A stretch of DNA of 64,000 nt from Umbilicaria muhlenbergii (Eukaryota > Ascomycota > Lecanoromycetes > Umbilicariales > Umbilicariaceae), in the NCBI GenBank assembly GCA_000611775.1, contig KK106981.1:2541211-2605210 (forward strand). The letters run 5' to 3'. Under the pieces are notes generated by a model. It was not told where the DNA came from, ran no database searches, and was given only the letters and a program-made list of their open reading frames with translations. The position numbers and the translations under genes were made by a program. This document shows, one piece after another, positions 1 through 64,000 of the stretch; the first letter of the stretch is position 1; every line of letters starts with the position of its first letter.

Positions 1-1230
1 CAGTGATACAAAAAAGCGATTATGAAGACAAAAGGGTATGTTTCAATGTTATATTGAATAGGCAACGATGTTATTGTGATAAACTGAGGAGTTGAAGCTA
101 GTGATGGTCATAACGTTGACGTAAATCAGGGGAAAACATAATATACCCTCTTGGAGTCTTGCCACATAGTCACAGGGGTTAACAGAAGCACAGCCTTCCG
201 GGTGCACATGACATGAAAGACATTCTCCCTTAATTAGAAGCTGCTTAATTCCATGGCACAACCCATGCCGACATTTACGGCACGGCAGCACTGAGAGAGA
301 GTGATGAAAGGCTTTCAAGGACGGAAGAGCAACGATAGGTTCGTTGGTTGAAGGCGGAAGCCCCCAGAACGACAAGTATTAACTGGACTGTGTGAAAAAC
401 ATGTTGCATGGAGCGCCGCAGCGCAGGTGGCATGAGAAGCTGGGAGACATGGAAATCCAGTAGAATCTTTGAGTAACAATAAGATATCTAATCAGATCAC
501 AGCGCTTGAGTGTGATTCCTCAGTGTGGAGACACAAATTAAGCTCAAAAAACCGAATAAAAAGGCGCACTTTTGAGGTGGCAGCAACAGTTGATGGAAAA
601 TTTTGACGGAAGGATGACGGTTGAGGAAGTCGGAACAGTGAGAGCAGTGAGATCATTGGGGCGGCAGGCAGATAGAGCAGGTGGGGGCCCCCTCCAGTAA
701 GTAATCAGAGGGCACAATGCCGCCGTGAAGACTCCAGTAGGATCTGCATAGTGCAAGGATTGAGAACGTAAGATCAGCATGTTGTATGGAGCTGTACACT
801 ATAGGGGATGACTCGCGCCTTGATACTGCATGCGCCACATGCAGAGATAGAGCAAAGACAGGTAGGTAGAGCATAGGTGTGAATTTCCACGCCTTAAGGG
901 TGGTGCAGTGAAGGCGGGGGGCGGCAGTGACAGTAAGGCAGCTAGCTGCTTTCAGAAGGCAGCGGATGAGAGGTGATGGCATGCATGCAGTCACACATGC
1001 AGTACCTTACTGAGGTGTGAGTCATCTGTACAGCTCTGTAGATGTATTTTACAGTATGGATGAAGTTGTGCAGGGCGCCTTGTTGCAAACTGGGTTGGCA
1101 CAGACAAAATTGGATAAAATGACATGGATTTTAACCGCATACACTTATTGGCCCTCTGTGTTCACACCATGTAATGTAACACTGCACAAGCCTGCTGTAA
1201 TACTTATCAGAAAGGATGAACTACCTTAAT
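1..1230. other. Non-repetitive-looking flank with balanced base composition
   Basis: This stretch differs from the rest of the window. It keeps CpG and TGG/CCA words and mixed GC content, and it shows none of the shared LTR or pol sequence seen later. It contains several short reading frames on the minus strand (49-375, 544-780, 653-994) and one on the plus strand (1017-1229). Only 49-375 has anything like a motif. The 653-994 frame gives a Ser/Leu/Cys-rich product of 113 residues that I do not recognise, and it overlaps 544-780 in another frame, so at most one of them is real. This may be the edge of ordinary host sequence, or a younger repeat. Introns could be present, but I cannot place them. 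Confidence 0.5.
49..375 (-). CDS. Short Cys/His-rich reading frame, possible zinc-binding fragment
   Basis: An open frame of 108 codons with an ATG at 375. The middle carries a CRKCRHGLCHG word, followed about 17 residues after the second Cys by CLSCHVHPEGC. This gives two close CxxC pairs that could bind zinc. The leader before the first pair, with a leucine-rich run ending in SVLPCRKC, recalls the start of the fungal OrsD/DUF3505 type of Cys-rich domain, where a short hydrophobic stretch leads into a CxxC. That is a resemblance from memory only. No intron or partner exon could be defined, and the frame may be an exon or fragment of a larger gene. The base composition is unlike the decayed repeats next door. 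Confidence 0.3.
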   Translation of the reverse strand: MSFWGLPPSTNEPIVALPSLKAFHHSLSVLPCRKCRHGLCHGIKQLLIKGECLSCHVHPEGCASVNPCDYVARLQEGILCFPLIYVNVMTITSFNSSVYHNNIVAYSI

Positions 1231-1811
1231 GTACCTAGGCACCCTTTTTCATAGCAGTGTTAGCTGAACACTGCTAAATATTTGAGAATGCACTGCAGTT
1301 TACTGCACTGCTGCAACACTGTGTACATTAGTATGACAAAAATATTTATTGAAATTAACATTTGAGCAAGTAGAAAACAAAGTTGCTTAGCAATCTCATC
1401 TTTTTTAAAATAATACTGATAATATTAAGCAGTTCACTACCTGATTGTATACATATTTATTCTTTTTAAGAAAATAAGTTTATTATTAATCACTTGTTAT
1501 TGGCTGACCTGTGCCTTCACATTTAATTCAAGACACTAAGAGCATCTTGTGAGCAAGCAAAGATATTATCAAAGACATTATCATTAAAGATGCAGGTTTT
1601 GTCATGTATTTTAACTGTATAAACAGGTCTTATTGTGTGTTTTTGAAGAAAAAAGTGATTTACTTTGCTATTTTGTTAAGCATAAATAACTTTGCATCTA
1701 TGATAAAACCTCTGTTGAGAGAAGTATATACTGATAACTTGAGATTAACTTGAAGGTTTTGTTTTTGATTTAATATATATAAGTATTTTTTTACCTGTTA
1801 ACAGTTACTTT
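1231..1811. other. AT-rich transition zone, nothing recognised
   Basis: Composition shifts here from balanced to AT-rich. No reading frame of note, no LTR match and no tandem repeat was found. It forms the left flank of the solo LTR at 1812. Confidence 0.5.
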
Positions 1812-2041
1812 TGTCAGGACTATGCAGATTATGAATTAATGCATGTGTTTTAACAGCTGACATTTAGCTACAGAGAAGAATTTTAGTCTAAGGAGCAAAA
1901 GGGAGAAAAAGCATGAAGATTAAAATCTTTATATGCATGTTAAACTCACTAATCTAATTGCTGTTAACCCGTTCAGTCATTCAGTTCAGTACATTATTTG
2001 AATCATTCAGTTCAGTTCAACATTTAGGTGTAAATTTGATA
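1812..2041 (-). repeat. Solo LTR of family B (Ty3/gypsy)
   Basis: It matches the two LTRs of the complete B element at 27455-27685 and 33115-33345 and the LTR at 62720-62949 along its whole 230 bp, from TGTCA to TGATA. No B internal sequence lies on either side. The 5-bp flanks (acttt before, atttt after) differ by one transition, so a target duplication is possible but not certain. The sequence to the right belongs to a C element and the sequence to the left does not match C. The orientation follows the B copies, which all run in the minus direction in this window. Confidence 0.85.
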
Positions 2042-2532
2042 ATTTTATAATTCAAATAATGATCTAACTCTTCAAGGCAGAGCTTCACAGAAAGGTGTTT
2101 AATTTAATATATATACTGCTGAAAGTAAAAATAATCTTTCATACAGTAGAGGTCTTCATCTTTGACTCACTTTTTATAACAGACATATTTCAGAGCTGAA
2201 GATGAATTTAATGTAAATCATTCATAAGTTTTAAGCTCAGTCTGCCTAGTATGTTCCTTCTCACTTATGAGTAAAATCTTCACAAGTTGAATTCTAATAT
2301 TCATCATAATGAACTCCTCAGAGAATGTAGAAGTGATGTGTCATGACTGAGAATCAAAGATGATAAAATCATCTTGAATTGTTGCTTGTGAGGTTTCTGA
2401 AGCAGTTGATAAAATTATTATAAAAGCTGATTGAGGAGCTTGTGAGCTTTTAATTATTCTTGCTGAACAATATTCTTACAATGAATTGAAGCAATAAAAC
2501 TGTAAGTGTATTACTGTGAGATAATATCTTAA

Positions 2533-2965
2533 TGTTACACCTCTCACTAGACGGTACCTGGTTGGTACGCGTAGCAGGCGTACATGTGATATCACTCATG
2601 ATGTTCAGAGCATGAGCACCTTGAGCACCTGACTGCTCATGATGTTTAAAGCATGAGCACCTTGAGCACCTGATCACTCATGATGCTCAGGGCATGAGCA
2701 CCCTGAGCAGTAAGATTACACATGTAGAACAGTACAATCACACATGAGTCTTTTAAAGTATTATATAATCACAGGTAGATTCATAGTTAGGAGCTCATGC
2801 TCAACTCATGTATTAAATGCAATCTCATAAGTTTACTGCCTTCTAGCCTATTCAAGTCTACATGTAATCAGTAGTTCATTGAACCAAGCGCCGTGGTTAG
2901 ATGAACATTGATATAATTCATTAAATGATTGTATTATCCCCGTCACTATGACATCACCTGTTACA
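2533..2965 (+). repeat. 5' LTR of element A
   Basis: 433 bp from TGTTACA to TGTTACA, the same length as the copy at 8700. The first half holds three imperfect repeats of about 40 bp built from the words GAGCACCTTGAGCACCTG and CTCATGATG. The second half (from about 2763) is shared with the D LTRs. Confidence 0.92.
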
Positions 2966-5900
2966 CTTTGAGCATCATCATCAGAATATCAGTTATGAAA
3001 TGAACTGTGACTCAAGAGTCCCTCAGAAGAATGACAGCCTTCAGTCATGACCTGTCAGTTGTTGAGAGCCTGACATCATCAGGGACAAAGATCAAGATCT
3101 CATCATCAGATAAGTTCTTAAAGGAATGTAGAATGTTGAGTTCATTCCTCACTCAGCTTGATACTTACATTCACCTCAATCATATTATGTTCAAGAAGGA
3201 GTCTGACAAAGTATTATATGCATTCTTCTACTTAAGGTCTGATGCTCTCAATTGATTTGAGCTGACCCTCTGAGATTATATGAAAAACAAGAAGAAGGAT
3301 CATGATGATGAAATGAATGAAATCTTCTTCAGTTTAAAGGAGTTCAAGAAGCAGATAAGAATCATGTTTAAGACTGTTGATCAAGAAAGAATCATGAAGT
3401 GAGAAATCTGCAATATTGTGCAGAAAGAAGCTGTCATGATGTATGCAGTCAATTTTCAAAGACATGTCACATATATGAATTGAGACAACACTGCCTTGAC
3501 TGCGCAGTATTATAAGGGCTTGAAGGACTTCATCAAAGATGAAATCTCTTAATCAGAGTGATCAAGCACCTTAGTCAAAATGATTGAAAAGTCAGTCATT
3601 ATCAACAACCGCGTGTATGAAAGATTTATGAAAAAAAGCCAAAAGAATTATGTACTGCCAAAGGTGAATAAGCCTCATGAAAGCACTCAGTATAACAATC
3701 AACTCTATTACAGCCCTCAGCTGATGAAAATTGATGTGACTTTCTGAAGGAATTGATTTCAGAGGGGAATCAAGCAATTGTCAAAGGATACAAAAGTTAA
3801 AGGGAATTGTTATAGCTGTGGGAAGTCAGGACATTTCACATGCAATTATTGAGTCTCAACAAAAGCCTTTTCATCAAAGAAGAAGAAGACTTATGCTGCT
3901 GTGTTAAAAAAGTCAGCACTGAAGCAATCAGTTCAGCACAACATTATGTCTTAAACAGCTTGTTACAATGACAGCTGTACAGTTCATCAGAGTGACAAAG
4001 ACAGCTCTGAATGATTTTCATGTCAACTGAAGAAGACAAAGGAGTATGCTGCAACCTTTTACAGGAACTTCATCATAGATGTAGAGAAACATCAAGTCAG
4101 GTGAAAGCAGTTCAACTTAAAAGATAATTATGTTAACAGTGATGATATGATACCCTCATTTAGTGAGGAAGAAGACTTCATGAAAGTAGCATCCTCTGAA
4201 GATTCAGGAGAACTTATGAAGAAGAACAACAATAAGTGATTAACTACTCATGAAGAAAGGTGAATTCAAACATACACTGAAATACTCAACACTCTCAGCA
4301 AGAAAGAGGAGTACATGAAGTGAATAAAAAAGATAAAAAATCAGATCCTTTACATTATCTGAGATGCATTTATGCAGAGTTAAAACTGTGAAGAGATCAA
4401 TTATCAAGATATAATCAAGAAGACACCCCTGAAAGGTTCTCAGTTCATCATCAGAGGAAGATATGTTACCCTTAATGAAGCACACATCTCACGGGAACTT
4501 CATATGAAAGTATGAGAACTCTGAAGTGAATACTTTAAGAGAGATCTGAGCAAACATTCATCTCAGAGAGTGAATTCAGAAGACTTTGAGTATGTAGAGA
4601 AGAACTTAAGTTTCTTCTCTTTTAATTCAAAAAACTAGAAGGCCCTTCAGGTCAGAGGTCTCTGAAGATGTTTACTTCAAAGCCTTCAAGCAGTGAATGA
4701 CAACAAGAGTTCATCACTGCAGCACAGGAAGACATGAGCAATTTTCATGTTTAAATTAAAGTCAACAGTCAGTCAGCATGACTGTTAATAGACAGCAGCT
4801 GCACAGGGAACTTCATGAACCTGAAATTTGCTGTGAAACACACAATCTGAACACAGGTGAAGCAGAATCCCTTTAAACTTCAAGGGTTCAATGAGACCTT
4901 TATGAAACATAATAATGAGTGAGTAAATTGAGAGACGGTTCCTACACTTATGCATTTAGGTCAACATTGAGAAAAGATTCAATTCAACATAATGAAGCAA
5001 TCAGGGAGTGATATAGTCCTGAGAATATCATGACTCTGAGTGGTCAATTCAATGATTGATTGAGCTGAAAATGAGATATACTTTGTTAAGAGTGATAATT
5101 TAAATAAATTATATTCAGTCCTGAACTCACCTGAAGGTGTGAAGATCTTCACTATGTCAACAGAAGAAACACATGAGGAATTGAAGAATCTTAATGCAAA
5201 GATACTGTGAAGCAGGTGAGTTGAAGATGATTAAAACTCTGTTATCAAGCTATCTATTCCTAAAGAATATAAAGACTTCAAGGAATTGTTTACAGCTGTA
5301 AAAGATCAGGACGTCTTGCTGAAACATTAAGAATGAGATCATGAAATCAAGATCATGAAAGGTTGCACATCAACAAAGTAACTTATTTACTCATTGTCAC
5401 CTCAGAAGTTAAACACTTTATGAGAATACCTAGAGGAGAACTTATGAAAAGGATTCATATGAGAATCTTAATCTTCAGCTGAATATTCAATACTGTTCAT
5501 GCCAAAATCTGATGGTTCACTTTGATTGTGCGTTGACTATCAAGCATTGAACAACATTATCATTAAGAACAGTTACCCTTTGTCACTCATTTTGAAACTG
5601 CAGGATCAGTTTCAGAGGGTACAATGATTCATCAAGTTCAATATTTCAGGAGCCTTCAACCAGATTCATATTAAAGAAGGAGATGAATGAAAAACTGTGT
5701 TCTGAATAAGATCTGAACTCTATGAGTACCTGGTAATGCCTTTTAAATTAATGAACGCGTCAGCAACTTTTCAGGCTTTTATCAATAATGTACTGTGAGA
5801 GTACTTGAATCAGTTCATGATCATCTACCTCAATGACATACTGATCTACTTCAAGATGAAGGAGCAGCATGTTCAGCATGTTCAAAAAGTCCTGCAAGCA

Positions 5901-8166
5901 CTTCAAGATGCAGGATTACAGGTAAAGCCTGAGAAAAGTCTTTTTCATTTCAAGGAAGTACACTTCCTAGGCTTCATAATAACATCAGAAGGGTTACAGA
6001 TGAACTTAAAGAAAATATGATCTGTGATTGAATAATTAATATCAAAGAACATCAAGGAAGTGCAGTTCTTCCTTGAGTTCATGAACTTCTATAAGAAGTT
6101 TATCAAAAAGTATTCAAAAATCACATCACCTCTAACAGAGTTGATCAAGAAGAATCAGAAATTCAAGTGATCACTTGAAGCACAAAAAGCCTTTGATGAG
6201 TTGAAGAAGAGATTCACTTCTCAATCAATTCTCATGAGTTTTGACCCTGAGAAACTTATTACGCTCAAGACAGACGCGTCAGATAAAGCTATAAAAGCAT
6301 GCATTAATCAATCAAATGATAAGAGACGTCTACAGTCAGTAGCTTTCTATTCAAGAAAGTTTTCAAGCGCTGAAATGAGTTATGAGATACATGACAAGAA
6401 GCTGTTAACAATTGTCAATGCATTTAAATAATGACGTGTGTATCTGAAAGGATCTAAACATGAGGTTCAGGTATATTCAGATCATAAGAATCTGTTATAT
6501 TTCATGACAACAAAAGTCTTAAATAGAAGACAGGTACGTTGATCAGAAGAATTATCACAGTACAATTTCAAAATTCATTATCAAAAGGATTCAAAGAACA
6601 TCAAAGTGAACATTCTCAGTTAATGAGCTGATTACTTACAAGATAAGTCAGTCATCAGTCATGTTATCCTTCAGGAAGATGAGCAAGAAAACATGTCTTT
6701 CAATAAACAGTTCAACCTCATCATACAGGTAGAGGACAACATTTTTAAAAATGAGATTCAAAAAGTATTGAAGAATGACAAGCTAGCACAGCAGGTTCTT
6801 CAGAATATTAAAGATCATGAAAGCTTCAAAAAGAAGAAAGACTTACTACTTTTTCAAGGCTTGATCTATGTTCCTATTAGCCTTCAATAAAAGCTAATAG
6901 AGGAAAGTCATTTCAACAGGACACATGATCACCAAGGAATTAATAAAATGATAAAACAACTCACAAGAACATATTACTTCTCACACATGAGAAAGAAGGT
7001 CAAAGAGATCATTTAAAAGTATGACATCTGCTGAAGAAGCAAAGCAGATCAACATAAATCATACAGTTTACTTAAATCATCAAAGACATCATCAAGATCA
7101 TGAGCAAGCATCACATTAAACTTTGTAGTTAAGCTATCAAGATCAAAAGAACCTCTGATGAAAACAGTCTACAATTCAATATTAATTATCACTGACAGAC
7201 TCATGAAGTATGAATACTTCATATCTTATAATGAAGCATCATCAGCAGAGGAACTTGCATATATGTTTTTAAGAATCATAACAGTCAATCATGAGCTGCT
7301 GAAAGAGATAATCTCTGATAAAGATAAACTCTTTACCTTCAAGTTCTGAAAATCATTAGTGGATCAGTTGAGAATACATCACAAGTTATCAACATCATAT
7401 CATCCTCAGATGAATGAGCAAACAGAACAGTTAAATTAAACTATGAAATAATATTTATGATGTTATGTTAATTATCAGCAGACTAATTGAGTGAAACTCT
7501 TGCTGATAACTCAGTTAGCATATAATTCAGCAACAACAGAGACAACTGAAGTATCATCATTCTACATCAATTACAGTTTCAACCCGGCTATGAATGAGGT
7601 CAGGGGACTAATAATGATAGCACAGAGAGCAAAAGTACAAGTGAATCACCTCAAGAATCTGCACAAAATGTTGCAGAGGAACATCAAATTCACCTCAGAA
7701 AGATCAGCAGTATATTATAATAAAAAGAGAGCTAAAGGACCTACTCTCAAAGAGGAGGATAAAATATATCTTTTATGTCACAATATCAAGACAAAGTGAC
7801 CTAACAACAAATTAAACCACATGAAGTTGAGACCTTTTCAAATTGCAAAAACTAAGGAAAGTGTCAACTATGAGCTTGAGCTCTCACCCACTATGTAAAT
7901 ACACTCAGTATTTCATGTATCACTACTTGAACCAGCAGATCTGAAAACATCAATATAAGAAAAATCATCAGAGATCAACCTGAAGAGTCAAGATGCTGAA
8001 TTTGAGGTAGAAGAAATTCTAGATCAGCAAGACATAAATGATAAGTCACACTACTTGATCAAATGAAAAGGATATGACAGTGAAGGAAACACATGAGAGT
8101 CAGAGGAAAATCTCACTCATTATGTGATGAAACTGCAACAGTTCCATCAAAGAAACCTGCAAGAAG

Positions 8167-8570
8167 TCAATTCACATCACTGAGACTGAAAGCTTCAGGT
8201 GCAAGAAAGTTGAGTGAAGGCTCAGTAGAAAAGTCAGCAGCTACAGCAGTCATGCACTCATTTATCTTCAACTCTTCAATGTTTTGAAGTTCAGTACAGA
8301 TCAAGTCTGACTGTTTCTTTCTCAGAAAAGTAATTTGTTTGTGAAGCCTTTTCTTCTTCACTTTTATTTTTCACTTTTGTGTCATGACAGCATTCTTTTC
8401 CTTTTTTAAATGATGAATCTTCATGCTCACCTTGTTGATCTCCTCTGAAGATATGAACAAGTCACAAGAGATGCTCAGTCAAACACAGGTGTCACACTTA
8501 TTGTAATCATTCAACATCTTGCACTCCTTGTCATCAGTTAAGCAGTGACTACACAATTGCATGACAATTC
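8167..8570 (-). pseudogene. Antisense accessory frame of element A: six-Cys cluster plus helical segment
   Basis: The frame lies on the strand opposite to gag-pol, between chromodomain and 3' LTR. The cluster at 8464-8553 has cysteines spaced 2-6-8-2-6, the spacing of the fungal Zn(II)2Cys6 binuclear cluster; CSHC and KCDTC are visible. About 100 bp on, in the same frame, 8167-8361 encodes a charged, leucine-rich segment beginning near KKKRLHKQITFLRKK, likely helical or a coiled coil. The element D copy at 61690-62025 repeats both parts, and a lone copy of the helical part lies at 9600-9785. The likely role is a DNA- or protein-binding accessory protein; function is unknown. This copy is broken. 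Confidence 0.6.
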
Positions 8571-8699
8571 ATTCATTCTCAGTGATTGAATCAGTCAGAT
8601 GAGAATGATGAGAAGTAGACAACTTCTTCTTTCTGATACTGAATGAAGACATGAGGAAGGTTGAGTTTTCAAGGATGAAAATGTTGAGAGGAGAGTTAA

Positions 8700-9132
8700 T
8701 GTTACATCTCTTGTTAAATGATACCTGATTGATACGTGTAGCAGGTGTACATGTGATATCACTCATGATGTTTAAAGCATGAGCACCTTGAGCACCTGAT
8801 CACTCATGATGCTCAGAGCATGAGCACCTTGAGCACCTGACTGCTCATGATGCTCAGAGCATGAGCACCCTGAGCAGTAAGATTACACACATAAAACAGT
8901 ACAGTCACACATGAGTCTTCTAGAGTACTATATAATCACAGGTAAATTCATAGTTAGGAGCTCATGCTCAACTCATGTATTGAATGTAATCTCATAGGTC
9001 TACTGCCTTCTAGCTTATTTAAATCTACATGTGATCAGTAGTTCATTGAACCAAGTGCCGTGGTTAGATGAACATTGATATAGTTCATTGAATGATTATA
9101 TTATCCCTGTCACTACGACACCACCTGTTACA
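8700..9132 (+). repeat. 3' LTR of element A
   Basis: 433 bp and aligned without gaps to 2533-2965. It is followed directly by the second CTTAA target copy. An open stretch on the opposite strand begins inside this LTR at 8766 and runs into the antisense frame of the element. Confidence 0.92.
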
Positions 9133-9560
9133 CTTAACTAAGGAATTATAAAGCTATGTGACAATAATAACTTAAACTTATAGTTGATGATTCACAATAA
9201 TATAATATTGCTAGTAATTAGAGAATTATTATTAAGAAAGAAAGTAAGACATGCTTTAACCTCATAATATATCTCTTTTGAAGTTAACCTGCTTAAAGAA
9301 GATCTCATGAAGTAATTACTTCAGTGAAGCTGTCTTCATAAGATGTTCATTACTGAATTACATCTTCATGAGATGTCATCAATGATGTTAACTCTTTTAA
9401 TCACTTTCATGAAGTGTCAGAAGTGATGTTTATTGATTGAACTTTCTCATGAAATTAATTTGTTAATAAAAATTACTTTTGCAAGATTGTGCTATTGTTA
9501 AACATAATCTTTTTTATTTTAAACTAGCACTTAATGAGTTTTGTACACTGAATGCTCACA

Positions 9561-11390
9561 ATTTCTTTTTAAGAGATTTCTCATATGAGCAAGGAAATTT
9601 TTTAATTGCATGAAGAGAAATAAACTCAAGCAGGAACTGTTTAAAGTTAAATTAAAAAAAAAGAAACTTCATAAACAATTATCTTTACTGAAAAAGTGAT
9701 AAAATAAGCTCATATAAACTGAGTTTTATAATATTAAAAAGCTGAAAGTGAATGAGGCTGCAGCAGTTATTAATATAATTAATTTTTTCATAATTAATCT
9801 CTTGTTTTTACTTGATGATATGAATATCATGTTAACTCTGTCATTTTGAGAAAACTTGAGTTTTATTAATAAAACTGCTGAAAAAACTTTAAGAAGTTGA
9901 AGCTTTTCTGTGACTTTTATGTCATTTCAATATCTTTATATTTTTTTCACTTTACTAAATAATGAAGTTGATTATTAATTTTTTATGTATTTAAAATTTT
10001 TTTAACTTTATATTCTTGATCTTGTTTATTATTAATGTTTAATAAATACAACTGCACTGAGGTTTCTGAGTGTGCTAATTTTAGTAGGAAAATATAAACT
10101 ACTGAATATATTTTTATCTCATTTAATAATTAAAGTTCATAATTATTCTTCCCTTTTACTTTCTTAATTTTAAAAGATCTTAATTTTATATAATTTAATT
10201 TCATGCTTGACTTGATTGTCTTGATGTTTTTTTTTAAAAAAAAAATCTTTTTCTTTTTAAGAGTAAGTCCTTTACTCTTTTTTTAATTATAATATATCAT
10301 TAATTATTATAACAGGAATATAATATTTTTTGTTAATTACTTATATATTATCTTCAGTAGTTTTATGTTCACTTGTGTTTAATTTATTATGAGTTGTAAT
10401 CTTCTTAATTCTTTAACTATATTTGAGTAAAATTTGTAGTTAACATAAAATAATGAATACTCTGTTATAATAATTTTTAAGATGTTGTAGATTAACTATG
10501 CAATTTGTAATAAAGTTACTCAGTTGTTTTAATGATAATTAATATAATATCATAAGTACTATTTTAATATTTAATTTAGTTATTCAGTTTGATTATTCAT
10601 CTATGAATAATTAATTATTAATAACTTGTAATATATTCTCAACTGATTTATAAGAGATTTTCAGAACTTAAATATAAATAACTTATCTTAATTTAATATA
10701 AATTCTTTAGGTATGACATGTTCTACAGTGATTAATTTTAAAAATATGTAAATTAACTATTCTGCTTACAGTGACTGTTGAGACAGAATAAAATAAAAAT
10801 TTTAATCTTTATCTTATTTTAATCTTGTCTCATCTTGATGATGATTTTTTAGTTTTATTCTGATTTTATTAATAAAATAAAACAGAAATAATCTTGTTGT
10901 CTCTACATCATTAATATATTATGATGACAGTAACTTAAGTTTAATTTGATGAGACATGATATAATATTACATTAAGTTAAATATCATTTAAGGAGTCATC
11001 AGTTCACATTTTATAATAAATTATTATATTTGATTATAAAATTATTAAATTGAGTTTTAATATAATCTGCATATGATTAACTGTATTTACTGAATTAAAG
11101 CATTAAATTTACTCATATATTATTTTACAAGTGTCAAATTCTTTAACTGCATTATGAATTAAGCACAAGAATGTTCATCATAAGATAAAAAACTTAAGCA
11201 GATCATGTTTTTGAGAGAGCACAAAATTATTAAAACTCATGTATCAACTTATAAAGAAGTAACAATATATATCATCTTTCATCTGAAGACTCAAGAACAT
11301 CCTGAAGTATTTAAATTTATTAAATAAAAAGTTTATTATAAGATAAAAATCTTCTTACTGAATCATAAATAATAAATTAATTTGCAAATA
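9561..11390. other. Very AT-rich old repeat sequence
   Basis: This lies between the C LTR and element E(minus) and is among the most AT-rich stretches of the window. One part, about 9600-9785 on the plus strand, matches the helical segment of the antisense frame of elements A and D at the level of encoded words (for example KKKLHKQLSLLKK). The rest shows no alignable pol motif, LTR or frame of note. I infer the remains of a very old A/D-like element in minus orientation. Confidence 0.45.
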
Positions 11391-11666
11391 TGTAAGAGGT
11401 TGATTTATGATGATCATCATATCTAGTGTAAACAGGGTGTCATAGGCAGTAAAGTCATGATAAAGTCAATGCAGTGATTATACATCTTTTATTCAGTGAG
11501 AAAAACACTGATCACTGAGGAAGAAGATCTCTTCCTTCACATGCAGAGTTTTCACTTAATGCTTAAATGTTACTCATTGAGTCATTTTATATAAGTGAGT
11601 TATAATGATGTACTGTCATACTGTTGTACTGTTGTACTGTCATATTATTATATGATGACTCTGACA
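11391..11666 (-). repeat. 3' LTR of element E (minus)
   Basis: 276 bp and the reverse complement of the E LTR at 50608-50885. It is preceded by the AAATA target copy. Confidence 0.9.
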
Positions 11667-12481
11667 CAGCATTTCCCTTCTCATGATGTCATCCTCAGGG
11701 TCAACTGATCACTCATAAATGTCATTATGACATCATAACAGTTGAGGTTGTAGAGTGAGTATGTTGAGGTTGTAAAGTGATCACATGAGACTGCATTAAA
11801 ATAAGACTGATCACATGCTCTCATTTAATTGTGATAATATCATGCCTGGCAGTAAGTTCTTCATAACATAAACATCAAAATCAATATGTTTATTATAAGT
11901 TTAAAACACCTCTTTCTTATGTTTCTTCTTCATCATTTCTTTTATAATATATCATCATACTTCTCACTGCTCCTCTGCTGCTCATTGAGTGATGTGATGA
12001 CTTCATGATGTTATCCTCATTGCAGAGGTTTTTACCTCATGAAGGGAGTGTTATGAAGCTTACAATTCACAGTTTAATATTCTTTGCAGTGTCATACTTT
12101 CTGTCATACATGATATGAATGCTGACATAATGTATATAGCTCATCAACATCTGAACGCTTGAACTCATGATCATGAACAACAGTGAAGACTCATCTCTGC
12201 TGAGCAAGCCTGTCAACCTTCATACTCAATGTGATGAGGAGAGCTCTGAGGCATCATCATTAATAAATGAGCTCATAATGATTGACATCTTCAGAAAAAG
12301 ATGAGAAAACAGAGTAATAAAATGATCTGTTCAACACTTGAAGAGAGTTAAACATTTATTTTTAAATGATGTCTCTGACAGAGGTTTTTGCTCTGTGTGA
12401 TGTCATGATGATACCTTGCTGTCAGCTCATGTGCAGCAGGCTCATCATCATGAGTGTGTGATTTAAAAGAACTTCAATCAC

Positions 12482-13168
12482 ATGTTGTCAAGTACTGCTC
12501 ACTGTGACTCTTGCAGAAGAGTCAGAATTAATCAATGCTTTATATTATAAGTTAATTCAGCTTGTACTCATTACATGTCACTCTGCAACTCTCATGATCA
12601 ATGCATGATAAAGTCTTCAATTATCATTGTCTTAACCTCTGAGAGATCTGATGTTGTTGTCTCATGTGCACATGTCTATGATGACAGGAGGAATAACAAC
12701 ACACTGTAAATTTATTTTTCTTAATTCTCTTTTATTTTATTTTGTTTAATATGATTATGTCATACTATCTGTCATATATATGATATTTTGTCATACTGTC
12801 ATACTGTCATACTGTCATATTATTGATGTGTTAATTGTGTATAACATTTAACAGCTGATTAATTAATTCTCATGCTGTCATTTCTTTTCAATCATTATTA
12901 ATACTTTTTATGCCCTCTGCAGCTGTTCTTCAACATGAGTCTCTTAACTTTCTTAAAGTCAATATGTGTTAATTCAGTAATTTTAAGAAGCTCATTCAGA
13001 CTCTTGCTGTCTTGTTAAAAAGCACTGCTCATGCTTTTCACATCCTCAACACTCATCAATCTCACTGTCATCAAGAGTATATTGAACTCTTTAAGCAGCA
13101 TCATGTTGAGGAGATGAGATCAAAGGCTTCATTAAATAATAAAGAAGAAAATGAGACAGTGAATGAAT
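12482..13168 (+). pseudogene. Antisense accessory frame of element E (minus copy): Cys block and helical block
   Basis: This copy reads opposite to gag-pol. The first block starts at an ATG at 12482 and keeps the pattern of the sister copy at 49586-49807: several Cys positions, and the shared words AHC.SC, ACT and NSH.QCM. A second block at about 13001-13168 encodes a helical, charged stretch with HQEYIELFKQHHVEEMRS, nearly the same as in the sister copy. Between the blocks is a stretch without coding character, so an intron is possible. The position and order of both blocks are conserved between the two E copies. The product is unknown and this copy is broken. Confidence 0.5.
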
Positions 13169-15220
13169 AATTAATAATGAAATTATTTTCTCATTTCAAC
13201 ATCTGTATCATGCACATGTGACTCATAGTGTTTCTCATAAAGAGTAATATAATTATTATAATCTTTGTCATAATGAATCACCTGAGCATCTTTTGATCAT
13301 GTCATTGTTACTCATTTGAACCAATTAATTCAAGTCATGAATACAATAATGCTGAACAAAGTTGATGAAGTCTTCATACAGCAGGGCATTCATTTATTAA
13401 TGATCATGATGTTATACTGCTCAGTTGAATTTTAGCTTATTTAAGTTGTTAATATGAAACTTCTGAATTTTTGCCTTTGCATTTCAGATGAAGTGAGTTG
13501 ATTCTCATGTGTCATCTCATGCTTAATTTGTTAACTTTCACTTAACAAGATATTAAAGCCTGTTATCATGAACACAGCTGTTCACAATTACTTCAACTTC
13601 TCACTCATCATCTTTATTGAGTAGTAAATTCTTTCTCATCAAGGTGAAGGAGACATGACGTGTGCTTTAAAATGACTTTAATAAAGTGATGTTGAATATA
13701 TTATAAATATTTTGATCCTCTGAGAGGTCAAGTTCATATGATGATCAACTTATCACATATCATACCTTGAATGAGTTGAGTTTTTTCTAATGCAGTTTCT
13801 TCATCTGCTTGTTCACTGACATACTTTTTTCATTAATCAGTATTAAATCACCTTCTTTGAATGTTATCTTCATTCAGTGTTAATTATAGTACTCAGTGTA
13901 TGTTTTATTGACTTATCATAATTTTTTTTAAGTCATAACAATTTAATTCTGAAGCCTCTATGCATTTGCATAAGGTTTTATTTGTTTATGAGAATGCTGT
14001 ATAAACAGCTTACTTAAGCTCATCTGAGAGTTTAACTTTAAATTAAACTGAAAGGGGCTCTTACCTGTAGCAGCATGTATAAAGTTGTTGTATGAGAACT
14101 TAATGCAGAGCAAAAGCTTGACTCAGTTCTCTTATTGCTCATTAATGAATATGTATAAATATACCTTCAGGGACTGATTTTGCCTCTCAGTTTAATCATC
14201 AGTTTGTGAGTGAAAAGCTGTTGATATGTTATAATGACATCATATGTGAAAGCAAAAGCTGATTCATTACTTTAATATAAACAGTTTATCTCTGTTAGTG
14301 ATTAAGGTCTTTAACATGTCATGAAGCTTAACTATGTCTCAAATAAACACTTTAATGAAGTCAGCAACTGTCATCATCTTTTGTATAAGAATATAATAAG
14401 TCATTTTGATTAACTTATCAACTATGATAAAGATTAAGTCTCACATCATACTTTCATATGCACTGCTCAATGACAGGTCTGTAATGAAGTTCATTGTTAT
14501 TATATGTTATGACATTGTTGAGACTGATAATGAGTTCAATAACTTGTATGATTTGTGATGAGCTAACTTCACCTTTTGACATTCAACATAATCATGACAG
14601 TAATGTCATATGTCTCTGACAGCATCAAGTCAGTCATAAAATCACTGCATTAATTTTATAATTCTTGACTTTTTGAAATGACTTACAAAGACATCATCAT
14701 GATACTGACTGATTACTGCATTGTGAAGAGCAGAGTTTTATGAAATGTAAATTTTACTGTTATAATGTATGATGTTATTCTTTTCTTGTCAATATTTTCA
14801 TATATTTGACAATATAAATATCATATTTGATTGCATCTCTGATGTCATGATCATCTCTGAGTTCATGTTTATATTCATATTTGTCATTTCAGACTCAGTT
14901 AAGTTGTTTTTATCCTTAATAGAGGTAATTAATCCCTGTTGTACTTATCATATCAAATCATCTTTCAACTGCTTAGCATAAATCATATATTTAAGTTGTT
15001 TAATAAATATTCTTATATAAGCTGTTATCTCCTCACTTAGAGATGAGTGAGTAGACATGAGTTAAAGCACTTTAACAGTGTCAACAGAAGCATTATCCTC
15101 AATTTAAAAATTAATAAGAATATGATTGTCATTAATGTTCATAATTACAGTGTTTATTATATTATTCTTAATTGAGTGCTGTTTAAATTCTGCATATTTA
15201 AGTTTTCTTATTCAGTCATG

Positions 15221-15580
15221 ACTTGCTTCTCAAGTATATAAGTCATGAACTGCTGATGTTTCAGCTGCATCATCAGCTTCAGTATTCATCATATTAATAT
15301 ATTCATCACAGCTTGCTTCTTGAGCATGTAAATCATAAACTGCTGATGTTTCAGTCATGTCATCAGCTTCAGTATTTATTGTATTAATATATTCATCATG
15401 ATTTACTTCTTGAGTATGTAGGTCATGAACTTTTGATGTTTCAATTATATCATCAGCTTTAATATTCATTGTATTAATATATTCATCATGATTTGCTTCT
15501 TGAGCATGTAAGTCACAGACTGCTGATGTTTTAATTATATCATTAACTTCAGTGTTCATCATACTGATTATATTTCTTAT
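15221..15580 (-). repeat. Four 90-bp tandem units inside pol of element E (minus)
   Basis: Units begin every 90 bp (15221, 15311, 15401, 15491) and encode a 30-residue repeat rich in Asp, Glu, Thr and Met, with words such as DEYINTMN and ETSAVHDLH. It sits between RNase H and integrase. The plus-strand E copy has the same unit at 46561-46845 with about three copies, so the number varies between elements. Confidence 0.85.
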
Positions 15581-18500
15581 GATGAGTATGACATTGTCTT
15601 GTCATAACTTTTATCATACTGAGTGTTTTAACTGCAGCATCATTGCAGCAAGCATGTGTAATTTCTTCTGCATTAACTTATAATTCTTGCTTTCTAAATG
15701 AAAGGACTGTCACACTTTTTCAGCAGCAGTTGAAGTACTGACAGTCTTTGACAGTTCATAATCAGGTCATTTTAATAAATCATTAACAGAGTTCTTCTTG
15801 TTCTCTTGATATGTGACTTTAAAGTCATACTCAGTGAGCTTTTCAACTCACTTGAGCTGCCTTCATGTGAGGTTTGAGGTAATCATAAATCAAACAAGGT
15901 TTGCATAATCAGTCAATATAATGATCAGGTGCCTAGCGCCTTAACAGTAATAATATTAATGATGACAAGAAGCTCTTGCTTATTTATATCATATTAAATC
16001 TTAATATTTAGCAACTTCTTGCTGTAGTAAGTAATTAATAATCAATGCAATTGATCATTAACTTTAAAGTGTTACGTCAAGATTCTGTCAATTGTGAATT
16101 CAGAGGTGTTTATTTCAACCTTCATGAGTTTGTTTTCATTGAAATAATGTAGTAATGAAGTGCTTATAAAGGTCTTCTTTAAATCCTTGAACACTTTCAA
16201 TGCTGCTTCAGAAAGTGAGAAGGAAGTAGGTATGACTGTAAATATAACATTTTTTTATTATAACTCTCCTTTGACTTGTAAATTGCATGCTGAATACTCT
16301 GTACTGAACCTCTGCAATGAGGTCAAGTTGTTTCACTTTCTTTTAATAATAATCTGTTGAGACTGAAGAGAAGAGAGTGAGGTATTCTCAGTTTTTTTTC
16401 TTTTTTTCCTGTTTTCAGGAGATTTAACAGCAGCATTATTATGCAAGAATAATCTTTTATGAATCTTCAAAAGAAGTTCACAAAGCTTAAAAAAACTTGC
16501 AGTTCATGAATATTCTCTGAGAGTAATTATTCTTCAACAGCGTGAATTCTTTCTGAACTCATATATATGTTTTCAGTATTAATTTTAAACCCTAGGAAGT
16601 TCACTTCTATTGTATTAAATGAGCATTTGCTGATTCTAAGGTGAAGATTGTGATGTCATAATGTAATTAATACTTATCATACATGCCTCTTATGCTCAGA
16701 TTTATCTTTGCTGAAGATCAGGATATCATCTAAAAAAAATCATGTGAATTATATTAAGGAACTTGTCAAGAGCCTTATCAATAAAGGCCTGAAATGTAGC
16801 AAGAGCATTCATGAGATTAAAAAACATAATGAGATATTTATACAGTTTGAACTGTGTTCAAAAAGCTGTCTTTCACTCATCTTCAGCCTTGATTCATACT
16901 TAATTATATGCATTCTTGCAGTTCAATTTTATGAATTTCTTGACTCTCTGTAGACAGTTCAACATATCTGATATAAGTAATAAAGGATATCAGTTCTTAA
17001 TAATAATGTCATTTAATTACTTATAATTAATGACTAGTCACAGGCTTTCATCTGATTTAAGTATGAACATGACAGATGAAGCTGCAGGTGATATTAATTT
17101 ATAAATTATGTTTATCTTCATAACATCATCTAAATATACCTTCAGTACATTGAGTTCAGCTGAAGACATTAAGTATAACTTTTTAAATGAAGGTTGCTGC
17201 CTTGATTTCAAGTCAATGACATGATCATGTGAACCTCTTTTAAGTAAAGATTACTTCTCAGTTACCTGAAATATGTCTGTGAAGTCATGATATTCAGGAG
17301 GTAAACTGTCATAAACATTGTTGTACTTTTTGTCATATTGTAATAAGTTTATCTAAAGGGTATATTTTTTTATATCAGTCACTAAGTTCACTGACTCTAT
17401 GAAGTATTCAGTAATGAAAAGATTGTTCATATGTAAAACATTCTTCAATACCTTCTTTTCATCAGTGATGAATACTCAGTGCACAGTAGTATGTTTTAAC
17501 TTTCTTCATAGGAATTTACCTGTATCATAGTAATGATTTAAGTTTGCATGAACTAGAAATGATAACCTGAGGACAAAAGAAGCTGATGTGTTGTCTCATG
17601 TGACAAAAAAGTAATTGTTATAGTGATAAGGTTAACTGTTAATATCATATGTTGTAATCATCAGTATGACAGACTCTGATAGCTCAATCACATTACCTCA
17701 TGCATTGCCTTAAGCCTCATAGGATTCAGTTGATAGGAACAGCTTATTAATAACATTTCATGTAATTGTATTGCTCTGACTGCTGTTGTTGATAATATAT
17801 GAATATTGTAAGGATTTGCTCTTCATATCACTTATTGTTGTTATGTGCAGTTCCACCTTTAGTTACTCTGATATCAGATGTGAGATATCATTAATAATTA
17901 ATAATGAAGCAAATTGAAGGTGATTTGCAAGTTATTTATTCACATTAACTGCAGTGAAGACAGCTGTAGATCATTCAGTTGTATAATCATTTATTCAGTA
18001 ATTAATGACTTTATATTTAATGCAGAGACCTGCTGATCTTCATGTATTCACTTCATTCCTTGAAATAAAGTCTTCTTGTCAGCGTGAGGAAACTGTAAAT
18101 GTTTATGTCATCATCATAATTGTTCTTTCAGTGATTAATAAGTGATTAAAGTTCTGACTCTGATTGCAGTTACTTTTTCAGTAGAAACCTCATGAGTTGT
18201 TTTCTCTTTTATGATTGAATTGAGTGAATTGAGTGCAGGTTGTTTATTATTCAGTGAGAGATTCTTTTCTGTCATAATATGATTTCTGTGTCATATTTTT
18301 ATTTATATCATTAATTTTGTTCTGATGATCCTTTTTAGTGTTTAAGCGGCTTTGAAAGGGTTCATGATTAACAATAACATCAAGATGTGCTGAAATTTTC
18401 TGCATTAATTCAGTTATCTTGCAACCTGCATCAGATCTCAACATCATAATTTAATTAAAACATGATGAGGAAGCCTTGATCATTAATGATCTCAAATGAG

Positions 18501-19364
18501 TATTTCATTAATCTCTTTGTGTGAAGCTGAGAGGAAGCAGTAAAGTTCTGATAATTTATTATATTAAAAGATGATTATATCATTGTTGCAGAATTTAACT
18601 GCATTAAAGATGATGATATTTCATTCATTTATGTCTTCATCAGAGGATAAGTTTTTCTTTAGTATCTTCAAAAAGTTGTTATAAGTGATTTAAGTGTGAT
18701 CATGTTGTTTCTTCTGTTTTTATCAATCACTCATAACTGTTTTCTTGAGGTGAGAGGCTGCTCAGATGATAAAATTTTATTCAGTAAAAAATTACTTCAA
18801 CATCAGCTCTCAGCTTTGATTGATTTCATTTAAATATTTTTAAAGTTTTTATTTAATGACTTTGATGCCTTCTGCATAAAGATGAGGCTCTCATACCTTG
18901 ATGAAGTATTGAAAAAAGGAAGGTGCAATATCTGTTATAACTTAATATCATAATTCATGTGAGAAACCTGCATCATTTTCTGAGTTTATTGTAGTTGAAG
19001 AATTTTCTTACAGATGTTAATTAAGCTCTTAAAGTTTTCTTTTATCATCCTCAAACTTAATTTCTTGTCATATGCATCATAATTATAATCACTGACGCTT
19101 GATGACCTCTTGATTATGAGCAGTGATTGTCTTAAGATTTTTAATGATGTCATCAGAGTTGCCTGCAGTGATATATTCATCATCATTGTTAATGATATCA
19201 GAAGTAAAGGTATCAACAATTAATAATGTAAACCTGTTAATTGAAGGGCTTGCTTCAGCTTAATTATTAACTGTTTCACTGACCTGATGAGATTAAAGTG
19301 TTGATGTCATCATGTTTTATGCTTCTGACATGACTGTTCACCTGAAGGTACTGAGTGATCAGTA

Positions 19365-19648
19365 TGTAAAAAACTGATCTATGATGATTATCATATTTAA
19401 TGTGAACAGGGTGTCATAGGCAGTAAAGTCATGATAAAGTTAATGCAGTGATTATACATCTTTTATTCAGTGAGAAGAACATTAATCACTGAGGAAGAAG
19501 ATCTCTTCCTTCACATGCAAAGTTTTCACTTAATACTCAGGCACTACTCACTGAGTCATCTTATATAAGTAAGTTATAATGATGTATTGTTATACTGTCA
19601 TACTGTTGTACTGTCATATTATCATATCACTATATGATGGCTCTGATA
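19365..19648 (-). repeat. 5' LTR of element E (minus)
   Basis: 284 bp and followed by AAATA. The sequence just inside (19364 leftwards) matches the leader after the 5' LTR of the plus-strand E copy at 42173. The two LTRs of this copy differ in length by 8 bp, caused by a variable number of short GTAC/GTCATACTG repeats. Confidence 0.88.
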
Positions 19649-19653
19649 AAATA

Positions 19654-19861
19654 ATAATATATTATGCAGAAGCTGAAGCCTGTCATTAATAATCACTTTA
19701 ATCATGTCACTCATAAATATTCAGTTCACTTATTTATTGAATATTTATGAATGTTGATCAGTCATTTCACCTGCTTACTTTGTAATAATGTTGTTTATGT
19801 GATGCCTGCACTTTTTAATGAAGGTGTGATATAATTATTAACATGTTTTCCTTCTTCTTTA
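19654..19861. other. Short AT-rich spacer
   Basis: About 200 bp between the E element and the Fot1-like transposon. No frame or repeat was seen. Confidence 0.5.
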
Positions 19862-19908
19862 TAACATAACTCACAGGGCAACACTGCATTATAAATAACA
19901 CTGCACTC
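19862..19908 (+). repeat. Left terminal inverted repeat of the Fot1-like element
   Basis: 47 bp, matched by the reverse complement of 21811-21857. Nearly all differences are transitions. Confidence 0.85.
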
Positions 19909-20002
19909 TTTTCTTCTCCTCTTCCCTCCCCCTACCACCTCACAAAAAATAGAAAATAAACATTGAAACTACTCATTTCTTCACCATAATTGCGTGCATT
20001 CA

Positions 20003-21685
20003 ATGAAGAAAAAAGAGTGTATTCTTAAGGTCATTGAGGTTTATAATGATGTTTTTAAAAATTCAGAAAATCCACCTTTCTACTGTTAAATTGTCACTCA
20101 ATATGACATTTTAGACTGTACATTACAAGGGAGAATTCAGAGCACTCAACAGCTTAAATACATATTCAGCAGTAACATGCTGAGACTATTAATTGTAAAA
20201 GAGAGTTTTATAAAAAGATGAATTATTGTAGCAACAAGATGAGGATGATCATTGTGAATTAAAGATTTATAATCTCTAGCTAAGAATCTTCTTGTAGTGA
20301 AAAAGAATATGATTGACTTGAGTTTTAATTAATATTTAAAATTTCTACAGCATCACTCTGATCTGAAAAGCATCTTCTCTTGTAAGTTAAATCAAGCATG
20401 ATATCTAACAAGCTCTCAAGAAGTCATTGAGTGTTGATTTTAATTATACAACATGATAATTGAGAAGTATGACATCACTATGAAGGACATTTACAATATG
20501 AATGAAAAAAGCATACTGCATAAGGTTATAACATCCTTCAAGATCATTATATCACATATAATGAAGACTGAGAATGTTCAACAGTCAGAGAATAAAGAAT
20601 CAACAACTTTAATAAAATGCATATTCATATGAGGTCAGCATCTTTCACCTATAATAATTTTCAAGGGGAAAAGACTCTTAAAAGAATAATTTCAAGAGGA
20701 GATTATTAAAAGCACTGTTATTGCTGTTTCTGAGAGAAGTTGACCTGACAATGAGCTTGAATTGAAGTGATTAATTAAGGTATTTAAGTTTTATACTGCT
20801 CAACAAACAGCTGAAAAGCGGTTTCTTATCTTGAATAATCATGACTTTTATTGCATCAGTCAATTCATCAATTTTTGTCATGAGAAAGGCATTATTTCAT
20901 TATGTTTACCCCCTCATTCTATGCACTTGTTACAGCCTCTTGATATTGGCATCTTTGAGCTGTTGGTAAAAGCTTATAAAAAGTCAATTGAGAAAAACAG
21001 TCATTCTGAAGGCTGTTATTTTATTGACAAATGAGATTTCTTGAACCACTACTTACAGGTCAGTTCAGAGATTATTATATAAAATAATATTGCCTCTTTT
21101 TGAGCTGCTGCAGAGTTATATCTCTTCAATTCTGCAGCAGTTATAATTAAGCTTCCTCTTTACCCTTAAACTCCTTCAAAACTGATTATTACAGATTTTA
21201 ATGAATACTCTGTCAACTTTATTCTTACACCTTTCAACCCCTCTGAAATCAATGATGTTGTGAATCAGATTCTGAACAGAACTTCACATATGAAACAGCA
21301 TGTGATGCAGCTCAGTAAAGCTGCTATCAAAGCAATTGCAGACTGTATTATACTTGAACATCAAACAAAAGCCCTCACGGAGGCCAATATACAAAAGAGG
21401 AAGCAGCAGACTCAATTTAAGAAAACATATACAAAGTTAAGAAGGATATCAATAAAGAAGAAGACTGAGAAGCTACAGAAGATTAAAGAGAAGAAAAAGC
21501 AGACTCAACTAATTAATCAACAGATTAAGAAAGACTTAGCAGAGCAGAGAAGAATGCTGAAGAAGATAAAACAACTGAAAGCACAAGTCAAGAAGTTAAA
21601 ACAACTGCAGAATAAAAAGAAGAAGCAGACAGTAAAAACAGTTTTAAAGTTTCTGAAATTTATAAATTCTACAGCTTTATTATAA
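20003..21685 (+). pseudogene. Fot1/pogo-like DDE transposase, decayed
   Basis: An ATG at 20003 opens a frame that keeps the same phase to the stop after 21685, about 560 codons, the usual length for this family. The first 100 residues resemble the helix-turn-helix DNA-binding region. The catalytic core follows: a NMNEKS word near residue 166 (usually a DE word), LILNNHD near residue 276 (usually LILDGH) and LPPHSMHLLQPLDIG ending near residue 316. The last two motifs give the 35-residue spacing of a DD35D core. In the first two motifs the catalytic Asp codon now reads Asn (codons at 20501 and 20834), each a G-to-A change, so catalysis would be lost. Premature stops occur (for example at 20087 and just after 21031). 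Residues 420-560 are a Lys/Gln-rich coiled coil (21260-21685), still open. Confidence 0.82.
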
Positions 21686-21790
21686 ACTACAATGCAGAGC
21701 TTCAAAGCTGTTTATTTAAATTAAAATCTGCAGTTCAATTGATGAAATTCTGATTTTCTATTAATGTTTATGTGTATTCATATTTTCCTA

Positions 21791-21803
21791 GGGGGGGGGG
21801 GGG
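21791..21803 (+). repeat. 13-base G homopolymer
   Basis: An unbroken run of 13 G just inside the right end of the Fot1-like element. The corresponding position inside the left end has a C-rich tract (about 19921-19938), so the two may be subterminal repeats. It could form a G-quadruplex. It is unusual in a window where G and C have been eroded. Confidence 0.8.
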
Positions 21804-21810
21804 AGAAAGT

Positions 21811-21857
21811 GAGTGCAGTGTTGCTTATAATATAATGTTGCCTCATGAGTTATGTTA
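21811..21857 (-). repeat. Right terminal inverted repeat of the Fot1-like element
   Basis: 47 bp, the partner of 19862-19908. It is followed by the TA target dinucleotide. Confidence 0.85.
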
Positions 21858-21859
21858 TA

Positions 21860-22200
21860 GTCAGCTGACCTTTATAATATGACTCAGAGTTGATTACATG
21901 AAACATTTACTCCTCTTCAAGTTATTTATCTCTCTAGTTCTGTTTTGATGACCTCTCTTTTTCTGTGAGTGACATGATTACTCATATCACTCTGAAGAGG
22001 AGTCAAGAAATTAGTTTCTCACATCACCCTCAAGAATTTTCAGTGATTCAGCACTATGTCTTCTCTCTTTTGCTGCTCATTTATAAAATCATACTGCCCG
22101 CGGCAGCTTGATCATGAGGTTAAGTTTAAGACATTTATGTGTTGAGTTAAATCTTAAATAACCTCTCTGATTCTGATTGATGACTCACTCATCAGCAGCG
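21860..22200. other. AT-rich spacer, nothing recognised
   Basis: No frame, LTR or repeat was seen. One CCGCGG word at about 22098 keeps CpG. Confidence 0.4.
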
Positions 22201-23490
22201 CATCATACATGATTCAACTTGTGAAGCAGATCAATTATGAACTGCAGAAGTTAATTAAATACTTTATTTTAATGAGCAACAGCTCTGATTTTGCTGAGAT
22301 CACTGAAAATGACCTTCTAAAATTGAATTTTGAAAAACTGAACTTGTATTTGATCATGAACAGTCTCATAAGCTACAGATTCTGTACTGACTGTTAAATC
22401 CTGCAAGTACAAGAACTTCAAGTGTGAAAATCACAACAAATTTTTTAAAATCAACCTCTATCAGAAGAACCTTATTAATGTGCATCATTAATAAGTCAAC
22501 CTCACATGACTGTTAAAAAATATTAACTTAACATTTCAACAAAAGGATCCTGAAGCGGAGTTAAGTAACAAGGCAGAAGAATCAGCAGAATAAGAGAAAA
22601 AGCTGAAATTTTTATCTTCTGACATATAAAGTAAAACTTCATTTCTGAAGCTGTGCATTTCACTCTCACAAGCTCTTCAGATATGTAATATTATAAATCT
22701 AGGAAATTTTTCTGACCTGAATTAAGAAGTGAATGAAGCAGTACTTCAAAAGATTCAGTCTGTGAATCAATTAAACATTATGACTTTGAAGAGAGTCCTT
22801 CAATTCTTACTTCTCACAGTTAAGATAAATCTTGATGAGAGTCACCTTTTAACCTTGTTATCTCTTGATTGAGTCAACATGAAACTGAAACTTGGCCTTG
22901 AGTTCAAAAGTCTTTGAAAGACTGAATTAATCAGCTTAAATATCATCATTTTTCTCTGTGAGTATTTCACATCATATACTAATACATCCCCCGGTGTTCA
23001 TGTTGATCTCAGAGAGGTTGAAGGTTTAATAATCCTCACAATGTGTTACATTGAGTCATGCAATGAACAGCAACTGACAGGGCAAGTCAGGTTTCATGAA
23101 ATTATCAATAAAGTACTTAAGTCTGAATGTACATTGAATTGAGTGTCTGTATATGAAGGCAGCATTATGCATGTGTTTACATCTGACTCTGATGATCTTC
23201 TTGATCACTGTCAGCGCAGGAATGATCACCTTCAATAAAATTAAAGCAATTAACATGCTGAGGAGGCTCATGATACTCAAAGTGAGAAGATATTAATGAC
23301 ACTGAAATTGTTGATGTGCAGTATTATCACTGATTGATTATAATAAGTTGATGAGGAGTTCATGTCATGAATGTGTCAAGATGAATATAATGACCTTGAC
23401 TGTGATGATCATGATTTTGATTATGATCATAAACTCATAAAAGACCTCACGGCTTGTGATAAGAAGTGCAGATATTGCAGAAACTGTGAT
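22201..23490 (+). pseudogene. Unrecognised decayed coding-like stretch
   Basis: Plus-strand sequence with clear coding character for over 1 kb but many breaks. It is mostly free of the low-complexity words of the neighbouring spacers. The first open part (22209-22394) gives a Leu/Lys/Asn-rich 62-residue stretch. Near the end, 23452-23490 encodes ACDKKCRYCRNCD, a tight Cys group that could bind zinc. No reverse transcriptase, integrase, DDE or chromodomain motif was seen, and no LTR or inverted repeat bounds it. It may belong to another transposon type or be a dead host gene. I cannot choose between these. Confidence 0.4.
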
Positions 23491-23813
23491 TATTAAAGTG
23501 ATTAACAAAATTTCACTAATGCTCTAAAGATTGACAGAGTTTGACAACAAGAACACTTTAATAAAATATATTCATTAAAGCATTATCCTGATCAGACTTG
23601 ACATTGAGGAGCTTGAAGAATTAAACTTTCTTTAAAGATCTTTTCCCCTGTCATCAATTGAACAGAAGTGTAAACACGTCATTTCATGTTTCACTCTTAT
23701 CACATTAATGATAAAAATCAAAATGCTGCTTTGATAAAGTGCATGAAATTCTTGATTGACCTGATGATGCAGAAGATGATGTTCAACTTGTGAAGAAACC
23801 TTATGTGACATGT
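23491..23813. other. AT-rich spacer, nothing recognised
   Basis: It follows the coding-like stretch and may be its continuation in poorer condition. No motif was seen. Confidence 0.35.
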
Positions 23814-24135
23814 TTCCTCAACATGTACTCCTCATTTTTATTTGTGAAGAACTCATAAGGTTTTTTAACACCTTCAGCATGTACTTCTCTGAAGCGTACT
23901 CCTCACCTCTATTTGTGAAGGAATTTGTGAAGGAATTCAAGAGGTGTACTTCCTCAACATGTGCTTCCTCAGCACATACTCCTCACCCTTACAGGAGTCA
24001 CAAATTGAGGTGAAGAGTACATGCTAAAAAAGTGCTCCTTACAGAGGTCTTTACAAATTGAGGTGAGTTCTCAGAGGAGTACATGTCAGAGGAGTACATG
24101 CTGAGGAAGTATGTGCTGATGAGTTCATGCTTCAA
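23814..24135. repeat. Inverted and direct repeat cluster
   Basis: Variants of two words recur here: CTTCCTCAACATGTACTCCTC and CACCTCTATTTGTGAAGG, each with small changes. On the left (23814-23990) they occur in one orientation. On the right (23995-24135) their reverse complements follow (TCACAAATTGAGGTGA, GAGGAGTACATGCTGAGGAA). The whole could fold into a long imperfect hairpin centred near 23990. It has no coding capacity of its own and may be a foldback-type element or part of a regulatory repeat. Confidence 0.65.
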
Positions 24136-25764
24136 TGTTTTATTTAAATTTATCAAGGCTTCACATCTGAGCCTCATGTTGTCTTTAAATCATAAGCATG
24201 TTTCAGGGCTGCCCTCAGAGCTTAAGGTTAAAATTATACTCAATAGACTTGATGCAAACCAGGACTTTTCTATGAGTGGCTGTTAACTTCATGCAATTAA
24301 GCAGCTTTATTAATCATTTAAAATGCTCAGCATTTCTCCTTTCATTCTTTTGCACCTTAGCAATCCTCATCACCTTTTCAAGATGAACATTGAAGGGGAC
24401 TTGATTTGAGGCAATGATGATGAATCAGAAGTATTCACACAAGCTTAAAGTCTTTCAATCTGAATTATCACTTGTTATCATGGCTTATCAGCAGAGACCT
24501 GCAAAACGTTCTCAAATCAAGCTTTAATGCATAAAGTGTTATATTCATTAATACATGAAATATAAAATCAATGCATAGAGCACCTGTCTGTCACAGTGTT
24601 AAACATCACTGTTGAGATCTATGAGGATGCAGAACAGCAGAATTAATAATGCATCTTTCATGAAAGTTTATACAATCAATACATGAAATCACTGCTACCA
24701 GTAAGCAACCTTTTTCAGTGAGGAAAAGTAGAACTTCAAGTTCACAACATCATGAATTATTCACACCTCACTCAGATCAAGCACCTAGAGGAAAGAGACA
24801 GAACTGCAGTGATTCACAGTTCTTCAAACTTTAAAACTCTTTACATTTTTAAAGAAGTTGACTTTGATGCATTTTTAAAGTCTCATGCTGATTTTCAACA
24901 CCAAAGGGACATTTGTTATCATGAGATTCAGATCATTTCATCATCATTAAAGCACCTTAACATAATTCCTCCTTCAAACACCTTAATCACTGTCAGATGT
25001 TGCATGTGAAAAATCATTCATTCACTCTGCTCTACAGCAGTCAATATATGCTCATAGTAAGCATTATGCCCTACATGTGCTCAGCCTGACTATAGGCGCT
25101 CAGTCAATGTAGGTGAGCACTGAGAAAGCTGATATGAGAAGTTATTTAATGTACTTTAATTTCTATGAAGACTGCTTGCTTCTATATGTTCATTTATATC
25201 AATTGAAGTGATATTTAGTTAGATATAATACATCTATTTGGCCTCTATATCATTCATTGCAACAGATTATGAGTTTAATTAGTGCATAATTATCACCTGT
25301 TGTCAGTTACATTGCTTTACTACTTTACTCTGCTTTAGCTCTCACTGATGAACCCTCAACCTTATCAAGATCATGCAGAGCTCATCATGCAGATATGATG
25401 ATTAAGAGATTAATTCTAAAAAGTCATTAAGTGGTGAGCAAAACTACATATGTGAGTGTTGCAGAATTAACTGAACGCGCTAGGCTCAATCAGAAACTAG
25501 TGTGAGTTGCTTAATCTTATCATGCTTTTAACAAACCTGATTAAGCAATTGAAAGTCTATCATGCAAACAGATGATATAAACACTTCAAGTTGAGTGCTT
25601 TCTAAACTCAATTTTCATACAATATAAATGCTCATTTTCAGATGATAAAACATCAGTTTATCACTTGAATCAAAAAGGTCAAAAAACTTTAAAAATTCAC
25701 ACTCACCCTCTTCAAACTGTTATCCACGCCGCTGCAGATGCAGGAGCAGTCATACAGATTTAAA
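24136..25764. other. Region without recognised genes
   Basis: It contains one open frame, 24752-25009 on the plus strand (85 codons, beginning MNYSHLTQIKHLEERDRTAV), charged and unrecognised. A coding-like stretch seems to precede it from about 24430. The part at 25440-25760, just before the copia gag, may contain the copia leader or LTR remnant, but no second LTR is available to define it. Confidence 0.35.
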
Positions 25765-27165
25765 AAAGTATGAAATATAATAAACTGAAGAGTATGACAG
25801 CTTTAAAGCTCAATAAGAGCAATTATATGACATGAGCTGAGTTCATACAGGCATATTTAATGACGTGAGATCACTGAGACGTCATTGAAGAAGTATACAT
25901 CAAGCTTATAAAAATGTTAATGAATGATGAAGAGATGAAGAGATCACAAGAGGAGATCAAGAAGTGAGTAAAAGTGAATAAAAAAACCTGATATGATATA
26001 AAATTATTTTACAATCAAGCTGACACAACCTTTTATAAACTGAAGACTGTCAAGGAGCTTTGAGATCACTTAAAAAAATAAAAAAGTTTATAAAAATCAC
26101 TTATTATCTGTCTCAAATCAGAGCTTTCTTCAATTATAAGCAAGGACTGAAGAAGACAGCAGAGCAAGTTTTATACATCTTGCAGAAAATTTAAGCTGAA
26201 ATTCAGATTTTAAGTCCTGATACTTTTATATATAATAATATGCTTCAAGAAGTCTTCCTTGAAGCTTTATAAAAGAATTCATATGACTCAATGATCTTTT
26301 AAATTCAAAATGAGGTGGTAAAGTCATCCATTATTAATATTGTACATCAACTAAAGGAGAGGGAAATGAATGATGCCTTAAATAAAATGATTAAAACATT
26401 ATTATCAATGCTGTCAAGACAAGAAGTCAGTCAAGAAGATAATAATCATTCAATAAGAACAGCAAGAATGACAAGAACAGTAAACATAAAAAAAAAAGTC
26501 ATTTCACTGTGAACTGCTATGCTACTCATATGAAAGATAAGGAAGAATTACCCTCAAACAGTGTTAAATCACCTCTGAAATTAAAGGTCAATGCAAGGCA
26601 AGTCTCTGAAAATTTAAAGAAATCAGAAACTTTAAAAAATTTAAAAAAATTAAATAATCAAGATCATGAAGTCAGTGATGATGATAAATTGTGAAAAGCA
26701 ACAGTCATAAAAGTTATAATCAGTTTGAAATTACCCCTCAGCTGCTGAATAGTTGACTTCAAAGCAAGTCATCATATGACCTCAGATAAGAGCTTTTTCA
26801 CTGAAATTCAAATTACTCTATGAATATTTGTTTAACCAATGAAAAGTTGATAAAGGTGACTGAAATTGACAAGATGAAAGTTTCTTTTGAGAGCAAAATA
26901 CTAACTTTAAAGGACATTCTTTATGTATTAAAATTAAACAGGAATTTACTGTTGATCAGAGCAGTTAATAAAAATAAGATAATTGTAAAATTTGAACTCA
27001 AATGAGTGCTTTTTAAGCATCAAGGAAACATTATTGTCACAGTAAATTAACACAGTTCAATTTATATACTGAAATCAATAAATAGGAAAGTGACTTTTTA
27101 AGGTTTAAACTTATTAAAAATCAATGAACAGCTTGACTGCTTTAATAACAGCAGTTAAGCTGTTC
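25765..27165 (+). mobile_element. Ty1/copia fragment: gag and protease region
   Basis: A broken copia-type element on the plus strand. The gag-like part (about 25765-26520) has the WAEFIQAYLMT-type start and the long polar helix-rich body typical of copia gag, and ends in a degenerate zinc-knuckle area. The protease region (about 26740-27000) shows FKASHHMTSDKSFF, like the copia protease active-site neighbourhood, and the later word LKDILYVLKLNRNLL, a copia hallmark before the integrase. Reverse transcriptase is absent: the sequence stops at 27165, where family C 3' sequence begins. No LTR was found. It is the only copia material in the window. Confidence 0.75.
27126..27165. repeat. Hairpin at the copia/C junction
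   Basis: GAACAGCTTGACTGC (27126-27140) pairs with GCAGTTAAGCTGTTC (27151-27165) across a 10-base loop, with one wobble pair. It ends exactly where similarity to the C element begins. Confidence 0.7.
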
Positions 27166-27454
27166 ATTAATTTTTTAAAATAATTAAAATTATAACCTGC
27201 AACAGCAGCAACATAAGATTCACAGATATGAAAAGAAATATTTTTAATCTTTATAAATATTATTATAAAGATCAGTTATAAAGCACTTTTATAAAAAGTA
27301 ATCATGAAAAATATTTACAAATAATCTTATGATCTTATTCATAATTAATGAGTTAAACAAGCTACTCTGAAATAACATAATTATAAAGCTAAGTCTCATT
27401 TTAAAAAGTTATTTTATAAGAAATTTAATTATATAAGGCCCTGTTAACTGCCTG

Positions 27455-27685
27455 TGTCAAGACTATGCAGATTATGAATTCATGCATGTATTTTAACAGC
27501 TGACATTAAGCTACAGAGAAGAATTCTAATTTAAGAAGCAAAAGAAAGAAAGAGTATGAAGATTAAAATCTTTATGTGCACATTAAACTCATTAATTTAA
27601 ATCACCGCTAACTCAATCAGTCATTCAGTTCAGTTTATTATTTGAATCATTCAGTTCAGTTTAATATTCAGATGTAAACTTGACA
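27455..27685 (-). repeat. 3' LTR of element B
   Basis: 231 bp and aligned without gaps to 33115-33345. Flanked on the left by GCCTG. Confidence 0.92.
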
Positions 27686-30600
27686 TTACCTTCATCTTTA
27701 TTTAATGAGCTTCATGAGCTGATCATTTATTTTTCTGCCTTGTTGTTGATGTATTCAGTGGCTTGACTGACTTATTTAAGTACTTTTCATGAAATGCCTC
27801 CTTCAGTTCAGGTGAGTGTTTGAATTCATCAGTGTTGTATCAAGTCTTGTCAGGTGAATATTCTTTTCATGTCACTTTGTACTGTAATTTATTTTTCTCT
27901 TAATGATTATCATTAATCTGTTTGACTTCTCATTTCAGTTTGGCCTGTTCAGTTATTACTGGTGGCGGTGGTGGCTCAATTTGTTCAGGCAAAGGATCAT
28001 TCACAGTGAGTTGTAGTAAGAAGATGTGAAAGACAGAGTGTATCTTCATTGACTCAAGCAGTTTAAGTTTATATATCTGAGCTGATACTTTCTTCTTGAT
28101 TCAAAAAGGTCCTTCATTCTTGTGATTCAGCTTTTTGAATGAGTGAGTTGTTTGAATATTTTTTGTTGACAATCATATCAGGTCTCTCACTTGATATGTT
28201 AAAGTTAATGTTCAAGTTCTGTTCATGAAGTCTTTTTGTTGAAGTTATGCTGCTGTCATGTTTTCCTGTAACATTGCATGTAAAGCTTTCATATGATTCA
28301 TTATGAAATCAGCTTTTCCCTTCAGAATTCATTCCCTTGTCAGCAGCAGAGTGATCAATCATTTAAAGTTAAAGTTCATTTAAAGGTGATATCCTTTATT
28401 CACAAAAAATAATGAAACCTTGATGAAGTCAGAATCTGCATTGTTGGCAGTAAACTCAGTCATTGATAATCATTTTGCTCAGTCATCTTGCTGATAGTTC
28501 ACAAATGCTTTAAGATATCATTTGACATTTACATTTACATTTTCAGACTGCCCGTCTGTCTCTGAGTGAAAAGCGGTTGAAGGTTTCAATCTGATTCAGA
28601 GTCATTCACATAAGTACTTTCAGAGTAGTGTTACAAATTATAATCCTCAGTCTGATGTAATTGTCTGTGATAATTCATGAAATCTTCATACATTTTGAAG
28701 CAAGAGTTCAGTAATGTATTCAGTTGATATTTCCCCTTCTTTATCTGTTAAGCAAGGGATATAATGTCTTTTCTTAATCAGCCTGCAAATGATTATCAGG
28801 ATTGTGTTGAATCCTTCATTTTCAAATAACCTGATAATCAAGTCAAGTGAAATATCTTGTCATGAATGACTTGAAATTAAAAGTGATTTCAGGGCTCCTT
28901 GATAGTGCTCATTCATGTTCTTTGTTCAGCGGCAGATATGACAATTTTGAACAAACTGACTTATTGTTCAATTCATTCAGGGTTAGTAGTAGGAGCATGC
29001 AAGCAGTTTTAAAGTCTTTTGATGTTTAATATGTTTTACAATCAGTTGTTCATGTGCTTCTTGAATCAGTCAGAGTCATAACTTATTCTTATTTGAATCA
29101 TTGTTAACTTCTGAGACTCATACCTGTTCCTGATACAGTAATCAACTGTTTGCATCTTCAGTACAGTCACTGAGAGAGATTTTGATGAAATGTCTTACTT
29201 TAATTCATAGTAGGTTTATGACTTCCTGGCAGAAATTGTCTGCTTTCATATAACAGGTAATCAACTCATTTAAAGTTTTATTCAAAGCTTGTTCATTTGA
29301 TTTATTCAGAGTTTTGTTCAGGATATTGTTCAAATCATTATTTAAATTGTTCAAAGCCTGTTCAGCTGATTTTAAAAGCTGAGGAGCTTTTTCCTTTTGT
29401 TCAGCAATGATACATGAGTTTAAGAAGCAGCTCAGTAGCATGATTTAAAATTAATATCATAATCACTCATCATTTTCATTCTTCTTTAGTTGATCATCTG
29501 AGTGTTTAATGAGTGCATTCACCTTTTTATTTTCTTTGCCTGTTCAGTAAGTGATCACAAAGTTGAATTATGAAAGGAATTCAGCTCATCTGACTTGTTT
29601 ATGAGTCAGTTTCTTGATCATCATTAAGTACTTCAGGACTTTATGATCTGTTAAGATTTAAATCAGATCCTCTGTTTCTGCTAGTTCAGCACATCATTCC
29701 TTTAAACTTCAAATGATGATCAACAATTCTTTGTCATAAATCTCATAATTACATTCAGCTGATATGAGTTTCTTAAAGAAAAATGTCACTGAATACATTA
29801 ATTTCTGATCATCTTTCTGAGATAGTACTCCTGCGGATACCAGATCAGATGAGTCACATTTAAGATAACATGTTCAAGTTCAGTTGAAGTGTTGTAATAC
29901 TGACATGTTAATCAGTCAGTTCTTTAGTTCATTAAACACTTGAAGACACTGTTCAGTTTACATATTAAAGAGTATGTTCTTGCTTGTCAGTCTGATTAAA
30001 GGTTTTATGATTTTAAAATATCTCTTTATGAATCATTAGTAAAAGTTACAAAAACTTAAGAATGCCTGCAGCTGTTTTAAATTAATGAGTATCTCTCAAG
30101 TCTTAATGACTGTGATCTTTTCAAGATTCACTTGAATATCATGATGTTTTATGATCAGTTTTAAGTATTGAGTTTCAGTCTTGTGAAATTCACACTTCTT
30201 GATTTCAGTCTGTAAATTTGCCTTCCTCAGTTGTTCTAGAATGATTCAAACATGAGTTTAATGTTCAGACAAGGACTCTGAATAAATCAGGATATTATTC
30301 AAATATGTTGTACAACATGTGTTCAATAAATTGAATAGTACATCATTAATGAAGTGCTGAAAGGTGATTGATCTGTTAGTGAATTTGAAAGGCAAGATCT
30401 TATATTTGTAGAAATTATGCCTTGTTTGAAAGGTGATCAGGTCTTCAGATTCAGGATTCATTCATATGCAGTGAAATGCCTGTTGTATATCAATTTTTGT
30501 GAAGTATTTTGTCTTTAAAATCTGAGTCAGGGTTTCTTCAATTAAAGGTAATGAGTATCAGTCTTTCTTCATAATTGAATTCAGCTTTCAGTAGTTGACA

Positions 30601-31139
30601 CACAGTCATAAAGACTCATCTTTCTTTCATATGAACAGAATCAATGAGGCTACTGATGATTGACTGACTTCAATGAAACTTTTTTACAAGTTGTCTTCTA
30701 TGTAGTTCTTTACCACTATCAGTTCTTCATGTGACATATTGTAGAGAGGTGTGTATCTGAGTTTTTATTTATCTTTTAAGATGATCTTGTGATCATAGGG
30801 TTGATGCAGAGGGAGTTCATTTGCAGCCTTTTTAGAAAAGACATTAATCAGGTCATGATATTCAAAAGAGAGAATCACCTTGATATTTAATTCACTTAAC
30901 TTCAGTTCAAAGTTCAATGCTTCCTCAATCTGTTGAATAAAGATAATAAAAATTTTGTTACCTTCCTTCATATTCAATGTGAACAGTGCTGCACCAATCA
31001 TCTTGATATTGACTACATGTGAGGAATTATTACCCTTTGATGCAAAGGCTGATTCAGGATTTTTTAATGCAGAGACTGATTCAGGATCTGCTTTTGTGAT
31101 GAATTTCTTCAGGATCTGATAAGTTTTTGGTGATTCAGA

Positions 31140-31260
31140 TTCAATTATTCAGTTCATTTGTTCATTCAGTGTTCACTTCTTCAGTGTCATTTGTTCATTC
31201 AGTTTCATTCATTCATTCAGTTTTGTTCAGTTTATTTCATTCAGTTTTTCATTCAGTGGG
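31140..31260 (-). repeat. Short tandem repeats of CATTCAGTT type in element B
   Basis: A run of imperfect TTCATTCAGTT words between the gag knuckle and the RT region of B. A second short run based on TCTGAT lies at about 33017-33065 near its 5' end. Both are simple expansions inside the element. Confidence 0.6.
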
Positions 31261-33114
31261 AAAATCACTACCTGGTTCATAGGGTTGATTAAAATTTGAG
31301 TATGATTCATTCAAGAGAGTCTCAGTATAATGCTGAGATCTTTCATGTCTACAATCATCATGAGGGTAAGTCACTGAGAATGACTGCAGATCTTCATGAT
31401 TGAATAAATCATGTATATAACTCATTTCACTGTCTTTTTCTGAAAATCATGTAGGGTTCAGGGCTTTGACAGTGATACTGCCTCAATTTCAGATCATTCA
31501 ATCAGAGTCTTTATCAAGTTAGCATTAATGAAGGTATATTCAGTTGACTCAGTATCAAATAAAGCTTTGACTCATAGCTTGACCTCATTCAGAGTAAGCT
31601 TGCAATCCACTTTGAATGATGTTCAGGTGAACAGAATGTCTTCATTGATCATCAGCATTAATATCATCAAGGGATTATCATCATTCTCTATCATGACTTT
31701 AATAAAGAAACACCTTTTCCTGAATCTGATTCAGAATCAGAATCAGAATTGAATATGATTCATTACACACATCTTGATGCTGAAGTCTCTTTCTTTTTGT
31801 TCTTATTTAAACAGTTTAAGGCAAGGTGCTTCTGTTTATTGCATTTAAAACAACATCTTTTCTTCATCTGTTGTTCCTTGGCGGCGTCTGAGTGTGGTGT
31901 TCAGTTCAGTATTCAGGGAACTGATTCAGTGATCATTTGAGTAGTTGATTTTGAGGTCTCAATAGAATGTTCAGTCCTTGTATGAGTTTAACTTGCAGAA
32001 GGGGGCATCTGATTCATTTTAATGATTTTCTTTACATCAAGCAGTCATAAAGTCTGATTGATTCACTGACAGTGCTTGATGAATTCATAAAGGTCTTCAG
32101 GTCTGTCATCATTAATGTTTAACTGTTATTGAATAATGTTATTCACCTTGTTCAGAAGTTCTCCTATTCAGTATAAATCAAGGAACTAATTCAGTTCAGT
32201 AACATATCACTGAAAATCAGCTCAGAAGAACAGGAAGTCTTTAAATTCTTCCTTGTATGAGTTTAACTTGCAGAGAGGGGTGTTAAATTCTTAATAAAAC
32301 TTATGAAATTCATTAATGATGATACATTTTTGATCTGAGTCTCTGTAGATTCAGGTCAAATTCTTTAGCAGTTCAATAATATTTAAATAAGTTGTTCAGA
32401 ATGCTGAATTCATTTGAAGCTGTATGTGCTTGACAGAATCACCCTCAACTCTTGTCTTCATATATGTTATTTTCATCTGTTCAGTGAAGTATCATTCATT
32501 TATTGCTAGTAAATAGTTTTTGATCTTCATTACTCATTCATCATACTTTGAATGATCACTGAAGAACATCAGTGAATCAGAGAGCTTTGATAATCTGAAT
32601 GATTCTTCAACTGTGAGTTGAGGGAAATCAGGTCAGAGGGTGCTTATGATTATGATTCTTTATTCAAGGTATGTTATCACATCAGCTTGTTCAGCAACTT
32701 TCTTTTTTAGTTCCTTGCTCTTGTCTTTCATTCTTTCATAGTTCACTTGTAGTTCTTCATGTGCCTTTATAATGGTGTTGATTTCATTCAAAGACTGCTC
32801 ATGATCAGTGATCAATTGTTGAAGAGCAGTCATTGCTTTGAAGAGATGTTCTTGTAAAAGATTGATCAGGATCTCTGCTGTCAGAGTTGTTAAAATCTGA
32901 TTGATCAGGTTTTTGTTTAAGGTGAATTATTCATCATTCACAGAAGTCAACAAAGACTCTCTGATTTATGAGTAGACTACATTACTGAATTCTCTGATCA
33001 TTATGATTGATTTCAGGTTCTGGTTCTGATTCTGATTCTGATTTCAATTTCAATCTGATTCAGAATTTATTCAGGATGCCTCACGGCAGGAGATAAAGAA
33101 AGAGATTAAAATAA

Positions 33115-33345
33115 TATCAAGATTATGCAAATTATGAATTCATGCATGTATTTTAACAGCTGGCATTAAGCTACAGAGAAGAATTCTAATCTAAGAAGTA
33201 AAAGGAAGAAAGAGCATGAAGATTAAAATCTTTATATGCATGTTAAACTCATTAGTCTAAATTGCTGCTAACTCAATCAGTCGTTCAGTTCAGTTCATCA
33301 TTCAGATCATTCAGTTCAGTTCAATGTTCAAGTGTAAACCTGACA
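33115..33345 (-). repeat. 5' LTR of element B
   Basis: 231 bp and followed on the right by GCCTG at 33346-33350. Confidence 0.92.
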
Positions 33346-33953
33346 GCCTGTATGAAGAAAAAAAACACATGAAAATCACAGATAATTTACTTAAAAACAT
33401 TAATAATATAATTAATGTGAAATATGATAAACTGTATCACTGTTAACAAAAAAGTATCACAGAGATAAGCATTATGAAGATAAACATTATGAAGATAAAT
33501 ATTATAAAGACAAGCATCACAGGAGTAAACATCATAAAAACATATTATAAAAATTGTTATCATGAACTTACCTGATGAGAGATGAGAATGATTGAAGTTA
33601 TAAAAATTATTAACAGTGAAAACTTTTACCTTACAATGTAAACTGAGTCAAGAATCTAAAATTCATAATATTTAACAAAGTGAATTTGAATAACCTCATG
33701 AACAGCTAAATAAACTTATAAATATATAATAATTATCATAAACACTAAGTTAATGTATAAATTAATCATAACTTCATAAACATCTTATAAGGAGAGACTT
33801 TTTTTCTCATTAAGTTTTAATGAGTTTCATGATATATATATATATATATATTTTATTAATATTAATACATTGTGAAGCACTTCTTGATAAAGGCTTGCAA
33901 CTGTGAATATTATTATACTCATGAGAGTATGAGCCTTTAAAAGAGGAGGACAA

Positions 33954-34408
33954 TGTGAGTATTTAATATATAAAACTCATTAAGTATTAATTTAAAATAG
34001 AAAAAAATACATTTAACAACAACATAAATCTATAAAGGTAACTTTTATTAATAAATTAATCTTATAAAAAAGTTTAATCAATGAACATCACTCCTAACAC
34101 TTTATGAAAATGATTAAAAAAGTTAACATCATTGATAATATCTTATGAAGATGTGTTTCAGTAATGAATATCTTATGAAAATATCTTCATTGAGATAACT
34201 GCTTCATGAGGCTTTCTTTAAGCAGGTTAACTTTAAAAGAGATATATTATAAAATTAAAATATATTATATTTTCTTTCTTAATAATAATTCTCTACTTAT
34301 TAACAATATTATATTATTATAAATCATTAACTATAAACTTAAGTTATTATTATCATATAATTTCATAATTCCTTAGTTAAGATATTACCTCACAGTAGTA
34401 CATTTACA
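33954..34408 (+). repeat. 3' LTR of the second C copy
   Basis: 455 bp from TGTGAGTATT to TTACA. It matches 39289-39743 over its length. Similarity to the other C LTRs stops exactly at TTACA, which fixes the LTR end. A tetrahedral purine-rich tract just before the start looks like the polypurine tract. Confidence 0.88.
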
Positions 34409-34975
34409 TAAGTTTTAATTATTGTAACTCAACTCAGACTGAGTTGAGTTTTTTTTAAGTTGAGTCACACTGAGTTGAGTTTTTTTAAGTTTGGGTTGAG
34501 TTTTTCACTGAGTAACTCAGTTTAAGTTCATATATATAACTCATTTAAACAGCTTTTAAAGCAGCTTTTAAAACAACTTTTAAAACAGCTTTTAAAACAG
34601 CCTCAATGACAGTCTTGAAAAACAACTACTAAATTAACTTTTAAAATAACCTCAATAATGACCTCAAAAAACAACTTTCAAAACAGCTTTCAAAACAGCT
34701 TTTAAAACAGCTTTTAAAATAACTTTAATGACAATCTTAAAAAATAACCTTGAAAATAACTTAAGAAGACACCTTTTGAACTGACTTTTTAAGATTATCA
34801 TAAAAATTATCATAACTATTTGTATATACTGAGTAAACTCAGAATTTTTTAAGTTTAAATTAAATGAGTTGAGTTTTTTCTGAGTTGAGTTTCAACATGT
34901 ATAACTCATCTCAAAACTTAATTTAAACTTAACTCAAATTCAAACTCACTGAGTAAAACTCAACTCATAATGCAG
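34409..34975. repeat. Foldback-like repeat with internal minisatellite
   Basis: The left part holds a perfect palindrome (34426-34450, 12-base arms AACTCAACTCAG around one base) and several GAGTTGAGTTTTTT words. The right part (34860-34975) holds the same words and ends with their reverse complement, AAAACTCAACTCAT. Between them, 34550-34750 is a minisatellite of a 12-13-bp AAAACAGCTTTT unit with a longer repeated spacer CCTCAATGAC. It has no coding capacity. It looks like a non-autonomous foldback or MITE-like element next to the C LTR; no target duplication was identified. Confidence 0.6.
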
Positions 34976-35688
34976 CATAGTTTTTTCAAGATAACAATTT
35001 AATTAAGCTTTAATACTGAGAGTATAATTATCATAGTTTTTATTAAAACAGAAAAGATATGTTTTTAAATAATATTACATGAAGTATAAGTCACACATTT
35101 AATTTAAGACAAGGTGTTTAACAACTGCAGAATATATTATTTTGTTCAGTAGTTTTTATTTAAAATATAATTGATTTATTAAATCAATAATCAGCAGTTG
35201 ATTAATATATGTATTATTTTTATCTGTATATACCTTTTATAAGATCTCTGTCAGTGCAGCATGTTCAAAAAGTGAGAATTTAACTGAAAGAAGTATAATA
35301 TCATCTGAATTATTATGATATATATTAAATTAAATTACTCACTGTTCTTTGAGAGTTTCTTGTTACAGGTTTAACTTTTAACTTTTAATCTTATTGTCAG
35401 TATCACAGTGTGCTTTTCATAATGTTACTTTATCTGATTTTTTAAATTACATCTTTTTTGAGTTATTATATTAATTTTAACATTATTTAAGCAGACATTA
35501 TCTTGCATTCTGTAAAGTTATCACATTAAAATACTTTAAGATTTTGATCTTTTGTTTCTCAGTCAGCTTAATTAAAGCACATAAATCTCTCAGTAATAAC
35601 TTGTTTTTAATTATAAACATAAGATCTTTTTGCTGTACTGCACTGTGATAAGTGAATTAAATATTTCATTTAACTTCAGCAATTCTGT
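34976..35688. other. AT-rich spacer, nothing recognised
   Basis: No frame, LTR or tandem repeat was seen. It flanks the left end of the second D element. Confidence 0.4.
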
Positions 35689-36036
35689 TGTTACAGCTCC
35701 TGCACTATAGTATTAACAAAGTATGCAGTGCACATGAATACATGATATTACTCATCATGCTCACTCTGCTCACCTGATGAGCAGAGGTGAGCATGAAGTG
35801 TTACATCATGTTGCTCACTCTGCTCACTGAGGTGAGCAAGGTGAGCACATAAAGCATATAAATCTCTTATAATTTATATAATCAACAAGTAGATTCATAG
35901 TTAAAAGCTTATGCTCAACTCATGTATCAAAAGCAATCTACTAGTTCTATCTTCTAAAATCATTCATGATTACTTGTGATATGAACAGTTAATGAACAAC
36001 AGTATTACTTTAATCATTATGACATCACTTGTTACA
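35689..36036 (+). repeat. 5' LTR of the first D copy
   Basis: It runs from TGTTACAGC to TTGTTACA. The second half matches the A and D LTRs (the shared block around AGATTCATAGTTA). The first half is different and contains the palindromic words TGCTCACCTGATGAGCAGAGG and GGTGAGCA. Confidence 0.82.
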
Positions 36037-39000
36037 CTTTGAGCATCATCCTACAGGGTATCAGTCATGCAACAAACTGACTCATCAGTCTCATGATATT
36101 TGTAACCTCTGAAAGGGAACAGTCAGTTGCAGGATAATTTAATGACAAAGTAATTTAAATTAAAATCTCACTACTGAATAAGTTTCTCAGTGAGAGAAAA
36201 ATGCTAAATTTGTTTCTCACTTAGCTTGATATTTATCTACAGTTCAACAGTGCTCTGTTCACATCAGAAGCAGAGAAGATGTTGTTTATGTTTTCATATT
36301 TAAAGTTAAATGCTTTAAACTGATTTGAACTTATTCTTCAAGATTATCTTGATAATGAAAAGAAAGATTGAGATGAATTAATGAATAAGATATTTCATGA
36401 TCTATGAGAATTTAAAAACAGGATAAGAATAATGTTCAGAACAGTAAATGAAGAAAAAACAGTGAAATGAAAAATTTATAATATCATACAGAAAGAAACA
36501 GCTGTCACTTATGCTGCAAATTTTTAAAAACTCACCTTACACATGAATTGAGATGATATTGCTTTGACGGCGCAATATTACAAGAGATTGAAGAATGTGA
36601 TAAAGAATAAAATCTTCAAGATGAAATACCCTGTCATACTCTCAGAAATGATTGAATGATCAATCATCATCAACAACTGAACTTATAAATAAAGTTTAAA
36701 AAAGAGTCATCAGATTCTTGTATCACAAAAGGCTGAAAAAAACCATGAATGACAATATAATAATAAACTTTACTACAGGTCTCAACTCATGAAGATTAAT
36801 TTAATAATTTAAAAAAATCATTTTCAGTGAAAGAATGACTTGAAGAAGAAAGAGAAGGTTTACAAAAATAATTATTATAACTGTGAAAAACTGAAACATT
36901 TTACTCATGACTGTTGAGTTTCAGGAAAGATCATACAACTTAAAAAAAATATATTATCATGCAAGAAGTGAAGAGCAGAGATAATTATAACATTATGTTT
37001 TAAACAGCATGTTATGATGATGCTTGTCACACACATTAAAGTGATAAAGATGACTCTGAATGATTTTCATGTTAATCAAAGAAGATGAAAGAATACATCA
37101 TGACTTCTCAACAAAATTTAACTGCAGATTTAAAAAAGTAACAAGTCTGACAGAATCAATTTAATCAAGAAGAGAATTATATTAACAGTGATGACATCAT
37201 GTCCTCATTCAATGATGAGGAGGATTTCATAAAAGTAGTAAACTCTGAAAATTCAAGAGAGTTTATGAAAAAGGATGATGATATTTAAGCATTCACTCAT
37301 AAAGAACAGTGATTGAAGACTTATGAGAAAGTGTTTAATGTCATGAAAAGTTCTTTTAAGAATTATGAAGATCACATGAGTCTGTTGCAGAAACATATCC
37401 TGTGAATAATCAAAAATGTATTTACTCAGAAAGAGGAAGTTAAGAACATGAATTATTAAAACATACTCAGAGAAACATCATTAAAAGAATTTAAATTTAT
37501 CATTAAGAGAGGATATGTTACCCTCAACAGAATACACATTTCAAGGAAATTAAAGATGAAAGTTTGAGAACTCTGAAGTGAATACTTAAAACTAAATTCA
37601 ATAAGATACTCAGACAAAAAGGTCAATCTGAAGAACTTTAAATATGTAAAAGAGAACTTAAGATTTCTCTCTTTTAATTTAAAAAACTAAAAGGCCCTTC
37701 AGGTCAGAGGCTCTTGAAGATACTTATTTTGAAGTCTTTAAAAGGCATGATTACTAAAGAAATCATTATCACAGCAGAAGTAAACAATTTTCATGTTTAA
37801 ATTAAAGTAAAAAGTCACTCAGCTCAACTGCTAATAGATAGTGATTATACAGAGAACTTTTTAAATTCACAGTTTACTGTGAAAAAAGAGATTAAAGTTT
37901 GAAAAAAGCAAAATCCTTATTTGCTTCAAGGGTTTGATGATACTCTTATAAAATACAATAATGAACTTATGAATAAAGAAATAATCCTGATATTCATTTA
38001 GTTGAGTCAATACTGAGAAAAAATCAGTTTTGACATTATGAAGCAATCAGGAAGTGATGTAGTCTTAAACATATCTTAACTCTGAAAGATCAATCCTATG
38101 ATTGATTGAGCTGAGAATGAGATATACTTCATGAAAGGTAATATTTTTATAAAGTTATATTCAATCCTGAACTCACCTAAAGGAGTGAAAGTCTTTATTA
38201 TGATGATGAAAGAGACATATGAGGAGTTAAAGAACCTTGATGCAAAGATATTATGAACTAAATGAGTTGATGATGACTGAGACCTTATTATCAAGTTATT
38301 TATCTTTAAAGAATATCAAGCCTTTGAAGAGCTGTTTACAGCAGTAAAGAAATAAGATGTCTTGCTGAAACATTAAGAATAAAACCATGAAATTAAGATC
38401 ATAAAAGGTTATAAACTGACAAAACAACTTATATACTCATTGTCATCTCAGAAGTTAAATGTATTGTGAGAATACTTAAAGAAGAACTTATGAAAAAAAT
38501 TCATTCAAGAATCTTAATCTTCAGCTGAATATTCAATATTGTTCATCCTGAAATCAGATGAATCATTGAGATTGTGTGTCAATTATAAAGCACTGAACAA
38601 CATCATGATAAAAAACAGTTACTCATTGCCACTTGTGTCAGAACTGCAGGACAGATTTTAAAAAATATAATAATTCATGAAGTTTAATATTTCAGAAGTG
38701 TTTAACCAGATATGAATAAAAGAAGAAGATAAATAAAAAACTATATTTTAAATATGCTCAAAACTATATGAGTATTTAGTAATATCATTCAGATTAATCA
38801 ATGCTTCAGTAATATTTCAAGCTTTTATTAATAATGTCTTGTGATAGTACTTGAATCAGTTCATAATTGTATACTTTGATGACATACTAATGTACTTCAA
38901 GATGAAAAAACAACATGTTCAACATGTTTAAAAGATTTTATAAGTGTTACAGAACACTGACCTATGCATTAAGTCTGAGAAAAGTCTTTTTCATGCTAAG

Positions 39001-39288
39001 GAAGTTCAGTTCCTTGGTTTCATCATCACCTCAGAAGGTTTAAGAATGAACTTAAGAAAAATCAAGTCTGTGATTAAATGATCAGTTTTAACAAGTGTTA
39101 AAGAAGTACAATCCTTCTTAGATTTCATAAACTTCTATAAGAAGTTCATTGAAAAGTATTTCAAAATCACAGCACCCTTAACAGAGTTGATGAAGAAAGA
39201 CTGAAAATTTGTTTAATTTATTAAAGCACAAAAATCCTTCAAGAAGCTGAAAAAGTGCTTCACATTACAATTAATTCTCATGAGTTTT
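35689..39288 (+). mobile_element. Family D (first copy): 5' half, cut by element C
   Basis: A 348-bp 5' LTR (35689-36036) is followed by gag (about 36060-36930, with a zinc knuckle near 36870-36915), protease near 37830, RT (about 38540-39060) and the start of RNase H. At 39289 the third C element begins, within RNase H. The rest would lie to the right of that nest, outside the window. Coding sequence aligns along its length with D at 55007-62506 and with A. It is strongly decayed, more than the other D copy, and is the outermost and oldest layer of the nest. Confidence 0.88.
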
Positions 39289-39743
39289 TGTGAGCATTCA
39301 GTGTATGAAACTCATCAGGTGCTAGTTCAGAATAGGAAAGATTATAATTAACAACAGCATAACCTTGCAAAGGTAACTTTCATTAATGAATCAATCTTAT
39401 GAGGAAGCTCAGTCAATAAACATCACTTCTGACACTTCATAAAAGTGATTAAAGGAGTTAACATCATTGATGACACCTTATGAAGATGTAATTCAGTAAT
39501 GAACATCTTATGAAGACAGCTTCATTGAGATGACTGCTTCATGAGATCTTCCTCAGGCAGGCTAACTTCAGAAGAGATATATTATGAGGTTAAAGCATGT
39601 TTTATTATCTTTCTTAGCAATAATTCTCTACTTACTAACAATATCATATTATTGTGAACCATCAACTATAAGCTTAAGTCATTATTGTCACATAGCTTCA
39701 TAATTCCTTAGTTAAGATATTACCTCATAATAATATGCTTACA
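39289..39743 (+). repeat. 5' LTR of the third C copy
   Basis: 455 bp from TGTGAGCATT to CTTACA, followed by the leader that also follows the split C LTR at 2500. Confidence 0.88.
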
Positions 39744-41894
39744 GTTTTATTGCTTTAATTCATTGTAAGGATGCTGTTCAGCAAGAATGACTGAAGACTC
39801 ATAAACTTCTTAATCAGTTTTTGTAATAATTTCATCAACTGCTCCTGAAACTTCACAAGCAACAGTTCAAGATAATTTTATCATCTTTAACTCTCAATCA
39901 TGACACATCACTTCTACATTCTCTGAGGAGTTCATCATGATGAATATCAAAATTCAACTTGTGAAGATTCAACTCATGAGTGAGAAGGAATGTACTAAGC
40001 AGATTGAGTTTAAAACTCATGAATAATTTACATCAAATTTATCTTCAGCTCTGAAACACACCTGTTATGAAAAGTGAATCAAAGATGAAGACCTTTACTG
40101 TATGAAGGACTACTCTCACTTTCAGTAATATGTATATCAAATTAAGTATCTTTCTGTGAAGCTTCACTTTAAAGAGTCAGATCATTATCTGAATTATAAA
40201 ATTACAAAATGATAAGTCACACATTATAAAGAAAAGAGCTTGAAAGATATCTGAGAAAGTCAAAAGAACTTTTTAAAGTCTCTTTTAAGAAATCATGATA
40301 ATCAGGTGTACAATGCATGAATGAATTAAATAAATTATCACAAGTTAAACAGTGAATCTGATGATAAGTATTTTCACAGGTCAGATGAACTTCTGATTTA
40401 AATAAAAAATAAGGTGAAGAATTATCATTAAATTCAGTTAATGATCTTCTTCAAAGGCTTGAATCACATCATGAAGCAGAAGATTCATGAACACTCTGTG
40501 TTTTTAAACTCTCATGAAGATTTGATTACACTCATGAAGAAACTTTATCTCAGTATCAGAACTGAAACTCACTCATGAGTAACAACTGTGAATAATGACT
40601 TCAGTGAAAGCACCTCTGTGAACATCATGAAGTGAAAGAATCACAAACTTATAATATTTATTATCATTACATCACATGATTTGAAATCTTCATGAGAAGT
40701 GTTCTTTAACAGAGACTGCAACTACTGTGATAAACATAAACATAAAGAACTGAACTGTCTTAAGAAGAAGTTAAACAACACTGTGAGCAAGACTCTGTCA
40801 ATCAGTTCAATTAACAGCAGTAATTATGTCACAGTAGTCTCTGAGGTTATTGTGAAGATCACTGTGAAGTCAAGATCTGAGAAGAGTGCATCATTTAAAG
40901 TGAAGACATGATTATGACTCATAATACATCTTGCAGAAAAATCACTTTCAGCTGTTCTTAACAGTGTTAATGACTTCAATCTTCTTCACAAGGATATTAC
41001 AGAGGGTTTATCTTTAATCTTTAAGATGTTATTACTTCATCATGCTGAAGGAGATACCTTGCAGACTTATTTTATTTATCATGAAGTAATAAAGGTTCAG
41101 GACTCTTTTGAAGTCTGAAATAAACTCATGAACCTTTTACCTCTGCTGACTTAAAGATGTCAGTGATCTTAAGATTATCATGATTAAAATAAAATAATCT
41201 GAAGGTTGACTTCATCAATCTTACAGTACAGTGAAGATCAGATGCAGAGAACTTTTTAATGACTTCATTATTAAAAGAAATCATCATAAAAGGCTTCATA
41301 AGAAAACTCAGAGACCTTAAGATGAACTACATAATGCAGAGATTACAGGTGATTAATTTTAATAAATTAAAAAACTCTATGAACCTGATTTCTAAAGCTT
41401 ACAAGAGCCTCATGAAGGTTTTTTCAGAAACTCAGATGAAAACTCTGTCTCCTCATTATAAAAAAGATCACTCAATTAATCTGCTGAAAGAGACAACATC
41501 ATCTTTTGACTCTATGTATAATCTTTTCATGAAGGAGTTGACTGTACTACAGAAGTATTTAAATATCAACTTCATGAATGAATTTATTCAGCTGTTGTGA
41601 TCTTCTGCAAGAGTGTCAGTGCTTTTTGCATTTAAAAATAATGAAGGCTTGCAGCTCTGCATGAATTATCAGAAGTTAAATGTTATTACTTAAAAGAACT
41701 GATACCTTTTATCACTGATTAATGAGATCATGAATCATGTCTGTGATGCTTAAATCTTTATGAAGATTAATGTTAAAAACACTTATTATCACATCTGCAT
41801 ATGTGAGGATGATGAGTGAAAGACAGCATTTCATATCAGGTACAAGTTGTATGAATATTTAATTATGTTTTTTAAGTTTATCAATGCTCCTGTG

Positions 41895-42172
41895 TGTCAG
41901 GGCCACCATATAATAGTATGACAATACAACAAGTACAACACTATAGTATGACACTATAGTATGACATTATATAAACATGATGACTCAGCGCCTAGCGCCT
42001 TGACATCAAGTAAAACTTTTCACAAGGAGGTTCAGAAACCTGCTTTCTCAGTGATCAGTTTTGTCACTGAATAGAAGATGTATAATCACTGCATTGACCT
42101 TATCATGACTTTTGCCTATGACACCCCGTTTAAACATCATTATGATGATCATCATACACTCACCCTCTTACA
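41895..42172 (+). repeat. 5' LTR of element E (plus)
   Basis: 278 bp from TGTCAGGG to CTCTTACA. U3 carries tandem ACTATAGTATGAC words and an AGCGCCTAGCGCC palindrome. Confidence 0.93.
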
Positions 42173-43170
42173 TACTGATCACTCAGTACCTTCAGGCGAA
42201 CGGTCATGTTGAAAGCAAATAAGACATGATGGCATCAACGCTTCAATCTCATCAGGTCAGTGAAACAGTCAACAATTAAGCTGAGGCAGGCTCTTCAATT
42301 AGCAGGTTTACACTATTAATCATCAATACCCCTACTTCTGACATCATTGATGATGATGAACATATCACTGCAGGCAACCCTGATGACATCATTGAAGACC
42401 TTGAGGCAGTCACTGCTCATAATCAGGAGATCATCAAGCGTCAGTGACTACAGCTACAACATGTATGACAAGAAATTAAGTTTAAGGACAATAAAAGGGA
42501 GCTTCAAGAGTTTAATCAACATCTGCAAGAAAATTCTTCAATTACAACAAACTCAGAAAATGACGCAGGTTCATCACATGAATTATGATGTTGAATTATG
42601 ACAGATATCACACCTCCCCCTTTTCAACATCTTATAAAGTCATGAGAGCCTCATCTCTATGCAGGAGGCGTCAAAGTCATGAGATAAAAACTTCAAGAAT
42701 ATCTGAATGAAATCAATCAGAACCAGGAGCTGATGTCAGAGTAATTTTCTACTGAATGAGATTTCATCATCTGAGCAGGCACCTACCTTGAGAAAACAGT
42801 CATGAGTGACTGATGAAAGCAAAAAGAGCAGCATGATCACACCTGAGTCATTTATGACAACTTTTTAAAGATTCTAAAGAAGAACCTATCCTCTGATGAA
42901 GACATGAATGAACAAAATATCATCATCTTCAATGCAGCTGAATCTCACAATCATGATACAATCACCTCCTGATATGACAGATTATCAGAACTCTACTGCT
43001 TTCTTTTAACCTCACACAAAGAGATCAGTGAGATGCTCATTTAAGATCACTGATGATCAAGGCTTCCTCATCACATCCTGACTGAATTATGATGTTGAGA
43101 TCTGACGCAGGTTGCAAGACAGTCAGTGCAGGAAATTTCAGCACATCTTGACATCATCATCAATCATGAA

Positions 43171-44403
43171 CTGTTTCAAAGCCGCTCAGACACCAAAAAG
43201 GATCATTAAAGCAAAACTGACAACAATGACAAAAGTATGACACAGATGTCATACTATGACAGAAAAAAATCTTTCACTGAACAATAAACCTCTCATCCTC
43301 AACAATTCAACTGTGAAAGAGAAAACAATTCATGAGGCTTCTATCAAGAAAGTAATCATGACCAAAGCTGAAATTCAAATCACATACCAGTTGCGGAGAA
43401 AGTGATCATGACAACAACATAAACATTCACAGGACTCTCATGCTGACAAGAAGACTTTATTTCTAAGAATGAAGTGAATGCATGAAAAGCAGCAGGCCTC
43501 TGTATCAAGTGTAAAGTCATCAGTCATTGAACAAATGAATGTACAACAGGATGATTGACAGCAGTCATTATCACAGTTGATGTGAATAAATGATTCATGA
43601 TTAACCTTCAGCTCACCTTCTTATTTATCATTGATGATATCTCACATCTGATATCAGGGCAACTAGAGGTGAAACTGCACATAACAACAATGAGTGATAT
43701 GATGAGCAAATCTTCACAATATTCATATATTATCAACAACAGCAGCCAGGGCAATATAATCACATGAGACATTGTCAATAAGGAACTGTTTCAAAGCCGC
43801 TCAGACACCAAAAAGGATCATTAAAGCAAAACTGACAACAATGACAAAAGTATGACACAGATGTCATACTATGACAGAAAAGAATTTCTCACTGAACAAT
43901 AAACAACCTGCACTCAATTCACTCAATTCAGCCGCGGAAGAGGAAACAACTCATGAGGTTTTTATCATGAAAGTGATCACAATCAGAGCCAGAATCTCAA
44001 CCATATATCAATCACTGAGGGAGCAACTACAATGATGACATGAACATTCACAACCCCCTCATGTTGACAAGGAGACTTCATCTCAAGGAATGAAGTGAAT
44101 GCATGAAGGTCAGCAGGTCTCTGCATTAAATATGAAGTCATCAGTCACTGAATAAATGATTGTATGACTGAATGATCTACAGCCGTCTTCATTGCAGTTA
44201 ATGCAAATAAATGACTCACAGATCACCTTCAGTTTACTTCATTATTAATTATTGATGATATCTCACATCTGATATCAGGGCAACTAGAGGTGAAACTGCA
44301 CATAACAACAATGAGTGATATGATGAGCAAATCTTCACAATATTCATATATTATCAACAATGACAGCCAGGGCAATACAATCACATGAGATGTTGTCAAT
44401 AAG
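43171..44403 (+). repeat. Tandem duplication of about 615-620 bp across the gag-protease junction
   Basis: Copy 1 is 43171-43785 and copy 2 is 43786-44403. The first 110 bp or so (from CTGTTTCAAAGCCGCTCAGAC) and the last 150 bp are nearly identical between the copies, while the middle differs far more. The unit holds the zinc knuckle and the protease start. Copy 2 has the ACCTGCACTCAATTCACTC word that the minus-strand E element also has at about 18215-18240, so copy 1 has the foreign-looking middle. The pattern fits recombination or template switching between two E variants. Confidence 0.8.
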
Positions 44404-46560
44404 CTGTCTCTACTGACTGAATTCTATGAGGCTCAAGGCAATGCATGAGGTAATGTGATTGAGCTATCAGAGTCTGTCATACTGATGATTACAGCATATG
44501 ACATTGATGATTAACTTTATCATTATAACAATTGTTTCTTTATCACACAAGACAACACACCAGCTCCTTTTGTCCTCAGGCTATCATTTTTAGTTCATGC
44601 AAACCCAAATCACTACTATGATACGGGTAAATTTCTATGAAGAAAGCCAAAACATACTACTGCACGCTGTATATTCATCATCAGTGAAAAGAAGGCGTTG
44701 AAGAATGTTCTATGTATGAACAACCTCACTATTACTGACTGCTTTATAGAGCCGGCGGACCTAGTGGCTGATATGAAAAAATATACCCTTCAGATGAACT
44801 CATTACAGTATGACAGAGGTAAAGATGTGTATGACACACTACTACCTGAATATCATGAGTACACAGACATATTTCAGGCAGCTGAGAAGCAGTCTCTGCC
44901 TGAGAGAGGTCTGCATGATCATGTCATTGACTTGAAATCAGGGCAGCAACCTTCATTCAGAAAGTTATACTCAATGTCTTCAGTCAAGCTTGATGTACTG
45001 AAGGTATATTTAGATGACATTATGAAAGTAAGCATAGTCTGTAAATTAATATCACCTGCAGCTTCACCTGTCATGTTCATGTCTAAATCAAATGAAAGCC
45101 TGTGACTGATCATTAATTATAAGTGGTTGAATGACATTATCATTAAGAACTGTTATCCCCTACCACTCATATCAGATATGTTGAATCATCTTCAAGGAGT
45201 TAAGAAGTTCACTAAGCTGAACTGCAAGAATGCATATAATTGAATATGAATCAAGGGCGGAGATGAGTGAAAAACAGCATTTTGAACATGATTCAGCCTG
45301 TTTGAATATCTTGTTATGCTTTTCAGTCTCATGAATGCTCCTGCTACATTTCAGGCATTCATTGATAAGGCCCTTGATGAGTTTCTTAATATAACCTGTG
45401 TGATTTATCTAGATGATATCCTGATCTTCAGCAAAGATGAATCTGAACATGAGGAGCATGTATGACAAGTATTAACTGCATTATGATGTCATGATCTTCA
45501 TCTTAAGATCAGCAAATGCTAATTAAATACAAAAAAAGTGAACTTCCTGAGGTTTAAGATAAATACTGAAGGCATACATATGAGTTCAGAAAGGATTCAC
45601 GCTGTTGAAGAATGATTATCATCAGAGAACATTCATGAATTGCAGGTATTTATAAGCTTCATAAACTTCTTAAAAAGATTTATAAGAGATTATTCATGAA
45701 TTGCAGCATCACTGTTAAATCTCCTGAAAACAGGAAAGAATAAAAAGAAGACTGAGAATACATTATCCTCTCCTCTTTAATCTCAATGAACTGTTATTAA
45801 AAGAAAGCAGAACAGCCTGATCTCATTGTAAAGATTTAACATAAGTTATTCAGCATGCAGCCTGCAAGTCAGAGGAGAGTTATGATAAGAAAACATCATA
45901 CCTGCCTCTTTTCCACTTTCAGGAGTCACATTGAAAGTGTTTAATGCTCTGAAGGAGACCTTCATGAGTGCTTCATTGCTACACTACTTCAATGAAAACA
46001 AACTCATGAGGGTTGAAACGGACGCCTCTGAATTCACAATTGATGAAATCTTGATGCAACACTTCAAGGTTGATGGTCAATTGCACTGATTATTAATTAC
46101 TTACTACAGCAAGAAGCTGCTAAATACTGAGACCTGATATGATACAGATGAGCAAGAACTCCTTGTCATCATGAAAGTCATGCATCATTGATGACACTAC
46201 TGTCAGGGTGCTAAACATCAAATTGTCATACTGACTGATCATGCAAACCTTGTTTGGTTCATGACTACCTCAAACCTCACATGAAGGCAGCTCAAGTGAG
46301 CTGAAAAGCTCATTGAGTACAACTTTAAGGTCACATATCAAGAGGGCAAGAAGAACTCTGCTGATGATTTGTTAAGACAACCTGATTATGAACTGCTGAA
46401 GGCTGTCAGTACCTCAATCACTGCTGAAATAGTGCAACAGTCCTTTCATTTAGGAAGCAAGGATTATAAGTCAGTGCAGAAGAAATTATATGCACTTGCT
46501 GCAATGACGCTGCAGTCAAGACGCTCAGTACAACAGAAGCTACAACAAGAGAACATCATA

Positions 46561-46845
46561 CCTGTCACAATGAATATTATCAGTATGATGAACACTGAAG
46601 ACAGCAGTCTCATCAGAACATCAGTGATGCAGAATTTATCTGCTCAAGAAGAAGCAAGCTGTGATGAATATATCAGTATGATGAATACTGAAGCTGACAG
46701 CATGACTGAAACATCAGCAGTTCATGACCTACATGCTTGAGAAGCAAGCCGTGATGAATATATCAGTATGATGAATACTGAAGTTGATGATATGACTGAA
46801 ACATCAGCAGTTCATGACCTACATGCTTGAGAAGCAAGCCGTGAC
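46561..46845 (+). repeat. 90-bp tandem units between RNase H and integrase of element E (plus)
   Basis: Units start at 46561 (diverged), 46651 and 46741, and a partial one at 46831. They encode the 30-residue repeat with ISMMNTEAD and ETSAVHDLHA words that also occurs, with four units, in the minus-strand E copy. Confidence 0.85.
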
Positions 46846-48646
46846 TGAATAAAAGAGCCTAAATATGCAGAGCCTCAGCAGCACTCAATCAAGGATAACT
46901 CAACAAACACTGCAGTTATAAACAGTGATGCAAGTCACATTCTTATTAACCTTTAAATTGAGGATAGTGCTTCTGCTGACACTGTTGAAGCACTTCAACT
47001 CATGTCTACTCACTCATCAATAAGTGAGGAGATAACAGCTTATACAAGAATGTTTATCAAATAACTTGAACATGTGATTCATACTGAGCAGTTGAAAGAC
47101 AGTTTGATATGATGAGTATGACAGAGATTAGCTACCCCTCTTAAGAATAAAAACAACTTAACTGAGTCTGAGATGATAAATATGAATATAGACATGAACC
47201 CTGAGATGATCATGACATCAGAGATGCAGCCAAATATGGCATCTATACTGCTGAATATACAAAAATGTTGGCAAGAAATAAATGATGTTGTACACTACAA
47301 TGATAAGGTTTACATTCCGCAGAACCCTGCCCTCTGCAATGCAGTGATCAGTTGATTTCATGATGATGTCTTTGCAGGTCATTTCAGGAAGTCAAGAACT
47401 GCAGAATTAATGTGATGATCTTATGACTGACCTGATGCTGTCAGAGATGTATGATGTTACTGTCATGATTATGTTGAATGCCAAAAGATGAAGTCAGCTC
47501 ATCACAAATCATACAGGTTATTAAACTCATTGTCAGTCTCAATTAAGTCATGACATATGATGACAATGAACTTCATTACAGATCTATCACTGAGCAGCAC
47601 ATATGAAAGTACAACATGAGATTCAATCCTCATCATAATTGATAAGTTGACCAAAATGGCTCACTATATTTCAGTACAGAAGACAATGTTGGTTGCTGAC
47701 TTCATTGAAGTGTTTATTCAGGACATAATCAAGCATCATGATGTATCAAAAGTTTTAATCACAGACAGAGATAAGTTGTTTACATCAGAGCAGTGAATCA
47801 GCTTCTGTTTTCACATGCAGTGTCATCATAACATGTCAACAGCTTTTCACCCGCAAACTGATGATCAAACAAAGAGGCAGAACCAGTCCCTGAAGGTGTA
47901 TTTATGCATATTCATTGATGAGCAGCAAGAGGACTGAGTGAAGCTTTTACTCTGCATGAAGTTCTCATACAACAACTTCATACATGCTGCTATGAGAAAG
48001 AGCCCCTTTCAGCTTAACTTAAAGTGAGACCCTCAGATGAGCCTAAGTAGGCTGCTTATACAGCACTCACATGAACAAATAAGACTTTATGCAGATGCAC
48101 AGCAGCTTCAAGATCAAATTGCAACAGCTCAGAAGCAGCTACAACAGGTTAATGAAATGTATGCAAATTATTATAATCAGTGCTGAACAGAGATAATGTT
48201 CAAAGAAGGTGATTTAATACTGATCAATGAAAAGAATGTGTCAGTGAACAAACAGATGAAGAAACTGCATTGAAAAAAGCTCAGCTCATTCATGATATGA
48301 CATGTGATAAGTCAGTCATTGTACAAACTTGACCTCTCAGAGGATTAAAACATCTATAATGTATTCAACATCACTCTATTGAAGTCATTTTGAGGCACAT
48401 GTCATGTGTTCTCTGCATTGGCAGGAAAAGACCTACTACTCAACTGAGATGATGAGTGAGAAGTTGAGGCAATTGTGAATAACTGCATTCATGACAGCAG
48501 GCTTCAATACCTCATTAAATGAAAGTTGACAGATCAGGTGTGAGATGACACATGAAAGTCAGCACACTTCATTCACAATGCAAAGGCAAAAATGCAGAAA
48601 TTTCATGCTGACAACTTTGATAAACTGAAATTCAGGTGAGCTGTAT

Positions 48647-48862
48647 GATGTGATCTTTCAAGATCAATTGAGAAGCTGTTGCAAAAGTCATGAGCCTTAA
48701 GATGTGATCTTTCAAGGTTGATTGAGAAGCTGTTGCAAAAGTCATGAGCCTTAAGATGTGACCTTTTGAGGTTAATTGAGAAGCTGTTGCAAAAGTCATG
48801 AGCCTTAAGATGTGACCCTTCAAGGTCAATTGAGAAGCTGTCACAAAAGTCATGAGTCTTAA
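48647..48862 (+). repeat. Four 54-bp tandem units after the chromodomain of element E (plus)
   Basis: Units start at 48647, 48701, 48755 and 48809 and are nearly identical. Each contains GAGAAGCTGTTGCAAAAGTC. The length is a multiple of three, so the array keeps phase in any frame. It lies just downstream of the chromodomain and its role, if any, is unknown. Confidence 0.88.
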
Positions 48863-49149
48863 GAACTGAAAACTTTGTCAGCTTTGTTAACCTGATTTTT
48901 TATGACAGAGCCTGTGCTCTACAACAAGTATGACAGAGGCTACAATGCTATGATGTTATGACAGGATCTCTAATAAGATTACTGCATGAATTACATTATC
49001 ACTGACATGTCACATTGCAGAGAACCAGAGAACACTCAAGTGCAGAAACATTTCATTTCAGATTTGAAGATCAAAGTGAACCTGAGGTCAACACCTTGCA
49101 CTTAACCTCTCATCAGTGTCATGTCAAGTCACTCTCATTTATCTACTTG

Positions 49150-49330
49150 TCTTTCACTGTCTTAAATTCTTCTTCACTGTTTGATGAAGCTTCTGACCTC
49201 ATCTCCTCAATGTGACGCTGCTCACAGAGTTCAATATACTCTTGATGATGATGAGATTAATGAGTGTTGAGGATGCAGAGAGCATGAGCAGTGCTTTTCA
49301 GCAAGACAGCAAGAGCCTGAATGAGCTCCT
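49150..49330 (-). pseudogene. Antisense helical block of element E (plus copy)
   Basis: The minus-strand sequence encodes HQEYIELCEQRHIEEMRS within a longer charged helical stretch. The minus-strand E element has HQEYIELFKQHHVEEMRS at about 13060-13120 in the same relative place. This word conservation, on the strand opposite to pol, supports a real second gene. Confidence 0.5.
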
Positions 49331-49494
49331 CAGAATTACTGAATTAACATTAATCACCTCATTATGAATGCCGTGAGACTCACGTTGAGGAGCAGCTGCA
49401 GGAGGCGTGAAGGATGCTGATAATGACTGATAAAAGACAACAGCATGAGGATCTGATGATCAGTCATTGAACATTATGACTAGTTAACAATGCA

Positions 49495-49560
49495 AAAGTA
49501 CGACATAAAGTACGACAAAAGTACAACATAAAGTATGACACTTTGTCATACTAAACAAAA
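49495..49560 (+). repeat. Short AAAGTACGACAT-type tandem repeats
   Basis: Five imperfect copies of a GTACGAC/GTACAAC/GTATGAC word in the 3' region of element E. The same word is repeated in the U3 part of its LTRs. Confidence 0.7.
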
Positions 49561-49585
49561 CAAAAGGGGATTGAGGAAGGCAGAC

Positions 49586-49807
49586 TTACAATGTGTCATC
49601 ACCCCTCTGATCATCATAGACACGCGTCAGGACAACAACATCAGAGCTCTCAGAGTCAAGAGCAGTGATGATTAAAGGCTCTGTCATGCATTGCTCATGA
49701 GAGTTGTGAAGAAATATGCAACATGTGCAGGCTCTCCTGTTCAACACAAAGCAGTGATCAACTTCAACTCTTATACAAGAGCCACAGTGAGCAGTACCTG
49801 ACAACAT
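49586..49807 (-). pseudogene. Antisense accessory frame of element E (plus copy), Cys block
   Basis: An open frame of 73 codons opposite to gag-pol, with its ATG at 49807. It contains CGSCIRVEVDHC, then further Cys at spacings 7-2-9: six cysteines spaced 2-7-7-2-9, close to a Zn(II)2Cys6 cluster. The minus-strand E copy has the same block at 12482 with matching Cys and flanking words. A charged helical block follows further along the same strand (49150-49330), after a stretch without coding character. It may be one accessory gene in two exons. Cellular role unknown; a DNA-binding or regulatory role is inferred only from the cluster. Confidence 0.55.
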
Positions 49808-50607
49808 GTGACTGAGGTTCTCTCAAATCACATGCTCATGATGATGAGCCTGCTGCACATGAGCTGGCAGTGAGGTATCATCATGACATCACACAGAGCA
49901 GGAATCACTGCTGAAGATGTCACTCAGAGGTAAACACCTGACCCTCTTCAGGCGCTGAACAGTCAGTTTTATCACTCTGTTTCCTCATCTCTTTCTGAAG
50001 ATGTTGATCATCACAGTTTCACTCATTAACTCTGACTCAGAGCCCTCCTCATCACACTGAGCTCAGAGATTGATGAGCTTCCCTGACAGAGGCGGGTCTT
50101 CACTGTTGTTCATGACCGTGAGTTCAAGAGTTCAATTATTGATTGCTTATATATCATGTTAGCATTCATATGATGTATGACAGGAAGTATGACATCACAA
50201 GAATGTTAAATCATGAGCTGCAAGCTTCATAATGCTCCCTTCATGAGGTGAACACCTCTGCAATGAGGATGACATCATGAAGTCATCAAGTCACTCAATG
50301 AGCTGCAGAAAAGCTGTGAGAAGTACAACAACATGTCATAAGAGAGATGATGAAGAAGAAACACAAGAGAAGAGCATTTTGAACCTATGATAAACATTTT
50401 GATTTCAATGTTTATGTTAGAAGGAACTTACTGCCAGGCATAATATCATCACAATTAAGTGAGGCATGTGATCAGCCTTACTTTAACACAGTTTCACACC
50501 CTCACTCTACATGATCAACTGCTTATCAGGCCATCATGGTGATGTCTATAATGATGAATTCAGAGTCAATTGACCCTGAGGATGGCGTCATGAGAAGGGG
50601 AATGCTG

Positions 50608-50885
50608 TGTCAAGGTCATCATATAATAGTATGACAGTATGACAAGTACAACACTATAGTATGACATTATAGTACAACATTATATAAACATGATGACTCA
50701 GCGCCTAGCACCTTGACATCAAGTAAAACTCTTCACAAGGAGGTTCAGAAACCTGCTTCCTCAGTGATCAGTTTTGCCACTGAATAGAAGATGTATAATC
50801 ACTGCATTGACTTTATCATGACTTTTGCCTACGACACCTCATTCAAACATCATTATGATGATCATCATACACTCACCCCCTTACA
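50608..50885 (+). repeat. 3' LTR of element E (plus)
   Basis: 278 bp and aligned without gaps to 41895-42172. Followed by the second CTGTG. Confidence 0.93.
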
Positions 50886-53800
50886 CTGTGAGTTTTTAAT
50901 CTTATATTCATGAAGTTCTTCATGAACATTTATACATCTTTATAATTATATTCCTGAATGATATCCTGATTTACTCAATAGAAGAGAGTCAGCATGAACA
51001 GCATGTTTAAATTATCTTGAAAGCTCTGCTCATGACAGAGTTGTTCACAAAGCTTTTTAAATATTTATTTAATGTGAAGCGTGTGCTCTTCCTGAGATAT
51101 GTTATCACAGATATGAGGGTTGAAATGAAGATGAATCACATATTCATCATTGTCAACTAATCAGAGTCAGAAAGTGTGCATGAAGTGTAAACATTTCTGA
51201 GCTTCATGAACTTTTATCAGAGGTTTATACAGAGCTTCTCATGTATTACTGCACCTCTCACAGAGATCATTAAAGGGTTTAATGCAAAATCAAATAAGAA
51301 GTTAATCTCATGAAGAGCAGGCTTTCTGTCTTTGAAGATGCAGACTGCTTTTAAAGTTTTTGTGTAAACTTTCACTATCACTTCATTCCTGCAGCATTTC
51401 AACATCACATTATTAATACAGCTTGAAACAGATGCCTCAGGGTATGTGATTTTAAGTATTTTCTCACAAAAGCACTCTGATGAGTGAAGAGTTATAGCTT
51501 ATTTCTCATGAAAGATGATACTCATGAAATGAAAATATAAAACTCATGATGAAGAGCTGCTCATGATAGTTGAGAGTTTTCATCATTGACAGCATTATTT
51601 AAAAGGATTCACTCATTCAGTTGAGATGCTATCAGATCATTCAAGCTTGTGAAGTTTTATAACTACTTATAAGCTCTCATGAAGACAGGTTTAATGAGTG
51701 TTGACTTTATCAACTTATGATTTTATTATCACTTATCAGAAGGGAAATCTGAATTTTATTAACAACTTTTCACAAAAACCTGATCATCAACATGAAGTGA
51801 AACAAGAGGATCAGACTGAGGATGTTTTAATGTTGCAACAGATGCTGTTTCTGACAGTAATTTTAATTTCAGTTAAACTTAAAGATGATTTATTAACTCA
51901 GAAGGTACATCTTCATGAGGTATTAATTACAAGCACAATGAGTTCCTGGTAGTGAAATTAACAGAAACAGGCCTCTGAGGTTATTTTAAATGAAGAACCT
52001 TATGAGGAGGTTGATGCTTCTCTCATTAAAATATTACTTGAATTCTTGTAGATTGATCCTCTCATGAAGCATATGCTGAAACAAATCACTGCTCATGAAG
52101 TTAATTCAAAGATGTCAAGTTCTCACTCACTCTGATTATGAAGAGATGACTTTTTATACTTTAACTCAATGCTTTATATACCTCATGTGGAGTCATTATG
52201 ACTGAGGATTATTAAAAAGCATCATGATGAGTTACTTGCAAGTCACCTCATGACAGAGAAAACCTTTGCTCTGATATATGCAAAGTACTACTGACTGAAC
52301 ATGCAGAAGCAAATTCAGAAATACTGTAATTCTTGTCTTGTCTGTCAGGGAGTCAAAGTTATTCATGAAAAATAACTTGAATTATTACAGCTCATACTTA
52401 TCCTGAAGGAACCTTGAGAGGTACTCACTTTAAACTTCATAATTAATCTTTCAGAGAGTCATGCTTATGAGGATGTGTATGATGTCATATTAATGATGAT
52501 GTGTAAATTCTCAAAAATGACATATTATATTTCAGTCAAGAAGGATTGAACTGCTAATCAACTCATAAAGATCTTTATTAAAGAGATTGTTAAACTACAT
52601 GAAGTCACTTAAGCTTTAATTTCAGATCATGAATTTGTTTTTACCTCATGACTCTGAGTCAACCTGATGTTCATGTTGAAGATTAACTGCTGATTGAGCA
52701 CTGCCTTTCATTCACAAACTGATGAGCAGACTGAACAGCAAAATAGCATGCTGAAACAGTACTTATGAAGTTATGTTAATTATCAACAAGACAATTGAGC
52801 CTCACTTTTAACATTAATTGAGTTCATGTACAACATGAGTCTACACTCTTCTACTGAAAAGACATCATTTAAGTTTGTTTATGACTTCATATCTAGATCA
52901 GATATGCTCACTGCAAAGAAACTCATAAAGTACTCTGCAGTTAAAGAAATTATTATTGAAGCTGAGCAGTTTATGAAGCATCTTCACAAGACTTAAATAA
53001 AAGTCTGCAGAGCTCTTGTGAAGTCTCAAGAGTATCAAGTTAAGCACTACAATCAGTCTCACCTTGATGTGATTTATAAAGTCAGACAGTTAGTTTAATT
53101 AAAGATTAAGAACATAATCCTGAAGTGACTCTCATGAAAGCTGAATTGACAGTGTTATGAACCTTTTCAGATTATAAAGAAGATTAAGAATGTTGTTTAT
53201 CAGCTGAAACTACTGAAAGAACTTTATATTCATGATGTGTTTCATGTTAACCTGCTTCATGATCATAAACTGCAGGCAGGTGAGGATACATCAGAGTTTA
53301 AATCACTTCACTTCATGAAGAACTCAGTTGAAAGAGAGTGAGAGGTTAAAGTTATAATCACTTCATGAATTGTGATTAATTCTGAGGATAAACCTGTCCT
53401 ACAATACTGCATTGTGTGAAAGGAATTCTTAAAGATCATTTAAAAATCTGCAGATAACACCTGCAACTTTAAGAAATTAATTAAGAAGTTTCATGAGGAC
53501 TTCTCTGAGGCTCTGTGAGTCATAATTAATACTGATACATGTTCATGAGGAAATTAAACAAAGGGTTAAGATCTCTTCTGCTCATCAGAGTATTAAGCTA
53601 CTGAAGGACTGAAAGTGAAATCACTTCATGAAGCTTGAAGACTCATGAAGAGATGAGTCATGCTGACTTCAGCCTGTCAAGACTTATTAATTCTTAACAT
53701 CATGAAGAGGTCTGACTCAGAGTTAAAGTCCTGTGAGGAATAAATTCTCACAGGAGCTGATATTTATCTCTGAAAAAATTTAAACATCTCAATCATCCTT

Positions 53801-53959
53801 AGTTTATCACAGTGATATTTCTCTTCAGTGAAGCTCATAAGCTTTCACCTTCACAGAGGTGTTGAGCTTAAACAGTGATCACAGCAGCTTTGTGAGCTCT
53901 GCTCACTCAGTGTTTTTTTCATTTACACGTCTTGCACGCCTCCTTGTGACCCTCAGGGT

Positions 53960-54250
53960 CAAGGTTGACCGGAGGCAGAAGCAGAGGCAGAGGCAGTGAA
54001 AGAAATGATGCAGAGAAGAAAGATGAGGCTGAAGATGATGAAGACAAAATTACAACACAGTTAATCAAAGCACTTTATGAAAACATATCATAAAGTTATA
54101 CACAGGAAGATGCAGGCCTTGTTGATGTGTTAATAACACTTCACACACTTTACAGCATGAGGGGAAAGAAAATAATTCTTAAAATGATTGAGGCTGTGAC
54201 CTGTGATGATAGCAACACATGACTCACAGGCTTGAGAAGAGATGTTTTTA
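53960..54250 (+). pseudogene. Possible sense accessory frame of element C, after the chromodomain
   Basis: The plus strand downstream of the chromodomain has coding character: an RG-rich start (GRSRGRG), an acidic stretch (KKDEAEDDED) and then a hydrophobic helical part with LVDVLITLHTLYSMRGKK. It is broken. Only its tail is present in the second C copy (from 27166). No family is recognised. It may be an extra protein of family C or the C-terminal extension of pol. Confidence 0.35.
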
Positions 54251-54547
54251 ATCTTTATAATTATTATCATGAAGGTCAGTTATGAAGTGTTCTCATGAAA
54301 AGTGATCATGAAAGTCATTTACAGATCACCTCATGATCTTGTTCATGATCAGTGAGCTGAATGAGCTGTTGTGAGATGACATAATCACAGAGCTGAGCCT
54401 CTTCATGAAGAGTTACTTTATGAAAGATATAATTGCATGAGGCCTCATCATCAGCCTGCATGAACAGAGGAAACAAATGAGAATCATAAATAATTTGCTT
54501 AAAAACATTAATTATATGACTGATGTGAAACATGATGAGCTGTATCA

Positions 54548-54630
54548 CTGTTAATAAAAAAGCATTATGAAGGCAAGCATCATGAAGATAAGCATCATGA
54601 AGACAAGCATCCTGAGAGCAAACATCATAA
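54548..54630 (+). repeat. 15-bp tandem repeats in the 3' region of element C
   Basis: Imperfect repeats of an AAGCATCATGAAGAC unit. The second C copy has the same array at about 33463-33540, so it belongs to the family. Confidence 0.75.
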
Positions 54631-55006
54631 GAGTACATCATAAAAATCATTATCATGAATTTACCTGATGAGGGGTGAGAGAATTGAAGTTGTAAAGATT
54701 ATTAATAATGAAAACTCTGACCTTATGATCTGCATGAAGTCATTCATGATTTTTAACAAAGTAAATCTAAATGACCTCATGAACAGCTGAACAGGCTCAC
54801 AAATGAATAATAATCATCATAAACATTAAGTCAGTGTATAAATTAATCATAACTTCATAAACATCTTGTGAAGGGAAACTCTTTTTTTCACTGAGTTTTA
54901 ATGAGCTTTACAACATATTTTTTTTATGATTTTAATTTTTTTTTTAATCTACAGGGTCATTTTTTTTACTGTTACTGATACATTGTGAAGCACTTCTCAA
55001 TGAAGG

Positions 55007-55354
55007 TGTTATGACTTAGCCAGGACAGTACTTGAAAGTATGCACTTACAGTGAACAGTTGATATCAATCAAAGTGATCAAGATGAGTGAGAGCTCAAAC
55101 ACCTTGATCACTTCAATCAGGGTGATTGAGCTGTTTGAAGTGATTAAGAGTTCAATCATTATGATCACCTCAATCATATGAGTCTCCTATAGTCTATATA
55201 ATCACAGGTAGATTCATAGTTAGAAGCTCATGCTCAACTCATGTATTAAAGGCAATTTACTAGTTTTATCTTCTAAGTTCTATTCTTTCATCATGATATC
55301 AATAGTTCAGTGAACAACAGTATTACTTCAGTCACTATGACATCATCTGTTACA
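55007..55354 (+). repeat. 5' LTR of the second D copy
   Basis: 348 bp from TGTTATGAC to TCTGTTACA. U3 has repeated TGATCA/CAATCA dyad words. Confidence 0.92.
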
Positions 55355-58300
55355 CTTTGAGCATCAACTTACAGGGTATCAGTCATGCAATGAACTGACT
55401 CACTGATCTCATGACGTTCAAATCCTCTGATAAGAAAGAATCAGTCATTAAACATCTCTCTGACAAAGTAATCTGAGTTAAGATCTTATTACCAGATAAG
55501 TTTCTTGATGAGAGAAGGTTATTAAACCTGTTCTTCACTCAACTTAACACATACTTATGATTCAACAAGTCTTTATTTATGTTTAAATCAGAGAAAGTGC
55601 TGTTTACCTTCTCATTCTTGAGGTCAGATGCTTTGAACTGATTTAAACTTATTCTTCAAGATTACCTTGACAATAAAAGTGAAGATCAGGATAACCTGAC
55701 TAATGAAATCTTTCACAATCTAAAGAAGTTCAAGAAACAGATAAGAACAATGTATAAGACAGTTGATGAAAAGAGAATGATGAAACAAGAAATTTGCAAC
55801 ATTCAGCAGAAAAAAGCAGCTGCTATGTACACAATAAACTTTCAGAGACTCACCTCACATATGAATTAAGATGATATTGCTTTGACGGCGCAATATTATA
55901 AGGGATTAAAGGACGTGATGAAAGATGAAATCTTTAAAGCTGAACACTCTGTCATACTCTCAGAAATGATTGAATGATCAATCATCATCAACAACTGAGC
56001 TTATGAATGAAGCTTAAAAAAGAGTCACAAGATTCTCATATCATAAAGAGCTGAAAAGAACTGTGAGTGCCAGTACAATAATCAACTTTATTATGAACCT
56101 CAACTTATGAAGATCAACACAGCCACTCAGATGAATCAATTTCAGTGAAGAAAAAGCTCAGAGAAGAACTCAGAGAAGAAAGGAAAGCCTCATGAAAACA
56201 ATTATTATAATTATGAAAAATCAGGACATTTTGCCTGAGATTGTTGAATCTCTGAAAAGATCATTCAATCAAAGAAGACATACATCACCACATGAGAAGT
56301 GAAGGACAAGAATAATCATAACATTATGTCTTAAACAGCATGTTATGATGATGACTGTCACACACATCAGAGTGATAAAGACGGCTCTGAATGATTTTCA
56401 TGTCAATTAAAAAGAATAAGAGAATATGTCACTACCTTTCATCTAAACCAAGCCGCAGACTTGAAGAAATAACAAGTTTAATGAGATCAGTTCAGTCAAG
56501 AAGGCAATTATGTTAACAGTAATGAAATGATGTTCTCATTTAGTGAAGAGGAAGACTTCATGAAAGTAACAGACTCTGAAGATTCAGAGAAGCTCATCAA
56601 AAAGGATGATGACATTTAAGCATTCACTCATGAAGAACAGTGATTGAAAACTTATGAAGAAGTATTTAAAATGATGAAAGAATCTTCTGAGAATTATGAA
56701 AATCACATAAATTAATTGCAGGAGTGAATCCTTTGAATGATTAAAAACACATTCACTCAGAAAGGTGAAATCAAGGATATGAATTATCAGAATATACTCA
56801 GAGAAACATCATTAAAAGGTTCAAAATTCATCATGAAAGGAGAGTATGTTACCCTTGATGAAGCACACATCTCAAGGAAACTACATATGAAAGTTTAAGA
56901 ACTCTGAAGTGAATACTTGAAGTTAAACTCAATATGATACTCAGACAAGAAAGTTGACTCAAAGGACTTCAAGTATGTGAAAGAGAATCTGAGATTCCTC
57001 TCATTTAATTCAAAAAACTAGAAGGCCCTTCAGGTCAGAGGTCTCTGAAGATGCCTGAACTAAAGCCTCTGAAAGAGGTGATTGCTAAAGAAATCACTGT
57101 CACAGAAGACATGAGCAACTTCTGTGTTTAAGTTAAAGTGAAAGATCACTCAGTCAGACTGTTAATTAACAGCAGCTGCACAGGGAATTTCTTAAATTCA
57201 TGATTTACAAAATTGAACAGGATAGAAATTCAAAGAAAGCAGAATTCTTACTTGCTTCAAGAGTTTAATGAAACCCTTATGAAACACAATAATGATTATG
57301 TGAATGAAGAAATCATTCTGATACCTGTTCAGATAAGTCAACACTGAGAGAAAATCAGTTTCAACATTACAGAGCAGTCAGGAAGTGATATAGTTTTAAG
57401 CATATCTTGACTCTGAACAGTCAATCTCATGATTGATTGAGCTGAGAATGAGATATACTTTATGAAAGGCAGTACTTTTATGAAGTTATATTCAATCCTA
57501 CACTCACCTGAAGGAGTGAAAGTCTTCATTATGACAACAAAAGAAACACGTGAGGAATTAAAGAATCTCAATGCAAAGATACTGTGAATTAAGTGAGTCA
57601 ATGATGACTGAGACCTTATTATCAAGTTATTTATCTTTAAAGAATACAAAGACTTTGAAGAATTATTTACAGCAGTTAAGGAACAGGACGCCTTACTGAA
57701 ACATTAAGAATGAGATCATGAAATCAAGATCATGAAAGGTTGCAAACTGACAAAGTAACTCATATACTCATTGTCACCTCAGAAGTTAAATGCATTGTGA
57801 GAATATTTAAAAAAAAACTTATGAAAAGGATTCATTTAAGAATCTCAGTCTTCAGCTGAATATCTGATACTGTTTGTCCCAAAATCTGACAGATCATTAA
57901 GGTTGTGTGTCAACTACAAAACATTAAACAACATAATGATAAAAAACAGTTATTCACTGCCACTTATGTCAGAACTGCAGGACAGATTTCAGAGAACATA
58001 ATGATTCATGAAGTTCAACATTTCAGGAGCATTCAACCAGATATGAATAAAAGAAGATGATGAATGAAAAACAGTGTTTCAAATATGCTCAGGGCTATAT
58101 AAGTACTTAATAATGTCATTTGAATTAATCAACGCCCCTGCAACTTTTCAGGCTTTCATCAACAATATTTTGTGACAATATTTAAATCAGTTCATGGTCA
58201 TCTACCTTGATGACATACTAATATACTTGAAAATGAAAGAACAGCATGTCAAACATGTTTAAAAAGTTCTTTAAGCATTGAAGGATGCTGACCTGTGAGT

Positions 58301-59638
58301 TAAGCCTGAGAAAAGTCTTTTTCATGCCAAGGAAGTTCAGTTCCTTGAGTTTATTGTTACATCAAAAGACTTATGAATGAACCTGAAAAAAATTAATTTC
58401 ATGGTTGAATAATCAGTTTCAATGAGCATTAAGGAAGTACAATCCTTCCTAGGCTTTGCAAACTTCTATAGAAAGTTTATCAAGAAATATTTTAAAATCA
58501 CAGCACCTCTAACAGAGTTGATAAAGAAAAACTGAAAGTTCATTTGATCTACTGAAGCACAGAAATCCTTTGAAGAGCTAAAGAAGCACTTCACATCACA
58601 ACTGATTCTCATGAGTTTCAACCCTGAGAAACTTATTACGCTCAAGACAGACGCGTCAGACGGAGCTATAAAAGCATGCATTAATCAGTCAGATGATAAG
58701 AGACGTCTGTGATCAGTGACTTACTACTCATGAAAACTGTTAAGCGCTGAACAGAGTTATGAGATACACAACAAGAAGCTGTTAACTATTGTTGATGCAT
58801 TCAAACAATGACATGTATATCTCAAAGGACCAAAACATGAGGTTTAAGTTTATTCAGATCATAAGAATCTGCTGTACTTCATGACAACAGAAGTCCTGAA
58901 CTGAAGGCAAGTTCATTGATCAGAAGAATTATCACAGTATAATTTTAAAATTCACTATTGAAAAGGATTGAAGAATGTTAAAGCAGATGCTCTCAGCAGA
59001 TAAGCTGATTATCTGCAGAAAAAGTCAATTGTAAATTAAGTTATCCTCTGAAAGGATGAGCAAGAGAGCACAACATATAACAGAGAAGTTAACTTCATGA
59101 TAAAAGTTAAAAATAACACTTTCAAAAGTCAAGTTTGAAAGGTGTTGAAGAATGACAAGTTAACACAACAAGTCCTTCAGAATATCAATGATCATGAAAG
59201 CTTTAAAAAGCAAGAAGGTCTCTTACTTTTTCAAGGCTTAATCTATGTGCCAGTCAGCCTATGAGAGACACTGATAGAAGAATGTCATTTCAGCAAGATG
59301 AATGAGCATCAAGAAGTTAAAAAAACAATGAAACAACTCACATGAATGTATTACTTCCCACGGTTAAGGAAGAAGGTTGAAGAAATCATTTAAAAATGTG
59401 ATACCTGCTGAAAAAATAAAGCAGAGCACCACAAATCATATGAATTACTGAAATCATCATTAACATCATCACAATCATGATTAAGCATCACATTAGATTT
59501 CATGATAAAACTGTCAAAATCAAAGAAACCCCTGATGAAAGTATTATACAACACAATACTTGTCATAACAGATTAACTCATGAAGTATGAATACTTCCTA
59601 TCATATAAGAAGTCATCATCAGCAGAAGAACTACATCA

Positions 59639-60729
59639 GCAATTTAACAAGTTAACTCTGAGCTTGTTTTTAGCACTTTGAGCGCTCTGAGCTTCTGATC
59701 TCATGTCTCAGCTAACAGCCGCTCTTAGCATCCTCTGAGTGCTTTGAGCTCAACCTTAAATCTTGAGCAGAACATCAAAATTTTGTGATAAAAAAATAAT
59801 TATTAAAACAATTGTTTAAACAAGTACACACACAATGTTATAATAACAGTAAAACTTATAATAAGTAAACTTTTGCTAAAATTCACTTTTCTGCAATAAA
59901 AAATCATGATTTGTTGAGTCTGAAAGCACTGTATAAGTGTTGAGTTCTGAATATTTAAAGAACTTCAAGATTTTCAGCACTTAAAAATTTACACACTTTA
60001 ATAACTTTTGCAACTCAACAGATATGAAGAAACTTTCAATGCATAAATTATAAAAAACAGTATTCTCTATTAATCTTAAATTAAAACTTTCTTCATAACT
60101 GCTGTTGTTGTTAAGTTATATTTAATTCAAGTTTTCAACAGCGAAAAATCTTTCAAAAAAAGTCACATACTTTGAATAACTATTCCGCTTTTATACTTAT
60201 GATATAACTTTCAATTTATAAGTTGTAGAGAATAAGCTGTTTAAGAGTTTTCTTATACAAACTTTCTTTTTATGTGTTGTTGTTGTTGAGTTATTCAAAA
60301 AGTCATCAAAAGTCTGTTTATTAATGTTGTGATGTTCATCACTGAAAGTTTGAAATCAATATAACTTTTTAACAACAACAGTTATAAAAAAACTTTAAGT
60401 TATAGAACTGTTTAATAGCTTCTTCTCTACAACTTATAAACTGAAAGTTATATTATAAGTATAAAAGCGCAATAGTTATTCAATATGCTAATATATTTAT
60501 AATTCATAACTATTGCAAATTAAAACTTATGAAGAAATCTTTAGTTTGTAAAGTGTACAGAATAAAGAGATCTAAAACTTTTCAATAAAAAGTTTTTTAT
60601 TATTCATGAAGGTATAATAGTTATTTAAAGTGTAAAATTTGTATGAGCTCATTTACTGCTCAGAGAGTGCTCTGAGCGCATAAAGTACTATTAACTAAAA
60701 CCTTATTTTTGAGCAGGCTGCCAAGTTGC
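59639..60729. mobile_element. Non-autonomous foldback-type DNA element inside the D integrase
   Basis: A 1,091-bp insertion with no coding capacity. The ends form an imperfect inverted repeat of about 20 bp (GCAAYTTRRCA type). Inside them are TGAGC-rich words, then a very long internal foldback. 60175-60250 is the near-exact reverse complement of 60405-60485, with AACTTTCAATTTATAAGTTG on the left arm, and outer modules at 59970-60130 and 60500-60650 also pair. Repeated modules such as AAAACTTTCTTCATAACTG recur. No target duplication could be fixed. It resembles foldback or hAT/MULE-derived MITE elements and is the youngest layer in this part of the nest. Confidence 0.75.
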
Positions 60730-61689
60730 GGATGTAATGTACACATTCTTAAAAATTATAACAGCAAACCACGGGTTACTGAAAGAAATAATCTCAGATA
60801 AGGATAAACTCTTCATCTTCAAGTTCTGAAAGTCATTAGTAGATCAGTTAGGAGTTCATCACAAGTTATTCATCACATATCATCCTCAGATGAACGGACA
60901 GACTGAATGACTAAATCAAACATTAAAATAGTACTTACACTGCTATATCAACTATCAACAAATCAATTGAGTAAAACTCTTGCTGATAGCTCAGTTAACC
61001 TACAACATGACAACAACAGAATCAACAGGAGTGTCACTGTTTTACATTAATTATGAGTTTAACTCACCTACAAATAAACTGAGAGGGTTGATAACAATAG
61101 CATAAAAAGTAAAAGTATGAGTGAATCATCTAAAGGACCTTCATCAGGAACTTCAACAAGACATAAAGTTTACCTCAGAAAAATCAACAATATATCATAA
61201 TAAGAAAAGAGATAAAGGATCTACTCTTGAAAAGAAGAATAAAATATACCTTCTGCATCACAACATCAAGACAAAGTGATCAAGCAACAAATTAAATCAC
61301 AAGAAGCTGAAACCTTTTCACATTTTAAAGAAGAAAGGAAGTGTTAACTATGAACTTAAACTTTCATCAGCTATGTGAATACATTCAGTATTTCACATAT
61401 CTCTACTCAAATCAGCTGATCTGAAAACATCATTATAAGACAACTCACCTGAGATTGACCCTGAGAGTCAAGATGCTGAGTTCAAAGTAAAGAAAATTCT
61501 AGATCAGCAAGAGATAAATGATGAGTCTCATTATTTAATCAAATGAAAAGGTTATGACACGGCAGAGAACACATGAGAATCAACAGAGAACCTCATTCAT
61601 TATTCAGTGAAGTTACATCAGTTTCATCAGAGGAACCTGCTGTCAATCAGTCATCAAGAACAATGAAGAGTTTGAAGAAATTAAAAAAA

Positions 61690-62025
61690 GAATTAATAAT
61701 TTAACTCTGAGTCAACTCCTCCTGCTTCAGTTCTTTGATGTTTTAAAGCTCAATATAAATCAAATTCATCTGTCACTTCTCAAGGAGAGTAATTTGTTTA
61801 TGAAGCCTCTCTTTCTTCACCTTCAACTCTCACTTTTTAGCAGAAATGTCTGCTTTTTTCTTTTATAAATGAAGGAGTTCCTTTCTGACGTGATTCAGCT
61901 CAGCTGAAGAAATTACAAGGTCACAAGCAACACCTGACTGAACATAAGAATTACAGCAGTCAGATTCTGAAAACACAAAACACTCATGATCACTGAAAAC
62001 ACAGTGATGACAAGGTCACATAACA
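61690..62025 (-). pseudogene. Antisense accessory frame of element D: Cys cluster plus helical segment
   Basis: It lies in the same place and orientation as the antisense frame of element A. The Cys cluster is at about 61920-62015 (the CHHC start is visible) with the same spacing as in A. The helical part at about 61700-61870 contains KKERLHKQITLLEK, against KKKRLHKQITFLRKK in A. The shared words between two separate insertions, on the strand opposite to pol, argue for former coding function. This copy is broken. Confidence 0.55.
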
Positions 62026-62158
62026 AGATTTCTGTAGTTGATGATACAGTCAGTCAGGTGAAAGTGATGAATTAAGAATTAAACAATCTTTCTGTCACTG
62101 AAGTAAGACATGAGGGGCTTTTGATTTCTGAGGATGAAAACCTTGTGAGAGGATCTAA

Positions 62159-62506
62159 TGTTATGACTTAATCAAGACAGTACTTGAAAGTATGCACTTG
62201 CAGTGAACAGTTGATATCAATCAAAGTGATCAAGGTGAGTGAGGGCTTGAACACTTCAATTACCTCAATCAGGGTAATCAAGCTGTTTGAAGTGATTGAG
62301 GATTCAATCATTATGATCACCTCAATCATATGAGTCTCCTATAGTCTATATAATCACAGGTAGATTCATAGTTAGAAGCTCATGCTCAACTCATATATTA
62401 AAGGCAATCTATTAATTCTATCTTCTAAGTTCTATTCTTTCATCATGATATCAATAGTTCAGTGAATGACAGTATTACTTCAGTCATTATGACATTACCT
62501 GTTACA
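62159..62506 (+). repeat. 3' LTR of the second D copy
   Basis: 348 bp and aligned without gaps to 55007-55354. Followed by GAAGG. Confidence 0.92.
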
Positions 62507-62571
62507 GAAGGCTTGCAACTGTGAATATCATCATACTCATGAAAGCATGAGTTTTTAAAGAGAGGAGGCAA

Positions 62572-62719
62572 TGTGAGCATCTGATGTATGAAACTCATCA
62601 GGTGCTAATTCAGAATAAGAAAGATTATATTTAACAACAACACAATCTTATGAAAATAACTTTCACTAATGAATCAACTTTATGAAGAAACTCAGTCAAT
62701 AAACATCACTTTTAACACT
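62572..62719 (+). repeat. 3' LTR of the third C copy, first 148 bp
   Basis: It matches 39289-39436. It is preceded by the same purine-rich tract as the LTR at 33954 and is interrupted by the B LTR that starts at 62720. Confidence 0.85.
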
Positions 62720-62949
62720 TATCAGGACTATGCAGATTATGAATTAATGCATATGTTTTAATAGCTGACATTTAGCTACAGAGAAGAATTCTAATCTAAG
62801 GAGCAAAAGGAAGAAAAAGCATGAAGATTAAAGTCTTTATGTGCATGTTAAGTTCATTAGTTTAATCACTGTTAACCTGTTCAGTCATTCAGTTTGATAC
62901 ATCATTCAGATCATTCAGTTCAATTTAATGTTTAAACATAAATCTGACA
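62720..62949 (-). repeat. 3' LTR of the second B copy
   Basis: 230 bp from TATCAGGAC to CTGACA. It is most similar to the solo LTR at 1812-2041. Confidence 0.88.
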
Positions 62950-64000
62950 TTACCTTCTTCTTTATTTAGTGAACTTCATGAGCTGATCATCTACTTTTCT
63001 GCTTTGTCATTGATGTATTCAGTGACTCAGCTGACTTATTTGAGTATCTCTCATGAAATACCTCTTTCAGTTCAAGTGAGTGTTTAAACTCATCAGCATT
63101 GTATCAGGTCTTATCAGATAAATATTCTTTTCATGTCACTTTGTACTGTAATCTGTTTTTTCATCAACAGTTATCATTAATCTGTTCAACTTCTTATTTC
63201 AGTTCAGCCTGTTCAGTTATTACTGATGACAGTGATGGCTCAATTTGTTCAAGCAAAAGATCATTCACAGTGAGTTATAATAAAAAGATGTGAAATACAG
63301 GGTGTATTTTCATTGATTCAGGCAGTTCAAGTTCATATGCTTAAGCTGATACTTTCTTCTTAATTCAGAAAGGTCCTTCATTCTTGTGATTCAACTTTTT
63401 AAACAGATGAGTCATTCAAATATTCTTTATTAACAATCATATCAGGTCTCTCACTTGATATGTTGAGGTTAATATTTAAATTTTATTCATGAAGTCTTCT
63501 TGCTGAAGTTGTGCTGCTGTCATGTTTTCTTGTAACATCACATGTAAAACTTTCATGTGATTTGTTATGAAATCAGTCTTTTCCTTCAGAATTCATTCTC
63601 TTGTCAGCAGAGGTGAGGTGATCAATCATTCAAAGTTAAAACTCATTCAGAGGTGATATCCCTTATTAGCAAAGAATGATGAGACTTTGATGAAGTCAGA
63701 ATCTGCATTGTTGACTGTAAACTCAGTCATTGATAATTATTTTGCTCAGTCATCTTGCTGATAGTTCACAAATGCTTTAAGGTAGCATTTAATATTCATA
63801 TTTGCATTTTCAGACTGCCTGTCTGTCTTTGAATGAAAAGCGGTTGAAGGTTTCAATCTGATTCAGAGTTGTTCACACAGGTATTTTCAAAGTAATATTA
63901 TAAACTGTGATCCTTAGTCTGATGTAATCATCTGTGATAATTCATGAAATCTTCACACATTGTGAAGTAATAATTTTGTGATGTATTTTGTTGATGTTCC
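62720..64000 (-). mobile_element. Family B (second copy): 3' LTR and 3' part of pol, runs off the window
   Basis: The LTR at 62720-62949 matches the other B LTRs. It is followed by B internal sequence in minus orientation that aligns with 27686-28740: chromodomain about 62950-63190 and integrase from about 63300 to the window end. It was inserted in the 3' LTR of a C element; the left target copy would be ACACT (62715-62719). The other end lies outside the window. Broken. Confidence 0.88.

What the first reader, a model, noticed from the sequence alone, without database searches (positions are those of the whole stretch)
8167..8766. Antisense Zn-cluster gene carried by chromovirus families A and D
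Between chromodomain and 3' LTR, on the strand opposite to gag-pol, element A encodes a six-Cys cluster with spacing 2-6-8-2-6, as in Zn(II)2Cys6 proteins, followed by a charged helical segment. The D copy at 61690-62025 has the same arrangement and near-identical words (KKERLHKQITLLEK against KKKRLHKQITFLRKK). An open stretch on the same strand starts inside the 3' LTR at 8766, which suggests the LTR could drive transcription both ways. Antisense accessory genes are known in some plant Ty3/gypsy elements, but I do not know a described Zn-cluster one in fungal chromoviruses.
Basis: partly seen in the sequence, partly recalled or inferred. Interest (0 to 1): 0.82.

Follow-up and report, generated by a model that had tools for sequence, protein, structure and literature searches.

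The report
Antisense zinc-cluster gene in fungal retrotransposons
Many copies of a group of jumping genes in this fungal genome carry, on the strand opposite to their main genes, a small gene for a protein that looks like the DNA-binding part of yeast GAL4, probably a regulator made by the element itself.

Summary
Element A (2533-9132, TSD CTTAA) and element D (55007-62506, TSD GAAGG) are decayed Ty3/gypsy chromoviruses. Both carry a frame antisense to pol between chromodomain and 3' LTR: A 8652-8113, D 62111-61593. Coding-type conservation is clear from the second ATG (8562 in A, 62021 in D) to the stop; codons 1-30 and the LTR part show none beyond other frames. It encodes C-x2-C-x6-C-x8-C-x2-C-x6-C plus a long coiled coil. 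Of the 150 chromodomain matches listed for one query, 147 have a match to it downstream on the opposite strand. Two undecayed copies (E, F) have no stops; dN/dS among E, F and a third, partly rearranged copy (K) is 0.19-0.30. Seventeen of 19 weak Foldseek hits of the AlphaFold model are GAL4-class domains. The Pfam Zn_clus cut-off is not reached and the usual CGG-contact lysines are missing. So it is a real, formerly selected antisense gene for a Zn(II)2Cys6-like, probably dimeric, DNA-binding protein; control of its own LTR is the likeliest role, but inferred. Antisense genes at this position are known, including brtn in the fungal element Boty: a new variant of a known kind.

The parts
2533..9132 (+). 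Element A: decayed Ty3/gypsy chromovirus, LTRs 2533-2965 and 8700-9132, TSD CTTAA
   Evidence: LTR alignment and flanks; RT_RNaseH domains in 6171-6428; Pfam Chromo over its cut-off at G000:C1:2549211-2549363 = window 8001-8153 (39.4 bits)
8113..8652 (-). Antisense zinc-cluster plus coiled-coil frame of A (first ATG 8652, stop 8113-8115), pseudogene in this copy
8113..8562 (-). Part of that frame with clear coding-type conservation, from the second in-frame ATG (149 codons plus stop)
   Evidence: mean z 4.13, other frames at most 1.55; same ATG used as first in undecayed E and F
8464..8553 (-). Six-cysteine cluster CX2CX6CX8CX2CX6C of A
   Evidence: 1 exact match in window, 0 in 100 shuffles
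8113..8183 (.). Overlap of the antisense frame with the 3' end of pol
   Evidence: my reading of the sequence; 107-nt overlap in L063
55007..62506 (+). Element D: decayed chromovirus, LTRs 55007-55354 and 62159-62506, TSD GAAGG
   Evidence: Pfam Chromo over its cut-off at G000:C1:2602691-2602843 = window 61481-61633 (35.1 bits)
61593..62111 (-). Antisense zinc-cluster plus coiled-coil frame of D (first ATG 62111, second 62021, stop 61593-61595), pseudogene, Cys5 lost

Best explanation
It is an element-encoded accessory gene, transcribed antisense to gag-pol from in or near the 3' LTR. It makes a protein of about 142-153 aa from the second ATG (up to 172-179 aa if the first ATG of D and A is used), with an N-terminal Zn(II)2Cys6-like cluster and a helix of about 80 residues. 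The protein most likely dimerises through the helix, enters the nucleus, and binds DNA in the element's own LTR to adjust sense transcription, in the manner of a GAL4-type factor or, by analogy, of HTLV's antisense factor HBZ (recalled). Shown: the gene, its position and its conservation as protein. Predicted: the fold. Inferred: antisense transcript, dimerisation, zinc and DNA binding, LTR as target. My estimates: real protein gene about 0.95; Zn2Cys6-type fold about 0.9; DNA-binding regulator of the element about 0.5.
For: A/D protein conservation is specific to this frame: mean z 4.4 from the first ATG to the stop (4.7 before the pol overlap, 4.1 from the second ATG); means of the five other frames at most 2.2; 60 random pairs of copies. 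Three majority A/D indels inside the frame, all multiples of three: 12, 6, 3. Undecayed E and F: no stops over 142 and 153 codons; K open over 145 codons from the second ATG; dN/dS 0.063/0.333 (E-F), 0.243/0.847 (K-E), 0.313/1.051 (K-F). 147 of 150 listed chromodomain matches have a match to the gene, some partial, downstream on the opposite strand. AlphaFold: two short helices at the cluster, then helix 39-120; 17 of 19 PDB matches are Zn2Cys6 DNA-binding domains (Pho7 and 1cld classed so from memory). The two undecayed U3 regions repeat CCTCGATC 3 and 4 times, counting both strands; shuffles whose commonest 8-mer reaches this: 5 and 1 of 300.
Against: Pfam Zn_clus stays below its cut-off (14.0 and 12.9 against 21 bits; 10.4), and none of these copies is among the 72 rows of the genome-wide Zn_clus search. 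The lysines that in GAL4 contact CGG (recalled) are replaced (VTGGRE, LTDDKE). No Foldseek hit is significant alone (best E 0.11); the cluster part of the model has pLDDT 62-73, pTM is 0.38, and the alignment had 2 rows. In D the stop count does not single out the frame: 8 columns with stops in at least 80% of copies against 7-22 in other frames, and one is a stop in all 30 copies. Codons 1-30 show no frame-specific conservation (z 1.1; sense frames up to 1.5). RY-coded codon positions are not significant (p = 0.25). In the U3 test, 7-mers are unusual only in one LTR (65 and 0 of 300) and 10-mers in neither (63 and 75 of 300). No expression or binding data.
Confidence: 0.55

Rival explanations
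1. The protein is nuclear and element-encoded but acts in the replication cycle (nuclear entry of the cDNA complex, or help to the chromodomain in choosing or marking target chromatin), not as a transcription factor.
For: It accompanies the chromodomain in 147 of 150 listed matches. A review suggests such roles for plant antisense ORFs (PMC7264820, passages). The usual CGG-contact lysines are absent.
Against: 17 of 19 Foldseek hits are DNA-binding domains of transcription factors; the other two are weak and unrelated.
Confidence: 0.22
2. It is an anti-silencing factor that binds repeats in its own non-coding DNA and counters host silencing, as VANC proteins of plant VANDAL transposons do (recalled).
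For: The host mutates these elements heavily (ts/tv 22 and 17). U3 regions hold repeated 8-mers.
Against: No significant similarity to any known protein was found in the libraries searched; no data on methylation.
Confidence: 0.13
3. A host Zn2Cys6 factor was captured once in antisense orientation and is only a passenger.
For: The genome has 60 Zn_clus rows over the cut-off on their own (63 with neighbours, of 72).
Against: Purifying selection and spread over several families with about 30-55% protein identity.
Confidence: 0.05
4. Only the antisense RNA matters, or the frame is a by-product of sense-strand or PPT constraint.
For: Between first ATG and LTR the conserved stretch includes the PPT (sequence). 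One sense frame that shares third positions has a similarly low ratio (dN 0.066, dS 0.304).
Against: That sense frame has a stop at 3 of 141 codon pairs, the antisense frame at 0 of 142; no sense frame exceeds mean z 2.2 between A and D.
Confidence: 0.05

Closest known systems
brtn, antisense gene of the Boty retrotransposon (Botrytis cinerea; Zhao et al. 2011, Virology 417:248; paper not held, nothing of it seen)
   Same: Antisense gene between pol and 3' LTR of a fungal element whose gag-pol ends in a CHROMO domain (passages of PMC4227169, PMC7264820, PMC8365987); a BRTN-like transcript is reported in Monilinia (PMC5987419, passage)
   Different: BRTN's sequence could not be compared. Whether it has a zinc cluster is unknown here; the passages read mention none.
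Plant antisense aORFs (Grande gene23, RIRE2, Retand ORF4, PvRetro13 ORF2)
   Different: Per that review no clear similarity to other proteins, apart from a transposase_28 and an SMC domain; no Zn2Cys6 cluster mentioned
Fungal Zn(II)2Cys6 factors (GAL4, PUT3, LEU3, PPR1)
   Same: Cys spacing, predicted fold, long helix after the cluster
   Different: Below the Pfam cut-off, no basic CGG-contact residues, encoded by a retroelement, no large regulatory domain
HTLV HBZ (recalled; the HTLV antisense promoter in the 3' LTR is mentioned in PMC7264820)
   Same: Antisense, near the 3' LTR, coiled-coil DNA-binding regulator: likeness of arrangement only
   Different: bZIP, not zinc cluster; animal retrovirus; no homology claimed

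Membership tests
Zn(II)2Cys6 (PF00172) | CX2CX6CX5-12CX2CX6-8C spacing (recalled) | tested here: met
   all six Cys in 26 of 30 A copies, 7 of 30 D copies, and in undecayed E and F
Zn(II)2Cys6 (PF00172) | Pfam gathering score 21 bits | tested here: not met
   14.0 (E), 12.9 (F) bits; 10.4 (A copy)
Zn(II)2Cys6 (PF00172) | Binuclear cluster fold | tested here: inconclusive
   17 of 19 Foldseek PDB hits are Zn2Cys6 domains but none has E <= 0.001; model pLDDT 62-73 there
Zn(II)2Cys6 (PF00172) | Basic residues between Cys2 and Cys3 that contact CGG (recalled) | tested here: not met
   VTGGRE (E), VSGGRE (F), LTDDKE (A), VFSDHE (D)
Zn(II)2Cys6 (PF00172) | Binds zinc and DNA | not testable with these tools
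   needs purified protein
[quoted passage not shown]
   147 of the 150 chromodomain matches listed
Antisense additional ORF between pol and 3' LTR (aORF-3R, including brtn) | Homology to BRTN protein | not testable with these tools
   sequence not held; paper not held
Ty3/gypsy chromovirus | LTRs with TSD, RT-RNaseH, chromodomain at the end of pol | tested here: met
   Chromo over the cut-off in A and D; 62.0 bits in L063
Ty3/gypsy chromovirus | Integrase before the chromodomain | tested here: inconclusive
   no Pfam match at E <= 0.01 in the four other open pieces of A's sense strand

The most novel reading that the evidence does not exclude
A broad lineage of fungal chromoviruses encodes its own GAL4-like zinc-cluster dimer on the antisense strand, which reads U3 repeats and sets sense transcription: a fungal counterpart of HTLV's HBZ built from a fungal transcription-factor fold.
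Probability: 0.35. Interest if true: 0.8.

Novelty: new variant of a known kind. Interest (0 to 1): 0.6.

Why it matters
Antisense genes in LTR retrotransposons have been noted for years, but the review read here (passages, PMC7264820) says that their functions are unknown. A recognisable DNA-binding fold, kept by selection across several families and with undecayed copies to hand, gives a concrete prediction (the protein binds its own LTR) that can be tested in vitro or in laboratory yeast. It also warns that small zinc-cluster proteins annotated in fungal genomes may be transposon genes.

Tried and rejected
Start inside the LTR: rejected (frame not kept between LTR and first ATG in 12 of 30 D copies; no coding signal beyond a sense frame). 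Which of the two ATGs is used: not settled; codons 1-30 show no frame-specific signal, but the stretch is short. Sense-strand explanation: rejected, sense frames carry stops. Codon-position test on RY-coded A/D differences: not significant, p = 0.25. Relatives in IMG/VR and GTDB contigs: none by tblastn; these are viral and prokaryote collections, and I had no fungal protein or genome collection to search. NCBIfam and PDB sequence searches: nothing significant (best PDB E 0.054). Paper searches for a zinc-cluster antisense gene in fungal retroelements: none seen in the listings, which show only the top papers; brtn was found. Eight Chromo matches without the gene were read: the strict six-Cys pattern was in none, but four are CpG-poor and may have lost Cys. 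One looks like a host chromatin protein (recalled).

Full report
Setting. The window lies in a 34.8-Mb, 7-contig genome (G000). Sixty Zn-cluster rows over the Pfam cut-off on their own, of 72 rows, say that it is a fungus; the species is not known to me. The window is CpG-poor (observed/expected 0.11). Thirty copies of the A segment differ by 22 transitions per transversion and thirty D copies by 16.7. In A, C/T columns stand before A (160), T (103), C (39) and G (3). This is RIP-like decay, so stops in copies are expected.

The elements. A has LTRs at 2533-2965 and 8700-9132 with a CTTAA duplication. D has LTRs at 55007-55354 and 62159-62506 with GAAGG. One pol piece of A matches RT_RNaseH; four other open pieces gave no Pfam match. 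Pfam Chromo is over its cut-off in both (window 8001-8153 and 61481-61633), and scores 62.0 bits in the better preserved relative L063.

The frame. On the antisense strand it runs from a first ATG at 8652 (A) and 62111 (D) to stops at 8113-8115 and 61593-61595. A second in-frame ATG, present in 12 of 12 rows, is at 8562 and 62021. The frame overlaps the last 71 nt of pol in A (my reading) and 107 nt in L063. Among 30 A copies it has stops in at least 80% of copies at 3 of 233 codon columns, one of them the terminal stop; the other five frames have 5-19. Each earlier stop column has sense codons in at least 3 of 30 copies. D is more decayed: 8 columns against 7-22 in its other frames, one a stop in all 30 copies, so for D the stop count proves nothing. 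From first ATG to stop, 29 of 30 A copies have the same length; so do 26 of 30 D copies over the part fetched.

Selection. Between A and D, majority indels inside the frame are 12, 6 and 3 nt; a 20-nt gap at the end comes from where the D slice was cut, and a 1-nt column at 8411 is gapped in most copies of both. Between LTR and first ATG, 18 D copies have 47 nt and 12 have 46. When the differences are shuffled locally among like bases, the antisense frame conserves protein better than chance: mean z 4.37 from the first ATG, 4.70 before the pol overlap; single pairs 2.8 to 6.7. The other five frames reach means of at most 2.16, single pairs up to 3.9. In the LTR/PPT part this frame (1.88) is no better than a sense frame (1.69) (60 random pairs from 30 x 30 copies). 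Splitting at the second ATG gives 4.13 after it and 1.12 for codons 1-30, where two sense frames reach 1.5. So the coding claim is firm from the second ATG on, and the start codon is open. RY-coded codon positions alone were not significant (p = 0.25). Little-decayed copies give an independent test. E (L061, identical in L062) and F (L063) have no stops over 142 and 153 codons. K (L073) is open over 145 codons from the second ATG but has a stop before it and leaves the alignment near its end. dN/dS is 0.19 (E-F), 0.29 (K-E) and 0.30 (K-F); E-F differences fall 11, 9, 27 on codon positions 1, 2, 3. One sense frame has a similar ratio because it shares third positions; it has stops at 3 of 141 codon pairs.

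Spread. One A copy finds 151 matches (150 of 186 candidates scored): 71 listed rows at 68-100% identity, the D group at about 38-50%, and further groups. A G-family copy finds 37 near-full-length rows at 67% or more. Four listed rows have no stop: E twice, F, part of K. Of the 150 chromodomain rows listed for F's pol end (447 candidates, 150 scored), 147 have a row for the gene downstream on the opposite strand; partial rows count (coordinates typed). Of the three misses, two have a partial row just outside my limits and one has none listed. One of the 150 has a row on the same strand within 1.2 kb. Pfam Chromo finds other loci (147 rows); in eight that I read, the six-Cys pattern was absent.

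The protein. C-x2-C-x6-C-x8-C-x2-C-x6-C is followed by a charged helix of variable length and a conserved stretch (KKERLHKQITLLKK...LIHTELQNIEELE in E). AlphaFold on F with E as the only other row gives mean pLDDT 79, pTM 0.38, short helices at 5-9 and 24-29 and helix 39-120. Foldseek lists 19 PDB matches, 17 of them Zn(II)2Cys6 DNA-binding domains (GAL4, PUT3, LEU3, PPR1, HAP1, the A. nidulans ethanol regulon activator, and by memory Pho7 and 1cld), none significant alone (best E 0.11). Pfam Zn_clus stays below its cut-off, and the lysines used for CGG contact in GAL4 (recalled) are not there. I call it Zn(II)2Cys6-like and do not file it in PF00172.

Mechanism. The parts fit a small dimeric DNA-binding protein made from an antisense transcript. 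Its nearest plausible target is the element's own U3: the two undecayed LTRs repeat CCTCGATC 3 and 4 times on both strands together (5 and 1 of 300 shuffles reach this). 7-mers are unusual in one of the two, 10-mers in neither, and one CGG-N13-CCG in both may be chance. Transcription, zinc, dimerisation, binding and effect are inferred.

Known precedents. Passages of PMC7264820, PMC8365987, PMC4227169 and PMC5987419 (of PMC8365987 also abstract and one section) cite brtn, an additional antisense gene of Boty in Botrytis (a chromodomain element), and antisense ORFs of plant elements, function unknown. The brtn paper is not held. My searches listed no zinc-cluster antisense gene in a fungal retroelement; most subscription papers are outside the library.

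Verdict. Observation confirmed with corrected borders; core of the interpretation supported; a new variant of a known kind.

Noticed in passing
L061:2905-3191 and L063:7782-8136: In E and F an LTR lies 70 and 44 nt upstream of the second ATG in the same direction as the zinc-cluster gene, the reverse of A and D; E (two places) and F were the only listed matches spanning the junction (40 of 327 candidates scored). Could be autointegration products or LTR-driven gene copies.
   Followed up: partly
L061:3262-4100: In E the LTR and gene are CpG-rich without stops while the adjoining pol piece has 5 TGA stops and low CpG. F's pol end is also CpG-poor though open, so part of this may be base composition.
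   Followed up: partly
L073 (G000:C1:6719800-6721400): Copy K reads like A at its N-terminus and like E/F towards its C-terminus, as if recombinant or ancestral.
   Followed up: no
G000:C4:4514030-4517366: Five copies of a G-family zinc-cluster fragment at exactly 742-bp spacing near a contig end.
   Followed up: no
L080-L083: CpG-poor loci with Chromo matches and no six-Cys pattern; L080 and L082 share words, suggesting another decayed repeat family.
   Followed up: partly
window 8760-8878: U3 of the A LTR holds imperfect tandem and inverted repeats of a GAGCACC-like word, possible binding sites.
   Followed up: no
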